Shown here piece by piece: positions 1 through 64,000 of a stretch of DNA of 64,000 nt. Location: positions 4,898,001 to 4,962,000 of the forward strand of contig NVQB01000001.1 of assembly GCA_002319075.1 (NCBI GenBank), written 5' to 3'. Under the pieces are notes generated by a model that was not told where the DNA came from, did no database searches, and saw only the letters and a list, made by a program, of their open reading frames with translations. Both the position numbers and the translations under genes were made by a program. The stretch's first letter is position 1. Every line of letters starts with the position of its first letter. Source of the stretch: Sphingobacteriaceae bacterium (GTDB taxonomy: Bacteria > Bacteroidota > Bacteroidia > B-17B0 > Aurantibacillaceae).

Positions 1-1
1 C

Positions 2-205
2 GCAGACGTGAGTGTTAACGTTCATTTTATACCGGTTCCAGCCATGAGTTTCTATAAGAATATGGGTTACGATCTGAGCAACTACAAAGTTACTTACGAT
101 AATTTCAGTCGTGAAATCACACTCCCTTTATTTTACGATTTAAGTGATGAGCAAATTCATACTGTAGTTAATGCCGTTGTTAGAGCTGTAGATACAGTAT
201 GCTAA
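2..205 (+). CDS. DegT/DnrJ/EryC1 aminotransferase, C-terminal fragment
   Basis: Only the last 67 codons are present; the gene begins before the window, so the 5' end is cut. The residues read ADVSVNVHFIPVP, then YKNMGY, then EITLPLFYDLSDEQ, the usual tail of PLP-dependent sugar aminotransferases (DegT/DnrJ/EryC1/StrS family). In that family the stretch corresponding to VNVHFIPVP sits at the dimer and substrate pocket. The family makes amino sugars on nucleotide carriers for surface polysaccharide or glycoprotein. The stop codon overlaps the start of the sugar transferase by 7 bases, which implies one operon and coupled translation. The exact sugar cannot be told from the fragment. Confidence 0.8.
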   Translation, partial: ADVSVNVHFIPVPAMSFYKNMGYDLSNYKVTYDNFSREITLPLFYDLSDEQIHTVVNAVVRAVDTVC

Positions 206-789
206 AACGTTTGTTTGATATTTTAGTTTCTTTGCTGGGGCTTATAGTGCTTTCTCCTTTTTTAATTCTGGTTTCATTAATAGTTGGCTTAAGTTCTAAG
301 GGCGGAGTTTTTTATTTTCAGGAGAGAGTAGGTATTCACGGTGTAAGTTTTAAGCTTTTTAAATTTAGGACAATGCGAACGGGTTCAGAAAAAAAGGGAC
401 TACTAACAGTAGGAGGAAGAGATCCGAGAGTTACCAGAGTAGGTTATTACCTTCGTAAATATAAGATAGATGAATTGCCTCAACTTTTAAATGTTCTTTT
501 CGGAAGCATGAGCCTTGTGGGGCCGAGACCGGAAGTTAGAAAGTATGTAGATCTTTACTCTTTGGAACAAAAAAAAGTTTTGAATGTAAAGCCGGGCATA
601 ACAGATTACGCATCGCTCGACTACTTTAGCGAGAACGAATTATTAGCCACCTCTACAGATCCTGAAAAAACTTACATAGAGCAGATAATGCCAGCAAAGT
701 TAGAGTTGAATAAAAAGTATATTTCAGAAGCCGGACTAGTTACAGATCTCAAAATTATAATGAGAACTCTCGGTAAAATAGTTTCTTGA
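199..789 (+). CDS. Sugar transferase (PglC-like monotopic phosphoglycosyl transferase)
   Basis: 196 aa, the short form of the bacterial sugar transferase family (PF02397): one N-terminal hydrophobic membrane segment (residues 6-30), then the catalytic core with FKFRTMR (54-60), the Asp-Glu catalytic pair in KIDELPQ (D91, E92) and SLVGPRPE (105-112). It lacks the multi-helix N-terminus of WbaP. The family moves a sugar-1-phosphate from a UDP-sugar to undecaprenyl phosphate, the first membrane step of glycan assembly. The start ATG overlaps the stop of the upstream aminotransferase, so the two very likely act in succession, with the amino sugar made first and then loaded on the lipid. It converges on the next gene with only 15 bases between stops and no hairpin there. 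Confidence 0.88.
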   Translation: MLKRLFDILVSLLGLIVLSPFLILVSLIVGLSSKGGVFYFQERVGIHGVSFKLFKFRTMRTGSEKKGLLTVGGRDPRVTRVGYYLRKYKIDELPQLLNVLFGSMSLVGPRPEVRKYVDLYSLEQKKVLNVKPGITDYASLDYFSENELLATSTDPEKTYIEQIMPAKLELNKKYISEAGLVTDLKIIMRTLGKIVS

Positions 790-804
790 CATGGGAAGTA
801 AGCC

Positions 805-3800
805 CTAACGGTATAAAGTTACGTGGCCCTGCAAGTTCTTAGCTTCGCCAGTTTGACTCGAAACACTTATCTTCCAGACATAAACATCATTTTTGCTTTC
901 CTCCCCATTAAACTTTCCGTCCCAACCCATTGTATAATCTGTAGTTTGAAAGACCCTGGTACCCCAACGATTAAAGACAGAGAGTTCATAGTGTTTTACA
1001 CCCGTTAAAACCGGAAGGAAACTATCATTATCTGAATCTCCATTAGGCGTAAACACATTTGGAACAAAGACATTAAAATCAGGATTAACATGTATCGCTT
1101 TCATAACAGTATCAGAACAACCCCATTTGTTTTTCACAATCATCGCTACTGGATAAATACCGGCATTCTCAAAGAAATAAGAACTGTTTTCGTTTGTTGA
1201 AATCGCGCCGGCATTATTAATAAAATACCAATTCCATTTGCTTTGTTCCTCGCCTTTTGAAGCATTATAAAACATCACATGGTCGAGCCCTTCCACAGGG
1301 TTTTCTGGCTGATAGGTGAATTCTGCAGAAGGTACCGGTCTTGCATGCACAACAAAAGTGTAGGTTCTTTCACAAGTTGTCACTGTATCCAGAAATAGTC
1401 CTTTAATCAGGTAATCTCCTGCTACTTTAAAATTGCGCGAGAAGGTATTAGCCGTAAAGCCCGGTTCATTATTAATTTGCCAGGTAGTCTTTATTTGCGA
1501 AGATGGGAGAGCAGAATAATACTTAAAATCTGACTGGAAAGGTACGCAGGCTTCTGGTATCGAGCTTATAAGACTTCCCTGAGGCAACGTACCGATATCT
1601 AAAGTGGTTGTAGTAAAATTTGTGCATCCTTTTTCATCGGTGGCAACCAAAGTGTAGGTTCCAACATAAGACATACTGCTGGCGGTGAAAGTCAGTATTT
1701 TTTGGCGATAGTTATAATTTCCCGGACCCTTCCACTCATAAGATTGTCCGCCAAACCCCTCCAGGATAACTTTTTTATCAAGACATATCTTGTTGCCAGG
1801 AAAAATAGTTAATGCGGGAGAAGGCAAACTAAGCGTGGTAATGCTGGCATTAGCAACTGAAGTACATTGATTAGCTGCAGTTCCAACTACAGTGTAGTGT
1901 GTTGGTGCCGGGCTTGTTGCTAAAGGAACGAAAGCGTACTGATCGTACGATTGATAAAAATCTGGTCCCAACCATACATAAGACGCAGCTCCGGTTACAC
2001 TTAATGTAGCAGGTTGGTTTAAACAAACCGTGGTGCTTACAGGGATTAATTTTGGATTTTGATTAATGCTAACGGTATGTGTCGCGGTATTTTCACATGT
2101 GTTTTGATCTATAATGGTGAGTGTGTAAACTCCCGCAAATGCAACTTTACTGGAATCTCTGCCTGCATTTTGCGACTGGCTGCCGCTCCAGTTTGGCCCT
2201 TGCCACAAAAAGATAGCGGCATTGCTAACGTTGCTGCTTGTTAAACTCAGACTTTTTGTTTCGCAAACAGGACTATTACTACTTACAGTGAAAGAGGGCA
2301 ATGGGAAAACCGTGGCATTGTAAACAGCATTATTCGTGCACGGACCCAGAGATATCAATAGATTATAATTTCCGCTGTTAGCTGGGTTAGCTAACGGAAT
2401 TGATGGTGCCTGTAAAGTAGATGTGAAACCTGCCGGTCCCGTCCATTGATAAGTTGAACCGCCTTTGCCATTAAATGTTAGTGTTGATCCGAAGCACTGA
2501 GGATTGTTACTTATTATGGTAGGAATTGGTATGGCAGTTACCGTTACATTTGCAACAGCTAAATTGGTACAACCTGCCGCAGAAGTTACTCTCACCGTAT
2601 AATCACCAGAGGTTGCTACTGGAGGTGATACAAGTGTAGGATTTTGAGCATTCGAACTAAAAGTATTTGGACCATTCCAAACATAATTAGCTCCCGGAAA
2701 CGAATAGGCATAAAGATTTAAAGTTTGTGTGTTGCAAACAGTGCTTCCTACCGCTGAGAGTGTTGGAGTAGGATTTACAAGTACAGTCTTTGTAACAGAT
2801 GCAGTACAACTGTTAGCGCCAATAACTATGGCAGTATAGGTTCCGCTATGCGTTGGATCTGTTGAACTAATAACCGGACTTTGTAAGTTTGAAGACCAGT
2901 TCAATGGTCCTGACCATAAATAAGATACACCACCAAATGCAGACAGATTCAGATTTTGTCCTTCACAAATTGGACTGTTACTATTCAAGAGAGGGAAAGG
3001 TGTAGGTTTTAAAATGATGCTGGCAACAGCAGAGCTGGTGCACCCCAAGGCAGAGCCTATAACAGTGTATTGAGTATTAGAAACCGGGCTATCGGATAAA
3101 TTACTTCCAGTTGAATTGTTATTCCATGTGTAGGTACTAGCACCACTTACGGAAACAATCCCCGTTTCCAGCGGACAAATCAAACTGTTAGTGACATTTA
3201 AAACAGGATTATTAATATAATCTACGGCAATTGTTTTGGATATAGCGCAACTGTATGAATCTTTACTGGTAAGTGAATAAACATATTGACCACTGAAAGC
3301 TTGTGTAGCAACCCTGGTGTCGGTTTGCGGACCGCCCGTCCAGCTGTACGTATAAGGAGCGGTAGCGGTGTAAGGAGTTCCACCGGAGTTAACACCTGTT
3401 AATGTAACTGTTTTGCCCGCACAAATTGTGGCGTTAGAAGTAGATAAAATTAAATTTTGAGCTGGCTGTTGACTAATGTAAAAGGATTGTATGATCTGAC
3501 AACCAGTAACAGCATCGGTTACCGTTAGAGACCATAAGCCTGCACTGAGCAATGGAGTTGGACTGGTAGAGGTGGTACCATTTGAATTTTGCCAAAGATA
3601 GTTCTCGGTACCCGAACCCCCGGCTATATTAGTAACGGCAGCTGTTGCCGAACTAGCGCCGAAGCACTTCACGTTGTTGGCGTAACTCAAACTTCCTGTT
3701 AAAGGTATCAGCGAAGTAAATGAAGTAGAAGCCGTATATGTAAAATTAGTTCCGAAGTCAAACACCGTTAAGGTGTAGGTGCCAGGACTTAAACCAGTAG

Positions 3801-5394
3801 CCACCGAATTAGTTTGTGAGGTAGGCATCCATGTATACGAAAATGGCCCTATCCCTCCGGTAGCTTGAACTGTAGCTGACCCTAAATTAGCACAAGTAAT
3901 AGATGTACTACTAACAGATATGCAAGGTTGATTGACATTGACTGTCTGTTTGAGCGTGTCTGTGCCACCTCCACAACTATAATACAAAACAAGATTTACC
4001 GAATAGGTTCCAAGGGTTGTAAAGGCGTGTATAGGTGAAACAGCTGTAGAAGTATTACTGGCTCCTGATGCGGGATCACCAAAAATCCATTTCAGAGCTG
4101 TAAGCGAAAATCCTGATGACGAGCATCCAACCACACTTATACTGGGAGTATAACTAGAATTGAAAAGAACTGCCTGACAGCCATAACCATTACTTACAGT
4201 ATGAGTAAAAGGAGTAGGGGTTGGATGTTGCAGCAATGAGCTAGCGAGGAAATTCGGAAGACTATAATAACTACTCGCAGTGAGAGATTGTGTTCCTACA
4301 GAATAGGCACATGCTGACCCAGTTGAATTTGGGCTATTAATTACATCAAGATTAGATTGATAGGTGGCGAGATATATTTTACCATCGGGAGCAAGCTGCA
4401 TTGTTCCACCCCAATTACTGGTTCCTGTATTAACAGTGTATGCAGAAGCTATCACAGCTGTGGGCGAACCGGCGCAAAGGTCCCATTGCACTACACCTGA
4501 ATTCCAATAATAACTCGACCCGTAAAAATGAGTGCCATCCGGCGAAAATTCACAACCCCAGCCCCCGTAATTAGATGCAGTTCCTGCGGAAAGTGGAATA
4601 GGGTTAGAGACAAGTCCTGTTGAAATATCAAAGTCATAAAGCTCAAAGTTTGAATTGGTTGTATTCCACCCATTATCATAATTAGCTAAGCCTAGTTTTT
4701 TACCATTTGGTGATATTTTCATAGCCCCCCAGTAATTATAAAATCCGTTCGTGTAGGTATACGTCATTCCGGGAGATACCACAGCAAAGGTATTAACACC
4801 GGCAGCTGTTACCGAAAATGATACAAAGCTAGGCGTAAAAGTTCCCGAACCCGTGCTGTTGTAATACATAGTTTCCTGGGTTACCAGCCATACACTTAAA
4901 CCATCACAATGTTTTGTTCCTGTTAATTTTGTAATATAACCCGAATACAGCGGAGTATTAATAGATGTAACAGATCCACTTCCAGAAGATAAACTCATAT
5001 CTACAGTAGTATAATAAAGGCCACCCGTGCTGTTTGTAGACCATACATAATCAGCCGTGAAAACATAGTAGATCGTGCTGCTGCCTGGTTTTTTAACGAT
5101 GATTGAACCTTGCGGACTATATGAAGATCCCATTAGCCCCGATCCGTTCGCCATAGTAGTGTGACTCGAATTGTAAATAGTAGCTCCATCTGTATAAAAT
5201 AATAAATTTCCACTGGCATCGGCTATGCTTGCACAAGAGTAGTAGGCTAACATAGCTCCGTTCGAAGGACTGGTAGGTGGACTATTACTGAAATCAAGAC
5301 CACTTTGGTTTCCGAAGTACCATTTTTTGGCTTCGTTTTGTGATAAAGCAAAGAGGTTTAAAAGGAGGGCAAGAAGTAGGTAGTTGAGTTTCAA
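805..5394 (-). CDS. Giant secreted T9SS protein with propeller-like N-terminus, PKD and Ig-like repeats
   Basis: 1529 aa. It starts at TTG (complement of 5392-5394), which gives a clean signal peptide (MKLNYLLLALLLNLFALSQ); no in-frame ATG lies just upstream. Residues about 20-390 resemble the Bacteroidota propeller-like module that begins KWYFGN and continues GNLLFYTDGATIYN. A PKD domain follows around 400-490 (WIFGDP, then HAFTTLGTYSV). Then come some ten Ig-like or SprB-like repeats with recurrent Cys pairs and the pattern GTYT, up to about 1340, and a second PKD-like unit. The C-terminus (VPNVFTPNGD, then FNRWG, GWDGKFNGE, HVTLYR) is the CHU_C/type B T9SS sorting domain. It is likely a surface or secreted adhesin. 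The ligand is unknown. Confidence 0.88.
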   Translation of the reverse strand: MKLNYLLLALLLNLFALSQNEAKKWYFGNQSGLDFSNSPPTSPSNGAMLAYYSCASIADASGNLLFYTDGATIYNSSHTTMANGSGLMGSSYSPQGSIIVKKPGSSTIYYVFTADYVWSTNSTGGLYYTTVDMSLSSGSGSVTSINTPLYSGYITKLTGTKHCDGLSVWLVTQETMYYNSTGSGTFTPSFVSFSVTAAGVNTFAVVSPGMTYTYTNGFYNYWGAMKISPNGKKLGLANYDNGWNTTNSNFELYDFDISTGLVSNPIPLSAGTASNYGGWGCEFSPDGTHFYGSSYYWNSGVVQWDLCAGSPTAVIASAYTVNTGTSNWGGTMQLAPDGKIYLATYQSNLDVINSPNSTGSACAYSVGTQSLTASSYYSLPNFLASSLLQHPTPTPFTHTVSNGYGCQAVLFNSSYTPSISVVGCSSSGFSLTALKWIFGDPASGASNTSTAVSPIHAFTTLGTYSVNLVLYYSCGGGTDTLKQTVNVNQPCISVSSTSITCANLGSATVQATGGIGPFSYTWMPTSQTNSVATGLSPGTYTLTVFDFGTNFTYTASTSFTSLIPLTGSLSYANNVKCFGASSATAAVTNIAGGSGTENYLWQNSNGTTSTSPTPLLSAGLWSLTVTDAVTGCQIIQSFYISQQPAQNLILSTSNATICAGKTVTLTGVNSGGTPYTATAPYTYSWTGGPQTDTRVATQAFSGQYVYSLTSKDSYSCAISKTIAVDYINNPVLNVTNSLICPLETGIVSVSGASTYTWNNNSTGSNLSDSPVSNTQYTVIGSALGCTSSAVASIILKPTPFPLLNSNSPICEGQNLNLSAFGGVSYLWSGPLNWSSNLQSPVISSTDPTHSGTYTAIVIGANSCTASVTKTVLVNPTPTLSAVGSTVCNTQTLNLYAYSFPGANYVWNGPNTFSSNAQNPTLVSPPVATSGDYTVRVTSAAGCTNLAVANVTVTAIPIPTIISNNPQCFGSTLTFNGKGGSTYQWTGPAGFTSTLQAPSIPLANPANSGNYNLLISLGPCTNNAVYNATVFPLPSFTVSSNSPVCETKSLSLTSSNVSNAAIFLWQGPNWSGSQSQNAGRDSSKVAFAGVYTLTIIDQNTCENTATHTVSINQNPKLIPVSTTVCLNQPATLSVTGAASYVWLGPDFYQSYDQYAFVPLATSPAPTHYTVVGTAANQCTSVANASITTLSLPSPALTIFPGNKICLDKKVILEGFGGQSYEWKGPGNYNYRQKILTFTASSMSYVGTYTLVATDEKGCTNFTTTTLDIGTLPQGSLISSIPEACVPFQSDFKYYSALPSSQIKTTWQINNEPGFTANTFSRNFKVAGDYLIKGLFLDTVTTCERTYTFVVHARPVPSAEFTYQPENPVEGLDHVMFYNASKGEEQSKWNWYFINNAGAISTNENSSYFFENAGIYPVAMIVKNKWGCSDTVMKAIHVNPDFNVFVPNVFTPNGDSDNDSFLPVLTGVKHYELSVFNRWGTRVFQTTDYTMGWDGKFNGEESKNDVYVWKISVSSQTGEAKNLQGHVTLYR

Positions 5395-5584
5395 AATATT
5401 GGTAATTAGTGGGTTAGTCTAAAATTAGGTTAGGCCGTTGTGCAACATTCTCTAATTTAAGAAATTAGCTAACCTTTCGCAAGTCGTTTAATCATTCATA
5501 ACTCCTATTCAATCAGTGAAGAGTTTACTTACCTCATTTAACAAATGAAAGTATCAAATCGGCTTGCTTTGTATCCTGAACAAG

Positions 5585-5612
5585 CAAGCCCGGAACTTTG
5601 GTTCCGGGCTTG
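5585..5612 (-). terminator. 12-bp perfect hairpin downstream of the MBL hydrolase gene
   Basis: The arms 5585-5596 and 5601-5612 are exact complements (CAAGCCCGGAAC / GTTCCGGGCTTG) with a TTTG loop, 10 bases past the stop of the gene at 5622. The T-tract on the minus strand is poor (CTTGTTC), so it may be a weak terminator or an mRNA-stabilising hairpin. Confidence 0.6.
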
Positions 5613-5621
5613 AAAAACGAT

Positions 5622-6461
5622 TCAAAATTCGGTTAAGGGAAAACTGTCTTTTTTTCGAACGCCTTTTTCCGTTTTCTCAAGACTTATGCATTCAATAGTG
5701 GGATCATGTTCAAAGAATAATGTCCAATCGTTTTCAACGGCTTTTGTTAAAATCTCCTGTTTTTCCTTTAAGGTTTCGAGTGGACGCATGTCGTAACCCA
5801 TCACATAAGGAATCGGTAAGTGCCCCGCACTTGGAATAAGATCAGCCATGTAAGCGAGCGTTTTGCTTTTATAATCTATCACCGGCAACATCATGGCTTC
5901 CGTGTGACCGTTCACTTCTAAAAATGAGAGGGAGGGAATAAGTTTTGTTGAGCTATCAATAAATTTTAGTTGACCACTTTCTTCAATGGGTAAAATATTT
6001 TCTTTTAAAAAGCTTGCTTTTTCCCTTGGATTAGGATGAGTAGCCCATTGCCAGTGTTTTTCGTTGCAGTAATAGGTTGCATTTTTAAAAGCAGGTTCAA
6101 GTTTGGTTCTGTCTGAATTATAGTCGATACTTCCACCGCAGTGATCAAAATGCAAATGCGTCAATACCATATCCGTTATATCGTTTTTAGTAAAACCGTT
6201 GGCGTTTAAAGATTTCTCCAGCGAGTCGTTTCCATTCAGGTAATAGTATCCAAAGAATTTAGCATCCTGTTTTGTTCCCATTCCGTTATCTATAAGTATA
6301 AGCCGGTTACCATCTTCAATAAGCAAGCATCGCAGGGCCCAATTACACATGTTATTTTCATCCGCCGGATTTAACTTGTTCCAGATAGTTTTAGGAACAA
6401 CGCCAAACATGGCGCCACCGTCAAGTTTAAAATGTCCTGTATTAATAGTGTATAATTTCAT
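5622..6461 (-). CDS. MBL-fold metallo-hydrolase
   Basis: 279 aa, cytoplasmic (no signal peptide). Metal-binding motifs of the metallo-beta-lactamase fold are complete: THLHFDH (101-107), a later His in NGHTEAM (H186), Asp in YMADLIP (D207) and a C-terminal His in FFEHDP (H252). The length and the long segment before the HxHxDH motif resemble the lactonase-like branch of the family, but the substrate cannot be assigned. It is transcribed alone: hairpins lie on both sides (5585-5612 downstream, and the terminator of the upstream gene at 6491-6520). The ATG at 6461 gives a normal N-terminus for the family. Confidence 0.82.
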   Translation of the reverse strand: MKLYTINTGHFKLDGGAMFGVVPKTIWNKLNPADENNMCNWALRCLLIEDGNRLILIDNGMGTKQDAKFFGYYYLNGNDSLEKSLNANGFTKNDITDMVLTHLHFDHCGGSIDYNSDRTKLEPAFKNATYYCNEKHWQWATHPNPREKASFLKENILPIEESGQLKFIDSSTKLIPSLSFLEVNGHTEAMMLPVIDYKSKTLAYMADLIPSAGHLPIPYVMGYDMRPLETLKEKQEILTKAVENDWTLFFEHDPTIECISLEKTEKGVRKKDSFPLTEF

Positions 6462-6490
6462 AGATATAATGGAGTGAATGTATAGATTAA

Positions 6491-6520
6491 AAATAAAAAA
6501 ACCCGCTTCTTATGGCGGGT
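6491..6520 (-). terminator. Intrinsic terminator of the M43 protease gene
   Basis: Arms ACCCGC (6501-6506) and GCGGGT (6515-6520) extend with flanking A/T pairs. On the minus strand the hairpin is followed by a run of T's (TTTTTTTATTTTT), 21 bases after the stop at 6541. Confidence 0.85.
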
Positions 6521-6540
6521 TTTTATAAAGGAAAAAACAT

Positions 6541-8811
6541 TTAACGTGCTACAATAATTTTTTTAACAGCCTTATCTTTACCATTTGTGATTTCGGTAAA
6601 ATAAATTCCGTCAGGTCTGTCACTCAGATCTAAATTAATACTGTTATTCATCACATTTTTTAATTCACTTGAAATAATTCGTTGACCAGTGGAATTGTAA
6701 ACGTTTATAGTAAGCGTTTGTTCTTGAGGTAAAGTGAACATAAAGTTAAATACACCGTTACTTGGATTTGGCATAATAGTTATGTTTGAATTAAACTTAT
6801 TCATTGCTAATTCATTAATACCAACTGGTCCGCAGGTTACAATTGGTAAAATGGCCAATTGTACTTTAGCCTTTCTATTTGTTCTCATCGTTTTCCAATT
6901 TGTAGTAGAAGACAAATACCAAGCACTTGAATCATTTGAAGAATTAAATTTTGTGTTTGTCATAATGTTCACTGAATCTGAACCCGTTTGCGGAATGGAG
7001 ATGGAAGTAAAGAAACCAGCATTCGGACTCGTTATGATAACAGGTTGTGTAAAGTCAAATTTATATGGAATCATCTTGTTGTTAGTAATAGGCTTAACAC
7101 CAGATTTTCCAATGTAGCCCACACTCTTAACAGTTGGTGTGCTCATAATTCTACCAAGGCTATCAAATTTTACAGCCTGTGAGCTTGTTGGTCCGCTTCC
7201 CACAGATCCACCATATATTCTACACGCTATCTGTGTTCCTGCGTTACCTTTTGTTCCCGCAGAATCAAATAAAACAATAACACTGTTAACTTGAGGATTT
7301 GCAAAAGAAACATAAGAACTGGCCGGGAAGTACTGCGCAAATTCCTTATCCTGGTAACAATTTGTTCCCGCTAGGAAACCTGTAGAATTATTTGAGCTAC
7401 AACCTGTAACAGCGCTCGTTGGAGACCTGTAGGCAACAAGCGTATCAATGTTTTTTATCATTAATAATGTGTCAAAACAGAATGATTTAGTAGCACAGGT
7501 AAATTGGGCAGAAACTACGAAAGTGGCCGTTGAAGAACTAACGCTGTTGGTGGAAACCAGTGTTAAAGTATACGTGCCAGGATTGCTGAGGGTTACTGCC
7601 GGATTAGCAACTGTATTGTTCGGATAAAAAGCCCCTGAAGGAGAAGAACTCCATACGTAAGTTGGAATTGGCCAGCCGGTTGAAGTATTAAATGGCGTAA
7701 AAGGTGAGTTCAAACACTGATCGGCAGGTACTGTAAATGACGCAACGGCTGAAGTGCTTGGAGCTCCCGTTTGAGAACACTTCGAGTGCGTGCCTAACTG
7801 GTAACGCAGGCTGCTTTGACTCAATGCTGTGTTCATGCGAATACTCTGATCATTTGTAAACATATACATACAAGCGTCGTCTGTTCTATCCATAAAATTC
7901 ATAGGCATCTGGCCGTTTGGAGATGTACCAACACCACATTGGTCAGCAGGCGTAACGGTTTGGCATCCGTAATGAGCAGCTTTTGCAGGAGGTGTATCCT
8001 GGCAATAGTCTGATAAGCAATTTCCATCACCCCAGATATGTCTTAATCCTAACCAGTGACCCGCTTCGTGGGTAAGGGTGCGTCCTTTATCATAAGGAGC
8101 AACCACACCTGTGCCAACGCCAAATTGTTTTGCCCATATCCAGATTCCATCATTGTTAGCAGTTCCTACAGTACCATTAAATACACCGGTAAGACCCGAA
8201 TTTGGAGGATAAGTTGCCCAGCCATTAAGGGGGTAGTTAGTGGGTTTATCGCTAATCCAGATATTTAAATATTTTGTAGGATCCCAAATGGTTGCTGGAA
8301 TAATGACAGTATTAAAATACGTTTGAAGATCTACAGTCATTGTACTTGGGCTTAACCAATTGTTTTGAAAAGCACTCACACGGTCAATACCATGAGGAAC
8401 CAAAGGTAGATCTTGTCTGTCTTTTGCAGCCATACAAAAACGAATTCCAGTATTTGCAACGTCACCGGCGAAATAAGGCGGCGTGTTGCCAACATTAAAT
8501 CCAATACCTGCAAAATCTGCATTTAAAGATGCGATGTTGGATTTTATCTGGTTTGTATCAAGGTTTGGATATGTACCAAGTGCTTCATTATAAGCTACAA
8601 TGTGAACAATAACCGGAATGTCATGGATAGCAGCGGTTTTGCCAGACAGATTATTCTTTTTGAATTCTTCCACCTTACTGCTCAACCATTCTTCCCATTG
8701 TTGAGGAGGAACAGGTGTGCCACAAGAATTTTGAACTTGTTGCGGTGCTTGAGCACTTAAAAACAAAGAACTAAGAACACTCAGACAAACTAATAATAAA
8801 TTTTTATTCAT
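6541..8811 (-). CDS. Secreted M43-family zinc metalloprotease with T9SS type A sorting domain
   Basis: 756 aa from the ATG at 8811, chosen because it gives a typical signal peptide (MNKNLLLVCLSVLSSLFLSAQ); an upstream ATG at 8901 would add 30 unrelated residues. The active site HEAGHWLGLRH (about 248-258) is the HExxHxxGxxH zinc motif of metzincins. The following Cys-rich stretch (GNCLSDYCQDTPPA) and Met-turn region (MNFMDRTDD) are typical of the pappalysin M43 family. A PKD-like unit follows around 370-440. The C-terminus (MPNPSNGVFNF, then DGIYFTEI and KKIIVAR) is a type A T9SS sorting domain, so the enzyme should be exported and possibly surface-attached. It probably digests extracellular protein. 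It sits 103 bases after the helicase gene on the same strand, with its own terminator. Confidence 0.9.
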   Translation of the reverse strand: MNKNLLLVCLSVLSSLFLSAQAPQQVQNSCGTPVPPQQWEEWLSSKVEEFKKNNLSGKTAAIHDIPVIVHIVAYNEALGTYPNLDTNQIKSNIASLNADFAGIGFNVGNTPPYFAGDVANTGIRFCMAAKDRQDLPLVPHGIDRVSAFQNNWLSPSTMTVDLQTYFNTVIIPATIWDPTKYLNIWISDKPTNYPLNGWATYPPNSGLTGVFNGTVGTANNDGIWIWAKQFGVGTGVVAPYDKGRTLTHEAGHWLGLRHIWGDGNCLSDYCQDTPPAKAAHYGCQTVTPADQCGVGTSPNGQMPMNFMDRTDDACMYMFTNDQSIRMNTALSQSSLRYQLGTHSKCSQTGAPSTSAVASFTVPADQCLNSPFTPFNTSTGWPIPTYVWSSSPSGAFYPNNTVANPAVTLSNPGTYTLTLVSTNSVSSSTATFVVSAQFTCATKSFCFDTLLMIKNIDTLVAYRSPTSAVTGCSSNNSTGFLAGTNCYQDKEFAQYFPASSYVSFANPQVNSVIVLFDSAGTKGNAGTQIACRIYGGSVGSGPTSSQAVKFDSLGRIMSTPTVKSVGYIGKSGVKPITNNKMIPYKFDFTQPVIITSPNAGFFTSISIPQTGSDSVNIMTNTKFNSSNDSSAWYLSSTTNWKTMRTNRKAKVQLAILPIVTCGPVGINELAMNKFNSNITIMPNPSNGVFNFMFTLPQEQTLTINVYNSTGQRIISSELKNVMNNSINLDLSDRPDGIYFTEITNGKDKAVKKIIVAR

Positions 8812-8914
8812 GTTGGTTAGGATTTTTATCGTAAATAAAAGTAAAAAAAAATAATCATTTAAAAAAATCACCCACTCATTCTGCACAGGCGTCTTTCGCA
8901 TCGTAGTTAAAAGT

Positions 8915-11299
8915 TTACAATTTAGTTAATCGTGCAAACTTTAATAAAAGGCTTTTGCTTCCTGTTTTTTGAAAATCAATGGTTGCTTTTGTTTCCGGCC
9001 AGGGGCCTTCGAGTAAGGCAATTGTTCCTGTTCCAAATTTTTCGTGCATTACATTATCTCCTACTTGCAAGGATTTATTTAATGCTAAATCTACAGTTGT
9101 TGTGCTCGATGATAAACTGGTATTTAAGCGAATTAGTTTTTTTGGTTTAAGATTAAGATTTATGTTTGAAGTCTCCATAGAACCTGTTCCTGAATTATAA
9201 TTATCACGAAAACGATCAAAAGTATTTTTCGAAAATGCAGGTGTAGCAGGTTCTTCGGGATAATCTAAGAACTTATCATCAATCTCATCAATAAATCTGC
9301 TGGGTTCGCAATAAGTTACATTACCAAAACGGTATCGCATGGTAGCGAAACTCAAAGTGGCTTGCTTCTCAGCGCGAGTTACGGCGACGTAAAACAAGCG
9401 GCGTTCTTCCTCAAGGTCAGTTCTGCTGTTGATAGAAAGTTGCGAAGGGAAAAGATTTTCCTCTAAACCCACAATATAGACATACGGAAACTCAAGTCCT
9501 TTGGCAGCATGGATAGTCATCATGCTTACTTTATCTTTATTTGTATCTTTTTCGTCTTCCTTATCCACACTTGTTAGCAGGGTGATTTCCTGCATAAACT
9601 CATCCAGTGTTTTTATACTGGTATCGGCTTCTTCAAGTTGTAATTGTGTTTCGTCTTTTTGAAGGGTTAATTTAATCACATCATTCAGCTCATCTTCCTG
9701 CGGGGTACGCGGTTGTTCAACAAAATCTTTGATCCCGTTTAACAGCTCCTGAATGTTTTCGTAACGACTTACGCCTTCGGGTGTCTTATCGGTGTAAAGT
9801 TCTTTTACTATGCCACTTGAAACAGCAATATGATTTGCCAAATCATAAGCGTCTTTATAAGGTAAGAGCAAACTAAAAGATTTCACCTGGGTTACAAAGT
9901 CATTTATTTTCGATGAAATTCCTGCGTTGATACCAAGATTAAAGTCTTTCAAATTGCTAATTACAGTAAACATACTAATGTCATGTTCAGCCGCAGCAAC
10001 GGTAATTTTATCAAGGGAAGATTGGCCTATTCCTCTGGCTGGATAATTGATAATACGGCGAAGACTTTCATCATCATTATTATTTATTGCCAGTCGGAAA
10101 TAAGATAACACATCTTTAATTTCTTTTCTTTGGTAGAAGCTAACACCACCGTAAATCTTGTAAGGAATATTTAAGCGACGAAGCGATTCTTCGAATGAAC
10201 GCGACTGCGCATTGGTTCTGTAAAGTATTGCAAAATCGCTATTCTTCGCCTGATTTTGCATGCGTGTTTCAAAAATACTGTTTACGATTTTCTGACCCTC
10301 TTCGTTATCAGAACCTGCCTTTACAACTTTAAGCTTTTGCCCATCTTCGTTTTCTGTAAAAACAGTTTTTTTAAACTGGTCTTTATTGTTCGCAATAATT
10401 TGGTTGGCTGCGCCTACAATAGTTTTTGTACTTCTGTAGTTTTGCTCCAGTTTAAAAGTTTTAAGATCAGGATAATCTTTTTCGAAGTTTAAAATATTTT
10501 GAATGTTGGCTCCGCGAAATGCATAGATACTTTGGGCGTCATCTCCTACAACGCAAATGTTCTGAAATTTTGCAGCAAGTTGCTTAATAATCAGGTATTG
10601 TGAAAAGTTTGTATCCTGGTACTCATCTACCAGAATATAGCGAAATTTATCCTGGTATTTGTTTAACACATCTGGAAAATCTCGCAGTAAGATATTTGTT
10701 TGAAAAAGTAAATCATCAAAGTCCATTGCGCCGGCTTTAAAGTTACGACGCTGATAAGCGTCATAAATTTTGCCGAGAAGCGGTTTGCGGCTGCTCGAGT
10801 CTTCCTGTTGTGTAACAGGATTATTCATGTATTGTGCGGCTGAAACCAATTTGTTTTTTGCTTCACTAATACGGTTGAGTACCAAAGAGGGCTTGTAAAT
10901 TTTATCGTCGAGATTAAATTGTTTTAAAATTTCTTTGATAACACTCTTACTGTCGTCAGTATCGTAAATTGTAAAGTTGCTGGGATAGCCGAGTTTGGAA
11001 GCTTCAAAACGCAGTATTTTTGCAAACACACTATGAAAAGTTCCCATCCATAAATTTTTAGCCTCTTTTGGGCCAACTATTTTCGCAATCCTTTCTTTCA
11101 TTTCTTTAGCCGCCTTATTTGTAAAAGTGAGGGCTAAAATATTAAAGGCATCGGCGCCTTTTTCCATGATATGAGCAATGCGAAAGGTGAGTACCCTTGT
11201 TTTTCCTGAACCAGCGCCGGCTATGATCATAACCGGACCTTCGGTTGCCTTTGCTGCTGCACGTTGTAATGTATTGAGTTCGTCTAAGTAGTGATCCAT
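8915..11299 (-). CDS. pcrA: ATP-dependent DNA helicase PcrA/UvrD (superfamily 1A)
   Basis: 794 aa. Motifs in order: LNTLQRAA (Q-motif region, 8-15), Walker A AGAGSGKT (27-34), TFTNKAAKEM (motif Ia), VDEYQDTN (motif II), QNYRST (motif IV region), AAKGLEFPYVY (motif V) and VAVTRAEK (motif VI). The C-terminus carries the Tudor-like domain of Gram-positive PcrA and its relatives (VGDNVMHEKFGTGTI, then the TIDF region), which in known homologues contacts RNA polymerase. Role: 3'-5' helicase in excision repair, replication restart and removal of stalled polymerase. It is divergent from the giant T9SS gene at 11474. Both the PcrA and UvrD names are used in this phylum. Confidence 0.95.
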   Translation of the reverse strand: MDHYLDELNTLQRAAAKATEGPVMIIAGAGSGKTRVLTFRIAHIMEKGADAFNILALTFTNKAAKEMKERIAKIVGPKEAKNLWMGTFHSVFAKILRFEASKLGYPSNFTIYDTDDSKSVIKEILKQFNLDDKIYKPSLVLNRISEAKNKLVSAAQYMNNPVTQQEDSSSRKPLLGKIYDAYQRRNFKAGAMDFDDLLFQTNILLRDFPDVLNKYQDKFRYILVDEYQDTNFSQYLIIKQLAAKFQNICVVGDDAQSIYAFRGANIQNILNFEKDYPDLKTFKLEQNYRSTKTIVGAANQIIANNKDQFKKTVFTENEDGQKLKVVKAGSDNEEGQKIVNSIFETRMQNQAKNSDFAILYRTNAQSRSFEESLRRLNIPYKIYGGVSFYQRKEIKDVLSYFRLAINNNDDESLRRIINYPARGIGQSSLDKITVAAAEHDISMFTVISNLKDFNLGINAGISSKINDFVTQVKSFSLLLPYKDAYDLANHIAVSSGIVKELYTDKTPEGVSRYENIQELLNGIKDFVEQPRTPQEDELNDVIKLTLQKDETQLQLEEADTSIKTLDEFMQEITLLTSVDKEDEKDTNKDKVSMMTIHAAKGLEFPYVYIVGLEENLFPSQLSINSRTDLEEERRLFYVAVTRAEKQATLSFATMRYRFGNVTYCEPSRFIDEIDDKFLDYPEEPATPAFSKNTFDRFRDNYNSGTGSMETSNINLNLKPKKLIRLNTSLSSSTTTVDLALNKSLQVGDNVMHEKFGTGTIALLEGPWPETKATIDFQKTGSKSLLLKFARLTKL

Positions 11300-11409
11300 C
11301 CTATAAAAGTGCTAATTTTTTCAATTCGGTCGTGCTACGATTTGTAGAAGATTTAAACATAATTTGCTTCACTCATTCAAAGACGCCCTTTACTAATTTA
11401 AAACGGGGT

Positions 11410-11440
11410 TTGGTACCTGGTTTATGAAAAAAGAGATTTG
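11410..11440 (+). promoter_or_regulatory. Predicted Bacteroidota-type promoter for the 11474 gene
   Basis: TTG (11410-11412), 20-base spacer, then GAGATTTG (11433-11440), which matches the TAnnTTTG -7 box at all but its first base. The box ends 33 bases before the ATG at 11474. It lies over the alternative TTG start at 11438 and so argues against it. Confidence 0.4.
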
Positions 11441-11473
11441 TTGGGTATATTTATGGTAGGCCCAAATGCAGAG

Positions 11474-14400
11474 ATGAAAAATCCCGGAACCATATTTCTT
11501 ATTTTATTTCTATCAGCATTGTCTCATGTCGCCCAAAACCCCCTGTGCAGTAATGGTTATGTTTATATGGACGGGGGAAGTTTCATTAGCTATTATGATC
11601 CTACACAACCTCTCTCCGCTGTAAATCCTTCTAATACAAACATTCCTACTTTTGGCGGGGGGCTTACACTTATGCCCAACATAAATGGTGGTACTTTAAG
11701 TCCTACTTTTTATTCAGTTTTTAATGGTGATTATTATTATTGGAGCGGTACTGCCTGGCAAAATACGGGGCATTCGGTAGGTAGTAATTCTGCAGTAAAT
11801 CTTGCAGGCTGTGGCGGAAAAATTTATAATCTTGTTGGAGGCTCAGGTGATGTTTATACATACGATGGTACCGGTAACGGTACTTACCTTACAACCCTGG
11901 CTAATTTTAATGGAGGCGGACCTTTTGATCTGGTTACAGATTGTAATTGTAATTTTTATGCGCTTAACACCACGAATCCGAATCAGTCGTTAACCATATA
12001 TGATCCGAGCGGCAATCCCCAATGTACCTACAGTTTGAGTGGAATGCCCAACACTTCTGCCGGCGGTGGGTTCGCAATCATTGGAAATATGATTTACGTA
12101 AAAAATAATACCACGGCCGGATTTTATATAGGAACTATTTCTGGAACTGGCGTTACTTTTACCGCAGTTTCAGGGTTTACTAACAGCCCGGGCGATTTTG
12201 CGTCGTGCCCGGTTTGCAATTCTGCGGTGAGCTTAACAGGAATAAGTCTGAGCAGCGGAACTTTGAACTGCACTTTTACGGTTACTTCCATTGCCGCCTC
12301 TTCTACAGCAACAAGTTTGTCTTATAACTGGACCGGCCCGGGCATCGTGGGATCATCTACAACTGCGGCTATTTCTGTGAATGCCGCTGGTGTTTACACG
12401 TGTTTGGTTATTACTTCATCCTGTCCACCAACGCAGGGTACATTCACAACAACGGTTGTAAACAATTCCGTGAACGTTGTTGCCGCTCTTACACCCTCTG
12501 GCAATGTATGCGTAGGAATGAATACCGGAAAGCTCTTAACGGTAACGCATTCGTCAACTAACGAAATTGTTTTTTGGAATGGCCCCAGTACGCCCTCAGT
12601 AACAGGCACCAGTACCGTAAACGTTGCCCTTCCTGGAACATACACTGTTAAGGTAACCGACCCGGCGAGCGGTTGTTCTAAATCCAGTACTGTTTTAATA
12701 AACACAACACCCACAGTTAATCTAGCGTTAAGCAGCAATTCTCTTTGCTATTATAATTATAACGGAAGTCCGAATTCTATTACACTTACACCTTCGGGAG
12801 CAACAAATTATACGCTCTTAACCAGCTCTAATTATTCTACAAGTTCGCCAAATGGCACCATTATGCCAATATCGCCTTCCACGCTATCAGGCAATTTACC
12901 CCCACTTGCAACAGGTACTCTTATAGGAAGCACCGGTGCGTGTGGCGATACAACACAGTTAAATTTTACAATTATTGACAATCCAAATATTGGTCTTTCG
13001 CAATTATCAGGCAGTATTTGTCCCGGAAATAGTTTGCCTCTATTTGTAGTAGGAGCAACGCTCTATAATTGGGGTGGAAGTTTGAGCCTGAACACCTACA
13101 CGGGATCTAATGTTGTTGCAACTCCTACTGGTAATTCGACCTATACCGTATTGGGTACTGACCAGGGCTGTAAAAGCATTACTCAAACCGTGAATGTTGT
13201 TGTACTTCCGCTCCCAACGCTTTCGGTTACGCCAACTAATACAACTATATGCCTTGGATCTACTATAACATTAGTGGCATCTGGTACAGCAAATTCTTTT
13301 ACGTGGGGACCTAATTTCGGTCTCTTAACTTCAGCGAACGGCGCGAGTATAAGTGTTATGCCACCAACAAATATGTATTATTCTGTTACGGGCTCATTAA
13401 ATTCTTGCACAGCCATAGCTACCTGCGATATTACGGTAGTTCAACCTCCCGTTTTGGGGCTGAGTTTGACTAACTACAGCATGTGCTCCCGTAATTACAA
13501 CAATTCACCTAACACCATAAGTTTGACACCTTCGGGTGCTTCTAACTACTCTTTGGCGGGAGGCCCACAACTAATCATTACTTTTCCTAATGGACCTGTT
13601 ATGGAGGCCGTTCCATCTGGTACAGCAATATTCGGCCCTGCTGTAATAACTGTTACTTTATTTGGAAACACAGGTGTCTGTACCACTTCTATAACACACA
13701 CCATATTGGTAGTTCCAAATCCTGTACTTACTGTTAGTCCTCTGTCGGCCAGTATTTGTCCGGGCCAGAGTCAGTCGTTTTCAGTATCAGGAGCAACAAC
13801 TTACACCTGGCTGCCTATGCCTAATTTTACTGTTACTGGAAATAATAGTATGGTTGCTAATCCTATTTTAACCAGCTTTTATCCCGTTACGGGTTCAGAA
13901 AATGGGTGCAGGAGCCAATCCAGGAATGCCGTACTGCTTGTTTTACCCGTTCCAGATATCTTTGTGCCACCAAATTATACAGTGTGCGCCGGAAACTCTT
14001 TAACATTGTCTGCAACGGGTACAGGATCTGTATATTCATGGACACCTTCAACAACATTGCTCAACGCAGCCGGAACTGAGGTTCTAACAACCCCCGGTGC
14101 ATTGCAAACCTACACTGTTAAAACCTCCTTAAATACCTGCACGAGCCAGGCTGTTACCACAGTATCTGTTATCGTGATGCCTGTTATACATGCTACCACC
14201 TCGCAATCTGTTATTTGTAGTAATTCAGGTACGCATCTCAATGTAACAGGAGCTAACTCATTTTTCTGGTATCCTACAGAAAGCTTAAACTATGCTAGTG
14301 GAAGTTCAGTTTATGCTTCTCCCGGAGAAAGCACAACCTACACGGTTCATGGTTTTAACGGAATATGTACCGGATCTACAACCATTCGTGTTCAAACAGT

Positions 14401-15379
14401 TAAACGGCCCGACCTTGAATTTACAACAACAGCAAACCAGATTTGTGCCGGTTCATCTTTGCCCATAAGTGTAAAGGGCGCACAGACTTATACCTGGTTG
14501 CCCGCAGATTTGGTGTATGTTTCCGGCACAAACACTACCGTTACAGCATTTCCGCCTGTAAGTACAAACTACACTGTAATAGGTGCCAATTCAATTGGCT
14601 CGGTGTCTTGTTTTCACCAAATAAGTTATTCGGTGGTTGTAATGCCGTCGGTTCAGCCGGTCATTTCTGATAAGGTTACCATTTGTTTAGGTCAAAAAAC
14701 AACATTGTTTTCTTCGGGAGGAAATACCTATAGTTGGTCACCCGCCGAAGGGCTTAATTTTACAGATGCTTCGAGGGTTGTTGCAAGTCCTCGCAGTACA
14801 ACTATTTATACAGTAGACATTTCTCACAATACATTTTGCGGCAAATCTACTACCGTTATGGTTGTTGTAAATCCTGTACCTGAAGTTTACGCGGGTCGTG
14901 ACACAAGTTATAATATAAATGATCAGATATTTATACACGCTACCGGCACCGGCACTCTAACCTGGATGAAAGGCGAAGGCATTACTTGCCTGGATTGTCC
15001 GATAACTCAGATTCATCCGACGCGCAGTGGATGCTACAATGTGCTGGCTATAAACGATGAAGGATGCACTGTTGAGGATGATATTTGTATTGAATTGACA
15101 GAGGAGTTTACTATTTATGTCCCTAATTCTTTCTCACCAAATAATGACGGAATAAATGAAGAATTCCTCATTTTTGGAGAAAATATTTCTGAGATCTCTA
15201 TGGAAATATACGACCGTTGGGGAATTCGTCTCTTTTACTCCGAAGAATTTCACAAAGGCTGGGATGGGAAGTTTAAGGATGTTGCATGTCCTGTTGGTAC
15301 TTATACTTACATCATAAAATACAAAGGGGCTAACAGGAAAAACTATACAAGAACGGGGAATGTGAATATTATAAGGTAG
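11474..15379 (+). CDS. Giant secreted Ig-like repeat protein with CHU_C (T9SS type B) C-terminus
   Basis: 1301 aa from the ATG at 11474, chosen because it starts a standard signal peptide (MKNPGTIFLILFLSALSHVAQ); in-frame starts at 11438 and 11453 only add a polar tail. Residues about 22-250 form a Gly/Asn-rich region with repeated YDG/YDPSG patterns, probably a propeller-like domain. Then come about ten Ig-like repeats with the recurring pattern (SICPG or TICLG at the start, TYTV near the end). The C-terminus (YVPNSFSPNNDG, then YDRWGI, KGWDGKF, GNVNIIR) is the CHU_C sorting domain. It has the same architecture as the 805-5394 protein, so both are probably T9SS-exported adhesins. No enzymatic motif was seen. 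Confidence 0.88.
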   Translation: MKNPGTIFLILFLSALSHVAQNPLCSNGYVYMDGGSFISYYDPTQPLSAVNPSNTNIPTFGGGLTLMPNINGGTLSPTFYSVFNGDYYYWSGTAWQNTGHSVGSNSAVNLAGCGGKIYNLVGGSGDVYTYDGTGNGTYLTTLANFNGGGPFDLVTDCNCNFYALNTTNPNQSLTIYDPSGNPQCTYSLSGMPNTSAGGGFAIIGNMIYVKNNTTAGFYIGTISGTGVTFTAVSGFTNSPGDFASCPVCNSAVSLTGISLSSGTLNCTFTVTSIAASSTATSLSYNWTGPGIVGSSTTAAISVNAAGVYTCLVITSSCPPTQGTFTTTVVNNSVNVVAALTPSGNVCVGMNTGKLLTVTHSSTNEIVFWNGPSTPSVTGTSTVNVALPGTYTVKVTDPASGCSKSSTVLINTTPTVNLALSSNSLCYYNYNGSPNSITLTPSGATNYTLLTSSNYSTSSPNGTIMPISPSTLSGNLPPLATGTLIGSTGACGDTTQLNFTIIDNPNIGLSQLSGSICPGNSLPLFVVGATLYNWGGSLSLNTYTGSNVVATPTGNSTYTVLGTDQGCKSITQTVNVVVLPLPTLSVTPTNTTICLGSTITLVASGTANSFTWGPNFGLLTSANGASISVMPPTNMYYSVTGSLNSCTAIATCDITVVQPPVLGLSLTNYSMCSRNYNNSPNTISLTPSGASNYSLAGGPQLIITFPNGPVMEAVPSGTAIFGPAVITVTLFGNTGVCTTSITHTILVVPNPVLTVSPLSASICPGQSQSFSVSGATTYTWLPMPNFTVTGNNSMVANPILTSFYPVTGSENGCRSQSRNAVLLVLPVPDIFVPPNYTVCAGNSLTLSATGTGSVYSWTPSTTLLNAAGTEVLTTPGALQTYTVKTSLNTCTSQAVTTVSVIVMPVIHATTSQSVICSNSGTHLNVTGANSFFWYPTESLNYASGSSVYASPGESTTYTVHGFNGICTGSTTIRVQTVKRPDLEFTTTANQICAGSSLPISVKGAQTYTWLPADLVYVSGTNTTVTAFPPVSTNYTVIGANSIGSVSCFHQISYSVVVMPSVQPVISDKVTICLGQKTTLFSSGGNTYSWSPAEGLNFTDASRVVASPRSTTIYTVDISHNTFCGKSTTVMVVVNPVPEVYAGRDTSYNINDQIFIHATGTGTLTWMKGEGITCLDCPITQIHPTRSGCYNVLAINDEGCTVEDDICIELTEEFTIYVPNSFSPNNDGINEEFLIFGENISEISMEIYDRWGIRLFYSEEFHKGWDGKFKDVACPVGTYTYIIKYKGANRKNYTRTGNVNIIR

Positions 15380-15601
15380 GCGTATAGAGTCAGTTGCAAC
15401 TCGTAAGAGGTAGATCTTAAGCAGAGCGGTGGATTTTGGTAATCTGAATTGTCGTATAAGCTCTAATTTAGTATTTCTGCCGGGTTCAAGGGGAAACGTA
15501 AATCAGCTTGTTTAATGTATACACTACAACTAAAATGTCTTTTTTCAATCTGTCATCCCTGCCCGGCAATAAAATAGTATTTCAAAAAAAACAGTATTTC
15601 A

Positions 15602-15626
15602 AAAAAAAAGCTCCTTATAAAGGAGC
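15602..15626 (-). terminator. Intrinsic terminator of the M1 peptidase gene
   Basis: Arms GCTCCTT (15610-15616) and AAGGAGC (15620-15626). On the minus strand the hairpin is followed by nine T's, 21 bases past the stop at 15647. Confidence 0.85.
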
Positions 15627-15646
15627 CTTAATTTTATACCACTAGA

Positions 15647-18019
15647 TTATTTTTTTCTAGCTTTCTGCATTGGATTTTCTCCGGCGCTTTGACCTCGTGC
15701 CGCTGCGCTTTTAGCTTTAAATACTTCAAATTTTCCCGGTTCAGTTTTTATGTTCCAGGCATTATCTCTTTCATTAATGTCGGCAGTTTCTCTGTAAGGA
15801 TCAATTCTTATGGAAGCTACTTTCTTAGACTTCATAAATGTTTTAGTCACCTCTTTTTCATTTTTACGCCAGATATACGCGCCAATCCTTTCAATTTCAC
15901 TGCTGCCATCTGTATAATTAAACTGGATAATGATCGGGCTCACCAAGCCGCCTTTGTTGGAGAACTTTATTTCGTAAATATATTTTCCGTCGTATTTTGA
16001 GAAAGAGCTATCAGGCATTTCTTCCATGAAATCGTTTTTGTTTTTTAGTTCTTTTATGACGGTTGGCTCACCTTTGTAATGATAATAGAAGTCGCGAAGG
16101 GTTGTGTCTTTGTCCACTAATGAAACTATTCCTGCTTCGCGATTACGAATGGTTGTAATGTATTCGTATTCTTTTGGTTTGGGATAGGTATACATAGTGT
16201 CCATTTTCAAAGCTACTTTGGCACCTCTTTGCAAAGTGTAAGCTTTAACGGTGTCTACAGAAATATCAACGGGTTCAATATCAAAAAACCAGCCTCTCCA
16301 GAACCAGTCAAGGTCAACCGCGCTGGCATCTTCCATGGTTCTGAAAAAATCTGCCGGTTCAGGGTGTTTAAAGGCCCAACGGTTACAGTATTGTTTGAAA
16401 GCAAAATCAAACAAGTCACGACCCATGACTGTTTCGCGTAAGATGTTTAAGGCTGTTGCAGGTTTTCCGTAAGCATTTGCGCCAAAATTCATAATATTTT
16501 CACTATTGGTCATAATAGGTTCTAACTGATTTTTAGGCAATCGCATATAATCAATCATTTTATAAGCAGGACCACGTTGAGAAGGATAATTAGCGTCGAA
16601 TTCCCGCTCTGTAAGATATTGTACAAAGGTATTTAAACCCTCATCCATCCAACTCCATTGACGTTCGTCGCTATTAATAATCATGGGAAAAAAGTTGTGG
16701 CCAACTTCATGAATAATTACAAGGATCATTCCGTTCTTGCTTCCTTCTGTATAAGTGCCGTCTTTTTCAGTTCTCCCGAAGTTAAAGCAGATCATAGGAT
16801 ATTCCATTCCGTTGGCAGCTTCAATACTTTGTGCAACCGGGTAGGGGTAAGGAATGGTAAATTTCGAGTAAGTCTTAATGGTATGCGCTACAACTTTAGT
16901 GGAATATTTACGGTAGAGTCCGTAAGCTTCTTTTCCATAAAAACTCATACACATTACTTTTTTCCCTTCGCACTGCACAGCCATGGCGTCCCAGCAATAT
17001 TTACGCGAACTTCCCCATGCAAAATCGCGAACACTGTCTGCTTTAAAGATCCACGTTTTAGTGGCGCCAGATTTATTTTTTTCTGCCGCTTTTGCATCTT
17101 CCAACAGTTGAATTTCCACAGGCTCATTTGCACTTTTTGCCTGGTTCCAGCGCGTAAGTTGTGCAGGACTTAAGACTTGCGCGTAGTTTTGACATTCCCC
17201 TGTTGAACAAACCAGGTGGTCAGCCGGAACTGTCATTTTTACCTTGAAGTTTCCAAAAGCTAATGCGAACTCTCCTCTACCTGTAAACTGTTTATTCTGC
17301 CATCCCTGGAAGTCACTGTAAACACACATGCGTGGATACCATTGCGTCATTGTAAACAAATGATTGCCATCTTCAGGGAAGTACTCATAACCACCACGAC
17401 CACCAGACTCAATGCGATTGATCATTTTATAATGCCATTTTACAACAAACTTAAAAGTAGCTTTTGAAGCCAGGGCCTTTGGAAGATCAATACGCATCAT
17501 CGTTCCATTAATGGTGTATTTTAACGCTTTGCCTAAACCGTCAGTAACCCCATCAATTTTATCACCCAAACCAGCGAGGCTGTTTTTAGTGTCCAAAGAC
17601 TTTAAAGAGTTTTGGGTGACAGGATCGCTAATTTTATTTTCATCGAAATAATTTACTTCATTATTTGGGTCGTGCTGATTTTCGTCAAGCTGCAACCAAA
17701 GGTAGGTTAGATTTTCAGGGGCATTATTATGATAAGTAACCGTTTCGGTTGCTATAACTGTTAGATTTTTTTCATCCAGTCTTACATCGATGTCATAATC
17801 GGCACGTTGCTGCCAGTACTTAGCTCCCGGAGCGCCCGAGGCCGATCTGAATTCATTCGGTGTTGGAAGAATACCTCCTAACTGTTCAAATTTATTACCG
17901 TGATTGGACTGAGGATTGTTTTGAATGTTTTGCGCGGAAGCCAGGCTTATGAGTGCGATTGCAAAAGTTCCAGAAAGCGTTCTACGCTTATTTTCAAGGC
18001 AATTAAAGTGATGCAGCAT
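15647..18019 (-). CDS. Secreted M1-family metallopeptidase (aminopeptidase-like)
   Basis: 790 aa from the ATG at 18019; a second ATG at 18052 would add 11 residues. The N-terminus is an export signal with a basic start and the hydrophobic run GTFAIALISLASAQ. The active site is HEVGHNFF with a downstream WMDEGLNTF, giving HExxH-x18-E, the zinc site of the M1 (gluzincin) family. The exopeptidase GxMEN motif is replaced by NGMEYP, seen in this Bacteroidota branch. Long N-terminal beta region (about 90-320) as in the family. The C-terminus ends in a Lys/Arg-rich tail without a T9SS sorting domain, so it is probably periplasmic. It overlaps the upstream HupE-like gene by 73 bases in another frame, pointing to a coupled operon. 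Confidence 0.88.
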   Translation of the reverse strand: MLHHFNCLENKRRTLSGTFAIALISLASAQNIQNNPQSNHGNKFEQLGGILPTPNEFRSASGAPGAKYWQQRADYDIDVRLDEKNLTVIATETVTYHNNAPENLTYLWLQLDENQHDPNNEVNYFDENKISDPVTQNSLKSLDTKNSLAGLGDKIDGVTDGLGKALKYTINGTMMRIDLPKALASKATFKFVVKWHYKMINRIESGGRGGYEYFPEDGNHLFTMTQWYPRMCVYSDFQGWQNKQFTGRGEFALAFGNFKVKMTVPADHLVCSTGECQNYAQVLSPAQLTRWNQAKSANEPVEIQLLEDAKAAEKNKSGATKTWIFKADSVRDFAWGSSRKYCWDAMAVQCEGKKVMCMSFYGKEAYGLYRKYSTKVVAHTIKTYSKFTIPYPYPVAQSIEAANGMEYPMICFNFGRTEKDGTYTEGSKNGMILVIIHEVGHNFFPMIINSDERQWSWMDEGLNTFVQYLTEREFDANYPSQRGPAYKMIDYMRLPKNQLEPIMTNSENIMNFGANAYGKPATALNILRETVMGRDLFDFAFKQYCNRWAFKHPEPADFFRTMEDASAVDLDWFWRGWFFDIEPVDISVDTVKAYTLQRGAKVALKMDTMYTYPKPKEYEYITTIRNREAGIVSLVDKDTTLRDFYYHYKGEPTVIKELKNKNDFMEEMPDSSFSKYDGKYIYEIKFSNKGGLVSPIIIQFNYTDGSSEIERIGAYIWRKNEKEVTKTFMKSKKVASIRIDPYRETADINERDNAWNIKTEPGKFEVFKAKSAAARGQSAGENPMQKARKK

Positions 18020-18546
18020 GTTAGTATAAGTTTGTAAAAATGAAAAGGCCATTTAACTATTTTAATCAAAAGGAGCGAAAATACTAAAACAATCCCTACA
18101 ATTATAATCTGACCAAACTCTATTCCCAGGTTAAAATAGAGCAGTGGCAGAATAACATTTTCTTCATGTCCCAGCAGATCTTTCAAAAGTATAGAAAATC
18201 CTAATCCATGTACTAACCCAAAAAGCGTGATTATGATATAAAGAAAGCTTTTTTTGGAGTGCTCTGCTTTTTTGAAATTTATAACCTGGTATACCGCCGA
18301 CAGGAGAATGGTGAGAGCAATCATCCACTCAATTAAAGGACTGTTGACTGTAATGTAATCGTTAACACTTAGAACAAGTGATATAGAGTGACCTAGGGTA
18401 AATGCTGTAACAAGTATCAATAGCGTTTTCCACTCTTTTAGTGACGAAGCTAAAACTAATAAAACAACAAACAGAATGTGGTCATAAGCTCCCAGACTAA
18501 GAATGTGTTCCATTCCCATCATAAACCATAAGCCGAATTCATTCAT
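17947..18546 (-). CDS. HupE/UreJ-like membrane protein
   Basis: 199 aa from the ATG at 18546; the longer reading from 18570 begins with TTG and adds 8 residues. It has six or seven hydrophobic segments and the motifs GMEHILSLGAYDHILF and LGHSISL near the start, then GLVHGLGF. His and Asp residues sit in the first membrane segments, as in the HupE/UreJ_2 family, whose members are thought to move metal ions (nickel or cobalt) across the inner membrane. The transported ion is not proven here. The C-terminal helix (ILTCCITLIALKISVERFL) is encoded by DNA that also encodes the signal peptide of the M1 peptidase. DUF6702 is divergent 43 bases away, a familiar partner in this phylum. Confidence 0.85.
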   Translation of the reverse strand: MNEFGLWFMMGMEHILSLGAYDHILFVVLLVLASSLKEWKTLLILVTAFTLGHSISLVLSVNDYITVNSPLIEWMIALTILLSAVYQVINFKKAEHSKKSFLYIIITLFGLVHGLGFSILLKDLLGHEENVILPLLYFNLGIEFGQIIIVGIVLVFSLLLIKIVKWPFHFYKLILTCCITLIALKISVERFLELLQSHS

Positions 18547-18589
18547 TATATTAGCTGAAATTTTTCGCAAAGTAAACAGTTCCTGGTAA

Positions 18590-19081
18590 ATGAAAAAGAT
18601 AATTTGTTTTAGCGCCCTACTTATTTTATTTTTTTCATTCAGTCACCCTTTTTATTTGAGTGTTACCGATCTTAAATACAATAGAGCTGAGAAAGCACTG
18701 CAGGGTAGCGTTAAGGTTTTTATTAACGATCTTGAAGGCGCTTTAAAGAAGGCTCATGGACAAACTATTGATCTTATAAACCCTAGAGACACACTTAAAA
18801 TTCAAAAACTGCTGGAGGACTACCTTAAAAAACACCTTCTTCTTAAAATCAACGGACAACTAAAATCGTTCAATCTCCTGGGTTTTGAAAACGAGCAGGA
18901 AGCTATCTGGTTATATATAGAACTAAAAAATTGCTCATTCCCTAAGAAAATTGAAATAGAGAATACAGTGCTTTACGATCATATAAAAGATCAGACCAAC
19001 ATCATGCACCTGGAAGTGCAGGGTCAGAAAAAAAGTTTGAAAGTAAGTAATCCCGAAAAGCTTTCGGTTTTCGAATTTTAG
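18590..19081 (+). CDS. DUF6702 family protein
   Basis: 163 aa with an N-terminal signal or anchor (MKKIICFSALLILFFSFSHPF) followed by the family's start YLSVTDLKYN, VKVFINDLE and later INGQ and LYIELKN. The fold is probably beta-rich and extracytoplasmic. The function is unknown. In Bacteroidota DUF6702 commonly sits beside M1 peptidase and HupE/UreJ-like genes, as it does here, although in this genome it is divergent. With 43 bases between the two ATGs, the promoters must be compressed or lie inside the opposite coding region. Confidence 0.75.
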   Translation: MKKIICFSALLILFFSFSHPFYLSVTDLKYNRAEKALQGSVKVFINDLEGALKKAHGQTIDLINPRDTLKIQKLLEDYLKKHLLLKINGQLKSFNLLGFENEQEAIWLYIELKNCSFPKKIEIENTVLYDHIKDQTNIMHLEVQGQKKSLKVSNPEKLSVFEF

Positions 19082-19096
19082 AAGAACCAACCAGAC

Positions 19097-19510
19097 TTAG
19101 TTCATTCTTTTATAAAGTTCTTTGGATAGTAGTGTACCAGCAATAGCATAGCAATCGCGCAAACCCTCTTCATTATCGCCCTTTGGCGACCCAATCGCTT
19201 TTAGTTCAAATACGGTTAGTTCCTGGGCCATTTCGTTATAAAAGGAACATTCAATGACAATATACCGGGGGCTGCTCCAGCCAGCTGTATGATGGTGAGG
19301 CTCTTTAGCGGATATTTACTTTATTTAAGGAATACAATGCGTTTCTACATCCTGCAATCAGTTTGACATCTTCCTGACTTTGAATTTTAACACGCACAAA
19401 CCTCTACGAAACCCAGTTGACCCAATTTACACCGTTTTCGCGGATGCGTATTCAATATGGACAAAACAGAGAATTAAAAATGTTACGCAGTAGCGAAAGA
19501 ATTTGTGCAT
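19097..19510 (-). pseudogene. Decayed paralogue of the adjacent secreted-protein gene (19595-20260)
   Basis: This stretch has no long ORF, but translating the minus strand by hand shows gene remains. From an ATG at 19510 it reads MHKFFRYCVTFLILC, then EYASAKTV and a stop, a plausible signal peptide. After several in-frame stops, the same frame opens from 19315 and reads KEPHHHTAG, IVIECSFYN, CYAIAGTLL, KELYKRMN and a stop at 19097. The neighbour reads EDPHFHTGV, ITLECTFFD, CYEIAGKML, RDLTMRM in the same order. A gapless alignment over 68 residues gives about 22 identities by eye. The middle is shortened (the neighbour is 221 aa) and partly out of frame. It is therefore best read as a decayed tandem paralogue. 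Confidence 0.72.
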
Positions 19511-19594
19511 ACCTGAGGTTTATTGGGTTTATTTTCAAATGAACTCGAACTCGATCAAAACTAGATAAAAGAATTCTCAAACATACCCAACATG

Positions 19595-20260
19595 CTAGTC
19601 TTTTTTAAAATTTTGCTCGTCGTATTTGAGCATCCGCATTGTTAAATCTCTGGCCAGCATTTTACCGGCAATTTCATAGCATTCCTCGAAACGCTTCATC
19701 AAAACTTTTTGTTTCGATCCATAAGATGTTAGGGTATACCTCAATAAAAACTCGCCTTCTTTGTCAAAAAAAGTACACTCCAGTGTAATATTTGGAGGCA
19801 TGCCGTCGACACCAGTGTGAAAATGAGGGTCTTCGTGAAGTATTCTAATAAGTAAAAAGGGCAAGGGGTGGGTGGAATCTGCCTGCGCAAAAAGTCCAAT
19901 ATCTGCAGCATTTTTATTAAAAATTTCAGTGAACTTATTTTCCAGTTGCTTTCTTGGTAAGGTATTCCACTCATCAATCAGGGCACGCCCCTTTTTTTCG
20001 GAATAACTCCTTTTTATGTGATCTACAAAAGCTTGATCGTTTGGAAAACTGCATACTCTTTTAGAAGTGTAGTCAAACTTTATGACTAAGTCTCTAATTC
20101 CTTTAATAGCATGTATTTCGCCGGATACAACTTTAATTTCCCGGTTAAGTGTAATGCGCTTAGCACTACCCTTTACTAATACTGATTGGGCCTTCAAACC
20201 AGTGTTGGAGCTCAGAAAAAGCAAAACATTCAAAAATAATAATCTAGAAGGACGTATCAT
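19595..20260 (-). CDS. Secreted protein of unknown function
   Basis: 221 aa. The N-terminus is a signal peptide (MIRPSRLLFLNVLLFLSS, cleavage near GLKAQ). The rest is mixed alpha/beta with a conserved-looking C-terminal part (HEDPHFHTG, TLECTFFDKEG, EECYEIAGKMLARDL). I do not recognise a named family. Its C-terminal third is recognisable again in the decayed gene just downstream, so this family had at least two members here. It is divergent from the M23 peptidase gene across a 71-base stretch bounded by an exact inverted repeat. Confidence 0.7.
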   Translation of the reverse strand: MIRPSRLLFLNVLLFLSSNTGLKAQSVLVKGSAKRITLNREIKVVSGEIHAIKGIRDLVIKFDYTSKRVCSFPNDQAFVDHIKRSYSEKKGRALIDEWNTLPRKQLENKFTEIFNKNAADIGLFAQADSTHPLPFLLIRILHEDPHFHTGVDGMPPNITLECTFFDKEGEFLLRYTLTSYGSKQKVLMKRFEECYEIAGKMLARDLTMRMLKYDEQNFKKD

Positions 20261-20331
20261 TTTGGGAAATTAAATCCATAATTGTTAAAATTTACCCGAA
20301 AATCACCAAAATATGTAAAATATTTCCCAAA
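20261..20331. repeat. Inverted repeat bounding the divergent intergenic region
   Basis: TTTGGGAAAT (20261-20270) and ATTTCCCAAA (20322-20331) are exact reverse complements 51 bases apart. The left arm touches the start codon of the 19595-20260 gene. It may be a binding site pair for a regulator or a chance AT-rich match. Confidence 0.4.
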
Positions 20332-20367
20332 TGTTAATAACTTTAGGTCGTTCTTGCGAAATATCGT

Positions 20368-20397
20368 TTGCATTTTTTACTAAAAATCCAATCTTTG
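20368..20397 (+). promoter_or_regulatory. Predicted promoter of the M23 peptidase gene
   Basis: TTG (20368-20370), 19-base spacer, AATCTTTG (20390-20397; TAnnTTTG with one mismatch). It lies downstream of the ATG at 20331 and 14 bases before the TTG at 20412, so it favours the TTG start. Confidence 0.5.
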
Positions 20398-20411
20398 CAA
20401 CTCTTCAGAAA

Positions 20412-21386
20412 TTGAAAAAGTTAATTTACATATTATCAATTACTTGCATTGCATTTGCTAATCTAAATGCATCCAGATCTTATTTCCCGGATGACAGGAA
20501 CAAGCCGGGTGATGACAAGAAGAGCAAAGCTAAACGGGAAGATACCACCAAAATGGTTATCAACCAGGAAAACCTTGTTGCTGAAATCGGAGACGAAGAA
20601 ACTCCTGATACCAATCAAATCTTATTCCCGAGCCATGACTTGTACACAAGTTGGGATACAATGACTGCCCACCCCTATAATTTTAACCAGGCTTTTAAAG
20701 AAGACAGCGTAACTATTTATTTAACTCAGGGCGAAGACAATTGTTTTAAAATGCCTTTTAAAGGTGGACTTACCAGTTTATTTGGATGGAGAAAATACAG
20801 ACCTCATTATGGTACGGATATAGACCTGGAAACGGGAGACACGGTAGTTTCATGCTTTGATGGAATGGTGCGTGTGGCAAAAGCTTACCATGGTTATGGA
20901 AACTGCGTGATTGTTCGCCATAGAAATGGGCTTGAAACTGTATATGCCCACTTATCAAAAATACTAGTAGAGTCTGGTCAGAAAATTTCAGCGGGCGATC
21001 TCTTAGGTCTTGGCGGAAATACCGGCCATTCAACGGGAAGTCACCTTCATTTTGAATTCCGTTATCTAGGACAAGCTTTAGATACTCAGGATTTTATTGA
21101 TTACGAAAAAGGAGAGTTAAAATCGAACAGTTTTGTTCTCAGAAAATCTGATGTAGAAAACAAATACGATTTACGCGCTCTTCACAACCGTCACAAGAGT
21201 GATTTAATGGCCCGTAAAAAAGGCGGCAAGAAATATCCAGTGAAAGGTGGCACTTATAAAGTTAGATCTGGAGATACTTTAGGAGCCATTGCCAGAAAAA
21301 GTGGAACTTCTGTTAAGATGTTGTGTCGTAAAAACGGATTAAAACCAACTTCAAAATTAAGAATCGGCCAACGTCTTAAGGTATAG
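20412..21386 (+). CDS. M23 family metallopeptidase with C-terminal LysM domain
   Basis: 324 aa if started at TTG 20412, which gives the classic signal peptide MKKLIYILSITCIAFANLNA. The longer reading from ATG 20331 would place 27 odd residues in front of it and would start upstream of the predicted promoter. The lysostaphin-like peptidase domain carries the zinc ligands in HYGTDID and HLHFEFR plus YAHLSK. A single LysM repeat closes the protein (YKVRSGDTLGAIARKSGTS, LRIGQRLKV). Role: cutting or remodelling of peptidoglycan cross-links in the periplasm, with LysM holding it on the wall. The region between signal peptide and peptidase is charged and probably a linker. Confidence 0.87.
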   Translation: MKKLIYILSITCIAFANLNASRSYFPDDRNKPGDDKKSKAKREDTTKMVINQENLVAEIGDEETPDTNQILFPSHDLYTSWDTMTAHPYNFNQAFKEDSVTIYLTQGEDNCFKMPFKGGLTSLFGWRKYRPHYGTDIDLETGDTVVSCFDGMVRVAKAYHGYGNCVIVRHRNGLETVYAHLSKILVESGQKISAGDLLGLGGNTGHSTGSHLHFEFRYLGQALDTQDFIDYEKGELKSNSFVLRKSDVENKYDLRALHNRHKSDLMARKKGGKKYPVKGGTYKVRSGDTLGAIARKSGTSVKMLCRKNGLKPTSKLRIGQRLKV

Positions 21387-21501
21387 TGAAAATCTCATTT
21401 ATTTAATTAGGAGTTTTCTTTTTGTCAATTCTCTGAGTATTTAACATCTATACTTATTTTGTTGACGTAAATGCTTTTGATAGCTCAAAATCACCCGTAG
21501 C

Positions 21502-21684
21502 ATGCATGAAGAATTGAATCGTAAACAGGAACTGCTCAATAGCCTTTCAAATTCTTTAAAAACAGAGTTAAAAAATCCGCACTTAAGCTTTATAAGAAAA
21601 ACTTACCTGAAAGAGAAGATTGAACTGATAAAGGGAATATCGAACTCTAAAACTCCCCGGAATAAGTCTGATTTTAAAATTTAA
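21502..21684 (+). CDS. Small basic protein, hypothetical
   Basis: 60 aa, rich in Lys, Asn, Ser and Leu, predicted helical (RKQELLNSLSNSLKTELKN), with no signal peptide. It stands alone after the M23 gene, and its last 11 bases overlap the end of the convergent LRR gene. No family is recognised. The case for coding rests only on the clean ATG, the open frame and a composition fitting a small helical protein, so it could be spurious. Confidence 0.35.
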   Translation: MHEELNRKQELLNSLSNSLKTELKNPHLSFIRKTYLKEKIELIKGISNSKTPRNKSDFKI

Positions 21685-22531
21685 CCTCACACCCTGGAAG
21701 CATTGCTCTTATAATCTCTATTTCTTCCGCATCAATAGGATTACCTCTTAAATCAAGCAGCATTAAATTTTCGAGCTGAGAAATGGTAGAAGGCAGCTTG
21801 GTGAGTTTATTACCCCGTAAAGAAATAAGGCGCAGTTTTGGAGATTTATAAATGTCAAACGGGACAGTTTTAAGTGGATTGTTTTCAACAATTAAAACTT
21901 CAAGATTTGGAAGGCGTTCAAAGTGTTTGCTTAGGTAATGTGTATTAGTGTTTGAAATATTAAGATAGTTTAAGGACGAGAGGGCAAAGAGTTGCTTAGG
22001 TAAGCTGTCCATAATGCAGTTTTCAATAGAAACATCCTGCAGTTTTTTCAAAAATTTAAAAGTCGTTGGAAGTTTTAAAGTATCATCGGTGTTTCCAAAT
22101 TTAAAGCTTTGAAGCTTGCTTAAGTAGGCAATTTGTGCGGGAATACTATCGATAGTAGTGTGCTGTAGATCAAGATAGGCCAAGTTGTAAAGGCCTTTCG
22201 TTGGTGGGAAAGTGCTTAACTTATTGTTGTAAGAGGCAAAATACAGAAGATTAAACAGAGATTCAAAATTCCTTGGATAAGTTGTTACTTCGTTTCCGCT
22301 TAATTTAAGTGCCTGAAGATCGGTTAAAGCCGCGAGTTTATCATAAACTTTGAGTTCAAGTTTTTGGTAACTTAAATCCATCTTATAAACCTTTTTTTGA
22401 ACTTTTAATGCTTCTTTCAAGTCGGTGTATACCTGGCTTCCCATAGGACCATACTTATCGAATTCTTTCTGCGCTGATACAACAAGAACCTGGAGTACCA
22501 AGAAATTAAAAACAAAGAATCTGCTAATCAT
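21674..22531 (-). CDS. Secreted leucine-rich repeat protein
   Basis: 285 aa from the ATG at 22531, which opens a signal peptide (MISRFFVFNFLVLQVLVVSAQ); the longer reading starts at TTG 22585. Eight or so LRRs of the 22-24 residue bacterial type follow, with repeats such as LQALKLSGNEVTTYP, LEVLIVENNPLKTVP, LRLISLRGNKLTKLP and LMLLDLRGNPIDAEE. LRR proteins bind other proteins. No catalytic domain or T9SS tail is present, so it is likely periplasmic or released. It follows a short unknown secreted-protein gene on the same strand (65 bases apart) and may be in an operon with it. Confidence 0.83.
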   Translation of the reverse strand: MISRFFVFNFLVLQVLVVSAQKEFDKYGPMGSQVYTDLKEALKVQKKVYKMDLSYQKLELKVYDKLAALTDLQALKLSGNEVTTYPRNFESLFNLLYFASYNNKLSTFPPTKGLYNLAYLDLQHTTIDSIPAQIAYLSKLQSFKFGNTDDTLKLPTTFKFLKKLQDVSIENCIMDSLPKQLFALSSLNYLNISNTNTHYLSKHFERLPNLEVLIVENNPLKTVPFDIYKSPKLRLISLRGNKLTKLPSTISQLENLMLLDLRGNPIDAEEIEIIRAMLPGCEVKF

Positions 22532-22595
22532 CTTACTAAAGTATGTTTTAATTTGAGGATTTAAAAATTCGACCGTAAAATTCAACGATCCACAT

Positions 22596-23162
22596 CTATT
22601 TTAACTCCTGCATATGGGATGTGAAGCGGGTGATAAGATCTTTACTTATACCTTCGATTTCACCATCTGCGGCCTTTAAGGCTTTTCCGGAGTTTTTAAG
22701 ATCGTACCTGATTATCTGGTTATTATCGATGTAATATTCATTACTGAGGTCCGTAATTAGGGGCCATTTATTTACATCCGTATTTCCTTTATGATCGGTA
22801 TTAAATAGCAGGTATTTTTCGTATTCGGCGTATTCTTTTTCATTCACAGGCTCTTTCATTACAATGTGTTTTGCACGCACAAATAATAAAGAATCAGCCT
22901 CTATGTAATAGAAATAATCATTGTAAGCAAATTCGTCGGCGCTGTGTGTAGTAATCAGCACCAATTTGTTTTTCATGTAATACCCGGTAACAGTTCCTCC
23001 TGGAGTACGTTTGCCTTCCAGCTGTTTTTCTTTGAGGGCATTACTCTTGTATTTTTCACTTATAAGGTTCGTATAATTATCTATGCTTTTAAAATTCGGA
23101 GTCTGTGCATTCGAAGTCAGTATTAACACAAGAAATGGGATTATACTACAGCAAAATTTCAT
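22596..23162 (-). CDS. Secreted protein of unknown function
   Basis: 188 aa. Signal peptide MKFCCSIIPFLVLILTSNAQ, then a mixed charged domain with GGTVTGYYMKNKLVLITT and YFYYIEADSLLFVRAKH, which reads as antiparallel beta strands. No family is recognised. It is 12 bases downstream of the HMG-CoA lyase gene on the same strand, so it probably shares that operon's transcript, though a metabolic link is not evident. Confidence 0.65.
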   Translation of the reverse strand: MKFCCSIIPFLVLILTSNAQTPNFKSIDNYTNLISEKYKSNALKEKQLEGKRTPGGTVTGYYMKNKLVLITTHSADEFAYNDYFYYIEADSLLFVRAKHIVMKEPVNEKEYAEYEKYLLFNTDHKGNTDVNKWPLITDLSNEYYIDNNQIIRYDLKNSGKALKAADGEIEGISKDLITRFTSHMQELK

Positions 23163-23174
23163 GTAAATACCGGC

Positions 23175-24032
23175 TTAATGATAAGCGTTAAAAACTTTCC
23201 AGCTCATTTCGTAGGCTTTGTTAAGCGCGTCTTTGTCCAGACTAAGATCTATCTTATTTATGATAGAATAATTTTCAAGTTCCTCCGTTGCAATATTTCC
23301 TGTTAAATCATCGGCCGCCATCGGACAACCACCAAAACCATGAATAGCCACATCAAAGTTACGACAACCGCTTTCGTATGCAGCGCGGATCTTTTCCTGA
23401 GATTTATTTTGGGTTGAGTGGAGGTGAGCACCCAAAGTGACGTTTTTAAGTTCAGGTAAAAGTGTAGAAAAAAGCTGCTTGATACTTTCAGGAGTCGAAG
23501 AGCCAGTGGTATCTGCCAAGGCAATGTCATTAATGCCAAGACTAGTTAATTTTCTTGACCATTCGATTGCAATTTCCGGATTCCAGGCATCGCCGTATGG
23601 ATTTCCGAAGGCCATAGAAATATAAACCAATAATTTTTTATTATGTTTTTGGCAAAGACTTTGAATTTCTTCCACACGCGCCAGTGATTCTGTAATAGAA
23701 GAATTGGTATTGCGTTGCTGAAAAGTCTCAGAAATGGAAAAAGGAAATCCTAAATAAGCAATCTCGTCAAAATTACAGGCATCTTGCGCACCGCGGGCGT
23801 TTGCTATAATAGCAAGAAGCTTGCTTTTGGTGGTTGCAAGATCGAGTTGTTTAAGAACCTCTGCTGTATCCTGCAGTTGGGGAATTGCTTTTGGAGAAAC
23901 AAAACTTCCAAAATCAATGGTTTTAAATCCAACCTTTAATAACTGGTTTATATATTCAGCTTTCAAGTGGGTTGGAATCTGCTGTTTGATGCCTTGCATG
24001 GCATCGCGGGGGCACTCGGTGATATGGATCAT
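23175..24032 (-). CDS. Hydroxymethylglutaryl-CoA lyase
   Basis: 285 aa, TIM-barrel of the HMGL-like/DRE-TIM family. The N-terminal ITECPRDAMQG corresponds to the catalytic RDG/RDxxQ motif, ADTTGSSTP lies in the middle, HLHSTQ is the metal-binding HxH, and the HMG-CoA lyase signature GFGGCPMA with its catalytic Cys is at about 230-240. Reaction: HMG-CoA to acetoacetate and acetyl-CoA, the last step of leucine breakdown. Its ATG follows the pyrD stop by one base (TGATATG), so translation is probably coupled, although the two enzymes belong to unrelated pathways. Confidence 0.88.
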   Translation of the reverse strand: MIHITECPRDAMQGIKQQIPTHLKAEYINQLLKVGFKTIDFGSFVSPKAIPQLQDTAEVLKQLDLATTKSKLLAIIANARGAQDACNFDEIAYLGFPFSISETFQQRNTNSSITESLARVEEIQSLCQKHNKKLLVYISMAFGNPYGDAWNPEIAIEWSRKLTSLGINDIALADTTGSSTPESIKQLFSTLLPELKNVTLGAHLHSTQNKSQEKIRAAYESGCRNFDVAIHGFGGCPMAADDLTGNIATEELENYSIINKIDLSLDKDALNKAYEMSWKVFNAYH

Positions 24033-24033
24033 A

Positions 24034-25053
24034 TCAGTTTTTTATTAATTTTTTGTTGATGTCTTTTATTAACTGCGGACCATAATAAATAAAGCCTGTG
24101 TAAAGTTGAATAAGATCTGCGCCGGCGTCTATTTTCTCCAAAGCGTCGTCTGCATTGTGAATTCCTCCAACACCAATCACTGGAAAAGCATTGTTTGATT
24201 TCTGTTTTAAGTAACGAATTACTTCTGTGCTTCTTTTCGTTAAAGGTTTTCCACTTAAGCCTCCCATTCCAATTTTTTCAATTTCTGAAGAATCGTAGCT
24301 TAATCCATCGCGGCTTATAGTAGTATTGGTAGCAATGATTCCCGCTATCTTTGTCTGCTTTACAATATCAATAATATCGTCTAGCTGCGTATTTGTTAGA
24401 TCGGGAGCGATTTTTAGGAGAATAGGTTTCGGTGTGTTTTTTTTACTATTTAGTTCTTGTAAGGTATTCAGTAGTTTGGTTAAGGGTTCTTTTTCCTGTA
24501 GATCTCTTAAGTTTGGTGTATTTGGTGAAGAAACATTTACCACAAAATAGTCTACCACATCAAATAATTCGTTAAATCCTATAATATAGTCATCTACCGC
24601 ATTTTCGTTAGGCGTAATTTTGTTTTTACCAATGTTACCACCAATGATCAGACTTTTGTCTTTTCGATTTTTTAGTCTCTTTGCCGCATCCACAACACCG
24701 TGGTTATTAAAACCCATGCGGTTAATCAGCGCTTCGTTTTTTGGAAGACGGAACAGGCGTGGTTGATCATTGCCCGGTTGAGGTTTAGGAGTAACGGTTC
24801 CTATTTCAATAAAACCAAAGCCCAGATCTCCTAATTCGTTAAATGCTATGGCGTCTTTATCGAGTCCGGCAGCTAAACCCACCGGATTTTTAAAGTTTAA
24901 TCCAAACACTGTTCTTTTTAACGAAGGGTGTTCTTTCTTAAAAAAAAGACCGCCAATGGAGCTAAAAGTTGGAAATTTTAGAAGTGAAAACGTGAGGTGA
25001 TGCGCTTTTTCAGGCGCTAAACGAAAAAGGAAAGCCTTTAATAGTTGATACAT
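24034..25053 (-). CDS. pyrD: Dihydroorotate dehydrogenase (quinone), class 2
   Basis: 339 aa. Class 2 features: the N-terminal membrane-associating helices ([19 protein letters not shown]), then the FMN barrel with [37 protein letters not shown] (catalytic Ser), [13 protein letters not shown] and [17 protein letters not shown]. It oxidises dihydroorotate to orotate with electron transfer to the quinone pool, the fourth step of pyrimidine synthesis, at the inner membrane. It is the first gene of a probable pyrD-HMGCL operon. Confidence 0.95.
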
Positions 25054-25163
25054 GCGGCATTAAAATTAGGGTTAATTCCGATACCTAAATTGATTAACAA
25101 TTGAAATGTTAAGAAAAAACTTGTCTTTTTTGTGTTTTTTTACATTTTGAATTAAAAAAAATG

Positions 25164-25171
25164 TATTTTTG
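25164..25171 (+). promoter_or_regulatory. -7 promoter box (TATTTTTG)
   Basis: Exact TAnnTTTG match ending 33 bases before the ATG at 25205. The nearest TTG is only 14 bases upstream, shorter than the usual spacer, so the -33 element is unclear. Confidence 0.5.
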
Positions 25172-25204
25172 CTCCCAAATTATAAAAAATAAAATTCAAA
25201 CAAA

Positions 25205-25474
25205 ATGAAAAAAGTATTATCAATCATTGCTGTTGCTGCTATGACAACTGCATTTGTAGCTTGTGGTCCTTCTAAAGAAGAAATGGAAAAAACCGAGCAA
25301 CTAAAACAAGATTCTATTGCTGCTGTTGAAAAAGCTAAGCAAGATTCTATGGCTGCAGCAGTAGCTGAGCAAGAGAAAATGGCTCAAGAAGCTGCTGAAA
25401 AAATGAAACAAGATTCAATCCGTATGGCTGATTCTGTTGCTGCTGCTTCTCACAAAGGTGGAAAAAAACACTAA
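25205..25474 (+). CDS. Small lipoprotein with KQDSxxAA heptad-like repeats
   Basis: 89 aa. Signal with a lipobox (TTAFVAC; Cys at residue 20), then a helix made of repeats KQDSIAA, KQDSMAA, KQDSIRMADSVAA rich in Ala, Glu, Lys and Met, predicted as a coiled coil, ending in KGGKKH. It is anchored by lipid, probably to the outer membrane or the periplasmic face, and rod-like; a Lpp-like spacer is one possibility, but that is inference from shape only. It has its own promoter box and a strong terminator, so it is a monocistronic unit, as is usual for abundant small lipoproteins. Confidence 0.8.
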   Translation: MKKVLSIIAVAAMTTAFVACGPSKEEMEKTEQLKQDSIAAVEKAKQDSMAAAVAEQEKMAQEAAEKMKQDSIRMADSVAAASHKGGKKH

Positions 25475-25495
25475 TTAATAGCAGAAACTTTTAAA

Positions 25496-25526
25496 AACCT
25501 TTAACCAAAAGTTAAAGGTTTTTTTT
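25496..25526 (+). terminator. Intrinsic terminator of the small lipoprotein gene
   Basis: 10-bp arms AACCTTTAAC (25496-25505) and GTTAAAGGTT (25511-25520), five-base loop, then six T's. Confidence 0.9.
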
Positions 25527-25582
25527 GTGCCTTTATCGCCCACAAACTTTCAGCAAACTAAAATGAAAAGGAATGAAATGGA

Positions 25583-27043
25583 CTATTTAGCGAGCGTGCT
25601 CAAAAAATCAACGAGCTTTAAGGTAGCAATGGTATCCGTATCACAATAGCTGATCAATTGTGTTTTTAAAAATTCTTTCTCCACTTCATTTTCTGCCATA
25701 CGGTATTGCTCAAAGTAATTCATAGCTTCCAGTCCCGAAGTTATGGTTGTATATTCAATATCCTTTAATAGAATAGCCGACACCACCTTTAAAGAAAAAT
25801 TACTTTTAAAGGCTGGATTATAGTAAGCCAATTCGATAAAAATCTCAAAGACGTCTACCAGTTTGGTTTTTAATTCACCCAGTTCGGTGGCGTATTCGGG
25901 AAAGCGGTGGATAAGCGAATTTATAACGCTTACTTCCATTGTTTTATCAAACACCACAACAGTGGGGTAGTCTTTCGAAAGTTTAACCAGTTGTTCTGCG
26001 AAAAGTTTCCTTTCATCCTCAGAATGCCCGGCAAAAAAGTGTGAGGCCTGCTTGCCATCATAAAAACAAACTAAAAAAGGAATTTGTTCAAAAGGTTTGG
26101 TTCCCGGTAGTTGAGGTATAGCCGAACTCCAGATCTCCATGTCCATAGAAATACAGGGCTCTTTTATCCTTAGTAAAAATTCGCGTATCTTATCCCGGTC
26201 TATAATAGACTCATTGCTAACAAACGACTTTTTAATTTTTAAAGCAGCAGGTTTCTCAATCAAATCATCTGTAACCTGCTCAATAGTTTTTATGCCTGCG
26301 TTATACCATTCAAACAATTTGTTTTTATCGATATAGGGAAGATTAAAAATACTATTTTCAGTAACTGTGTCTTTCCAGCAAGTGCCGAAATAATCGCACT
26401 GGTAAGGACGAAAACACTGTTTACCAATAGACACATTAGGGATAACATTTTGCTCCAGCACGCTATGTGCGGCTTTAATCTGATGTTCGAAGTAAGCGAA
26501 ATTTTCCTCTGCCTTAAGTTTTACACTTCGTTTTCTAAACAATTTTTTAGGGTCAAGATTCTCCCCGCGAATGTAGTCAGGGTTCAATGTTACCAGGAAA
26601 AGATCATCAAACTTCTCTAATGAATTTTTAAGAATATAATATTGCAGATACGCATCCTTTAAATAAGTTTCTGAAATCTTCATAGAACTTTTTACTTCGT
26701 AGGCAGTATACTTTCCTTCAAAAAAAGTAAGAATATCCACCATAATAAGCACACCGTTAAAAATGAAAGTAGCTTCGTAAATTACTTCTGTTTTATTTTC
26801 AATCAGTGTTTTGGTAAGTTCTGCTCCTGCTGTAGAACCTTTTGCTTCTTTAGAAACATCAATTCCTCCCGGAAAAAGTTGTTGGGCAAAATACCCTACG
26901 TCGTGGCCTCTTTTAAAAGTAAGCTGTTTGTCAACACTTAGCTTATCTCTTAAATAAGGATGATTTTTATAAAAGAAAAAAGCTTTCGAACACTGTTCAA
27001 ATTTTATAAAGGACGATTTGCTAATTGCGTAAGTACTGCTCAT
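25583..27043 (-). CDS. DUF2779 protein: Cas4-like nuclease fused to DEDD-type exonuclease-like domain
   Basis: 486 aa, cytoplasmic. The N-terminal half has RecB/Cas4-type nuclease features: H48 in KRGHDVG, D103 in VDIL, E116 and K118 in YEVKSS. Four Cys (C18, C210, C216, C222 in QCFRPYQCDYFGTCW) are arranged as in Cas4/AddB iron-sulfur proteins. The C-terminal half (DUF2779) begins with an acidic motif MDMEIW (D301, E303) and ends with YCDTD (Y466, D470), a pattern like DEDDy 3'-5' exonucleases. Substrate and pathway are unknown. It is not next to cas, addAB or other repair genes. The motif assignments are my reading; the family call is fairly sure. Confidence 0.72.
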   Translation of the reverse strand: MSSTYAISKSSFIKFEQCSKAFFFYKNHPYLRDKLSVDKQLTFKRGHDVGYFAQQLFPGGIDVSKEAKGSTAGAELTKTLIENKTEVIYEATFIFNGVLIMVDILTFFEGKYTAYEVKSSMKISETYLKDAYLQYYILKNSLEKFDDLFLVTLNPDYIRGENLDPKKLFRKRSVKLKAEENFAYFEHQIKAAHSVLEQNVIPNVSIGKQCFRPYQCDYFGTCWKDTVTENSIFNLPYIDKNKLFEWYNAGIKTIEQVTDDLIEKPAALKIKKSFVSNESIIDRDKIREFLLRIKEPCISMDMEIWSSAIPQLPGTKPFEQIPFLVCFYDGKQASHFFAGHSEDERKLFAEQLVKLSKDYPTVVVFDKTMEVSVINSLIHRFPEYATELGELKTKLVDVFEIFIELAYYNPAFKSNFSLKVVSAILLKDIEYTTITSGLEAMNYFEQYRMAENEVEKEFLKTQLISYCDTDTIATLKLVDFLSTLAK

Positions 27044-27274
27044 ACCGGAACATTCATTTCCTTAGTTTAACGGAGCTTTAAATATACAGTTTTATGTGCT
27101 TTAGTTTCTACATTCGCCGGGATGATCTGAAATTAAAAAATACTTTACTGGGGCATTCGGTTACTTGTTTGGACTGCTTCTAAATCTTGCAGAAGATGGG
27201 TCTTTAAATCTCAGCGAATTAAAATTTGTTGTAATTTAGGAGTGGGTTAGCTAGAAGGAAGGCAGCCGTAAAAA

Positions 27275-27697
27275 ATGGTGGGACACAGATATAGCATAGA
27301 AAAAGCGGAAGCTTTCAAACTGGAAGGCATTATTATTGAAAATAGTTTGATTGCTGGAGTTACCCTGGAGCCCAACGATGTGCGTATGATCAAACAATTA
27401 AATCTTCGCTTATGTGAAGGGAAAAAGTACGCGCTACTGGTAGATCCTAAAGTAGAGAGTTTAATTACAGATGAAGCACGCGCTCTTCTGGCATCTAAAG
27501 AAATGGCTGAATTAAATATAGCTAAAGCCATACTCATTTACAATCAAAAACAGAAGATCATAGGTAATATTTATCTTTCTATAAACAAGCCCCACGTAAA
27601 AACCAAACTTTTTACCGATCGTGAAAAAGCACTAAAATGGCTGAGGATGCAGGTAGAAGAATTTACCGCAAAGCAAATGTTTAAAGAGAGAAAATAG
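27275..27697 (+). CDS. STAS/SpoIIAA-like domain protein
   Basis: 140 aa, cytoplasmic. The order of strands and helices and the phrases LVDPKVESLITDEAR and YLSINKPHVKTKLFTDREKALKWL match the SpoIIAA-like/DUF7793 group that is common in Bacteroidota. In other members this fold binds lipids or regulatory partners; here the role is unknown. It stands alone and converges on the 27784-29376 gene, separated by a strong terminator. The upstream 231 bases (27044-27274) hold no recognisable gene, only AT-rich sequence with a possible TTG-rich promoter area. Confidence 0.6.
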   Translation: MVGHRYSIEKAEAFKLEGIIIENSLIAGVTLEPNDVRMIKQLNLRLCEGKKYALLVDPKVESLITDEARALLASKEMAELNIAKAILIYNQKQKIIGNIYLSINKPHVKTKLFTDREKALKWLRMQVEEFTAKQMFKERK

Positions 27698-27730
27698 GGC
27701 AGGTTTCCTCGCAAGCTTCGCTTATGTTCC

Positions 27731-27764
27731 TCAAAAAAAAAAAACCGGCAAGAAATTGCCGGTT
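27731..27764 (-). terminator. Intrinsic terminator of the 27784 gene
   Basis: 9-bp arms AACCGGCAA (27743-27751) and TTGCCGGTT (27756-27764) with a four-base loop. On the minus strand it is followed by about 12 T's. It also reads as a hairpin for the convergent gene. Confidence 0.9.
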
Positions 27765-27783
27765 GAGAATGTTGTTTTGATTT

Positions 27784-29376
27784 TTAATCTAATTTGATCC
27801 AAACCACACTTGATTTCTCTGTTTCTGGATCTGTATAAATTGTAGCGTATGATTTGCGTGGAGCATAATAAGACGAGCAGCCAAAAAGACAGAAAGTAAC
27901 ATCGTCTTTTTCTTTGGGCTTTTTAAAAAGATAGTCTTTTTTAATAGCATCGCCTTTATATATGTATTTCACCGCTGTGGATCCGCTAATTGCCTTTACC
28001 GTTTTAATGCTTTTTACATCATCCGTTTCCATGTTTTTCGGCATATTATTAAATAATAGATAACTGGCATTTTCAGTAGAAATAAAATCTATCCCGTAGT
28101 ATTGCTCACTTGCCAAACCTTTGTCATCAAAATTATAAGCAGGTCTGAATCCCGTCTTTATTTTGTTTGAATTGTACATTGAATGATCACCACTTACGAC
28201 TGATGAAAAAGGATATACAGCGCCATTTATTGTTTTGCCTTCTGCAGATATTGATAGTAAAGCCACATCTCCTAAAAATGTTGCGGTAACGGTGCCAAAC
28301 TTGTCAATTTTTATAGTAGTCTCCTGGAACATCAGTACCAAGTTACCGCTTTTGTCAACAAATGCTCCCTGAATCATCCCAGCGAAGTCATCTTTACTTC
28401 CAATAGTATTTCTGTAGTAGTCATTCACTTTCGATGCATCCGGGACAAAAGATTTTTCAACAGCTAGTGTAGACGGCTTAAAGTTTTGAAAAACAATATT
28501 TATTCCCTCTCCACTTGACTTTCCACCTGGCATGATAATCATGTGAACTATTCCCTTTACATTGTTATAGACAAACTCTGAAGTAGGATGCTTATAATAT
28601 TCTGTTAGACCTAATTCCTTTTGTAAAAAAGTTGTTTTTCCTTTAGATAGCTGAGAAATGTAGAAGCGCGATTCGTCGCCTCCTGACTTATCTGTATTAA
28701 AAGCGTATGTACCCAGAATTACATACTCGTCTTTGTGGACATAAGCGTTCAGATAACGGGTGTATTTGTATTTATTATTTGGTGTGGTATAATTTGCTTT
28801 ATTTATTATTTTGTGATCAGGGCTAAAGTGAAAAACCTCAATACGATCTTTTGTCTCAGCGGCTAAAGTATTGTATCTAATCATTGCGTAATAGTCACTT
28901 TCTGGATCTTTAACTATTCTGATGTCTGGGATATCGAGACCACCAAAGGCAATAGCATAGCCATCTTTCATGCTCATCTTCTCCAGTTCTGCTATTTTGT
29001 CTTCAGCTTTTAATTTACCAGTTTTACCATCTACGATCAACCTTATCATAATGGGAGTTTTGTCTTCTCCCTTTTCAAAGAAGATAACAACGTCGCCATT
29101 TATCTCATAAATACCACTAAGTATGTGGTAGCCTAATTTATCGTCAATAAGCTTTGTTGCAAGTTTGCCTGAGCCAATTTTCTTGCGCAGAGAATCATAA
29201 AGCATAACTTTAATACCCTCCTTTTTTGTAAATTCCAGGAAGCAGGTATTGGTGTTCTTTAATTGAACGAGCTTGCACCAACCCTCAGGCTCAGGAAAGG
29301 AAGCGCTTTTGTCTTTTTTTTGCGCAAATGATTGAAAGCATACCATGCTTATTAAAACTAATAGAATTTTTTTCAT
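27784..29376 (-). CDS. Secreted protein of unknown function
   Basis: 530 aa. Signal peptide MKKILLVLISMVCFQSFAQ, then a long beta-strand-rich region with many short repeats of the hydrophobic-polar kind (e.g. YAIAFGGLDIPDIR, DEYVILGTYAF, DKSGNLVLMFQETTIK), which could be a beta-propeller. No T9SS tail, no catalytic motif and no family that I recognise. Its own terminator lies downstream and a 298-base AT-rich non-coding stretch separates it from ettA, so it is probably transcribed alone. Confidence 0.7.
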   Translation of the reverse strand: MKKILLVLISMVCFQSFAQKKDKSASFPEPEGWCKLVQLKNTNTCFLEFTKKEGIKVMLYDSLRKKIGSGKLATKLIDDKLGYHILSGIYEINGDVVIFFEKGEDKTPIMIRLIVDGKTGKLKAEDKIAELEKMSMKDGYAIAFGGLDIPDIRIVKDPESDYYAMIRYNTLAAETKDRIEVFHFSPDHKIINKANYTTPNNKYKYTRYLNAYVHKDEYVILGTYAFNTDKSGGDESRFYISQLSKGKTTFLQKELGLTEYYKHPTSEFVYNNVKGIVHMIIMPGGKSSGEGINIVFQNFKPSTLAVEKSFVPDASKVNDYYRNTIGSKDDFAGMIQGAFVDKSGNLVLMFQETTIKIDKFGTVTATFLGDVALLSISAEGKTINGAVYPFSSVVSGDHSMYNSNKIKTGFRPAYNFDDKGLASEQYYGIDFISTENASYLLFNNMPKNMETDDVKSIKTVKAISGSTAVKYIYKGDAIKKDYLFKKPKEKDDVTFCLFGCSSYYAPRKSYATIYTDPETEKSSVVWIKLD

Positions 29377-29674
29377 GCTTGTGAGTGAAATGGGTTACGA
29401 GGCGCAATAATAACAGTTTAATTTTGTTTAACAATGAATTAAATTAATAGAATTTATGTTTTTATTTGGAGTCCGCCTGCTTTATTCAAAGTAAAGTGAC
29501 GACTGATGACTTATACAAAACAAAATAGAATGAATGTGACGCGAAAACAATAAACCGTGAAGCGTTTTTAGGTAATCACGAACAAGGAATCAGAAACCCC
29601 GAAGTAAGAAACATTTCATATTTCTTAAACAATCCGTAACTTTAAGGCTCAAATCTAAATTCTAATTAAATAAT

Positions 29675-31369
29675 ATGTCAGCAACGCCAGAGGGACGCCA
29701 GATCATTTTCAGTATGGTGAATGTGTCGAAGATACATCCACCCCAAAAACAGGTTTTAAAAGATATTTATATTTCATTTTATTATGGCGCCAAAATTGGT
29801 GTCCTGGGTCTTAACGGGTCTGGTAAATCTTCTTTACTGCGTATTATTGCTGGTATGGATAAAGATTATATCGGAGAAATTCATCAATCGCCAGGCTATT
29901 CTATCGGAATGCTGGAGCAGGAGCCTAAGCTTGATGAAAGTAAAACCGTTATTGAAATTGTACGTGAAGGTGTTCAAAAATATGTGGATATTCTTAACGA
30001 ATACGAAGAGGTTAACAACAAATTTGGTGATGAAGAAATTCTGAACGATCCGGATAAAATGGATAAGTTGATCAACCGTCAGGCACAATTACAAGAACTC
30101 ATCGATCAACATGATCTTTGGAACCTGGACAGCCGTTTAGAGCGTTCTATGGACGCTTTACGTTGTCCTGAGCCGGACGCACAGGTAAAAGTGCTTTCTG
30201 GCGGAGAGCGTCGCCGTGTAGCTTTATGCCGTCTTTTATTACAAGAGCCTGATATTTTATTGTTGGATGAGCCTACCAATCACCTGGATGCTGAGAGTGT
30301 TGACTGGTTAGAACAACATTTACAATTATACAAGGGAACCATTATAGCCGTAACCCACGATAGATATTTCTTAGATAATGTAGCGGGATGGATTTTAGAA
30401 TTGGATAGGGGAGAAGGTATTCCATGGAAGGGTAACTACAGCAGCTGGTTAGAGCAAAAAGGAGCACGTTTAAAACAAGAAGAAAAAACAGAAAGCAAAC
30501 GCCAGAAAACTTTAGCGCGTGAGTTAGATTGGATTCGTCAAGGTGTTAAAGGACGCGGCGTGAAACAAAAAGCCCGTTTAAATAATTACGAAAAAATGTT
30601 GGGTGAAGATGTGAAGAGCAAGGAAGATAACCTGGAGATTTTTATTCCTAACGGTCCGCGCCTTGGTAACGAGGTAATTGATGCTAATGAAGTGTCTAAA
30701 GGTTTTGGAAACCGGTTGTTATACGAACATCTTAATTTTAAATTACCGCCAGCGGGAATCGTTGGTATCATTGGGCCAAACGGTGCTGGTAAAACTACTT
30801 TATTCCGTATGATCATGGGCGAAGAAACTCCGAATACAGGAGAATTTAAGGTGGGTCCAACCGTAAAAATTAGTTACGTTGATCAAAATCATAAAGAATT
30901 GGCACCCGAAAAAACGGTGTATGATGTTATCAGTGGCGGGCTAGAGAATTTAATGCTCGGTGGAAAATCTATGAATTCAAGGGCTTATATCTCCCGTTTC
31001 AATTTTAACGGAAGCGACCAGGGTAAAAAGGTAAGTGTGCTTTCTGGTGGAGAAAGAAACCGTCTGCATTTAGCAATGGCATTAAAAGAAGAAGGGAACG
31101 TTTTGTTACTGGATGAGCCTACCAATGATTTAGATGTTAACACACTCCGTGCATTGGAAGAAGGTCTCGAAAATTTTGCAGGTTGCGCGGTGATTATTAG
31201 TCACGACAGATGGTTCTTAGACCGTGTATGCACTCATATTCTGGCTTTTGAAGGCGATAGCAGTGTTTATTATTTTGAAGGCGGTTACAGTGAATATGAA
31301 GAGAACCGTAAAAAACGGTTAGGCAATGTTGAACCGAAAAGACCACGTTACAAAAAACTAGCAGTATAA
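29675..31369 (+). CDS. ettA: Energy-dependent translational throttle protein EttA (ABC-F ATPase)
   Basis: 564 aa, two ABC domains in one chain and no membrane segment. First domain: Walker A GLNGSGKSS (45-53), signature LSGGE (174-178), Walker B LLLDEP (195-200). Second domain: GPNGAGKTT, LSGGE, LLLDEPTNDLD. The arm region (residues about 80-160) and the P-site interaction motif between the domains (LDWIRQGVKGRGVKQKARLNNYEKM, given here only as its position near 270-300) are of EttA type. EttA binds the ribosomal E site and gates the first elongation steps according to the ATP/ADP ratio. The 298 bases upstream hold its promoter region, without a clear consensus box. The next gene follows after 9 bases. 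Confidence 0.93.
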   Translation: MSATPEGRQIIFSMVNVSKIHPPQKQVLKDIYISFYYGAKIGVLGLNGSGKSSLLRIIAGMDKDYIGEIHQSPGYSIGMLEQEPKLDESKTVIEIVREGVQKYVDILNEYEEVNNKFGDEEILNDPDKMDKLINRQAQLQELIDQHDLWNLDSRLERSMDALRCPEPDAQVKVLSGGERRRVALCRLLLQEPDILLLDEPTNHLDAESVDWLEQHLQLYKGTIIAVTHDRYFLDNVAGWILELDRGEGIPWKGNYSSWLEQKGARLKQEEKTESKRQKTLARELDWIRQGVKGRGVKQKARLNNYEKMLGEDVKSKEDNLEIFIPNGPRLGNEVIDANEVSKGFGNRLLYEHLNFKLPPAGIVGIIGPNGAGKTTLFRMIMGEETPNTGEFKVGPTVKISYVDQNHKELAPEKTVYDVISGGLENLMLGGKSMNSRAYISRFNFNGSDQGKKVSVLSGGERNRLHLAMALKEEGNVLLLDEPTNDLDVNTLRALEEGLENFAGCAVIISHDRWFLDRVCTHILAFEGDSSVYYFEGGYSEYEENRKKRLGNVEPKRPRYKKLAV

Positions 31370-31378
31370 AAACAGAAG

Positions 31379-32071
31379 ATGAAAGCATTACCCAAAATTC
31401 TTTTAGCTACCACTTTTTCTTGTTTAATTTTCCAAATGAAAGCTCAGTCTTTCAAAAAGGGAGATATTCTTTTTAATGTGAATTATGGGCAGCCAAATGC
31501 GGCTGCCTTTTATCAAAAAACACTTTATCAGAAAAGACTGTCGGTCTATTACAACGGCGACTATACCCAAAATTATTCTAATACAGGTGTTTTAAGTTTA
31601 AAATGCCTTTATGCCAGGAGTTCAAAAGTAGAGGTGGGACTGGGCATCGGCCTGTGGAAATATAACACCAGTGAGGTTTATATTTACAGAGAGCATGTTA
31701 TGGCAAATTACGGGTCAATGCATACAGCTTCTAACAAAGAAGAAGCTACTTTTCAGGCATTGACTTTAAGGCTGAACAGGCATTTCGGAAATTATAAGAA
31801 GATAGATCCATATGTAGGATTCGGCCTGGGTGTAACGCGAATTTCTTACAAAGAACAGCATTATTCCCTCGATTCCGGTAGCCCTGTCCTTTTAGCTGAT
31901 CAGATATATCCTTCGGATTTCCTTCCTACTTTCGCTTTAACTTTTGGTCTGCGGTATTACCCTCTTTACTGGTTTGGCCTCAATTTTGAAGCAGGTTATG
32001 ATGCTGGTGCGCTTCTTTCGGGTGGACTTATTTTTAAATACGCATCCAAAAATAAAGGTGAGACTAAATAA
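31379..32071 (+). CDS. Outer-membrane beta-barrel protein
   Basis: 230 aa. Signal peptide MKALPKILLATTFSCLIFQMKAQ, then alternating hydrophobic strands with Tyr/Phe girdles (e.g. VEVGLGIGLWKYN, DPYVGFGLGVTRISY, FALTFGLRYYPLYWFGLNFEAGYDAG), typical of small OmpX/PorV-size barrels of Bacteroidota. The closing strand (GGLIFKYASK) ends close to the C-terminus. It follows ettA by 9 bases and is probably cotranscribed, though no functional link is apparent. Substrate, if any, unknown. Confidence 0.72.
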   Translation: MKALPKILLATTFSCLIFQMKAQSFKKGDILFNVNYGQPNAAAFYQKTLYQKRLSVYYNGDYTQNYSNTGVLSLKCLYARSSKVEVGLGIGLWKYNTSEVYIYREHVMANYGSMHTASNKEEATFQALTLRLNRHFGNYKKIDPYVGFGLGVTRISYKEQHYSLDSGSPVLLADQIYPSDFLPTFALTFGLRYYPLYWFGLNFEAGYDAGALLSGGLIFKYASKNKGETK

Positions 32072-32112
32072 ACAAAAAATAAATCTATATATTTAAAACA
32101 AAATTAAAACAT

Positions 32113-33027
32113 ATGATCCATTTTAACTCTGCAAAAATTTTAATCCCTGTTGATTTCAGTGAGACATCGCTACTAGCTATTAAACATGGGGCCTTCATGG
32201 CGCAAACTGCAGGCTCAGAGCTTTATCTGCTGCATGTGGTAAATGCTCCGTTCATGTCGCAAAATATGTTTTTACCAATAGTAAGTCTTGAAGACAATAG
32301 TGATGTGGAGAAAAAAGCATTGGCGAAATTAAATGATCTTGTAAATACGATTAAAGCTGAGCACGGCGTTAGCGCGCAGTGTATTATTAAGGTGGGAAAT
32401 CCAAGTGTGGAAGTGACAAACGTGGCAAGAGAAATTGGCGCTTCATTGATCGTAATGGGAACTCATGGATATTCTCCTTTGGAAGAATTAGTTATTGGAA
32501 GTGTTGCTTTAAAAGTTATTACCAAAGCTCCTTGTCCAACCATGGCTATGAGTGATGCTGCAGCTCACAGGGGATACAAAAATATTGTTATGCCCATCGA
32601 TGCTACAGTTAACTCTCGTCAGAAAGTAAATTATACTTTAGAAATGGCTAAAAAATTCGGAGCAAAAGTATATGCAGTTGGACTATTAGGAACCAACGAA
32701 GAAAACGAATTTGCCGGAATGGAAGTGATTTTAAATCAAATTAAAAAATTAGCAGAAGAGCAAGGTGTAACGTTTCAATCTGAATTATTAAACAACCTGA
32801 AAAACAGAGCTACAGCTACCGTAAGCTATGCTGAAAAAGTAAACGCAGATCTTATAGTGATTATGACAGACCAGGATGCGGAGTTAAGCGGTTTCTTTCT
32901 AGGCCCTTACTCACAACAAGTAATTCATTTAAGTAAAGTGCCTGTAATTGCTGTAAAACCTAAAGATCTTTTTTTAGACGATACAAACTTTCCTATTTCG
33001 AATACAAGTGGCGGGGGATTTTCTTAA
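32113..33027 (+). CDS. Universal stress protein, two Usp domains
   Basis: 304 aa, cytoplasmic. Two tandem Usp domains: the first begins KILIPVDFSETSLLAIKH and ends with GTHGYSPLEELVIGSVALKVI (the G-x2-G-x9-GS ATP-binding motif) and PCPTMAM. The second begins NIVMPIDATVNSRQK and ends with GPYSQQVIHLSKVPVIAV, with a weakened nucleotide motif. Usp proteins bind ATP/AMP and help survival in starvation and stress. It is the last gene before a strong terminator, 42 bases after the barrel-protein gene, so it may be read from its own promoter or from the ettA unit. A second tandem Usp is at 58500-59330. Confidence 0.88.
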   Translation: MIHFNSAKILIPVDFSETSLLAIKHGAFMAQTAGSELYLLHVVNAPFMSQNMFLPIVSLEDNSDVEKKALAKLNDLVNTIKAEHGVSAQCIIKVGNPSVEVTNVAREIGASLIVMGTHGYSPLEELVIGSVALKVITKAPCPTMAMSDAAAHRGYKNIVMPIDATVNSRQKVNYTLEMAKKFGAKVYAVGLLGTNEENEFAGMEVILNQIKKLAEEQGVTFQSELLNNLKNRATATVSYAEKVNADLIVIMTDQDAELSGFFLGPYSQQVIHLSKVPVIAVKPKDLFLDDTNFPISNTSGGGFS

Positions 33028-33046
33028 ACAAATTTTAAAAAAGAAG

Positions 33047-33078
33047 AGGCTGTCTTTAAAAAAAGGCAGCCTTTTTTT
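33047..33078 (+). terminator. Intrinsic terminator after the Usp gene
   Basis: 11-bp arms AGGCTGTCTTT (33047-33057) and AAAGGCAGCCT (33062-33072), pairing throughout with one G-T, then six or seven T's. Confidence 0.9.
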
Positions 33079-33288
33079 ATTGTAGTAAGCACTTTGAAGT
33101 TATTGAACTTCATCGAGGGTTCTAATCCCATTAGAGAAGAGAAATCTCTCAGACGATTAAACAGTAGTAAAGCTCAATTCTTTAAGCCGGATTTAATTTC
33201 CAGTTCATTTGTGCTGGTCTTGGATCAAATTGTGGCGTATTTTTCAATAGCTAATAAATAAAATTTTTATTCTGGTAATGCGGATAAA

Positions 33289-34116
33289 CTATTTCTTCTT
33301 AACATCTACCCAAAGCGTATCAGAATTAAGCCCTGTAAAAATACCATAGCCGTTTTTGATACTTGTAGAAGGATTTGTGAGGTTTTGTGAACTGGTACTG
33401 CCTTGATCGTATAAGGTGGCATAATCTGGCAGAACATGATAAAGTATGATCCTTGTCTTTCCAAAGTACTGAAATTCCATTGCGCGCACTTCTTCGGAAG
33501 AAAAGTTAGAAGGCGATTTACGAAATATCCTTGCAGGAGGCGCATTACTTCTAAAATCAGTTATTGCCTCAGGGTCTGTTTCGGTGTTTTCTATCAGCAC
33601 CAGGTAGTAGGAATTATCAGGATTACTCCAGTTTATTTTAACCGGATCTGGCATACTTGCACCAGGAGTGGGGCGTGTTGTAGTATCTCTTTTCTCAATA
33701 GTTAACTCTGTCAGAGACTGAGTCGCATTTTGCGGTCCGTCTGGAATGTAGGTATATGCCTGCACTTCTTTTTTGTTGTAAGTAAAAGAGAGGGTGTAAC
33801 TATTTCCAGCCGTAACAACGGTAGTACTATCAACGTATCTTCCGTCGCCAACAGGTTTTAAGGAGTAAATGTGGGCATCTTTATCTGTTATAATTACAGA
33901 AAGGTTATTTATATCGTCAGACGAATACTTAACATCCGATGAAAACGGAATCTGTCGACTAATCTTAACGCTTAGGTAGTCGTTAGGCCTTAAATATCCG
34001 TCGATAATGGGTGAGTCGGTAAATTCGGAAACTTCTTTTTTCTTACAGGCGGGCAGGAAGGCAGTGAGAATAAATAAGCATGTCGACATTAATATTTCTA
34101 TTCTTGTGTTACTCAT
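33289..34116 (-). CDS. DUF4249 family lipoprotein
   Basis: 275 aa. Lipoprotein signal with Cys in FLPACKKK (residue 24). The body matches the DUF4249 pattern found next to TonB receptors: SPIIDGYLRPND, VKISRQIPF, LSVIITDKDAHIYSL, then WSNPDNSYYLVLIE. It probably works as the outer-membrane partner of the adjacent receptor, by analogy with other TonB/lipoprotein pairs, but no ligand is known. Its ATG overlaps the receptor's stop by four bases (34113-34116), meaning translational coupling. No terminator was noted after the stop. Confidence 0.82.
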   Translation of the reverse strand: MSNTRIEILMSTCLFILTAFLPACKKKEVSEFTDSPIIDGYLRPNDYLSVKISRQIPFSSDVKYSSDDINNLSVIITDKDAHIYSLKPVGDGRYVDSTTVVTAGNSYTLSFTYNKKEVQAYTYIPDGPQNATQSLTELTIEKRDTTTRPTPGASMPDPVKINWSNPDNSYYLVLIENTETDPEAITDFRSNAPPARIFRKSPSNFSSEEVRAMEFQYFGKTRIILYHVLPDYATLYDQGSTSSQNLTNPSTSIKNGYGIFTGLNSDTLWVDVKKK

Positions 34117-37100
34117 CTTAGTTTTAGGGACAAAGTTATGTTTGGTGTTATACTGGTATAATTGACATTTGTCTCGATAACCGATCCACTTTCAATAGAA
34201 TAGGTTTTATACCATACATTGGTGCGGTTGTAGACATTGAAAATTGAAAAACTAAGATAGCCAACTTCTCTTCTCTTCTTGTCACCTTTCGAACCCTTTA
34301 AAAGTTTATAGTTCGCTGAAATATCTGCACGATGGTACTCCGGTAAACGTAAACCATTCTTTGTTGTAACTGTAAAGAAATCCTGAGTACTGCCATCGAG
34401 CAAAGTAACATTGTAAGCCCCTGAAGGAGCCGTGTATGGCCGTCCCGTAGCATAGACCCAGGTGGCGGAAAAATCCCACCGTCTCCATTTATAAAGTGTT
34501 ACGATTTTAAATTCGTGCGAGACATCCTGGTTAGCCGGAAAATAGCCATCAGCATACACACTAAAATGATTCCTGGCTTCACCTAAAGTGTAACTCACCC
34601 AGCCATTAAATTTTCCTGTTTTTTTCTGCATTAAAAATTCTATTCCTCTGGCATAACCGTTACCAGTATAAAAATTCTCGTCAACATCTGTCCCCGCAGG
34701 ACTGCTATTGAAGCGAAGAGAGTATTCAGTAAGATTCTGGATCTTTTTATAGTATGCTTCTGCACTGAACAACAGATGTGTTGTTTCAAAAGATAACCCG
34801 GCAATATAGTGAAGGGAAGAACTTACCGGAACGTCTTTTCCGTCCGACAATAGCCAAAACTCTTTATTCCCAGAAAGAATATCTTCTCGCGTAACACGAT
34901 TCGCGAACTGGAAATATTTTCCTGTAGCCCCTTTAAGTGTTAACTGCTTGGTTAGTTTGAGACTTAAAGATGCCCTTGGCTCAAAATAGTTTTGTTTGGT
35001 GATGCCATAATAACTTGCCCGAATACCTGGAACAAAAATCAATTTGTTCTTAAGTAATTTGAATTTGTTCTGTACATACCCGCCCGCTAAAATTGTTTTA
35101 TTACTCTTGTCAAGAACGGTTGAAGTGTCGTTCTGAGCATAGGTATATTTAATGTCATAGTTTGTTCCAAAAACGCCAAACTGGAGCTGGCTCATTTCAA
35201 ACATCTCCCATTGATAGTCGGACTTAAGACTGTAGTCTTTCAGATCGTTATTTTCAAATATGCCATTTTTTGTGGTGGATTCGTTACCACTTGCATCGGT
35301 TACTGTACGCTGCTGCGAACGATCTCTGTCACTGTAAAAATTGGAGTAACTTATAAGTGTGTTTCCATAAAAGCGCGGCGCCCATTTACGCGACCATTTC
35401 AGACTGGTTCCAATATTTCCATATTTTGTAAGATCGGTTGAGCTGAAACTAAAGTTTGAAGTCCCACCACCAAAAGAAGGCAGATTTGAATTGTCGACAC
35501 TATTGTCGAATTTATCTGTTCCGTTAAAAATACTCAGCGCAATAATGTCCTTTTGGGTTGGCCTGTAAGTAAACTTACCATTCAGATCATAAAAATAAGA
35601 TTTAGCTACAGTGTTTTGTGAAAACCTTCCACCGCCTGGGCCACCTGTTCCTTGCTGTGTTGTGGCAGCGGAAGAACTGCTTTTACTATACTTTTCAACT
35701 AATTTATTGTAGATCGGCCCTTTGTATGACCTTCGAAAAGCGATAACCGAAGAAAATTTATCTCCTATTGGAATCTCTGCAAACACATTGGCGCTTAATA
35801 AGCTTAAATCACCACCTATGTTGATCTTCTTCTGGTTACCATCTTTTCCGGTTATCTCAGTAACACTTGATAAGCGCCCCCCAAACTTCGATTCAAATCC
35901 TCCTTTATAGAGCTGAACATCCTTTACAGCATTTGCATTGAAAGCGCTGAAAAAGCCATACAAATGATCAACGTGGTATACTGTAAATCCATCATAGAGT
36001 ACAAGATTTTGATCTGGTGTGCCCCCCCTGACATACAGTCCGGAGGAAGATTCTTGTGACGCGCTAACACCGGGCATTAACTGAAAAGACCGCATAACGT
36101 CTTTTTCTCCTATGTTGGGTAATTTCTCAAGCTCTTTGGGTGTGATTTTTATCACACTTACTTCTTCCTGTTTTGCAAGTACAACTTCTTCCCTCGCAGC
36201 AACGATCGTTACAGTTTTGAGTTGATTTCCGGCTGAAGACACTTCGATGATCAGGTTTTTCCTGGAGATGAAAGGCGTGAGATATACTTCTGTTTTTGCG
36301 TAGCCGACATAAGATATAATTAAAACACTGGTATCGGTAGGTACTTTGCTAAGAGTAAAATAGCCGTCAGCATTTGTTGAAATGGCTTTTGTAGAGCCTC
36401 TGAGATGAATCGTTGCAAAGGGTAAAGCCTCGCCCGTGGATTTATCTTTTACCAATCCGGAAAGTGTAAAATCTTTGCTTTGCGGAGGACCATAATAAGT
36501 TTTATTTGCATAGGGATTGTGCTGACTGGTTTCGTCTTCGGTAGTCTTTTTATCTTCCTCAAAATAGAATGTACCGAGATTCTCATCTTCGTTGCCTTCA
36601 AGCTGATCATAAGCCTTAACGTCTTCTTTGAAATCGTCTTCTATCCGGGTTGGGGTAGAAGATAGGTTGTCCTGTGCTTGATTTAAGTGAATCGAATGAA
36701 ATGATTCCTTAAGGTTGTTGGAAGTTGTATCGGCTGGCGTAACTGACGGATCATAAATCGAAAGAAAGACATTCTTCTTACCACACGTATAATTCCAGGT
36801 TACATGCGAGGCTAAAGCGTTTAAACAATCAAGCTTTTCGCTTGATCTTGTTCCTACATTGGGTGCGTACACAAACAAATAGTTGTAAAACCGCGGAACG
36901 TCTTTTAAGGAATCCGCCTCATATGCTTCTAAGGCACTTTGACCGGCATTGCCCATCACAAAAACATAAGGTCGTTTCGTGGCCGAATAATTATTTGAAG
37001 GCGAAAACATCACGTATTGAAAGTAACAAACACCTCCCTGGCTATTAAAGGAATATTGCCTGTACGAAGATGATTGCCCGAAAGACTGTTGAGTAAAAAG

Positions 37101-37178
37101 TACCACAAAGAAAAGGCAAATCGTTAGATGACGCGGAGTTGATAAATACACTTTTTGTTTACTGAGATTGTGTGCCAA
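34113..37178 (-). CDS. TonB-dependent receptor with unusual N-terminal domain and carboxypeptidase-like domain
   Basis: 1021 aa. No ATG is available: it starts at TTG 37178 or, equally well, GTG 37151, both giving an export signal (LTICLFFVVLFTQQSFGQ). Residues about 36-150 form an extra domain with strand-helix segments (RPYVFVMGNAGQSALEAY, YLFVYAPNVGTRSS) that look like the beginning of an alpha/beta-hydrolase fold, but no catalytic GxSxG. A charged linker follows (about 150-235). Then the carboxypeptidase-like domain (LSGLVKDKSTGEALPFATI, about 237-320), the plug (GLYVRGGTPDQNLVLYDGFTVY) and a 22-strand barrel ending at the C-terminal R. The ligand is unknown. It forms an operon with the DUF4249 gene. 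Confidence 0.88.
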   Translation of the reverse strand: MAHNLSKQKVYLSTPRHLTICLFFVVLFTQQSFGQSSSYRQYSFNSQGGVCYFQYVMFSPSNNYSATKRPYVFVMGNAGQSALEAYEADSLKDVPRFYNYLFVYAPNVGTRSSEKLDCLNALASHVTWNYTCGKKNVFLSIYDPSVTPADTTSNNLKESFHSIHLNQAQDNLSSTPTRIEDDFKEDVKAYDQLEGNEDENLGTFYFEEDKKTTEDETSQHNPYANKTYYGPPQSKDFTLSGLVKDKSTGEALPFATIHLRGSTKAISTNADGYFTLSKVPTDTSVLIISYVGYAKTEVYLTPFISRKNLIIEVSSAGNQLKTVTIVAAREEVVLAKQEEVSVIKITPKELEKLPNIGEKDVMRSFQLMPGVSASQESSSGLYVRGGTPDQNLVLYDGFTVYHVDHLYGFFSAFNANAVKDVQLYKGGFESKFGGRLSSVTEITGKDGNQKKINIGGDLSLLSANVFAEIPIGDKFSSVIAFRRSYKGPIYNKLVEKYSKSSSSAATTQQGTGGPGGGRFSQNTVAKSYFYDLNGKFTYRPTQKDIIALSIFNGTDKFDNSVDNSNLPSFGGGTSNFSFSSTDLTKYGNIGTSLKWSRKWAPRFYGNTLISYSNFYSDRDRSQQRTVTDASGNESTTKNGIFENNDLKDYSLKSDYQWEMFEMSQLQFGVFGTNYDIKYTYAQNDTSTVLDKSNKTILAGGYVQNKFKLLKNKLIFVPGIRASYYGITKQNYFEPRASLSLKLTKQLTLKGATGKYFQFANRVTREDILSGNKEFWLLSDGKDVPVSSSLHYIAGLSFETTHLLFSAEAYYKKIQNLTEYSLRFNSSPAGTDVDENFYTGNGYARGIEFLMQKKTGKFNGWVSYTLGEARNHFSVYADGYFPANQDVSHEFKIVTLYKWRRWDFSATWVYATGRPYTAPSGAYNVTLLDGSTQDFFTVTTKNGLRLPEYHRADISANYKLLKGSKGDKKRREVGYLSFSIFNVYNRTNVWYKTYSIESGSVIETNVNYTSITPNITLSLKLR

Positions 37179-37405
37179 ATATCGAAGGGTTAAAAACAGT
37201 AAAAAAATATAATATACTTCGGCTGTAAGTGTGTAGACAAGATGAAGAAATGTGGAGAAGTGATTTTACACCCGCATATAGACAAGTACCGATGGGAAGT
37301 TGGCCCATAGAAGAGGTCCACCAGGGAAGTCGCTATCAATTTTTAAGGGAAGGTCTTCAGCTGAGAGAGGGTTGAGGTGCGATAGAGATGGGAGATAATA
37401 TTCGG

Positions 37406-38116
37406 TTAGAGGAGTGCCCTAGGATCTATTATTTTAAAGAAGGCATCTTTGTAATGCTCGCTTAAGGGAATTTCAGTAGTAGTCAGTTTTATTCTATTGT
37501 TACGAATCGACTTGATCTTATCAACGGCAATTATAAAAGATTTATGCGTCCTGACAAATTTTTTCACAGGAAGGTTTTCTTCCATTGCCTTCATGCTTAG
37601 CCGCGTAATGATCGGTTTTTCGGAACCTGTAATATGAATTTTAATATAATCCTTTAAGCCCTCAACGTAGTTAATCTCATGAATCATAATTTTAATTAAA
37701 TTGTATTCTGAATAAACAAAAACGTAATCTCTCTCTTGTTCGGGTTGTCGATTACTCTTAAAGGCCTTATACTCCTGCGCTTTGTTAGCAGCTTTCAGGA
37801 AGCGTTCAAAAGAGAAAGGTTTCACGATATAATCCAGGACATCAAGTTCGAATCCTTCATGCGCATAATTTTTGTATGCCGTAATAAATACAACTATTGG
37901 TTTTGAAGAAAGCGATTTTAAAAATTGGAGACCCGTAATTCCAGGCATCTGAATATCAAGAAAAATTAAATCAATCGTTTCCTCTTGTAAAACTTCTATA
38001 GCTTCATAAGCATTTTTACAACGTTTTACCAGGCAAAGAAAAGGAATCTGTTTTATGTTATCTTCCAGTAGGTCAAGGGCCAAAGGCTCGTCGTCAACAA
38101 TGATACATCTAAGCAT
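37406..38116 (-). CDS. LytTR-family response regulator
   Basis: 236 aa. Receiver domain at 1-120 with acidic pocket DDE (8-10), phospho-acceptor D54 in LIFLDIQMPG, and FITAYKN. The C-terminal LytTR DNA-binding domain has the family phrases YVFVYSEYNLIKIMIHEINYVEGL, KPIITRLSMKAME, FVRTHKSFIIAVDKIKSI and RIKLTTTEIPLSEHYKD. It regulates genes by binding direct-repeat sites near promoters. Its start codon shares one base with the stop of the upstream sensor kinase (38116). The target may well be the TonB receptor operon just beyond it, but this is inference from position. Confidence 0.92.
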   Translation of the reverse strand: MLRCIIVDDEPLALDLLEDNIKQIPFLCLVKRCKNAYEAIEVLQEETIDLIFLDIQMPGITGLQFLKSLSSKPIVVFITAYKNYAHEGFELDVLDYIVKPFSFERFLKAANKAQEYKAFKSNRQPEQERDYVFVYSEYNLIKIMIHEINYVEGLKDYIKIHITGSEKPIITRLSMKAMEENLPVKKFVRTHKSFIIAVDKIKSIRNNRIKLTTTEIPLSEHYKDAFFKIIDPRALL

Positions 38117-39156
38117 TATAAGGTTATCGAAAGTTTAACAGAGTGAAAATTATTTTGTGCTGTAATGTTTAGTGTGCATTTAGGGTAGAGTAAAAACAAA
38201 CGTCTTTTGACATTCGCTAATCCAATTCCCGTGCTTTTGTCTTTTTCCTCACGTTCTACTTTGTATTTGTTATTAACGCTCAATGTCAGAAGGTTTCCGA
38301 TAACAACAATACTAATCGAAATCTCAGGATCATTTATGTACACGACGCCATGTTTAAATGCATTTTCAACAAAAGGGATAAGGATCATAGGCACTACTTC
38401 AACAGAAGAAGAGAACGTTATTTCTTTATAAAAACTCACGGTGACCTCGCTGCCAAACCGTAGCTTTTGCAACTCTATATAATTTTCGAGGTACTCTATT
38501 TCTTTATGAATACTGATCTTTTCATGATCGGTTTCATACAACATATATTGCAATAAACCTGAAAGTTTTAATAAGGAAGGCTCCAATAGATCTGACTTTT
38601 TGCGTGCCAGGGACACAAGATTGTTCAGCGTATTAAATAAAAAATGAGGGCTCACCTGCGAGCGAAGAAAGGAAAGCTCGGTCTTTAAGTTTTCGGATTC
38701 CTTCTCCTTTCGCAATTCTTCGTTTTTAATGTTCTTTTGTATGACACTATAAGCTGTGCTCGTAATCAGAATGCAAACACTTAAGAGAATAAAAACTCGG
38801 TTAAAAGGTGGAAAAGGATGGTGAAGGCCCATAAAGTTCTTAACCAATTCATTGATTCCCGCAATAAGCAAAGTACATCCAATAACGATAGTAACATAAA
38901 TCATCCAATTTTTCCTGTTGAAAAACCTGGGAACAAGAAAAAGTGCGTTAAAGTAAAAAAGAGGGATAAAAGAAAGATTCATTAAGGTAGATACGATCTG
39001 GAAATTATGCGCCCGATCAACAACTGGTTTAAAGTTATCCGGAGGCCGTGGGCCATTTTTATCAAATAGCAGTGGCAAAATAAAAATAATAGTCCACGCC
39101 GAAATATGAAGAAAACTAATAAAAAATCTTGACCTGATGGGCCTTTCTGATACCAT
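38116..39156 (-). CDS. LytS/YehU-like sensor histidine kinase
   Basis: 346 aa. Four transmembrane segments in the first 140 residues, then a coiled linker (IQKNIKNEELRKEKESENLK) and the His kinase core of the LytS type: SPHFLFNTLNNL with the phospho-accepting H171, then IPMILIPFVENAFKHG (N box) and GIGLANVKRRLFLLYP (G box). It pairs with the LytTR regulator, which begins on the last base of its stop codon. No extracellular sensor domain is present, so it probably senses an event within or at the membrane. The 393 bases upstream hold no gene. Confidence 0.92.
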   Translation of the reverse strand: MVSERPIRSRFFISFLHISAWTIIFILPLLFDKNGPRPPDNFKPVVDRAHNFQIVSTLMNLSFIPLFYFNALFLVPRFFNRKNWMIYVTIVIGCTLLIAGINELVKNFMGLHHPFPPFNRVFILLSVCILITSTAYSVIQKNIKNEELRKEKESENLKTELSFLRSQVSPHFLFNTLNNLVSLARKKSDLLEPSLLKLSGLLQYMLYETDHEKISIHKEIEYLENYIELQKLRFGSEVTVSFYKEITFSSSVEVVPMILIPFVENAFKHGVVYINDPEISISIVVIGNLLTLSVNNKYKVEREEKDKSTGIGLANVKRRLFLLYPKCTLNITAQNNFHSVKLSITL

Positions 39157-39509
39157 TATCCAAAGATAACGTTCCTATTCTGATTACGCAGGCAAGCGTA
39201 GACGAGATTGGAAAATGTGTCTACAAGTTCAGTGTTGTTGAGCGTCTGATGTGTCTTGATAAATGCAGTAAAAAACTTTTCCAAATTAGGGAACGTGATT
39301 AAATTTCCGCGCAGCAACTAACGCTAAGGTGAGAATTTGGTTATATGCTACTTTCTGGTTGGATTAATTCTGAACATAAAGTGAGGTCGGAGTCAGGAGT
39401 TAAAGGAGATTCAAACTTTTGGTTAAGAGATTCGGATTTTTGTTAAGCTGTGAAAATTTCCGTTGAAAACGAGACATCGCAATTCGAAAAGTACGATAAT
39501 CTATTTTAA
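39157..39509. other. Non-coding stretch between the sensor kinase and tRNA-Leu
   Basis: About 350 bases with no supportable gene on either strand. It should contain the promoter of the LytS-like gene on the minus strand, but I found no exact TAnnTTTG box placed at a good distance, and no RNA gene or repeat. Confidence 0.5.
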
Positions 39510-39511
39510 TA

Positions 39512-39543
39512 TAAAAAGAAAGCCTTGACTAGCAAGGCTTTCT
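39512..39543 (-). terminator. Intrinsic terminator of tRNA-Leu
   Basis: 11-bp arms AGAAAGCCTTG (39517-39527) and CAAGGCTTTCT (39533-39543), loop of five. On the minus strand it follows the tRNA by 6 bases and is followed by TTTTTATATT. Confidence 0.85.
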
Positions 39544-39549
39544 GTGATG

Positions 39550-39630
39550 TACCCAGGAGGAGACTCGAACTCCCACACCTTACGGCATACGCACCTCAAG
39601 CGTACTTGTATACCATTCCAACACCTGGGC
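39550..39630 (-). tRNA. tRNA-Leu (anticodon GAG)
   Basis: 81 bases, minus strand, read by folding. Acceptor stem GCCCAGG (5' end, 39630-39624) pairs with CCTGGGT with G1-U72 as a wobble, discriminator A at 39550. D-arm contains GGAATGGTA. The anticodon stem TACGC/GCGTA is perfect, loop TTGAGGT with anticodon GAG. There is a long variable arm (type II, as in leucine tRNAs) and T-arm GGGAG-TTCGAGT-CTCCT with one G-U pair. CCA is not encoded. It decodes CUC and CUU. Its 5' third is repeated 458 bases upstream with an insertion (40046-40088). Confidence 0.92.
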
Positions 39631-39693
39631 ATGTTATACTTCCTGAAAACAATCAGGAGTAACGATTAAGCTGGCGTAAAGATGCGATTTTTT
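39603..39693. repeat. Direct repeat, copy A: 5' part of tRNA-Leu and its upstream region
   Basis: Covers the first 28 bases of tRNA-Leu (39603-39630) and 63 bases upstream of it. 39618-39693 matches 40076-40151 at 74 of 76 positions, plus the shared 12 bases TACTTGTATACC at the outer edge. It lies directly beyond the 3' end of the GIY-YIG gene. Confidence 0.9.
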
Positions 39694-39704
39694 TGTAAAA
39701 GATT

Positions 39705-39986
39705 TTAAAATTTCTCTTTTAATTTGATAACTATCTCAGGGTACTTTACTAAATTTTCTATGTACTTTTTTGATTTCATGGCTTTAATATGTGCTTCAAT
39801 TTTGCGGGCCAGATTTCCATCCAGTTCCTCGATAGAGTATACCAATTGCCAATCATCTACAATGGATGTAAACGATCGGACATAAGTTCTATTTTTATGA
39901 TCTAAAAGACGTTGATTCAAATCTAAACAACTCCCTATGTAAAATTTATTAAGACTTTTAGAAAACAAGATGTAAACAGCTGCCAT
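39705..39986 (-). CDS. GIY-YIG nuclease family protein
   Basis: 93 aa from ATG 39986; the three-residue-longer reading begins at TTG 39995. The GIY-YIG domain occupies the whole protein: AVYILFS (GIY position), KFYIGSC (YIG), catalytic Arg in LNQRLLDH, and Glu in RKIEAHIKAMKSKKYIE. Such short single-domain URI-type proteins are common in Bacteroidota, with unclear roles in DNA cutting. It lies between the two copies of the tRNA-derived repeat, in the same orientation as the tRNA, with its stop codon 12 bases from copy A. That arrangement suggests that it belongs to a small mobile unit that entered at the tRNA. Confidence 0.85.
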   Translation of the reverse strand: MAAVYILFSKSLNKFYIGSCLDLNQRLLDHKNRTYVRSFTSIVDDWQLVYSIEELDGNLARKIEAHIKAMKSKKYIENLVKYPEIVIKLKEKF

Positions 39987-40045
39987 AAAGTTCAAATCTT
40001 AAGAATAGTAATATTCCCAAAAAATAAAGCAACCCTCAGCAAACA

Positions 40046-40151
40046 TACTTGTATACCTCCCGATAGCTATCGGGACCAACACCTGGGCATGTTATACTTC
40101 CTGAAAACAATCAGGAGTAACGATTAAGCTGGTGTAAAGACGCGATTTTTT
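40046..40151. repeat. Direct repeat, copy B: interrupted tRNA-Leu 5' fragment and upstream region
   Basis: Same sequence as copy A, but the three D-loop bases (ATT at 39615-39617) are replaced by the 18-base palindrome at 40058-40075. Only the first 28 tRNA positions are present; similarity stops within the anticodon stem at 40046. This copy cannot give a functional tRNA. The flank on the far side keeps similarity as far as about 40167 (AGATTTTAAAA). Confidence 0.9.
40058..40075. repeat. 18-bp perfect palindrome
   Basis: TCCCGATAGCTATCGGGA, self-complementary over all 18 bases, placed in the D-loop position of the tRNA fragment. Palindromes of this GATAGCTATC type recur between genes in many Bacteroidota genomes (my recollection), and a degenerate relative lies at 60381-60402. 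Confidence 0.85.
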
Positions 40152-40256
40152 CTGGAGATTTTAAAAATTATATTGTATTCTGATTCATTTTCTCAGACAG
40201 CATATGAATCTTGGCGTCTGTTTCCTTAATTATGAACCTTCTATTGCAAAGTTAAA

Positions 40257-40751
40257 TTACTCACGAAATAATTTTAAATACCTTGTAAATTCTTGCTTAA
40301 GTTCACTCTTTTCATTCATCCACTCAGGTAGCGCAAAATACTTTAGTTTAATGCCCGGTTGTTTCATTTTTTTTATTCGGCCCGATTTACACACTCTTCC
40401 TAAAGCAACAGACAAATTGTTGCGCGGTGCGTTATACTTTTTATAATGATCGTCTATTTTTAGAAGAAGCGTATGTAGATCTTCTGAGGTAAGCGGCTTT
40501 TGATGTAGTTCCAAAAGAAAATGAATCTTTGTGGGATAAGACCAGTCCTGCTTAAACTTGTTTTCGGTTAAGAGTTCATTTTGCTCCGTATCATCGGAGC
40601 TGGATTTATTGAGCTGACCTTTCAAGTCGTTGATCTCTTGTCGCAGATCAACAATGTAGGCTATAAGATCGCCATTAGACCATCCCACGAGTTCCTTTAA
40701 AGCCTGCGTTTTTAGTTCGTTTTTAAGTTTTCCTTGCAAATCTTTGGTCAT
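40257..40751 (-). CDS. Hypothetical protein, possible winged-helix DNA-binding domain
   Basis: 164 aa, no signal peptide. N-terminal half: helical with a coiled coil (IAYIVDLRQEINDLKGQLNK). C-terminal half (YPTKIHFLLELHQKPLTSEDLHTLLLKIDDHYKKY, given by position 72-105, then LSVALGRVCKSGRIKKM and LKYFALPEWM) has the helix-helix-helix-wing look of a winged-helix domain. No family is recognised. Three phased direct repeats upstream of its start could be its own binding sites. The place beside the tRNA/GIY-YIG unit suggests accessory DNA. Confidence 0.6.
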   Translation of the reverse strand: MTKDLQGKLKNELKTQALKELVGWSNGDLIAYIVDLRQEINDLKGQLNKSSSDDTEQNELLTENKFKQDWSYPTKIHFLLELHQKPLTSEDLHTLLLKIDDHYKKYNAPRNNLSVALGRVCKSGRIKKMKQPGIKLKYFALPEWMNEKSELKQEFTRYLKLFRE

Positions 40752-40777
40752 AACTATAAAAGTATCAATTTATACAC

Positions 40778-40835
40778 AATAACATAAAAATAACATATAA
40801 TAAACTCATTATATCTATTAAAATAACATAAAAAT
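40778..40835. repeat. Three helically phased direct repeats (AATAACATA)
   Basis: AATAACATA at 40778, 40789 and 40822: start-to-start spacing 11 and 33 bases, i.e. one and three helical turns. Copies 1 and 3 share 14 bases (AATAACATAAAAAT). They lie just upstream of the 40257-40751 gene (minus strand). Confidence 0.5.
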
Positions 40836-41153
40836 GCCATATTATGTACACAAAAACAACTCGGTCGAATTATCAAAAAATACATTTAAACTTGAGAGTA
40901 GTAATGAATTTATCCATTTTATTCGATATTCCCGATACTGCTCAAATACATTTTACCAAATAAAGGGACATCAACATGGGACAGTTTATTCAGTCATTTT
41001 TTTTGCGAAAAATATTCCTACAAACAGGAGAGGCTAGAGGTAGTAAAAAAATATTCACGTCAGTTTCTACAAAGACGGATAACCTGGAAAAATCGTTTTC
41101 AATCAAAATAAACTTTCCTGAAAGGAGTATTCTTATCTTTTCGTTTGAAGCGG
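40836..41153. other. Stretch without a supportable gene
   Basis: AT-rich. Two short overlapping plus-strand frames (40834-41037 and 40976-41167) have weak composition and no recognisable family; they may be remains of one broken gene. No RNA, IS end or terminator was seen. Confidence 0.4.
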
Positions 41154-41408
41154 TTATCCAGCAATAGTAAAAGGCTGATTTTTTGTTATCCAGGTATCGA
41201 AGTCTTTTTGAGTGTTGATTTTTAAACTGACACCGGTTAGCAGCGTAATTGTAAATGGAAATTCTGTGGAGATTACCTTTTTATACAAACCTGTGAGCAT
41301 TGATTGATGAGCATTCCAAAAGGTAGACTTATCCCCGTAGAAATCTTCTCCAAATAAAAGAGTGATTTCGTTATTTTTAAATTCTATTTTGTACTTGTAG
41401 TCGGACAT
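41154..41408 (-). CDS. Hypothetical protein
   Basis: 84 aa, cytoplasmic, alternating strands and a helix (YKYKIEFKNNEITLLFGEDFYG, by position 4-25, then WNAHQSMLTGLYKKVIST). No family recognised. The start is 15 bases from the stop of the next upstream gene on the same strand, and the composition and strand pattern fit a real small protein. Confidence 0.5.
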   Translation of the reverse strand: MSDYKYKIEFKNNEITLLFGEDFYGDKSTFWNAHQSMLTGLYKKVISTEFPFTITLLTGVSLKINTQKDFDTWITKNQPFTIAG

Positions 41409-41423
41409 TTTTTGTTTAGCAAA

Positions 41424-41951
41424 TTATTTTACAATCTGCGGCAGAGAGTTGAGCAGTGAATGATTTTTGAGGTTTGACTCGTCTACCAGCACTCCGCTTT
41501 CATTAAATGTTTTCCAGGTGGCAATGCCTTCGCTCTGGAAGCGAAATCCCTGCAACTTTATTTTCCCGCTGCAGTAATACTCGGTAAAAGGACCAAAAAG
41601 GCTTGTTTTGTAAGCTATTCCTTCAAATGAGACAATAGCATTTTCGCAAAATAAACGTCGCAATTCAAAATTTCCGTCCTTACTAAAATACGATTCAGAA
41701 GTCGGGGCACCTTTTTTATAAAATTTTGCGAGAAACATATGGCCCTTAAAAAAATGCATCTCTTTCTTTTTAGAGCTGTCTGAATTAAAAAGAAATCCTA
41801 TACTGTCTGATTTAAGTGCAGCTTGTTTCAGGATTTCCGCCTTGGTTTCTTCATACCACGAGTCGGCTGATTGCTTTATAGTGCCAAAGCTCATAGATAC
41901 GACGGCGCAGAGAAGAGGCAGGGTGAGAGATAAAAAAGCTTTTTTAAACAT
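41424..41951 (-). CDS. Secreted protein with MORN/YwqK-like repeats
   Basis: 175 aa from ATG 41951, giving the signal peptide MFKKAFLSLTLPLLCAVVSMS; the longer frame begins at TTG 41984. The body has repeated short units of the antitoxin-component YwqK/MORN style (YFSKDGNFELRRLFCENA, FTEYYCSGKIKLQGFRF, TWKTFNESGVLVDES). In other proteins these form a beta-hairpin stack. Function unknown. It is followed after 15 bases by the 84-aa hypothetical gene. Confidence 0.6.
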   Translation of the reverse strand: MFKKAFLSLTLPLLCAVVSMSFGTIKQSADSWYEETKAEILKQAALKSDSIGFLFNSDSSKKKEMHFFKGHMFLAKFYKKGAPTSESYFSKDGNFELRRLFCENAIVSFEGIAYKTSLFGPFTEYYCSGKIKLQGFRFQSEGIATWKTFNESGVLVDESNLKNHSLLNSLPQIVK

Positions 41952-42052
41952 GAGAGTCTTTAGAGGACAGTCAAATTTAATCATTAAGCCCAGACCTTAC
42001 AAAAGGTTTTATTTCTCACGCTTTCAACGCTAGGCTTTTTGAAGCAAGAAGA

Positions 42053-42514
42053 TCATCTGTCTTTATTTTCGTTAATAAGTTTAAACATATTCTTATTAAA
42101 AGATGGAAGGTTTTTTTCTAAAACTGAGAAAAATTCAATGTCCGCATTTTCTATTTTACTTAAAGCTAAATGTAAGACCTTTTCGCCCGAAGGAGTTAAT
42201 TTTACCACTTTTGCTCTTGTATCAGAAGAGTGCTCTTGCCGACTAATGAATTTTTTTACTTCTAGAGTTCTCAACACTTTCGATACCATCATTCTGTCTG
42301 CATTTCCCTGGTTGGCAATGTCTACCTGCGTTACATCGTTTTTAGTTTTAGAAAGCCATGCAAGAGCTGCCAACAAAACAAATTGTGTTTGTGTAAGATC
42401 TAAAGGGTCTAAAACCTTTTTTTGATTGCGTTGCCAAATTAAGTTGAGCTGACCCAGCAAGTATCCGGGACTTTCTTCCGGACTTTTAAATTTGAATTTG
42501 ATCTTGTTCTGCAT
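42053..42514 (-). CDS. MarR-family transcriptional regulator
   Basis: 153 aa from ATG 42514 (the longer frame starts at TTG 42535). The MarR winged helix-turn-helix is clear: LDLTQTQFVLLAALAWLSK, DVTQVDIANQGNADRMMVSKVLRTLEVKKFISRQ (by position about 53-95) and SSDTRAKVVKLTPSGEKVL. Dimer helices sit at both ends. Members typically repress detoxification or efflux genes until bound by a small molecule. It lies 53 bases after the VOC gene on the same strand, so it is probably cotranscribed from the promoter with the inverted repeat at 42941-42975, which could be its operator. Confidence 0.88.
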   Translation of the reverse strand: MQNKIKFKFKSPEESPGYLLGQLNLIWQRNQKKVLDPLDLTQTQFVLLAALAWLSKTKNDVTQVDIANQGNADRMMVSKVLRTLEVKKFISRQEHSSDTRAKVVKLTPSGEKVLHLALSKIENADIEFFSVLEKNLPSFNKNMFKLINENKDR

Positions 42515-42567
42515 TTTCCTTAAACGTTTTATCAAATAAAATTAATTTTTTTGAAAACACAGTCAGT

Positions 42568-42927
42568 TTATTTTGACTCTAGAAATGTGAGTTTGTACCC
42601 GTCAAGATCTTTTACGTGAAATGCTCTGCCAAAAGGCGTTTCGATAATTGGTCCTGCTGTAGTTACCCCATTAGCAATAAACTTTTCTTTTAATTTGTCC
42701 ACGTTCTCGTTAACAGCAAACCAAAGGGCTACCCCAAGTCCTAGTTCCTTTTCTTCGAGGGGCTCGAGAGGTGTGCGGATAGCGAAACTGGCTTGTCCCT
42801 GATCGTATTTAAAAATGCAAGCCTGGGGATTGGTAGTGCTAATTTCAAATTCTAATTTTTTTGTGTAAAAATCTTTGGATGCTTCCAGATTTAATACCTG
42901 TAGAGATGCAAATGTGAGTTGTTTCAT
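42568..42927 (-). CDS. VOC family (glyoxalase/bleomycin-resistance fold) protein
   Basis: 119 aa from ATG 42927, fixed by the promoter box at 42951-42958 and by the domain start (MKQLTFASLQVLNLEASKDFYTKKLEFE). The ORF could be extended to 43020, but that would begin upstream of the promoter. VOC fold with ALWFAVNENVDKLKEKFIANGV, TPFGRAFHVKDLDGYKLTFLE. Metal-binding or antibiotic-binding roles occur in the family; this one is not assigned. It is the first gene of a VOC-marR unit and is divergent from the AraC gene. Confidence 0.82.
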   Translation of the reverse strand: MKQLTFASLQVLNLEASKDFYTKKLEFEISTTNPQACIFKYDQGQASFAIRTPLEPLEEKELGLGVALWFAVNENVDKLKEKFIANGVTTAGPIIETPFGRAFHVKDLDGYKLTFLESK

Positions 42928-42940
42928 AATAAACGATTTA

Positions 42941-42981
42941 ATTGTTGTCGCAAATATAGTATACATGACAACAATAAACAA
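42941..42981 (-). promoter_or_regulatory. Promoter with inverted-repeat operator upstream of the VOC-marR genes
   Basis: Minus-strand TTG (complement of 42979-42981), 20-base spacer, TATATTTG (42951-42958): a full match. An exact 9-bp inverted repeat, ATTGTTGTC (42941-42949) and GACAACAAT (42967-42975), straddles the -7 box. The arms are 26 bases apart centre to centre. The best candidate for binding is the MarR regulator. Confidence 0.7.
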
Positions 42982-43036
42982 GCTCTTTGTATTAACCGGT
43001 TGACAAGCAGGATCTTTCATTTGTTGAATAAGCGAT

Positions 43037-43044
43037 TATCTTTG
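43037..43044 (+). promoter_or_regulatory. -7 promoter box (TATCTTTG) of the AraC gene
   Basis: Exact TAnnTTTG match ending 24 bases before ATG 43068. It covers the alternative GTG at 43044, which is therefore unlikely to be the start. A TTG lies 13 bases upstream, closer than usual. Confidence 0.5.
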
Positions 43045-43067
43045 TGACAGTTAGTAATGTCTTATTC

Positions 43068-43823
43068 ATGAATCTTGCCATAAAATCAGCATTGCCGGAC
43101 CCATCGGTTTCGCATTTTGTTCATAGCTTATGGATGCTGGAAAATAAAACAAAAGAAGATGTTGCTTTTATTCTGCTGCCGAATGGTATGGTGGACATGA
43201 ACTTGATGAGCGTTAATTCGGGTAATTGGAAAATGGTTGTAAGAGGGGTAGACACAGTTCCCGGTGAAGCTACGGTGCCTGCACATACAAGAATGTATGC
43301 TGTAGGATTCAAGCTGCTTGCAGTGGAATACCTCTTAAAAAGTCCGGTGAAAGATGTGCTGAACTTCGGAAGGAATTTTGAAGATGATCACTGGCGATAT
43401 AGTGATAAGGAACTTGAAAGCCTTGAGTCTTTTTGTGAAACAACAACACGTAAAATAAAAACTGTTTACTGCGAAAATAGTGATCCTAGAAAGAAAAAAC
43501 TTTTTGAACTTATCTATTCCACAAAAGGTTCTGTCACGGTGAAGGAGTTGTCTGAACATGTTGCCTGGAGCAGCCGGCAGATCAACCGCTATTTTAATGA
43601 CCAATTTGGAATCTCTTTAAAGACTTATTGCAACATTCTTCGCTTCGGCGCTTCTTTTAAACAACTCAGTGAAGGCAATCTTTTTCCGGAACAAAATTTT
43701 ACAGATCAAACTCATTTTATTAAAGAGATCCGCAAGTACGCTGGGGTTACGCCCAAAGAGCTGAGCAAAAACAAAGATGGCAGGTTTATTGATATTACCG
43801 CCATCAAAAACTTCCCGGCATAA
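43068..43823 (+). CDS. AraC-family regulator with DUF6597-type N-terminal domain
   Basis: 251 aa from ATG 43068. The N-terminal domain (VSHFVHSLWMLENK, ILLPNGMVDMNLM, RMYAVGFKLLAVEYLL) is the DUF6597 type of sensing domain. C-terminal AraC helix-turn-helix pair: TVKELSEHVAWSSRQINRYFNDQFGISLKTY followed by FTDQTHFIKEIRKYAGVTPKEL. It is likely an activator or repressor of the monooxygenase gene 70 bases downstream. The small signal it senses is unknown. Confidence 0.88.
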   Translation: MNLAIKSALPDPSVSHFVHSLWMLENKTKEDVAFILLPNGMVDMNLMSVNSGNWKMVVRGVDTVPGEATVPAHTRMYAVGFKLLAVEYLLKSPVKDVLNFGRNFEDDHWRYSDKELESLESFCETTTRKIKTVYCENSDPRKKKLFELIYSTKGSVTVKELSEHVAWSSRQINRYFNDQFGISLKTYCNILRFGASFKQLSEGNLFPEQNFTDQTHFIKEIRKYAGVTPKELSKNKDGRFIDITAIKNFPA

Positions 43824-43893
43824 AACGACCGATTTTTACTATTTCATCGCCCAGGTTTTTAGAACCTTTGTACCGTTATAAAACGATACAATT

Positions 43894-45069
43894 ATGTTAT
43901 TAGAAAATAAAAAAATAGCCATTGTGGGCGGTGGTCCTGGTGGTTTAACCTTAGCAAGACTTTTACAGCTTAAAAATATCAGTGTAAAGGTGTACGAGAG
44001 AGATTTGAACAAAGACTCAAGGGTGCAAGGTTCTCCACTTGATTTGCACGAGGAATCGGGTTTGGCAGCTCTTCAAAAAGCGGATCTTATGAAAGCCTTC
44101 AAAGAAAATTATATGGTGGGGGCAGATCGCATGCAAATTATGAATGAACAGGCGGAAGTGTTTTTTAGTGATCACGACGAAAAACCTGAAGAAAACTTTG
44201 GCTATGAACATTTTCGTCCGGAGATAGACCGAGGTGTTTTAAGAAAAATAGTATTAGAATCGTTGAATGAAGGCATTATTGTGTGGGGTAGTCATTTTAT
44301 TTCGATGGAAACTCAGGGAGATGGTTGGCTCCTTCATTTTAAAGATCGTGCGTCTGAATATGCTGACATCGTGATTGGTTCGGATGGTGCCAATTCAAAG
44401 ATCCGACCTTATCTGACAGATATAAAGGCATTTTACTCTGGTATTACTATGCTGGAGGGTACTATCTATAATGCTCCCGAAACAGCTCCGGGAATGCATG
44501 CTTTGCTTCGTGGAGGAAAGATCATGGCTTTTGGAAACGGGAAAAATCTTCTCCTGGGTCAGAAAGCAAATAATGAAATAGGCTTCTACGCCAGCTTTAA
44601 ATCCGGGGAAGACTGGTCCTTAAACAGTGGTCTGAATTTCTCTGATAAAAAACAACTACTAGGGTGGTTCCGAAAAACTTACCCAGAATGGAGCAGCACC
44701 TGGCATGAGTTATTTGAGAGTGCTTCAACACCCTTTGTTGCAAGACCTATTGATTGCATGCCTCTGGATCAAAGTTGGAACGCAAAACATAATTTAACTT
44801 TGATTGGTGACGCTGCGCACGTAATGCCTCCTTTTGCTGGTGAAGGGGTGAACATGGCCATGCTTGACGCCCTCGAGTTAAGTGACTGTCTGACTTCAAC
44901 TAGGTACAGGAATCTGCAGGAAGCTATTAGTTTTTACGAAGAAAACATGTTTAAAAGAGCATCTGTAATTGCGCAAGAGTCCCTTGAGAATGGTGTGCGT
45001 ATGCATAGCGAAATCGCGTTAGAAACCATGTTACATTTTTTTGGCGCAACAGGAGAGTCTAATTCCTAG
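43894..45069 (+). CDS. TetX-like FAD-dependent monooxygenase
   Basis: 391 aa, close in length to TetX (388). FAD motifs: GGGPGGLTLARLLQ (12-25) with YERD (34-37), DG motif in IGSDGANSKIR (161-171), and GDAAHVMPPFAGEGVN (305-320). Family-specific phrases include LDLHEESGLAALQKA, RPEIDRGVLRKIVLESL and GWFRKTYPEW, all at positions that correspond with TetX. Such group A flavoprotein hydroxylases insert oxygen using NADPH. TetX itself destroys tetracyclines, but other relatives act elsewhere, so the substrate here is open. It is placed after an AraC regulator, and a MarR regulator is nearby. Confidence 0.85.
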   Translation: MLLENKKIAIVGGGPGGLTLARLLQLKNISVKVYERDLNKDSRVQGSPLDLHEESGLAALQKADLMKAFKENYMVGADRMQIMNEQAEVFFSDHDEKPEENFGYEHFRPEIDRGVLRKIVLESLNEGIIVWGSHFISMETQGDGWLLHFKDRASEYADIVIGSDGANSKIRPYLTDIKAFYSGITMLEGTIYNAPETAPGMHALLRGGKIMAFGNGKNLLLGQKANNEIGFYASFKSGEDWSLNSGLNFSDKKQLLGWFRKTYPEWSSTWHELFESASTPFVARPIDCMPLDQSWNAKHNLTLIGDAAHVMPPFAGEGVNMAMLDALELSDCLTSTRYRNLQEAISFYEENMFKRASVIAQESLENGVRMHSEIALETMLHFFGATGESNS

Positions 45070-45076
45070 AACTGCA

Positions 45077-45319
45077 TTAAAAAACATGGTAGAATTTAAC
45101 GAGGCGGTAAATAAACCCTAACAGAGCCACAAACAAAAAAGTATAGCCAACAGTATTCAATTTACTTCCGGATTTACCCGCTGCAAGAGCAAAACAGAGT
45201 AGGGCAAGGGTCATAGATACAGAGCTGATGAGTTTAGGAAGATAGCCATCCATAATATCCATAAAAGTACCAAGAGCAAAAATTGCGGTGAAGATCCAAA
45301 GTAGAAGTTTGTTGTTCAT
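45077..45319 (-). CDS. Small membrane protein, hypothetical
   Basis: 80 aa with three hydrophobic segments (LLLWIFTAIFALGTF, LISSVSMTLALLCFALAAG, VGYTFLFVALLGFIYRL). No signal peptide cleavage or family recognised. It is convergent with the monooxygenase, seven bases between stops, and separated from the next gene by a terminator. It is likely real on composition, function unknown. Confidence 0.6.
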   Translation of the reverse strand: MNNKLLLWIFTAIFALGTFMDIMDGYLPKLISSVSMTLALLCFALAAGKSGSKLNTVGYTFLFVALLGFIYRLVKFYHVF

Positions 45320-45363
45320 GCTTTAAAAGTAGTAATAATGTTTTTTAGGAATGAATTCTATTA

Positions 45364-45394
45364 AAAAAAGAAAGGCCACATCTCTGTGGCCTTT
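45364..45394 (-). terminator. Intrinsic terminator after the OmpA-like gene
   Basis: 10-bp arms AAAGGCCACA (45371-45380) and TGTGGCCTTT (45385-45394), four-base loop, then CTTTTTTT on the minus strand. It lies 7 bases past the stop at 45402. Confidence 0.9.
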
Positions 45395-45401
45395 TATGAA
45401 A

Positions 45402-46196
45402 TTATTTTTTCTTTTCAGCATCTTTTTTTGCTTTCTTTTCAGCTTCAGCGGCTGCTTTTTCTTCGTCCTTCTTCTTCTTTTCCTCCGCTTTAGCAGCTGC
45501 GTCTGCAGCTTTTTTCTCAGCAGCGGCAACCTTCTCTGCCTCTTTTTTCGCTTTTTCGTCGGCCTTAGGATCGTCTGATTTTTTCTCAGAAGTTGTACTT
45601 GCTTTTTCAGCTTCTTTCTTTTTCTTTTCTTCTGCTTTTATGGCGTCTTCAGCAGCTTTTTTCTCAGCAGCGGCTGCTTTTTCCGCATCTTTCTTTTTCT
45701 TCTCTTCTGCATTTTCTGCGGCTTTGGCGGCATCTTTTAATTTCTTTTCTTCAGCTTTTGCAGCATCTTCAGCTGCTTTTCTTTCGGCCTCTGCCTTTGC
45801 TGCGGCTGCTGCCCCACCTGTTGGTGTGTAAATAATGTCTACCGTTGTTCTTTGATAATCCTTACCTTTTTTTGATGAGAACTCTCCAAAAGTGAAAAGT
45901 TCTCTTCCTTTTCTGTTCAGGATCAGGAACATTTCGTCTACGCGCTCTTGAGCAAAGGGTTTAAAGTTTGTTGTTGGATAGTACCCAACAACTGTAATAT
46001 CCATATGGGTACCGTTAAGACTTTTTATCCAACGATCAAGGTGCTTTAGCGTTGTATCATGAGCTTTATTTTGTGTGTGATGATAAATTAAATGTAATGT
46101 ATCCACCTTTTGAGAAATTCCCCTGAAAAAACAGAGTGATAATAGGATAACAAATGTAAATGCTTTTGCTCTAGTAGCTGCAGATTGGTTTTTCAT
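45402..46196 (-). CDS. Secreted protein: OmpA-like domain plus long Lys/Ala/Glu-rich tail
   Basis: 264 aa. Signal peptide with AFTFVILLSLCFFRGISQ (about 12-29). Residues about 30-125 look like a divergent OmpA C-terminal fold: an I-T-V-V-G strand at the position of the usual GHTD motif, FKPFAQERVDEMFLILNRKG, then GEFSSKKGKDYQRTTVDIIY. From about 130 to the end the chain is almost all K, A, E and D, with TolA-like repeats (AEEKKKKDAEKAAAAEKK), a predicted long charged helix ending in DAEKKK. The DNA of the tail is repetitive and could expand or contract. Role perhaps in linking cell wall and periplasmic complexes; this is inference. Confidence 0.68.
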   Translation of the reverse strand: MKNQSAATRAKAFTFVILLSLCFFRGISQKVDTLHLIYHHTQNKAHDTTLKHLDRWIKSLNGTHMDITVVGYYPTTNFKPFAQERVDEMFLILNRKGRELFTFGEFSSKKGKDYQRTTVDIIYTPTGGAAAAAKAEAERKAAEDAAKAEEKKLKDAAKAAENAEEKKKKDAEKAAAAEKKAAEDAIKAEEKKKKEAEKASTTSEKKSDDPKADEKAKKEAEKVAAAEKKAADAAAKAEEKKKKDEEKAAAEAEKKAKKDAEKKK

Positions 46197-46344
46197 TGAA
46201 AAGATTAAGGTTTAACAATTAACTGGGGCTAAATATAAAAACTTTATACATGCGTTTGCGAAACATTAGTGTTAAAAATTATAGAATGAGTCTTATCTTG
46301 TAGCCAGGTTTCGTCACTTTTGTGTAATTCGTTTACTTTTAATT

Positions 46345-47946
46345 ATGGAGAATATTACAGTAATAATCATGCTTCTGTTCGGGGTTGCTTTTTTAGGCAT
46401 TCTGAGCTATAAATACAAATTTCCCTTTCCCATTGCCTTGGTTCTGTGTGGTGTTGTAATTAGTGTGATTCCCGGGCTTCCTATTATTTCGCTTAGTCCG
46501 GAGGTTGTTTTTATCGTTTTTCTTCCGCCTTTATTATATGAGGCATCCTGGAATACAAGCTGGCACGAGTTTAGGGCAAACATTCGTCCAATTGGTCTTG
46601 CAGCGATAGGACTCGTAGTTTTTACCACGACTGCAGTTGCTGTTGTTATCTATTACATGATTCCGGATATCAGCTGGCCTTTAGCTTTTTTAATTGGAGC
46701 CATTGTTTCGCCACCCGACGCGGTTGCAGCAACTTCGGTAACGAAAGGGCTAGGATTATCGCCCCGACTCACCACTATTTTAGAAGGCGAAAGTCTTTTG
46801 AATGATGCAAGTGGACTGGTGTGTTATAAATATGCTTTAACAGCAATTACGGCTGGTAATTTTATTTTGTGGCAAGCCAGTCTCAATTTTATTTTAATAG
46901 CCGTTATGGGCATCGCTATTGGACTCACGATTGGTTACCTTATGTATCAAGTTCATAAACGCTTTGTTTGCGATCCAATTATAGAAGTGACCTTTACTTT
47001 TCTTACACCTTTTGCTTCTTACCTGCTTGCAGAGCATTTTCATTTTTCGGGAGTATTAGCGGTGGTAACAACAGGGCTTTACCTGTCTTTCAGATCAGGC
47101 GAAATATTTACACATCAAAGCAGGGTTATGGCTTATTCGGTTTGGCAGGTTGTAGGATTTATTTTAAATGGGCTTGTTTTTGTTTTAATAGGACTTCAAT
47201 TAAGAAATGTGATGGATGGCATCAGTGAATATTCCAGTGTGTCGCTCGTTTTTTGGGGACTTGCCGTTAGTGCGGTTGTTATTGTGGTGCGGTTTATATG
47301 GGTGGTGCCCGCAGCATTTATACCTAAAATATTAGGCAAACATATTAGGAATAAAGAAGATTTTAACCCTCGCAATCTTGCCGTATTTGGTTGGGCCGGG
47401 ATGCGTGGTGTTGTATCTATGGCAGCGGCGCTGGCCCTGCCAATCACTTTGGAAGATGGCACTCCATTTCCTTATCGCAGTTTAATTATTTATATTACTT
47501 TTTGCGTAATCTTGTCAACCCTCGTGTTACTTGGACTTTCGTTGCCATGGGTAGTGAAATTACTCAAGATAAAACCCTATTCGAGCGCTGCTGAGGAATA
47601 TGAAGTGCGAACCCAGATGGTGTCACTGACGATAGGTCACATCGAAGATAATCTGTCCCTGATTCACGACGAATTGTTACGGAATATTAAAAGCAAGTAC
47701 GAGGTTAAGTACAACCGACTTCAAAAAACAGACCTTCCTTCGAATTATTTTGGCGCTGGAAAAACATTGGAAGGAAATATTTTTAATGAATTTACACAAC
47801 TCCAAATAGATTTGATCCAGGTAGAACGAAAGACGCTTGATCGATTGCACCGCTCGGGCGAAGCAAGTCAGGAGGTTTTAAGAAAAATTGAAAAGGAGCT
47901 TGATCTTGAGGAAACCCGTCTGGCCATGGAAATGTATCGACCTTAA
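46345..47946 (+). CDS. Na+/H+ antiporter, CPA1 (NhaP-type) family
   Basis: 533 aa, about 12 transmembrane segments followed by a 130-residue cytoplasmic helical tail. Ion-site motifs: PPDAVAATSV (123-132) and EGESLLNDASG (147-157) with the ND pair (N153, D154) of electroneutral CPA1 exchangers. GWAGMRGVVSMAAALALP later in the membrane part is typical of the TIGR00831-type members. It expels Na+ or K+ in exchange for protons across the inner membrane. A weak -7 box (CACTTTTG, 46315-46322) lies 22 bases before the ATG. The TPR gene follows after 18 bases. Confidence 0.92.
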   Translation: MENITVIIMLLFGVAFLGILSYKYKFPFPIALVLCGVVISVIPGLPIISLSPEVVFIVFLPPLLYEASWNTSWHEFRANIRPIGLAAIGLVVFTTTAVAVVIYYMIPDISWPLAFLIGAIVSPPDAVAATSVTKGLGLSPRLTTILEGESLLNDASGLVCYKYALTAITAGNFILWQASLNFILIAVMGIAIGLTIGYLMYQVHKRFVCDPIIEVTFTFLTPFASYLLAEHFHFSGVLAVVTTGLYLSFRSGEIFTHQSRVMAYSVWQVVGFILNGLVFVLIGLQLRNVMDGISEYSSVSLVFWGLAVSAVVIVVRFIWVVPAAFIPKILGKHIRNKEDFNPRNLAVFGWAGMRGVVSMAAALALPITLEDGTPFPYRSLIIYITFCVILSTLVLLGLSLPWVVKLLKIKPYSSAAEEYEVRTQMVSLTIGHIEDNLSLIHDELLRNIKSKYEVKYNRLQKTDLPSNYFGAGKTLEGNIFNEFTQLQIDLIQVERKTLDRLHRSGEASQEVLRKIEKELDLEETRLAMEMYRP

Positions 47947-47964
47947 AACTAACTTTGATCGCAA

Positions 47965-49431
47965 ATGAAATTTAATAAACTGATTGTTCTGTTTTTTTTC
48001 TTCTTTCTATCCGTAGATGCTTACAAAGCTCAGAGCCATGCTTTAGATTCACTTAACCGTGAACTTAAAGACGCCCGGTTCGACTCTACGAGATGCCGTA
48101 TTTTAACTGCCCTTGTTGAATTAGAAGGGGATGACAATATCTGGCCACAGTACAATGATCAGCTACGGGCAATTTGTGAATCTAATTTAAAAAAATATGC
48201 TAAGGGCAGCTCACAGAATTTATTTTTTTTAAAGTACCTGGCAGCAACATTCAACAACGAAGGATATCTTGCCAACGTGCAGGGAGATATAGAAAAGGCT
48301 TTACATGACTTTGAAGAAAGTATGAAGTTGGAGGAGCAGCTTCAAAATAAAGAAGGAATTGCGGAGTGCTTAAATAATATAGGGTCTGTTTACCAGTATC
48401 AGGGTAAAATTACAAAGGCCCTTGACTATTATAACAAGAGTCTTTTATTAAGACAGCAAGTGAAAGACCAAAGAGGCATTTCAGAATCGTATAATAACCT
48501 CGGTCTTATATTTAACGAGCTGGGCGATGCTCCAAAGGCTCTTGAATATTATCAAAAGGCTCTTTCCATTCAAGAGGCAACCAAGAATAAAGACGGGATG
48601 AGTATTAGTCTCAATAATATGGGAACTCTTTATGAGCAACAAGACGATTACAGCAAAGCTCTAACGTATTTTCAAAAAAGTTTAAAGCTGCAGGAAGAAG
48701 CTAATAATAAACAAGTACTTGCTGGTTCGCTTCATAACATAGCACATATTTACGAAAAACAAGGCAATACGTCCAAAGCATTAGATTATTTTGATAAAAG
48801 TCTGACTATCTCAGAAGAGTCAGGCAACATGGTTGGCATGGCCCATTGCCTTAATAGTTTTGGTTCTATCTACAAGAAAAAAGACGACCTTCCAAAAGCA
48901 TTAAACTACTGGCGCAAAAGCTTTGTGCTTTGGGAAAAATTAAACGACAAGCAGGGAATGGCTTTAACCAGCAACCATTTGGCCATCGTCTTTCTTGAAC
49001 GAGGCGAGTTAAAAGAGGCGGAATCATTTGCTAAACAGAGTTTAAAATTTTCACAGGAAATTGGTTTTCCTGAAAATATTAAAGATGCCAGCTTTACGCT
49101 AAGTAAAATATACAAAGCTACAGGTAACAAGAAGTCTGCCAATGAAATGGAGCTCCTTTTTAAACAGATGAACGACAGTGTATCAAGCGAAGCAAGTCGA
49201 AAAGCCATTGTTCAAAAAACTATTCAATTTGAATACAAAAGAATGCTACGAGCAGATAGTTTAAATATTGAAGAGGAACGCAGAGGTTTAAATAAACAAC
49301 AAAAATTACAACCAATAGTTTTTTACTGCACAATTGCAGTGCTTGCGGTTATAGCTGTACTTTGTCTAACAGTTTTCGTGTCGCGCAGAAATAAAAAAAA
49401 TACAGAAAATGAAAAGAATGCGGCGCGGTAA
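47965..49431 (+). CDS. TPR protein with signal peptide and C-terminal transmembrane segment
   Basis: 488 aa. Signal peptide MKFNKLIVLFFFFFLSVDAYKAQ, then eight or nine TPR units (e.g. ECLNNIGSVYQYQGKITKALDYYNKSL, ESYNNLGLIFNELGDAPKALEYYQKAL, by position 130-200) through about 400, a helical stretch, then one membrane segment (VFYCTIAVLAVIAVLCLTVFV). The end RRNKKNTENEKNAAR is short and charged. The TPR/TM layout is that of Bacteroidota TPR sensor kinases or LuxR-type regulators, but the cytoplasmic output domain is absent, so here it may work as an adaptor. It shares a transcript with the antiporter gene. Confidence 0.85.
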   Translation: MKFNKLIVLFFFFFLSVDAYKAQSHALDSLNRELKDARFDSTRCRILTALVELEGDDNIWPQYNDQLRAICESNLKKYAKGSSQNLFFLKYLAATFNNEGYLANVQGDIEKALHDFEESMKLEEQLQNKEGIAECLNNIGSVYQYQGKITKALDYYNKSLLLRQQVKDQRGISESYNNLGLIFNELGDAPKALEYYQKALSIQEATKNKDGMSISLNNMGTLYEQQDDYSKALTYFQKSLKLQEEANNKQVLAGSLHNIAHIYEKQGNTSKALDYFDKSLTISEESGNMVGMAHCLNSFGSIYKKKDDLPKALNYWRKSFVLWEKLNDKQGMALTSNHLAIVFLERGELKEAESFAKQSLKFSQEIGFPENIKDASFTLSKIYKATGNKKSANEMELLFKQMNDSVSSEASRKAIVQKTIQFEYKRMLRADSLNIEEERRGLNKQQKLQPIVFYCTIAVLAVIAVLCLTVFVSRRNKKNTENEKNAAR

Positions 49432-49552
49432 CAAAAGCGTATAGCCAAAGAAAGGTTGTCAAAAATTAAGTAACCATAATCTGAGTGTAGTTAGCGGATT
49501 CATGGAAACGAGATCACTTTAGCGGAAAATTTTAAAGCGGAGTTTAAACTAG

Positions 49553-49578
49553 AAAAGCCGGCAACACCGCCGGCTTTT
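49553..49578. terminator. Bidirectional terminator between the TPR and dps genes
   Basis: 10-bp arms AAAAGCCGGC (49553-49562) and GCCGGCTTTT (49569-49578), loop of six. It serves both convergent genes; the T-tracts are only four bases long. Confidence 0.8.
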
Positions 49579-49596
49579 AATAGGTAATTTATAGTC

Positions 49597-50070
49597 TTAC
49601 TTTAAATGTGCCCTTAGCATCCATGCCATTTTTTCGTGCGACTCCAAAAGGCTCGTAATAAAATCACTTGTTCCAACATCTTTGTACTTGTCTGCAAAAA
49701 CGTTGACGTTAGCTCGCAGATGAGAAATAATTGTTTCGTGATCTTCCAATAGCTCTTTTATGAAACCGGCGCTGGTATTTTTGCCATTTCCTTTTTCTGT
49801 TAAATGTGTAAGCTTTAAATAATCTTTGAGAGTAGCCACAGCATAGTGTCCTAGAGAACGAATACGTTCTGCCACATCGTCAATCATTTCTTCAAGTTGT
49901 GTGTATTGCGTTTCAAAAAACAGATGCATGGCGTGAAAGTCGGCACCTTCAACATTCCAGTGTGCATTTCGTGTCTTGATATACAAAATATGTTCGTCGG
50001 CCAGAAGCGTATTTAACGCATTAGTTATCTTAATTAGGTTTTCAGGTGTAATTCCGATATTAGGTTTCAT
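49597..50070 (-). CDS. dps: DNA-binding protein from starved cells (Dps), mini-ferritin
   Basis: 157 aa, all helical. The ferroxidase residues sit at the positions of the Listeria Dps set: H37, H49, D64 and E68 (in NAHWNVEG, DFHAMHL, MIDDVAERI). Dps dodecamers oxidise Fe2+ with peroxide, store iron and shield DNA in stationary phase. No Lys-rich N-terminal tail for DNA binding is present. It is transcribed alone; the 114 bases upstream hold the promoter region, where CATTTTTG (50119-50126) is one mismatch from the -7 box. Confidence 0.94.
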   Translation of the reverse strand: MKPNIGITPENLIKITNALNTLLADEHILYIKTRNAHWNVEGADFHAMHLFFETQYTQLEEMIDDVAERIRSLGHYAVATLKDYLKLTHLTEKGNGKNTSAGFIKELLEDHETIISHLRANVNVFADKYKDVGTSDFITSLLESHEKMAWMLRAHLK

Positions 50071-50184
50071 ATGATAGATTTAATACCATGAAGGTATAAT
50101 TAATAGTCATTGAAGATGCAAAAATGCCCGAAGTTTAGAATATTTAGAACTATTCTTATCACGAATCAAAACCCGCTTTAAGAA

Positions 50185-51540
50185 CTACACAAAGGAGCTG
50201 TAGCCTGTAATTGCTCTTCCTACAATTAACGTGTTGATTTCTTTGGTTCCCTCATAAGAATAAATGGCTTCAGCATCTGCTACAAATCTTGCCACATCGT
50301 ACTCCAGAAGGATCCCATTTCCCCCCATAACTTCACGGGCCCTACTTACAATATCGCGCGTTCTTAAACTGCAAAAAACTTTTGCCAGGGATGCTTGTTC
50401 GTCTGTGAGCAGTTTTTGATCTTGTAATTCAGATAGTCGGGCTACCATGGTTTGCATGGCGGTTAAGTTCGTAAGCATTTCAACCAGGTGATTTTGTATC
50501 AATTGAAAAGCAGCAATTGGTTTTCCGAATTGTTTTCTTTCTCTGGTATATTTTAAAGCAGCTTCGTATGCACCGCGACCACATCCTACAGCGAGCCAGG
50601 CAACACCGGCTCTCGTTTGCCGTAAAACATTTGCAGTGTCTTTGAATGTATTTGCTTTTTGAAGACGATCAGCTTCTTCTACTTTACAATCGGTAAGTGT
50701 AATAAGTCCATTTTGAACAATGCGCAGAGCCATTTTATCTTCCATTTTTTCTACTAAAAGTCCAGGATTAAACTTACGCACCAAAAATCCTTTTACCTGT
50801 TTATCGGCCTCGTCTTCTGCCCAGATAATAATTACGTCAGCAAAAGTGGCGTTACCTATCCATTTTTTCTGACCGTTTAAAGTCCAGCTATCTCCTTCGC
50901 GTTTTGCTTTCATAGTTAAACCTCCGGCAACTGCAGATCCCACTTCAGGTTCAGTTAATCCAAAAGCACCAATTTTTGTAAGATTTTTTAATGAGGGAAG
51001 CCATTCTTGTTTTTGCGCCTCTGATCCCAATAAATAGATAGAACCCATTACTAAGCCACTTTGCACACCAAAAAAGGTAGCGAAGGAGACGTCTACACGG
51101 GCCATTTCCATCGCTAAAATTCCTTCCATTAAACAAGAACGAACAGGTGTACTGTATCCTTCGTAAGTAATTCCGCAAATATCCAATTCGGCAAGCTTCG
51201 GTAAAATATGGTGTGGAAATTCGGCGCGACGCCAATAATCATTTACGATGGGTTTTATCTCTTTTTCTAAAAAAGCACGGACCTTTAACTGTAATTCACG
51301 TTCTTCTTTTGTAAGGGTATGTCCGATATTATAAAAGTCGCCTTCAATAGGAGGAAGGTCTTTTTTCTTTTTTCCTTCGCTTAACATTTTGCTTAAACCG
51401 GCAAGCTGCTTGTCGTCCAGCTTACTCACATTCTGCATCACTTCCGCGAGATCTATTTTCTGAGAGAGTTTTCCTAGTGCTTTTAAATCGACGTGTTTAA
51501 ATAACCGGTATGCGTTTTTGATGTTGGAAAAGAGTGACAT
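50185..51540 (-). CDS. Acyl-CoA dehydrogenase (glutaryl-CoA dehydrogenase-like)
   Basis: 451 aa. A 50-residue N-terminal extension precedes the standard ACAD fold: helical domain, GAFGLTEPEVGS (FAD-binding region), the middle beta domain (GQKKWIGNATFAD), then RERKQFGKPIAAFQ and EVMGGNG. The catalytic base is the Glu of SYEGTKEIN, the position used by the short/glutaryl-type enzymes. RAGVAWLAVGCGRGAYEAAL is like GcdH and plant ACX4. Reaction: FAD-linked alpha-beta oxidation of an acyl-CoA with electrons to ETF. The substrate is inferred only as short-chain or glutaryl. The two-component genes lie upstream on the same strand after 77 bases. Confidence 0.86.
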   Translation of the reverse strand: MSLFSNIKNAYRLFKHVDLKALGKLSQKIDLAEVMQNVSKLDDKQLAGLSKMLSEGKKKKDLPPIEGDFYNIGHTLTKEERELQLKVRAFLEKEIKPIVNDYWRRAEFPHHILPKLAELDICGITYEGYSTPVRSCLMEGILAMEMARVDVSFATFFGVQSGLVMGSIYLLGSEAQKQEWLPSLKNLTKIGAFGLTEPEVGSAVAGGLTMKAKREGDSWTLNGQKKWIGNATFADVIIIWAEDEADKQVKGFLVRKFNPGLLVEKMEDKMALRIVQNGLITLTDCKVEEADRLQKANTFKDTANVLRQTRAGVAWLAVGCGRGAYEAALKYTRERKQFGKPIAAFQLIQNHLVEMLTNLTAMQTMVARLSELQDQKLLTDEQASLAKVFCSLRTRDIVSRAREVMGGNGILLEYDVARFVADAEAIYSYEGTKEINTLIVGRAITGYSSFV

Positions 51541-51617
51541 AGGATGGCATTTTATCTACTCAATGTATATAATAAAATTATGCCAGGGTCATAAAAGAAC
51601 TTAAAATGAATTGCGTG

Positions 51618-52262
51618 CTAAAATAGATCTGGATTTTTTAAAAATTTTGCAATTACTTCAGACTTGCTGTTTACTTCAAGCTTTGTATAAATGTTTTTAA
51701 TGTGAAAACGCACCGTATCCACCGATATGCTAAGCCTGTCGGCAATCAACTTATAACTCAGGCCGTCTACAAGTGTTTTTACAATCTGTTCCTCCCGTTG
51801 TGTTAATTTGCTTTCCGTCAACTTCTGAAGCGGGTTAAAGTACTCTACAATTTTTCGGGCAATGGTGGGTGACATATAACTGCCACCTTTAAGAATAGTC
51901 AGGATACTCTCTTTAATTTCTTCAAAAGACGTGCCTTTTAAAATATAACCTGTAGCGCCTGAACAAAGAGATTTAAAAATTTTATCTGAGTCCTTAAAAA
52001 CAGTTATCATGATAACATCTGTTTGCGGGTTTTTTTCTTTAATAAGCTTAATTCCCTCTATACCTGATTTTCCCGGCAATCCAATGTCAGTCAATACAAC
52101 ATCTATTTTCGAAAAATCTGTCGGGGATTCAAAAAATGCTTCTACTGATGGTACGGCCAGGATCTTTTCAAATTCTGGCTGGCTTAAAAAATAACGTTCC
52201 AGGCCCTTTCTCACATCCGCATCATCTTCAATGATTGCAATAAAAATATTGGAATGTTTCAT
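51618..52262 (-). CDS. NarL/FixJ-family response regulator
   Basis: 214 aa. Receiver domain: acidic pocket EDD (12-14), phospho-acceptor D59 in VVLTDIGLPGKSG, MITVFKDS and GYILKG. The C-terminal LuxR-type helix-turn-helix is LTQREEQIVKTLVDGLSYKLIADRLSISVDTVRFHIKNIYTKL (by position about 150-192). The start is 5 bases from the stop of the sensor kinase upstream, so they form a classic pair. Targets unknown. Confidence 0.93.
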   Translation of the reverse strand: MKHSNIFIAIIEDDADVRKGLERYFLSQPEFEKILAVPSVEAFFESPTDFSKIDVVLTDIGLPGKSGIEGIKLIKEKNPQTDVIMITVFKDSDKIFKSLCSGATGYILKGTSFEEIKESILTILKGGSYMSPTIARKIVEYFNPLQKLTESKLTQREEQIVKTLVDGLSYKLIADRLSISVDTVRFHIKNIYTKLEVNSKSEVIAKFLKNPDLF

Positions 52263-52267
52263 AAGCG

Positions 52268-55246
52268 CTATAGTTTTTTTATTTTAAGTAGAACCTGGTA
52301 ACCCTTTTCCTGTGAGATTTCTAAAGTTCCCTCCATAAGTTCAGCGCGCATTTTCATATTACGCAATCCCTGGCCTTGTTTGCCAGCCGGCATTTTTGTG
52401 GGAACTCCATTGTCGGTAATAACCATAACAAATTGCCGTGAACGATTCTCAAGCAGGACCTTTACATGTGTTGCTTTTGAATGCTTAGCGATATTATGAA
52501 TAGCTTCTTTAAAAATCAAAAAAAGGTTCTGGCGAACAAGTATATCAAGCTGTTTCTCTGTATCAAGATTGTTTGCTGTAATTTCAACTTCCACTTCCAG
52601 TGGAAACAAAATTTCTCCCGCTTGCTCTCTTAAGCGATCTACAAGGTTACCAATTTTATCATTGCGTGCATCAATCGACCATAATACATCGCTCATAGCA
52701 GCAGTTGCTAAACGACTTGTATCTGCTATTTTTGAAACCTCCATAACCGGATCATGCTCTGAAATTCCCTGTTTCATTAATTCGGCTTGTATTGTAATAC
52801 GAGTAAGCAAACTTCCAACTTCGTCGTGAAGATCGCTCGATATTTTGGTGCGAAGCTTTCTTATTTTCAAAACCTGGTATATGCGGTATCGCGCAATGCT
52901 GTATACCAGCGCTGACACGCTCAATACTACTGCTAAATAAAACCACCAGGTGGAGTAGAAAGGTTCAGAAATTGAGAGCTGGATGCTTAATTGATTTTCA
53001 CTCAAAATGCCTTCGCTACTTACACCTTTCAATTTGAGAATATAGGTGCCTGCAGGGATAGCGTTAAAACGTATATTGTTTTGAGTGCCAAGGTTTGTCC
53101 AATCCTTGTCATAACCTTCGAGTTTGTAATAAAACGTATTTCTCAGGGGATCATAAAAATCATCGAGGGCAAAGTAGAAAGAAAAAAAATTGTCTTTGTA
53201 GGAAAGTTCAATTTCTTTTAACTCCGACAAATCTCCGTAGCGTTCGGAAATACTATCTTTTAACCCATCATACTTTGAAAATCGCGTTAGAAAAATTCTC
53301 GGTTTTTGTGCTGTTTCTTTTTTAAGAGAGTCAGGATAAAAAGCATTTACCCCATTCAATCCACCAAAGTAAAGTTTTCCGTCACTGGCCTTTAATTGAG
53401 CCGCAATATTAAATTCATTGTCTGTTAGCCCATCTTTGTCATAATAATTTTCGAATTTTTCTAGTTTAGAATCAAATCTCGAAAGTCCGTTGAATGTGCT
53501 TATCCAAAGAATGCCTGAATTGTCTTTCAGAATACCAGCAACAGAATTGTCTGCCAGACCGGTTTTTTTTGTGTAGTTTTTTATTTTCTTTGTTCTCGTA
53601 TTTATTTTGAAAATACCTGAACCGCGTGTTCCGGCCCAAAGCATACTATCATTTTCAGAGAAGAGTGTACTTATAAAGTTTACCGGAACACTTGTAGAGG
53701 CTTCAGAAAAATGTTGTATGATTTTTTGTTGTTCGTTCATTTTAAAAATACCGGATGAATAGGTGCCAATCCAAATAATTCCTGATGGATCTCTTACAAG
53801 ATCAGTTATTTCAATATTAGAGATGTCAGCTCCATTGTTACTTTTATACTTGGTTAAGCGGTTGGTTAATTTATCATACAAAAACAACCCATTATGTGTT
53901 CCAACCCAAATTCTATTGCTTCCATTCTCCAGCATAGCACAACTCTTAAAAAATTCGGACGTGCTAAGCGGAAATTCAATGCATTTAGTTTTTTTATTAA
54001 AGCGGTAAAGCCCCTTTATTTCAGAACTTAGCCAAATGTAATCCTTGTCTTCAAGCAAACGATAGGGGTAATATGCATTTGCACCAGCCAATTTACGACT
54101 CCTGAATTTATAACGTTTTACAGAATTGTCTTTCTTATAAAGTTTGAACAGTCCGTTGTAACTGCCTATGTAAACATCCCCGGAATCGTTCTGAATCATT
54201 CCGCGGATGCTATTTTTGTCTTTGTATTCGCCACCATAAATAGTTAAATAGTTTTCGAACAGATTTTTTTTTGGATAGAATTTTATTAAGCCATAGTGAG
54301 TACCGATCCATAAGATTCCTTTACTGTCTTCATACATAACAGAAGGCGCCCCGGTAATGAATCTGTTCATTTGCGCACTAAAGTTTGTAGTTTTGTTTGT
54401 TGTTAGACTGGTTTCAAATAAAGATCCGTCACCGAAGCCCAGCCATATATTATTTCGGTTAGATAGGTAAGCTACCATAACACGGTCAGGTGCGTCTGAA
54501 ATATGCAATGTTGGTTTACCAGCAACATTCGCTCCGCTAAGCGCGGAGATATAATTAATAGTGCCAAAAACATCTGCAATAATGATCTCCATTTCTCCAG
54601 GAAGAAATTCCATTTGAACAATGTCTTCTGTTTTTACTTTAAAACTGCTACTTTCCTCGAAATGTTTATCCAACTTTCGAACAGAGCCGAAATTTGTAAG
54701 CATAAATAAACAGGAATCGGGAGTTGCTTTAAAATCGTAAATCTGATATTTGAAAACTTTTTCACGGTTTGGAAATTGAAAAACTTTCCTGTAAGTATTT
54801 GCGTCGCTGAATCTCAAAACTTCGCCATTGCCCAAACCTACAACAATAGATCCATCTGCGTGATTAGTTATCGCAGTAACTTCTGAACTGAAAATGCTGT
54901 CTGCAGGGTTTTTATCGTTATTGAAATAGGTTTTTATCTCACCGGTTTTTTGATTGAATATATTTAAACCCCGCCAGGTGCCAATCCATAACAAGCCATT
55001 CTTATCTTCGTATAAGCATTTTATTTTTCCGTTGCTAAGGCCGCTTTCCCGGTTGTATTCTCTAAAGGTGTAGCCATCATATATATTTAATCCATTAACT
55101 GTACCAATCCACAAGAAACCGCTTTGCGATTGAAGAATGCATGTAATATCCTTACTGGATAAACCATCGTCTATTGTAAAGAGTTGCATTTGTGCTTTCA
55201 CATAAATGCAACTAAAAATAAAAAAGCTATATATGAAATTTTTCAA
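52268..55246 (-). CDS. Reg_prop/Y_Y_Y sensor histidine kinase (HisKA_3 type)
   Basis: 992 aa from TTG 55246, which gives the signal peptide MKNFIYSFFIFSCIYVKAQ; a reading from TTG 55276 adds 10 residues and no ATG precedes residue 20. The periplasmic sensor is a two-bladed-propeller array of Reg_prop repeats (GLLWIGTWRGLNIF, GILWIGTHYGLIKF, IWIGTYSSGIFK) up to about 640, then the Y_Y_Y domain (RNTFYYKLEGYDKDWTNLG), one membrane helix (WWFYLAVVLSVSALVYSIA), the kinase HisKA_3 motif DLHDEVGSLLTRI and HATPase_c with DNGVP and GQGLRNMKMRAE. It transfers phosphate to the NarL-type regulator next to it. Confidence 0.9.
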   Translation of the reverse strand: MKNFIYSFFIFSCIYVKAQMQLFTIDDGLSSKDITCILQSQSGFLWIGTVNGLNIYDGYTFREYNRESGLSNGKIKCLYEDKNGLLWIGTWRGLNIFNQKTGEIKTYFNNDKNPADSIFSSEVTAITNHADGSIVVGLGNGEVLRFSDANTYRKVFQFPNREKVFKYQIYDFKATPDSCLFMLTNFGSVRKLDKHFEESSSFKVKTEDIVQMEFLPGEMEIIIADVFGTINYISALSGANVAGKPTLHISDAPDRVMVAYLSNRNNIWLGFGDGSLFETSLTTNKTTNFSAQMNRFITGAPSVMYEDSKGILWIGTHYGLIKFYPKKNLFENYLTIYGGEYKDKNSIRGMIQNDSGDVYIGSYNGLFKLYKKDNSVKRYKFRSRKLAGANAYYPYRLLEDKDYIWLSSEIKGLYRFNKKTKCIEFPLSTSEFFKSCAMLENGSNRIWVGTHNGLFLYDKLTNRLTKYKSNNGADISNIEITDLVRDPSGIIWIGTYSSGIFKMNEQQKIIQHFSEASTSVPVNFISTLFSENDSMLWAGTRGSGIFKINTRTKKIKNYTKKTGLADNSVAGILKDNSGILWISTFNGLSRFDSKLEKFENYYDKDGLTDNEFNIAAQLKASDGKLYFGGLNGVNAFYPDSLKKETAQKPRIFLTRFSKYDGLKDSISERYGDLSELKEIELSYKDNFFSFYFALDDFYDPLRNTFYYKLEGYDKDWTNLGTQNNIRFNAIPAGTYILKLKGVSSEGILSENQLSIQLSISEPFYSTWWFYLAVVLSVSALVYSIARYRIYQVLKIRKLRTKISSDLHDEVGSLLTRITIQAELMKQGISEHDPVMEVSKIADTSRLATAAMSDVLWSIDARNDKIGNLVDRLREQAGEILFPLEVEVEITANNLDTEKQLDILVRQNLFLIFKEAIHNIAKHSKATHVKVLLENRSRQFVMVITDNGVPTKMPAGKQGQGLRNMKMRAELMEGTLEISQEKGYQVLLKIKKL

Positions 55247-55274
55247 GTCTATTGATGGTACTTGTAAAATAAAC

Positions 55275-55303
55275 AAAAAAAAGAGATTGTCTCAAAAGAC
55301 AAT
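55275..55303 (-). terminator. Intrinsic terminator of the 55348 gene
   Basis: 7-bp arms ATTGTCT (55286-55292) and AGACAAT (55297-55303), four-base loop, followed on the minus strand by CTCTTTTTTT. An overlapping outer stem is also possible (AAAGAGATT / AATCTCTTT). Confidence 0.75.
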
Positions 55304-55347
55304 TTAAGCCTGTTTGAGAAATCTCTTTTAAAGTTGAAGGCTGATAA

Positions 55348-56571
55348 CTAGTTTTTAATAATTTTACCTGTTTGAGAAAAGTTAGAACTTGTTAAAGTAT
55401 AAAAGTAAATGCCTGAAGGCAAATTACTACCATCAATAGCAATACTGTAATTACCATGCAGGAGTTGCTTTTCACTGGCAGATTTTAAAATTTTACCTGT
55501 AACATCTTTAATAGTCAGAGATACCTCACCTTTTTCTTTAACGGGAAAATCGAACACAAAAGTGGACACAAATGGATTTGGATAAACACTTAAATTTATT
55601 GCATTATTGTTTTTTATAAGTCCGGTAGCGGTGCCACCAGAAGATTTTGTTTTGATTATTCCTGTATTGGCTACGGCGTAAATATTTCCATTAGGCGTAG
55701 AAGTAATGCCTGTAAACAATTCTGTTCCCGATCCGGGGTATTCATAGTCTTTTACCCAAGTGTTTCCGTTGTATTTTAAGACCATTCCTTGTCCTCCAAA
55801 ACCAGGGCTGGCAGCGGCATATCCAAGTGTAGCACTTACCATATGTACATCATAAACATGGTAGCTGTTGTTTGGCAATGCTGTGTTGTATGTACTCCAA
55901 CTGTTACCATCCCAGTGATACATACCAGAGCTTTCACCACACATAAATCCCTCATCTGAATCAGTAAAACTCACTCCATGAAGATCGTCGAGATTTGCAG
56001 TTGCCGGACTACTTACATTGGTCCAGTTCGTACCATTATATTTAAGAACCCTACCGCTGCTTCCAACCGCCCAACCTTCTGTTTCACTCAGCATGTGTAA
56101 ATCGTTAAAAGTGTTTGAATAAATAGAGTTGCTCATTTGCGTAGTCCACGTGGCACCTGCATCATTTGTCATTTTAATACAGCCCCAGTCGCCTGAAACC
56201 CAACCTGTACTGGCATCTAAAAAGAATACACCGTACATGTCCTGAGAGAAACTGATGTTTAAAGCCGACCATGAAGTTCCATTGTATTTAATAACCGTAC
56301 CTCCATCTCCAACAGCGTAACCAGCACCGGTACTTACCATAAAAATTTTATTCAGATCTTTGGTTGTTCCGCTGTTCTGTTCCAACCAGGTAGTTCCCCC
56401 GTTTGTGGTGCGTACAATTTTGCCCTGGCGACCCACGGCCCATCCATTGTTATTGTCGGTAAAAAATACATCGTCAAGATCATTGGTAATAGTACTGTTT
56501 AAATCTGCCCAGGTTTGCGTAAAGGCAAAAGCAGGTATACATAAGGATAAAATGAGTAATACTTTTTTCAT
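55348..56571 (-). CDS. Secreted YCF48-like propeller protein with T9SS type A sorting domain
   Basis: 407 aa. Signal peptide MKKVLLILSLCIPAFAFTQ. The body (about 22-310) is a series of propeller blades with the BNR/YCF48 phrase pattern: VFFTDNNNGWAVGRQGKIVRTTNGGTTW, GAGYAVGDGGTVIKYNG, STGWVSGDWGCIK, EGWAVGSSGRVLKYNG. The C-terminus (LSVYPNPFVSTFVFDF, then GKILKSASE, LPSGIYFYTL, KIIKN) is a type A T9SS sorting domain. It is probably an exported surface protein with a binding role. The promoter is at 56596-56626 and a terminator follows. Confidence 0.88.
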   Translation of the reverse strand: MKKVLLILSLCIPAFAFTQTWADLNSTITNDLDDVFFTDNNNGWAVGRQGKIVRTTNGGTTWLEQNSGTTKDLNKIFMVSTGAGYAVGDGGTVIKYNGTSWSALNISFSQDMYGVFFLDASTGWVSGDWGCIKMTNDAGATWTTQMSNSIYSNTFNDLHMLSETEGWAVGSSGRVLKYNGTNWTNVSSPATANLDDLHGVSFTDSDEGFMCGESSGMYHWDGNSWSTYNTALPNNSYHVYDVHMVSATLGYAAASPGFGGQGMVLKYNGNTWVKDYEYPGSGTELFTGITSTPNGNIYAVANTGIIKTKSSGGTATGLIKNNNAINLSVYPNPFVSTFVFDFPVKEKGEVSLTIKDVTGKILKSASEKQLLHGNYSIAIDGSNLPSGIYFYTLTSSNFSQTGKIIKN

Positions 56572-56595
56572 GATTTATAATTTTAAGTTATGGCT

Positions 56596-56626
56596 CAAAA
56601 TTATTTCAATCAAGTGCTTATGTCAA
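56596..56626 (-). promoter_or_regulatory. Promoter of the T9SS propeller gene
   Basis: Minus-strand TTG (complement of 56624-56626), 20-base spacer, TAATTTTG (56596-56603), a full TAnnTTTG match. The box ends 24 bases before ATG 56571. Confidence 0.65.
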
Positions 56627-56687
56627 CTACATAAAGGTGTAGTACCAGATAGGAAAGTAGTGTAGACGCATTCTCATTTTTGAATTA

Positions 56688-57119
56688 CTAATTTTCAAGA
56701 AAATCCTTTAATGATTTTCCAACAATATGTGTCCACCCTTCTGAAAAACTTTCTTTTTGAAAATCTTTCCCATGGTTTGCAAAGGTCTCTATGCCTTCAT
56801 GGGTCAATTTTAAACGTGTAGTGTGTCCTTCGGCAAAAAGTTCAAAGGTTACACGAGAACGACCTGCCAAACCTTTATAAGTCCAGGTGTAGGAAAGCTT
56901 TTTTTCAAAAACAGATTCTATTACTTCGCAGTAGTGCACATAGTCTGAGCCATCACTGCCTTTACCAGTAAATTCAAATTTAAACCCCGGCTCCGGCTTA
57001 AATTCAGCCAATTTAAAATACCATTCTTTCATGTGTTCCTTCTCAGATATGGCTTTCCAAACTTTAGACAAGGGTGCCTTGTACGTTCTTTCGATGGTGT
57101 ATGGTTCTGATTTTATCAT
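56688..57119 (-). CDS. SRPBCC/AHSA1-type domain protein
   Basis: 143 aa from ATG 57119; the longer frame from 57185 runs into the coding part of the regulator. The START-like SRPBCC fold is visible: TIERTYKAPLSKVWKAISEKEHMKEWYF, FEFTGKGSDGSDYVHYCEVIE, LSYTWTYKGLAGRSRVTFELF, GHTTRLKLTHEG and GWTHIVGKSLKDFLE. The fold holds a hydrophobic ligand cavity. It is 4 bases downstream of the ArsR-type regulator, a pairing often seen in bacteria; probably the regulator controls it. The ligand is unknown. Confidence 0.88.
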   Translation of the reverse strand: MIKSEPYTIERTYKAPLSKVWKAISEKEHMKEWYFKLAEFKPEPGFKFEFTGKGSDGSDYVHYCEVIESVFEKKLSYTWTYKGLAGRSRVTFELFAEGHTTRLKLTHEGIETFANHGKDFQKESFSEGWTHIVGKSLKDFLEN

Positions 57120-57123
57120 AATC

Positions 57124-57468
57124 TTATTTTTTAGTGATTTTACTTTTTTTCGGTTGTGATTTTTCGAGGAAAGCTCCCAGGGCATCTAATCTTGTTGTCC
57201 AAAAGGTGTCAAAGAAGTTGATCCAGCTTTGCAATTCTTTAAAGCCATGTTTATTTAAAGCGCACAATCTTTCCCTGCCTTTATCTTCGATGGTTATAAA
57301 TCCCGCAGAATACAAAATTTTAATATGTTTAGAAACAGCGGGTCTACTCATTTTAAAATTTAAAGCCAGTGAATTAATGGATTGTTCATCCTTGGCAAGC
57401 AGATGAAGAATTTGTCTCCTGCTTTGATCAGCTATTGCCTGGAAAGGATCAGTGTAAGTGTTTTTCAT
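57124..57468 (-). CDS. ArsR-family transcriptional regulator
   Basis: 114 aa. Winged helix: DPFQAIADQSRRQILHLLAKDEQSINSLALNFKMSRPAVSKHIKILYSAGFITIEDKGRERLCALN (by position 7-72). The N-terminal Cys metal motif (ELCVCDL type) of metal-sensing ArsR is missing, so it is of the non-metal SRPBCC-associated group. It precedes the SRPBCC gene by 4 bases. The palindromic sites in the promoter directly in front of its ATG suggest that it represses its own operon. Confidence 0.9.
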   Translation of the reverse strand: MKNTYTDPFQAIADQSRRQILHLLAKDEQSINSLALNFKMSRPAVSKHIKILYSAGFITIEDKGRERLCALNKHGFKELQSWINFFDTFWTTRLDALGAFLEKSQPKKSKITKK

Positions 57469-57474
57469 TAATGA

Positions 57475-57520
57475 GTAACTAAAAAGTTACACAAATATAA
57501 GTAACTTTTTAGTTACGCAA
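57475..57520 (-). promoter_or_regulatory. Promoter with double ArsR-type operator
   Basis: Two 16-bp near-palindromes, GTAACTAAAAAGTTAC (57475-57490) and its exact reverse complement (57501-57516), 10 bases apart, so the whole 42 bases is an inverted repeat. The minus-strand promoter sits inside: TTG (57518-57520), 18-base spacer, TATATTTG (57492-57499). Binding of the ArsR regulator would block polymerase at both sides of the -7 box. Confidence 0.82.
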
Positions 57521-57601
57521 TAGCCTTTAGTAATTTGTTTTCAGAAAATAGGGGGTAACCTACATAAAAGTGTCTTAAGGTAATAGGTTTATATATTTTA
57601 T

Positions 57602-57609
57602 TAAATTTG
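57602..57609 (+). promoter_or_regulatory. -7 promoter box (TAAATTTG)
   Basis: Exact TAnnTTTG match ending 20 bases before ATG 57630. No TTG was found at the usual upstream distance. Confidence 0.45.
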
Positions 57610-57629
57610 ACTCATTAAACAAAATCATT

Positions 57630-58430
57630 ATGAAGAAAATACTCGTTGTTATTGCCTCGGTTTGCATAACCCTTAGCTCTTTACAAGCACAGAAAAAGTA
57701 TGAAAAAATCATGTACAAAGATGTTACTGTCGAAAGCGATGGAATCTCTTTGGTTGGTAAGGATGGGGTTTCTAATAAAGAAATGACAAAATTTAAAATT
57801 AAAATTACCAATAAGACGGATGATATTATTGTGTTTAAACCAGACGAAAGTACCTTAAAGGCCAATTCTAAAGAATTTAAACCGAAAGAAAAAACTATGG
57901 AAGTTCCGCCTACAGAAACGGATGGTAAGGTTATAAATTTTACAGGACCGGAATTTATGGTGAATTCCTATTCTTATCTTATGGAAGGTATTTATAAAGT
58001 TTCTACACTAACAAATTCAGTACAAACAGAAGATTTTGTATTACCTCCTTCGCAAAATGAATTTAAGACAGGCAATTTTACCTGCACTATGAGTGATTTA
58101 AATAAGGAAACTGATAAAACAAAAGTAAAATTCGAATGCCGTTATACTGGCAATAAAGTTGGGGTAATTCATCCTGGAAGAGCTGCTGTAAAATTACCTG
58201 ATGGCACAGAAGTAGCTAATGCCAAGTCTTCACAAGCTCCCATTATAGTCGAAAAAGGCGAGTCTAAAAAATTTACGATGTATTGGAATCGCATGGAAGG
58301 TGGAAGAAAGACCGACATGCAATTAATTAAGCTTCTTATTATCTGGAGAAATACGTTTGTAGAAGCCGACATGGTTAAACTAAAACCCGTAACCCTCGAC
58401 TTTCAGATCGATGAGGCTCTGAGTAAATAA
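57630..58430 (+). CDS. Secreted protein of unknown function
   Basis: 266 aa. Signal peptide MKKILVVIASVCITLSSLQAQ, then two beta-rich segments of DUF-type appearance (YKDVTVESDGISLVGKDGVSN, MTKFKIKITNKTDDIIVFKPDES; later FTCTMSDLNKETDKTKVKFECRYTGNKVGVIHPGRAAV, by position 146-185). They read like immunoglobulin-type folds. No T9SS tail and no motif of a known family. It has its own promoter box and terminator, so it is a separate unit. Confidence 0.72.
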   Translation: MKKILVVIASVCITLSSLQAQKKYEKIMYKDVTVESDGISLVGKDGVSNKEMTKFKIKITNKTDDIIVFKPDESTLKANSKEFKPKEKTMEVPPTETDGKVINFTGPEFMVNSYSYLMEGIYKVSTLTNSVQTEDFVLPPSQNEFKTGNFTCTMSDLNKETDKTKVKFECRYTGNKVGVIHPGRAAVKLPDGTEVANAKSSQAPIIVEKGESKKFTMYWNRMEGGRKTDMQLIKLLIIWRNTFVEADMVKLKPVTLDFQIDEALSK

Positions 58431-58449
58431 TAATCTGATTTTAGTTGCG

Positions 58450-58477
58450 AGCCGGATGCTATTGCTCCGGCTTTTTT
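58450..58477 (+). terminator. Intrinsic terminator of the 57630 gene
   Basis: 7-bp arms AGCCGGA (58450-58456) and TCCGGCT (58466-58472), nine-base loop, then T's (TTTTT). Confidence 0.85.
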
Positions 58478-58499
58478 AATTCACCTATGCAGAGATGGA

Positions 58500-59330
58500 T
58501 TAAGAGTGCATCAATATCACCGGAACAGGGCTGGCAAAAGCTACTTCCTTGCTCACACTTTCGTGAAAGAGGTTGTAAACCACACTGTGCTCCTTGGGCT
58601 CCACAATCATCATGTCAACCAAATTGTTATTCAACATTCCTAAGAGTCCTTCACTCACTTTTTTCTCAGTTACTATAACCAACTTGTGTTCTTGTTTTTC
58701 ATGTGTTTTATCAAAGAAATGATTAACCACAAATTCACTGGGTGCAAAGTGATGATTCTCTCCAACAACTTGTATAATTTCAAGTTCAGCTCCAAATAAA
58801 TTACTTATCGCTTTTGCTTTTTGTAAAGAAGGATCCGGAGAATTCACGTCACTATGGTCGCTCGCAAAAGCAATCGCCTTTGGTTTTTTGTAAGCAAAGG
58901 CGTGAGGTACTACAATCACTGTACATCTTGTTTTGCGAGAGGTCTCAAGGGCATTACTTCCCATCAAAGCCTTCAACAATTTATTATCCTGGTGCGAAAT
59001 GCCCATTATTATAAATTCTATTGGGTGTTTCTCGCAATATTCTGCAAGAGTTTGAGTAATATCGCCCATTTCGGCAAAGCATTCAATTTTCGTTAGGTGC
59101 GAATTATTCTGTGCAATTTTAGTTGCGAGTTTACGAAGTTCTTTTAAGCTGTCTGCAATAACATCTTTGTATGAAAATGCTGGTAAGCCTATTTCCGGTG
59201 TTACCAAAGGATAAGAAATAACATTTACTAAAACTATTTCTGAATGGAGTTCTTTTGCCAGGTTTATTCCATAGTTTAAAGAAGTTTCGGAGTTTTCTGT
59301 AAAATCGTAGGGAATTAATATCTTTTTCAT
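58500..59330 (-). CDS. Universal stress protein, tandem Usp domains
   Basis: 276 aa. First domain KILIPYDFTENSETSLNYG to FIIMGISHQDNKLLKALMGSNALETSRKTRCTVIVVPH; the G-x2-G-x9-G(S/T) ATP motif is changed (GISHQ...GSNALET), so nucleotide binding is doubtful. Second domain AIAFASDHSDVNS to VDMMIVEPKEHSVVYNLFHESVSKEVAF, SPVPVILMH, also without the motif. Possibly a non-ATP-binding Usp. Separate from the 32113-33027 Usp, with only modest similarity. A TATATTTG box on the minus strand (59387-59394) may be its -7 element, 57 bases upstream of the ATG. Confidence 0.82.
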   Translation of the reverse strand: MKKILIPYDFTENSETSLNYGINLAKELHSEIVLVNVISYPLVTPEIGLPAFSYKDVIADSLKELRKLATKIAQNNSHLTKIECFAEMGDITQTLAEYCEKHPIEFIIMGISHQDNKLLKALMGSNALETSRKTRCTVIVVPHAFAYKKPKAIAFASDHSDVNSPDPSLQKAKAISNLFGAELEIIQVVGENHHFAPSEFVVNHFFDKTHEKQEHKLVIVTEKKVSEGLLGMLNNNLVDMMIVEPKEHSVVYNLFHESVSKEVAFASPVPVILMHS

Positions 59331-59386
59331 AGTTTGAAATCTTTGCTTTTAACATGCAATAGTTATACCATTAAAACTGGTACGAA

Positions 59387-59394
59387 CAAATATA
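59387..59394 (-). promoter_or_regulatory. -7 promoter box (TATATTTG) possibly for the Usp gene
   Basis: Exact TAnnTTTG on the minus strand, 57 bases before ATG 59330. No TTG sits at 17-23 bases upstream, so support is moderate. Confidence 0.35.
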
Positions 59395-59499
59395 AACTTG
59401 ATTATCAATAACTTATTTTGTTTTGAGAGAAAACGCGTTAAAACAGGGATATAAAAGGCCAATACGTCGAGTCTTATACAAATATCTAGGCATTTCTTA

Positions 59500-59507
59500 T
59501 ATCTTTG
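59500..59507 (+). promoter_or_regulatory. -7 promoter box (TATCTTTG) of the acyltransferase gene
   Basis: Exact TAnnTTTG match ending 13 bases before ATG 59520. No clear TTG element upstream. Confidence 0.45.
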
Positions 59508-59519
59508 ACCTTCTAAATT

Positions 59520-60377
59520 ATGGACAACAAAAAGTTTATCGATATCGAAAAGATCCTTAAGGAAAAGGCTTATAAACTTTACAGATGGATGCCTGGCTTT
59601 GCTATTAATTGGTTGAAACGAAAGCTTCACGAAGAGGAAATTAACGCAGCAATGGTTAAATTAAAGGATGATAAGGGGCTCGTTTTTAATAAAAAAGCCC
59701 TTGATATACTTGGAGCTAAAGTAGAAACAGTTCATCCTGAAAATATTCCTTTAACCGGAAATGTAACTATTGCATCGAATCATCCTCTTGGTGGATTAGA
59801 CGGCATGGCACTAATAAAGGCCGTTGGGGAGTTACGCACAGATGTCCATTTTTTCGTGAATGATATCCTGAAAAACCTCACCAACTATGGGGACGTATTT
59901 GTGGCTGTAAATAAACTTGGTGCGGCATCGGCGGGTTCTCTTCGTACAATGGAAGAGATTTTTCGTCAAGGTGGCGCGGTTCTTATTTTTCCAGCTGGAC
60001 TTGTATCCCGCAAACAGGAAGGAATTGTTCGTGACTTAAGTTGGAAAAAAAGTTTTGTTACCCAGGCCATAGACCATAAACGTATGGTTGTTCCAACTTT
60101 TATTGAAGGAACAAACTCAAAATTCTTTTACAATTTTGCTCAATGGCGTAAACGTTTGGGCATTAAAGCGAACCTTGAAATGATCTTTTTACCGGACGAA
60201 ATGTTCCGGGCAAATAAAAAAACTATTCGTATTCATTTCGGTAAACCTTTTAGCTATACCGTATTTGATAATAGCAAAAGTCACAAAGAATGGGCCGATC
60301 ACATGTATAAGTTTATTTATTCTGCAGAGTTTATGAGGGGAATGAGTTTTGAAGACTACGTGAAAGGAGGCTATTAA
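59520..60377 (+). CDS. PlsC-like acyltransferase (possible glycine-lipid/lysophosphatidate type)
   Basis: 285 aa with a PlsC-type motif NHPLGGLDG (H-x5-D rather than the common H-x4-D) around 85-93, then VFVAVNKLGAASAGSLRTMEE, LIFPAGLVSRKQEG and VVPTFIEGTNS, the usual order of the acyltransferase blocks. The H-x5-D variant is the one I recall in Bacteroidota O-acyltransferases (GlsA-like, glycine lipids), but a lysophosphatidate role is also possible. Peripheral inner-membrane enzyme; N-terminal 60 residues are helical and positively charged. It is transcribed alone; a hairpin follows the stop. Confidence 0.82.
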   Translation: MDNKKFIDIEKILKEKAYKLYRWMPGFAINWLKRKLHEEEINAAMVKLKDDKGLVFNKKALDILGAKVETVHPENIPLTGNVTIASNHPLGGLDGMALIKAVGELRTDVHFFVNDILKNLTNYGDVFVAVNKLGAASAGSLRTMEEIFRQGGAVLIFPAGLVSRKQEGIVRDLSWKKSFVTQAIDHKRMVVPTFIEGTNSKFFYNFAQWRKRLGIKANLEMIFLPDEMFRANKKTIRIHFGKPFSYTVFDNSKSHKEWADHMYKFIYSAEFMRGMSFEDYVKGGY

Positions 60378-60380
60378 TTA

Positions 60381-60402
60381 TTCCTGCCGATAACTATCAG
60401 GA
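60381..60402. repeat. Imperfect palindrome, relative of the GATAGCTATC type
   Basis: TTCCTG (60381-60386) and CAGGAA (60398-60403 region) enclose GATAACTATC, forming a hairpin just after the acyltransferase stop. It is a degenerate relative of the perfect palindrome at 40058-40075. There is no T-tract, so a terminator role is doubtful. Confidence 0.45.
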
Positions 60403-60454
60403 ATTAATTTCGTTTACAAGTTGGGAATAGTTTAAATGAATTATAAACCCGCAA

Positions 60455-61216
60455 TTATTTCCTGCACAAGTAAATCATTTCTCCGGCCGGAAGTCTGTAT
60501 CTGTCAACCAATTCAGGACTCAAAGTGTTTACAAAATCATCCACGGTGACATTAAATCCTGCTGCTGCTAACTTGTCTTTGTAGTCTAATCCAAATAAAC
60601 GTACGTGGTCTTTTTGCCAGTAATGAATTTCGCGATCTGCTTCGCTGGTAATGCTTTTATCTTCGTAGGTTGTAGCGCGGGTGGTATCTAGAGGCACTTG
60701 AAAAACTCCCCAGCCTCCCGGTTTCATAATACGGTACAATTCACGCATGCATTGGTCAGCATCTTCAACATGTTCTAAAACGTGATTGCAAAAAATAACA
60801 TCAAAGCTATTGTCAGTAAATGGCGCCTTGTGTAAGTCGAAATGAATGTCGGCAATAGGGCTGTTATAGTCGCCAGTCGTGTAGTCCAGGTTTTTCTGCG
60901 CTTTGAATAATTTGTAAAAACACTGCTCTGGCGCGATGTGCAACATTTTATGAGGCTTTGTGAAAAAGTCTGTTTTTTGTTTAAGATACAGCCACAGCAA
61001 CCGGTGACGCTCTAGGGATAAGCTGCCCGGACATAAAACATTTTTACGTTTAGCTTTACCGCTGTAGCCATAAGGTAAAAACTTACGGTAGGTTTTGCCG
61101 GTAATAGGATCTTCGTAACGATTGCCGTAGTAAAGTATTGGAGCAATTTTACTAAAGCCAAGGCTAAACCAAATGAGGATAGGGCGGGGTATTGTTCTTA
61201 GAAGGAAATGAAACAC
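60455..61216 (-). CDS. Class I SAM-dependent methyltransferase
   Basis: 253 aa. Starts at GTG 61216, supported by a TAATTTTG box 18 bases upstream. SAM-binding core: HIAPEQCFYKLFK (motif I area), DYTTGDYNSP (acidic residue for ribose), FDVIFCNHVLEHVEDADQCMRELYRIMKPGGWGVFQVP (motifs IV-VI, by position about 140-178). The N-terminal hydrophobic segment (RPILIWFSLGFSKIAPILY) might attach it to the membrane. The methyl acceptor is not known; no biosynthetic neighbours are visible. Confidence 0.85.
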   Translation of the reverse strand: MFHFLLRTIPRPILIWFSLGFSKIAPILYYGNRYEDPITGKTYRKFLPYGYSGKAKRKNVLCPGSLSLERHRLLWLYLKQKTDFFTKPHKMLHIAPEQCFYKLFKAQKNLDYTTGDYNSPIADIHFDLHKAPFTDNSFDVIFCNHVLEHVEDADQCMRELYRIMKPGGWGVFQVPLDTTRATTYEDKSITSEADREIHYWQKDHVRLFGLDYKDKLAAAGFNVTVDDFVNTLSPELVDRYRLPAGEMIYLCRK

Positions 61217-61234
61217 GCGTATAAAATTAGATTA

Positions 61235-61242
61235 CAAAATTA
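61235..61242 (-). promoter_or_regulatory. -7 promoter box (TAATTTTG) of the methyltransferase gene
   Basis: Exact TAnnTTTG on the minus strand, ending 18 bases before GTG 61216, supporting the non-ATG start. No TTG at the usual distance. Confidence 0.45.
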
Positions 61243-61257
61243 AGATTTTTAGGGAGA

Positions 61258-62733
61258 TTACGCCTTCCTTGGAAGCGCTAGTTGTTTTGCAAAAAGTCGA
61301 TTAAAAAGAGGCTGAAAAACTATAAAAGCAATTAGACCGAAATAAATACAAATTGAGTTCCACTTCTCATATTCAGCCCGCCAATAATCGTAAAGAAAGC
61401 GTCCTTCATAATCTACCTTTATCTTGGGAGCTTCAGGATTATTTATGCCGTCTTTAATGATATCGATATCATAGGAATTAAACCGGTATTCATGGTTGTG
61501 AAACAACTCTGTATATTCATGTAAGATGATGACTATTATTAAAGGAAGATAAGCTGCGAATACAAAAAAAGCCTGGTTAAGTATATTGACGTCCGGTTTA
61601 AAATAATTACTACGCAACCCAAAGAATAAACTTACCGTGCAGACTGCCACAAATAAAAATGTCCAGAATGTTGTTGCATTTGTTGATGAATCTGTGTAAC
61701 CAAAATGAATAAGCTGTGAGAAAATAAGCGCAACAATAGGATAAAAAATATAGACGAGCGCTACAATGAGATATTGTCTCCAATTGTTCATCTTAAACAA
61801 TATCAGCAACGTAGTGAAAAAGAAAATGATATGGAGTAAGGTCTTAAAATAATCTGCCGTAAAAATAAAAAGATGAAAATACTGAGCTTCACTGACGTTT
61901 TGCAGGATCATCCTCATATTACTACCATAAGACTCGGAATATCTTAAAGTAGTGTCCGTGTTTATGCGTCTAAGATTTCTTAAGGATAAATATTCTTTTT
62001 TATACTCTTCTTCGCTGAACTTGTAAAGGACACCATACTTTTTTGAAACCTCTAAATAATCTTTAATTCTTTGATGAAGTTCTTGTTCACTTATTCGGGA
62101 ATTATAGATGTGACCTGGTTTGGTAAGCTTATAAGCGTTGTGAAAATCCTGATTAGAAAGGTATGGAGTAAAATAATCCCGTGCAGAATTATTCAGTTTC
62201 TTTAAATTAAAATACTGATTTTCATTCTCATCATCTTTATTGCTCAAGCGGTAAGTCTGGTATTTCGTCTTAGAATTTACCAAATACCCATAGTTTTCGT
62301 TAAGCGTGTGAATGTCGTTAAGTAATTCGCTTTTATCAAATGTGTTCGCCACTCTTTGATTATAGATAAATTCAAAAGGATATGGCGATAGTGCGAAAAT
62401 GGAAAGCGATAGGAATACTAGGATAAAACTCAGGTAAGAATCGGGAGCTTGTTGTTTTCCGTAAGTTTTATCCTTATTAAAAATTACATAATTGTAAGTC
62501 CAGATGCAAATAAATACAAACCCGATTAGGCTTATGAGGAAATACCAAAGCCCATAGTTAATCTTACTTTCAAACTGAAAAGGTATTACTGCTCCCAGGA
62601 GAGCCGACAGGAACATAAGCACAAAGCCATGCCAGATTGCATAATGGATTTTACTCATCCATACTACCGGATAATTTTCCAGTAAAAGGGTATCCAGCTT
62701 ATTTAAAAATTTTGGAGTTATGGATTTCAACAT
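61258..62733 (-). CDS. Multi-pass membrane protein, probable partner of the ABC ATPase
   Basis: 491 aa from ATG 62733 (MLKSITPKFL); the longer frame begins at GTG 62781 and overlaps the ATPase gene. It has three transmembrane helices near the start (LMFLSALLGAVIPF, LWYFLISLIGFVFICIWTY, FILVFLSLSIFAL), a soluble extracytoplasmic region of about 170 residues, then five or six more helices. The gene begins one base after the stop of the ABC ATPase gene, so it is probably the permease of an ABC-2-like exporter, although the sequence is not like a known permease family. The cargo is unknown. Confidence 0.7.
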   Translation of the reverse strand: MLKSITPKFLNKLDTLLLENYPVVWMSKIHYAIWHGFVLMFLSALLGAVIPFQFESKINYGLWYFLISLIGFVFICIWTYNYVIFNKDKTYGKQQAPDSYLSFILVFLSLSIFALSPYPFEFIYNQRVANTFDKSELLNDIHTLNENYGYLVNSKTKYQTYRLSNKDDENENQYFNLKKLNNSARDYFTPYLSNQDFHNAYKLTKPGHIYNSRISEQELHQRIKDYLEVSKKYGVLYKFSEEEYKKEYLSLRNLRRINTDTTLRYSESYGSNMRMILQNVSEAQYFHLFIFTADYFKTLLHIIFFFTTLLILFKMNNWRQYLIVALVYIFYPIVALIFSQLIHFGYTDSSTNATTFWTFLFVAVCTVSLFFGLRSNYFKPDVNILNQAFFVFAAYLPLIIVIILHEYTELFHNHEYRFNSYDIDIIKDGINNPEAPKIKVDYEGRFLYDYWRAEYEKWNSICIYFGLIAFIVFQPLFNRLFAKQLALPRKA

Positions 62734-62734
62734 A

Positions 62735-63946
62735 TTAAATGTCTTTGTGAAAGAGTTTTCGGGTAGACTGGCTGATATCACGGATATAATTCAGCTCGAC
62801 TTCTTTTTGTTCAAGTAACTTGGTGAGTGTATAAAGGGTGCTGTCGGTTCCTGTATGTATGATAAAAGAGGTTCCGGCGTTTTCAATTTTATAATCTGTT
62901 TTCCCTGCAAAGCAAATAGTAAGTTGGTCGAGATCAAACTTTCCAGATATTTCAAAAGTATTGTGTTGGCGGTTTAGCGCGAAATCTCCGCGTTGACCGT
63001 TATACAAAGTTTCCCCCTGTCTGATAAAAATTATGTTATCCGCTACCTTTTCAATTTCGTGAAGATTTTGTGAAGTTAATATAACAGCCATAGGGTGGGA
63101 GGCAGACTGAGTGAAAAAACGCAGGTCCTGCAAAAACAATTGCTGCGCATTAATGTCAAGGTTAGCAAGCGGCTCATCCAGTAGAAGCAATTTCGGTTTC
63201 CATAAAAGCATCTTTGCAAGTTCAAAACGTAATCGGTACCCGCTTGATATTTCTGTCCATTTAAGGTCACGAAATTTATCAAGACCTAACCGAAAAAGAA
63301 TGTAGTCTATTTGTTTCTCATTTGCTTTGCCTTTAATGTCGTGAATAGTGGCGTGAAATTTAAGATTCTCCAATAAAGTGCCATGCCACTTATCTATGCG
63401 TTGCGGAATGAAGGCGAGTTTGTTTTTTATCCCGTACCAATCCTTTTTCAGACCCTGCAATGCCGGGTAATCCAAAGTACCAGTGTCTGCGCTTAATTCG
63501 CCTGCAAGAATCCTTAAAAGTGTTGTTTTGCCGTTTCCATTTTCTCCTACTACACCGGTAATTTCACCGCTTCTTAAATAAACATTCAGAGGTTTTAAAG
63601 TAAAGCGATTTCTTCCTTTAGAAAATACTTTTGAAATTCCCTCTGCTTTCAAAACGAATTCTTTTAAAGTATCAGCAATTTCTTTGTCTGTAAATTTGAC
63701 TTGTTTGAGTTGATCAAGCAAACGTGAAGCCTTAGAAGGGAAATCCCTGTCAAAGTTTAGCTGGTCGTTTTCAACTACTCCCTCCAAAAAAGCTTTTCTC
63801 AGGTCCAGCACATCTTTGCGGGTTTCCGCCTCTATCTCGAATTCTTCACCCAGATCCATAAGTCTTCGGGTTACTAAACTGAAATCGCTGTGTTGTATCG
63901 CATTTTCAATATCTGAAATATACTTTTGCTGAATATTCATCCACAT
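62735..63946 (-). CDS. ABC transporter ATP-binding protein with N-terminal extension
   Basis: 403 aa from ATG 63946; ATG 63940 is equally possible. A helical extension of about 98 residues precedes one ABC domain: Walker A GENGNGKT (134-141), signature SSGYRLRFE in place of the usual LSGGQ, Walker B LLLLDEPLANLD, H-loop position replaced by SQNLHE. The C-terminal 90 residues are a small beta-rich domain. The gene is followed after one base by the membrane protein, forming a two-gene ABC exporter-like unit. The degenerate signature and the lack of a typical H-loop His suggest weak or altered ATPase activity. Confidence 0.83.
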   Translation of the reverse strand: MWMNIQQKYISDIENAIQHSDFSLVTRRLMDLGEEFEIEAETRKDVLDLRKAFLEGVVENDQLNFDRDFPSKASRLLDQLKQVKFTDKEIADTLKEFVLKAEGISKVFSKGRNRFTLKPLNVYLRSGEITGVVGENGNGKTTLLRILAGELSADTGTLDYPALQGLKKDWYGIKNKLAFIPQRIDKWHGTLLENLKFHATIHDIKGKANEKQIDYILFRLGLDKFRDLKWTEISSGYRLRFELAKMLLWKPKLLLLDEPLANLDINAQQLFLQDLRFFTQSASHPMAVILTSQNLHEIEKVADNIIFIRQGETLYNGQRGDFALNRQHNTFEISGKFDLDQLTICFAGKTDYKIENAGTSFIIHTGTDSTLYTLTKLLEQKEVELNYIRDISQSTRKLFHKDI

Positions 63947-64000
63947 AAAAATAAAGATAGAAATTTAAATTAAAGCTGTTTTGTTGGGTTTCTATTAGTT

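Follow-up and report, generated by a model that had tools for sequence, protein, structure and literature searches.

The tRNA-Leu(GAG) locus described here belongs, with a probability of about 0.7, to a family of mobile elements that we term tRNA-rebuilding GIY-YIG units, free-standing and of the homing type, which would insert into the loop of a tRNA gene and rebuild that gene. Such a unit is made up of a free-standing GIY-YIG gene of approximately 80–110 codons, a stretch of tRNA that completes the gene, and a tRNA piece with a palindromic hairpin in its loop. The structure of the units, their recurrence, the target-specific subfamilies, the empty sites, a swap of leaders, the polarity of the arrays, and one transfer between tRNA genes are established.

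According to ARAGORN, tRNA-Leu(GAG) is the sole tRNA in the window, that is, in the whole 64,000-nucleotide stretch of DNA analysed (Table 1). As the first-pass annotation had reported, the 5' part of this tRNA and its leader are present twice, 458 bases apart, with a GIY-YIG gene between the copies on the same strand. Comparison of the repeats delimited a 76-nt direct repeat (39618–39693 and 40076–40151) that comprises the leader and the first 13 nt of the tRNA with 97% identity, and the ORF between them matched Pfam. Copy A was indeed intact and copy B broken, as had been claimed, but the gap in the match between them, which the first-pass annotation had not recognised as a palindrome, was not random divergence: in copy B, the tRNA sequence is interrupted by the palindrome and then continues beyond it. 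The insertion point, formerly placed in the anticodon stem, had to be moved to the D-loop (nt 13/14), and other members of the family insert on the 3' side. The unit of 458 bp, one end of which is ambiguous inside the repeat, would contain the hairpin, tRNA nt 17–28, the GIY-YIG gene, the leader, and tRNA nt 1–13. The GIY-YIG gene, which has an alternative upstream TTG start at 39995, is the only one within this unit, in agreement with the absence of an integrase noted before, and there is no space for a second gene in the other units read. Presumably, the leader of copy B now drives the transcription of the nuclease gene; copy B may, in part, serve to provide this gene with a promoter or a terminator.

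Table 1. Features of the tRNA-Leu(GAG) locus (positions in the window)
Feature	Position	Strand	Basis
Terminator-like hairpin and T run, native 3' flank of the tRNA	39513–39543	minus	by eye, unscored
Intact tRNA-Leu(GAG), copy A	39549–39630	minus	ARAGORN
Inserted unit, 458 bp (inferred)	39618–40075	minus	empty sites and leader swap
Leader of copy A (upstream flank present twice; presumed promoter region)	39631–39693	minus	repeat and leader comparison
GIY-YIG nuclease, 93 aa	39705–39986 (from ATG)	minus	Pfam PF01541, alignments, AlphaFold2 model
Broken copy B, tRNA nt 17–28, downstream of the hairpin	40046–40057	minus	sequence
18-nt perfect palindrome TCCCGATAGCTATCGGGA in copy B, in place of D-loop nt 14–16 (AAT)	40058–40075	minus	
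Broken copy B, tRNA nt 1–13	40076–40088	minus	repeat and sequence
Leader of copy B	40089–40151	minus	repeat

On sequence grounds, the window protein is a member of the GIY-YIG nuclease superfamily, with a predicted catalytic domain that keeps the conserved Y, Y, R, H, and E. It matched the Pfam GIY-YIG profile with 34.5 bits (cut-off 22.6), a match also obtained for the 36 members tested (36/36), and in the alignments the conserved residues Y5, Y16, G18, R26, H30, and E64 were all present. The AlphaFold2 model reached a pLDDT of 93.6. The closest profiles and solved families were UPF0213, SLX1, and I-TevI, with UPF0213 (1zg2, 1ywl) as the nearest solved folds and the I-TevI structures 1mk0 and 1ln0 also among the relatives; the Foldseek E-values were weak (best 3e-3), the profile search was clear, and the match to TIGR01453 was partial and below the cut-off. 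An identity as Y1 transposase (REP/RAYT) was rejected, as the protein matches PF01541 and not PF01797. No recognised or separate DNA-binding module was found in the window protein, which consists of the GIY-YIG domain alone; this we count against the proposal, since such a bare domain gives no account of target specificity. In four other loci (L081, L149, L154, and L313), the 3' end of the nuclease frame enters the broken tRNA copy, so that the C-terminal residues or the stop codon are supplied by tRNA or hairpin sequence.

Nine GIY-YIG matches were found in the source genome, two of them in long frames of other kinds (615 and 477 aa). Five of the seven small GIY-YIG genes lie beside a tRNA gene of the same strand (Met, Arg(ACG), Ser(GCT), Leu(CAA), and Leu(GAG)), and in all five cases the opposite side of the gene holds a piece of the same tRNA; the probability of finding five out of seven within 600 bp of a tRNA (47 tRNAs, 5.65 Mb) is about 2.8e-9. 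The same genome contains a tRNA-Leu(TAA) (L002:1470–1685; G000:C1, ~812 kb) with an upstream broken 5' copy that bears TCCCGATAGCTATCGGGA in its D-loop, where the nuclease gene is absent despite the broken copy, probably a unit after loss of the nuclease. Another locus (L008:1400–1803; G000:C1, ~4.27 Mb) shows a lone relative of the window nuclease flanked on each side by short fragments resembling tRNA-Asn, the window palindrome within a terminator-like hairpin, and no intact tRNA nearby; this is probably a decayed unit. The first-pass annotation had held that a repeat without nuclease, or a nuclease without repeat, would speak against a mobile unit if seen in close relatives in patterns compatible with simple tandem duplication. 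Two such exceptions do exist, L002 and L180 (G007), the latter with a truncated nuclease ORF and no repeat, and both look like decay products.

The survey, with one genome per species, covered the genus (40 genomes), 80 named loci, and samples of the phylum. The same layout (intact tRNA, GIY-YIG gene, and broken tRNA piece bearing a hairpin) recurred across these sets and at many tRNA genes, which is what the proposed search for the nuclease beside other tRNA genes with a repeated part had been meant to reveal. In the 40 genus genomes, the small GIY-YIG genes formed two groups, tRNA-linked and UPF0213-like, clustered on the tree (7 changes versus a shuffled mean of 38.4), and a repeat flanked the gene in 49 of the 61 GIY-YIG ORFs adjoining an ARAGORN tRNA. 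When the window subfamily was searched against 84,980 species genomes, 310 relatives were found, and the titles of the 80 kept name Bacteroidota groups (e.g., Pedobacter, Mucilaginibacter, Chryseolinea, Flavobacterium, Winogradskyella, and Lutibacter). A wider profile had matches in 197 of 296 Bacteroidota genomes. Of the 192 GIY-YIG ORFs at the loci read, 135 had a full tRNA together with a partial one at no more than 500 bp, 48 only a partial one, 7 only a full one, and 2 neither. A flanking direct repeat (E ≤ 1e-5) was detected for 52 of 72 tRNA-linked GIY-YIG genes versus none of 135 intervals of 320 bp drawn at random from the window, a control that discards a repeat by chance. Two arrangements were observed, one with intact tRNA, nuclease, and broken 3' part, and the other, to which the window locus belongs, with broken 5' part, nuclease, leader, and intact tRNA. 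A single fixed arrangement was thus discarded, as insertions on the 5' side and on the 3' side were both found, even inside one subfamily. An assembly artefact is unlikely, as the pattern appears in many genomes, isolates and single-contig assemblies included.

Comparison with relatives with and without the GIY-YIG gene, as suggested at the outset, revealed 22 empty sites, where tRNA-Leu(GAG) shows only one 5' part and the tRNA lacks such a palindrome. At two loci from different species (L029 and L031), the outer, broken copy has a leader that matches empty relatives (scores 134 and 137, respectively), and the inner leader is of a different type; L029 is the clearer of the two, because the L031 contig stops inside the inner copy, which in that locus bears a hairpin as well. 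With a foreign leader inside and the native one outside, the unit therefore carries both a leader and a tRNA 5' part of its own. The two leaders of L184 do not differ over 130 nt, which would be expected for a donor of the same species or a recent event. In addition, the units at tRNA-Met (L004) and tRNA-Arg (L005) of the source genome are nearly identical. In L005, a terminator of the Met type stands after the rebuilt tRNA-Arg; the one after the displaced fragment differs from it and is presumably native to the Arg gene. The near identity of the units and the Met terminator at the Arg locus provide strong evidence that a unit moved between these two tRNA genes, with an inferred direction. The empty sites, the leader swap, and the recurrence at other tRNAs bear out the original idea that a small unit, formed by the nuclease and a replacement tRNA 5' part, entered the gene and rebuilt it.

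The GIY-YIG subfamilies track tRNA identity. On a tree of 138 tRNA-linked proteins, the target amino acid changed 29 times, compared with 77–93 in 100 shuffles, and tRNA and nuclease were encoded by the same strand in 194 cases to 1. Because the units contain no other gene and the subfamilies are target-specific, the sequences argue strongly for the nuclease itself as the mover of the unit. Tandem arrays reach six or seven units. Wherever the intact tRNA was identified, it occupied one end, and the few tRNAs that seemed to lie inside an array were either broken copies picked up by ARAGORN or weak remnants past the tRNA. A manual count over the 22 arrays whose copies differ clearly in length placed the truncated copy distally in 21 (sign test, 5e-6), with L007 as the exception, and since decayed or truncated copies are distal, the data are most simply read as the arrival of new units at the intact tRNA end. 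Four loci (L293, L294, L295, and L316) presented at least five tandem GIY-YIG units with periods of 315–450 bp, and the assembly and annotation of loci such as these are likely unreliable.

Regarding the hairpin, palindromes with a stem of at least 7 were present in 104 of 157 broken copies versus 29 of 157 intact tRNAs. In the window subfamily, a palindrome lay within the tRNA in 58 of 63 broken copies, and in the D arm in 32 of the 37 broken copies that retain it. Each target tRNA has its characteristic palindrome type and site, which vary little from genus to genus: in tRNA-Asn, most 5' copies carry TCCCGATAGCTATCGGGA at nt 14, Arg(TCT/TCG) broken copies have CCTGCC-type palindromes at nt 22, and in Val broken copies it is usually located in the anticodon arm. 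In genome G143, the palindrome core CCGATAGCTATCGG occurs twice in 4.0 Mb, both times in a broken tRNA-Asn adjoining a nuclease gene, and G123 has three copies of the palindrome, one per unit of a three-unit tandem array, all inside the nuclease gene and none elsewhere. The proposal of a general genomic repeat fallen into dead copies is weakened by these two genomes, where the palindrome is confined to the units. In the source genome, the palindrome is dispersed in 29 copies; overall, it was detected in 24 of 296 genomes, among them 9 of the 9 with the window subfamily at E ≤ 1e-24, and 15 of the 24 lack a strong match (E ≤ 1e-24) to the nuclease subfamily of the window. From the dispersed copies and the genomes without a strong nuclease match, we infer that palindromes also move or arise otherwise. 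In L314 (1146–2223), three tandem units at tRNA-Met carry the same palindrome inside the nuclease gene, with the frame truncated in all three copies.

The UPF0213-like GIY-YIG genes located away from tRNAs (L003, L061, L112, L120, L143, L145, and L147) often have arrays of other palindromic repeats on both sides (e.g., TCTCGACTACGCTCGAACTGACA and CGTCATTGCGAGGAGGNACGACGAAGCAATCTC), and direct repeats (E ≤ 1e-5) flanked 28 of 49 GIY-YIG genes not at a tRNA versus 0 of 135 controls. In the Bacteroidota, small GIY-YIG proteins may be linked to palindromic repeats in general. Such repeat-flanked genes would fit a different, though improbable, explanation in which the palindromes are the primary movers, with SLX1/UPF0213-like structure-specific nucleases that mobilise REP-like hairpins and hit tRNA stem-loops as hairpin look-alikes, the tRNA duplication serving only to rescue the cell. 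The nearest solved relatives of the protein (UPF0213 and SLX1), the dispersed copies in the source genome, the palindrome inside the nuclease gene in L314, and its presence in all the genomes with the window subfamily compared with its overall rarity agree with this possibility; the confinement of the palindrome to units in G143 and G123, the subfamilies that follow tRNA identity, and a hairpin site and type largely fixed per target argue against it.

It is quite improbable that the units are kept by selection for a service to the host (control of tRNA dosage, tRNA repair, or phage defence) instead of by mobility. Searches with the window protein and its subfamily as the only queries gave no match in phage (50,697 records), plasmid (72,556 records), or viral contig (2.9 million) collections, for which reason phage or plasmid cargo was rejected; such a result, together with the wide distribution within one phylum and weak PADLOC matches covering part of the GIY-YIG domain, could be expected of a host function, but the presence of units is patchy at any given tRNA, as the 22 empty relatives attest, distal copies are often decayed, and no particular tRNA or partner gene is required. 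A plain tandem duplication of the tRNA region with a passenger GIY-YIG gene and no mobility, which the nearly or fully identical flanks in L184 and L004 and the tandem arrays might suggest, is very improbable given the many tRNA genes with cognate subfamilies and the hairpin in most broken copies, and as sole cause it is contradicted by the foreign leader beside the native one in L029 and L031 and by the Met/Arg transfer.

According to our preferred reading of the locus as a tRNA-rebuilding unit, the nuclease would cut the tRNA gene in a loop, the D-loop for the window member, and recombinational repair would copy the unit from a donor allele or a neighbouring unit, with homology provided by the flanking tRNA sequences. 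This would leave one intact tRNA and one broken copy, the alternatives being presumably lethal or deleterious, and the hairpin in the broken copy would remove the cut site and thereby protect it. Repeated entry at the intact tRNA would lead to tandem arrays with older, decaying units in distal positions. As the intact copy retains the presumed target, self-cutting is expected to be weak, suppressed, or mostly harmless. A more complete version, which we put forward only tentatively, is that of a new minimal mobile element, integrase-less, of ~300–550 bp and phylum-wide, with lineages per tRNA isoacceptor that combine loop invasion, rebuilding, a cognate hairpin blocking re-cutting, and directional accretion.

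tRNA genes are favoured landing sites of mobile DNA, and, to our knowledge, the described tRNA-gene systems rely on recombinases or introns. Integrase-dependent elements use tRNA 3' ends as attachment sites, and the units resemble them in the insertion into a tRNA gene that is regenerated while a fragment is displaced; in contrast, the units have no integrase, are smaller than 0.6 kb, insert into an internal loop, and in many cases rebuild the 5' side. The REP sequences with their RAYT transposases and the Rickettsia palindromic elements likewise tie short palindromes to a small nuclease-type gene, but here it encodes a GIY-YIG and not a Y1 tyrosine protein, and the palindrome, located in the broken tRNA loop, differs per subfamily. 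UPF0213/YhbQ proteins are the nearest solved folds and belong to the same Pfam family, whereas the UPF0213-like genes of these genomes constitute a separate cluster, mostly away from tRNAs. With I-TevI and the group I intron homing endonucleases, the units share the GIY-YIG catalytic domain and an insertion that interrupts the presumed recognition site; however, no intron or splicing is proposed here, the intact tRNA being a separate full copy that stands complete and uninterrupted beside the unit, and the protein has no DNA-binding domain.

Among known systems, the closest relative is SegB from T-even phages, a GIY-YIG enzyme encoded by a free-standing gene, which cuts inside tRNA genes and drives the tandem amplification of tRNA and truncated segB (PMC13096335), reviewed together with other free-standing Seg homing endonucleases (PMC2988022). 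As in the Seg system, a free-standing GIY-YIG gene is found among tRNA genes as a stand-alone ORF at a defined target locus, outside any intron or intein, and the subfamilies track the tRNA. However, the phage gene lies between tRNA genes, outside its target gene, and its target sites are at a distance, whereas the units are chromosomal, interrupt and rebuild the target tRNA gene itself, carry a rebuilding piece and a hairpin-tagged broken copy, and form subfamilies per tRNA. Work cited in PMC13096335 shows donor alleles to be poor substrates for free-standing GIY-YIG enzymes, which by analogy could explain the survival of the intact copy that holds the presumed target. By the same analogy, the units would act like free-standing homing endonucleases with two additions, the rebuilding sequence and the hairpin-marked broken copy, with a substantial probability that they merit a separate class. 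A search of the open-access literature (open PMC) yielded no description of units of this kind.

If this reading is true, a sub-kilobase unit with a single nuclease that survives by rebuilding the tRNA would rank as one of the smallest autonomous mobile elements, and it would explain where part of the small GIY-YIG genes and of the broken tRNA copies in the Bacteroidota come from. It would also make testable how a bare GIY-YIG domain recognises a single tRNA, how the intact copy escapes from cutting, and whether the units spread between species by transformation or conjugation.
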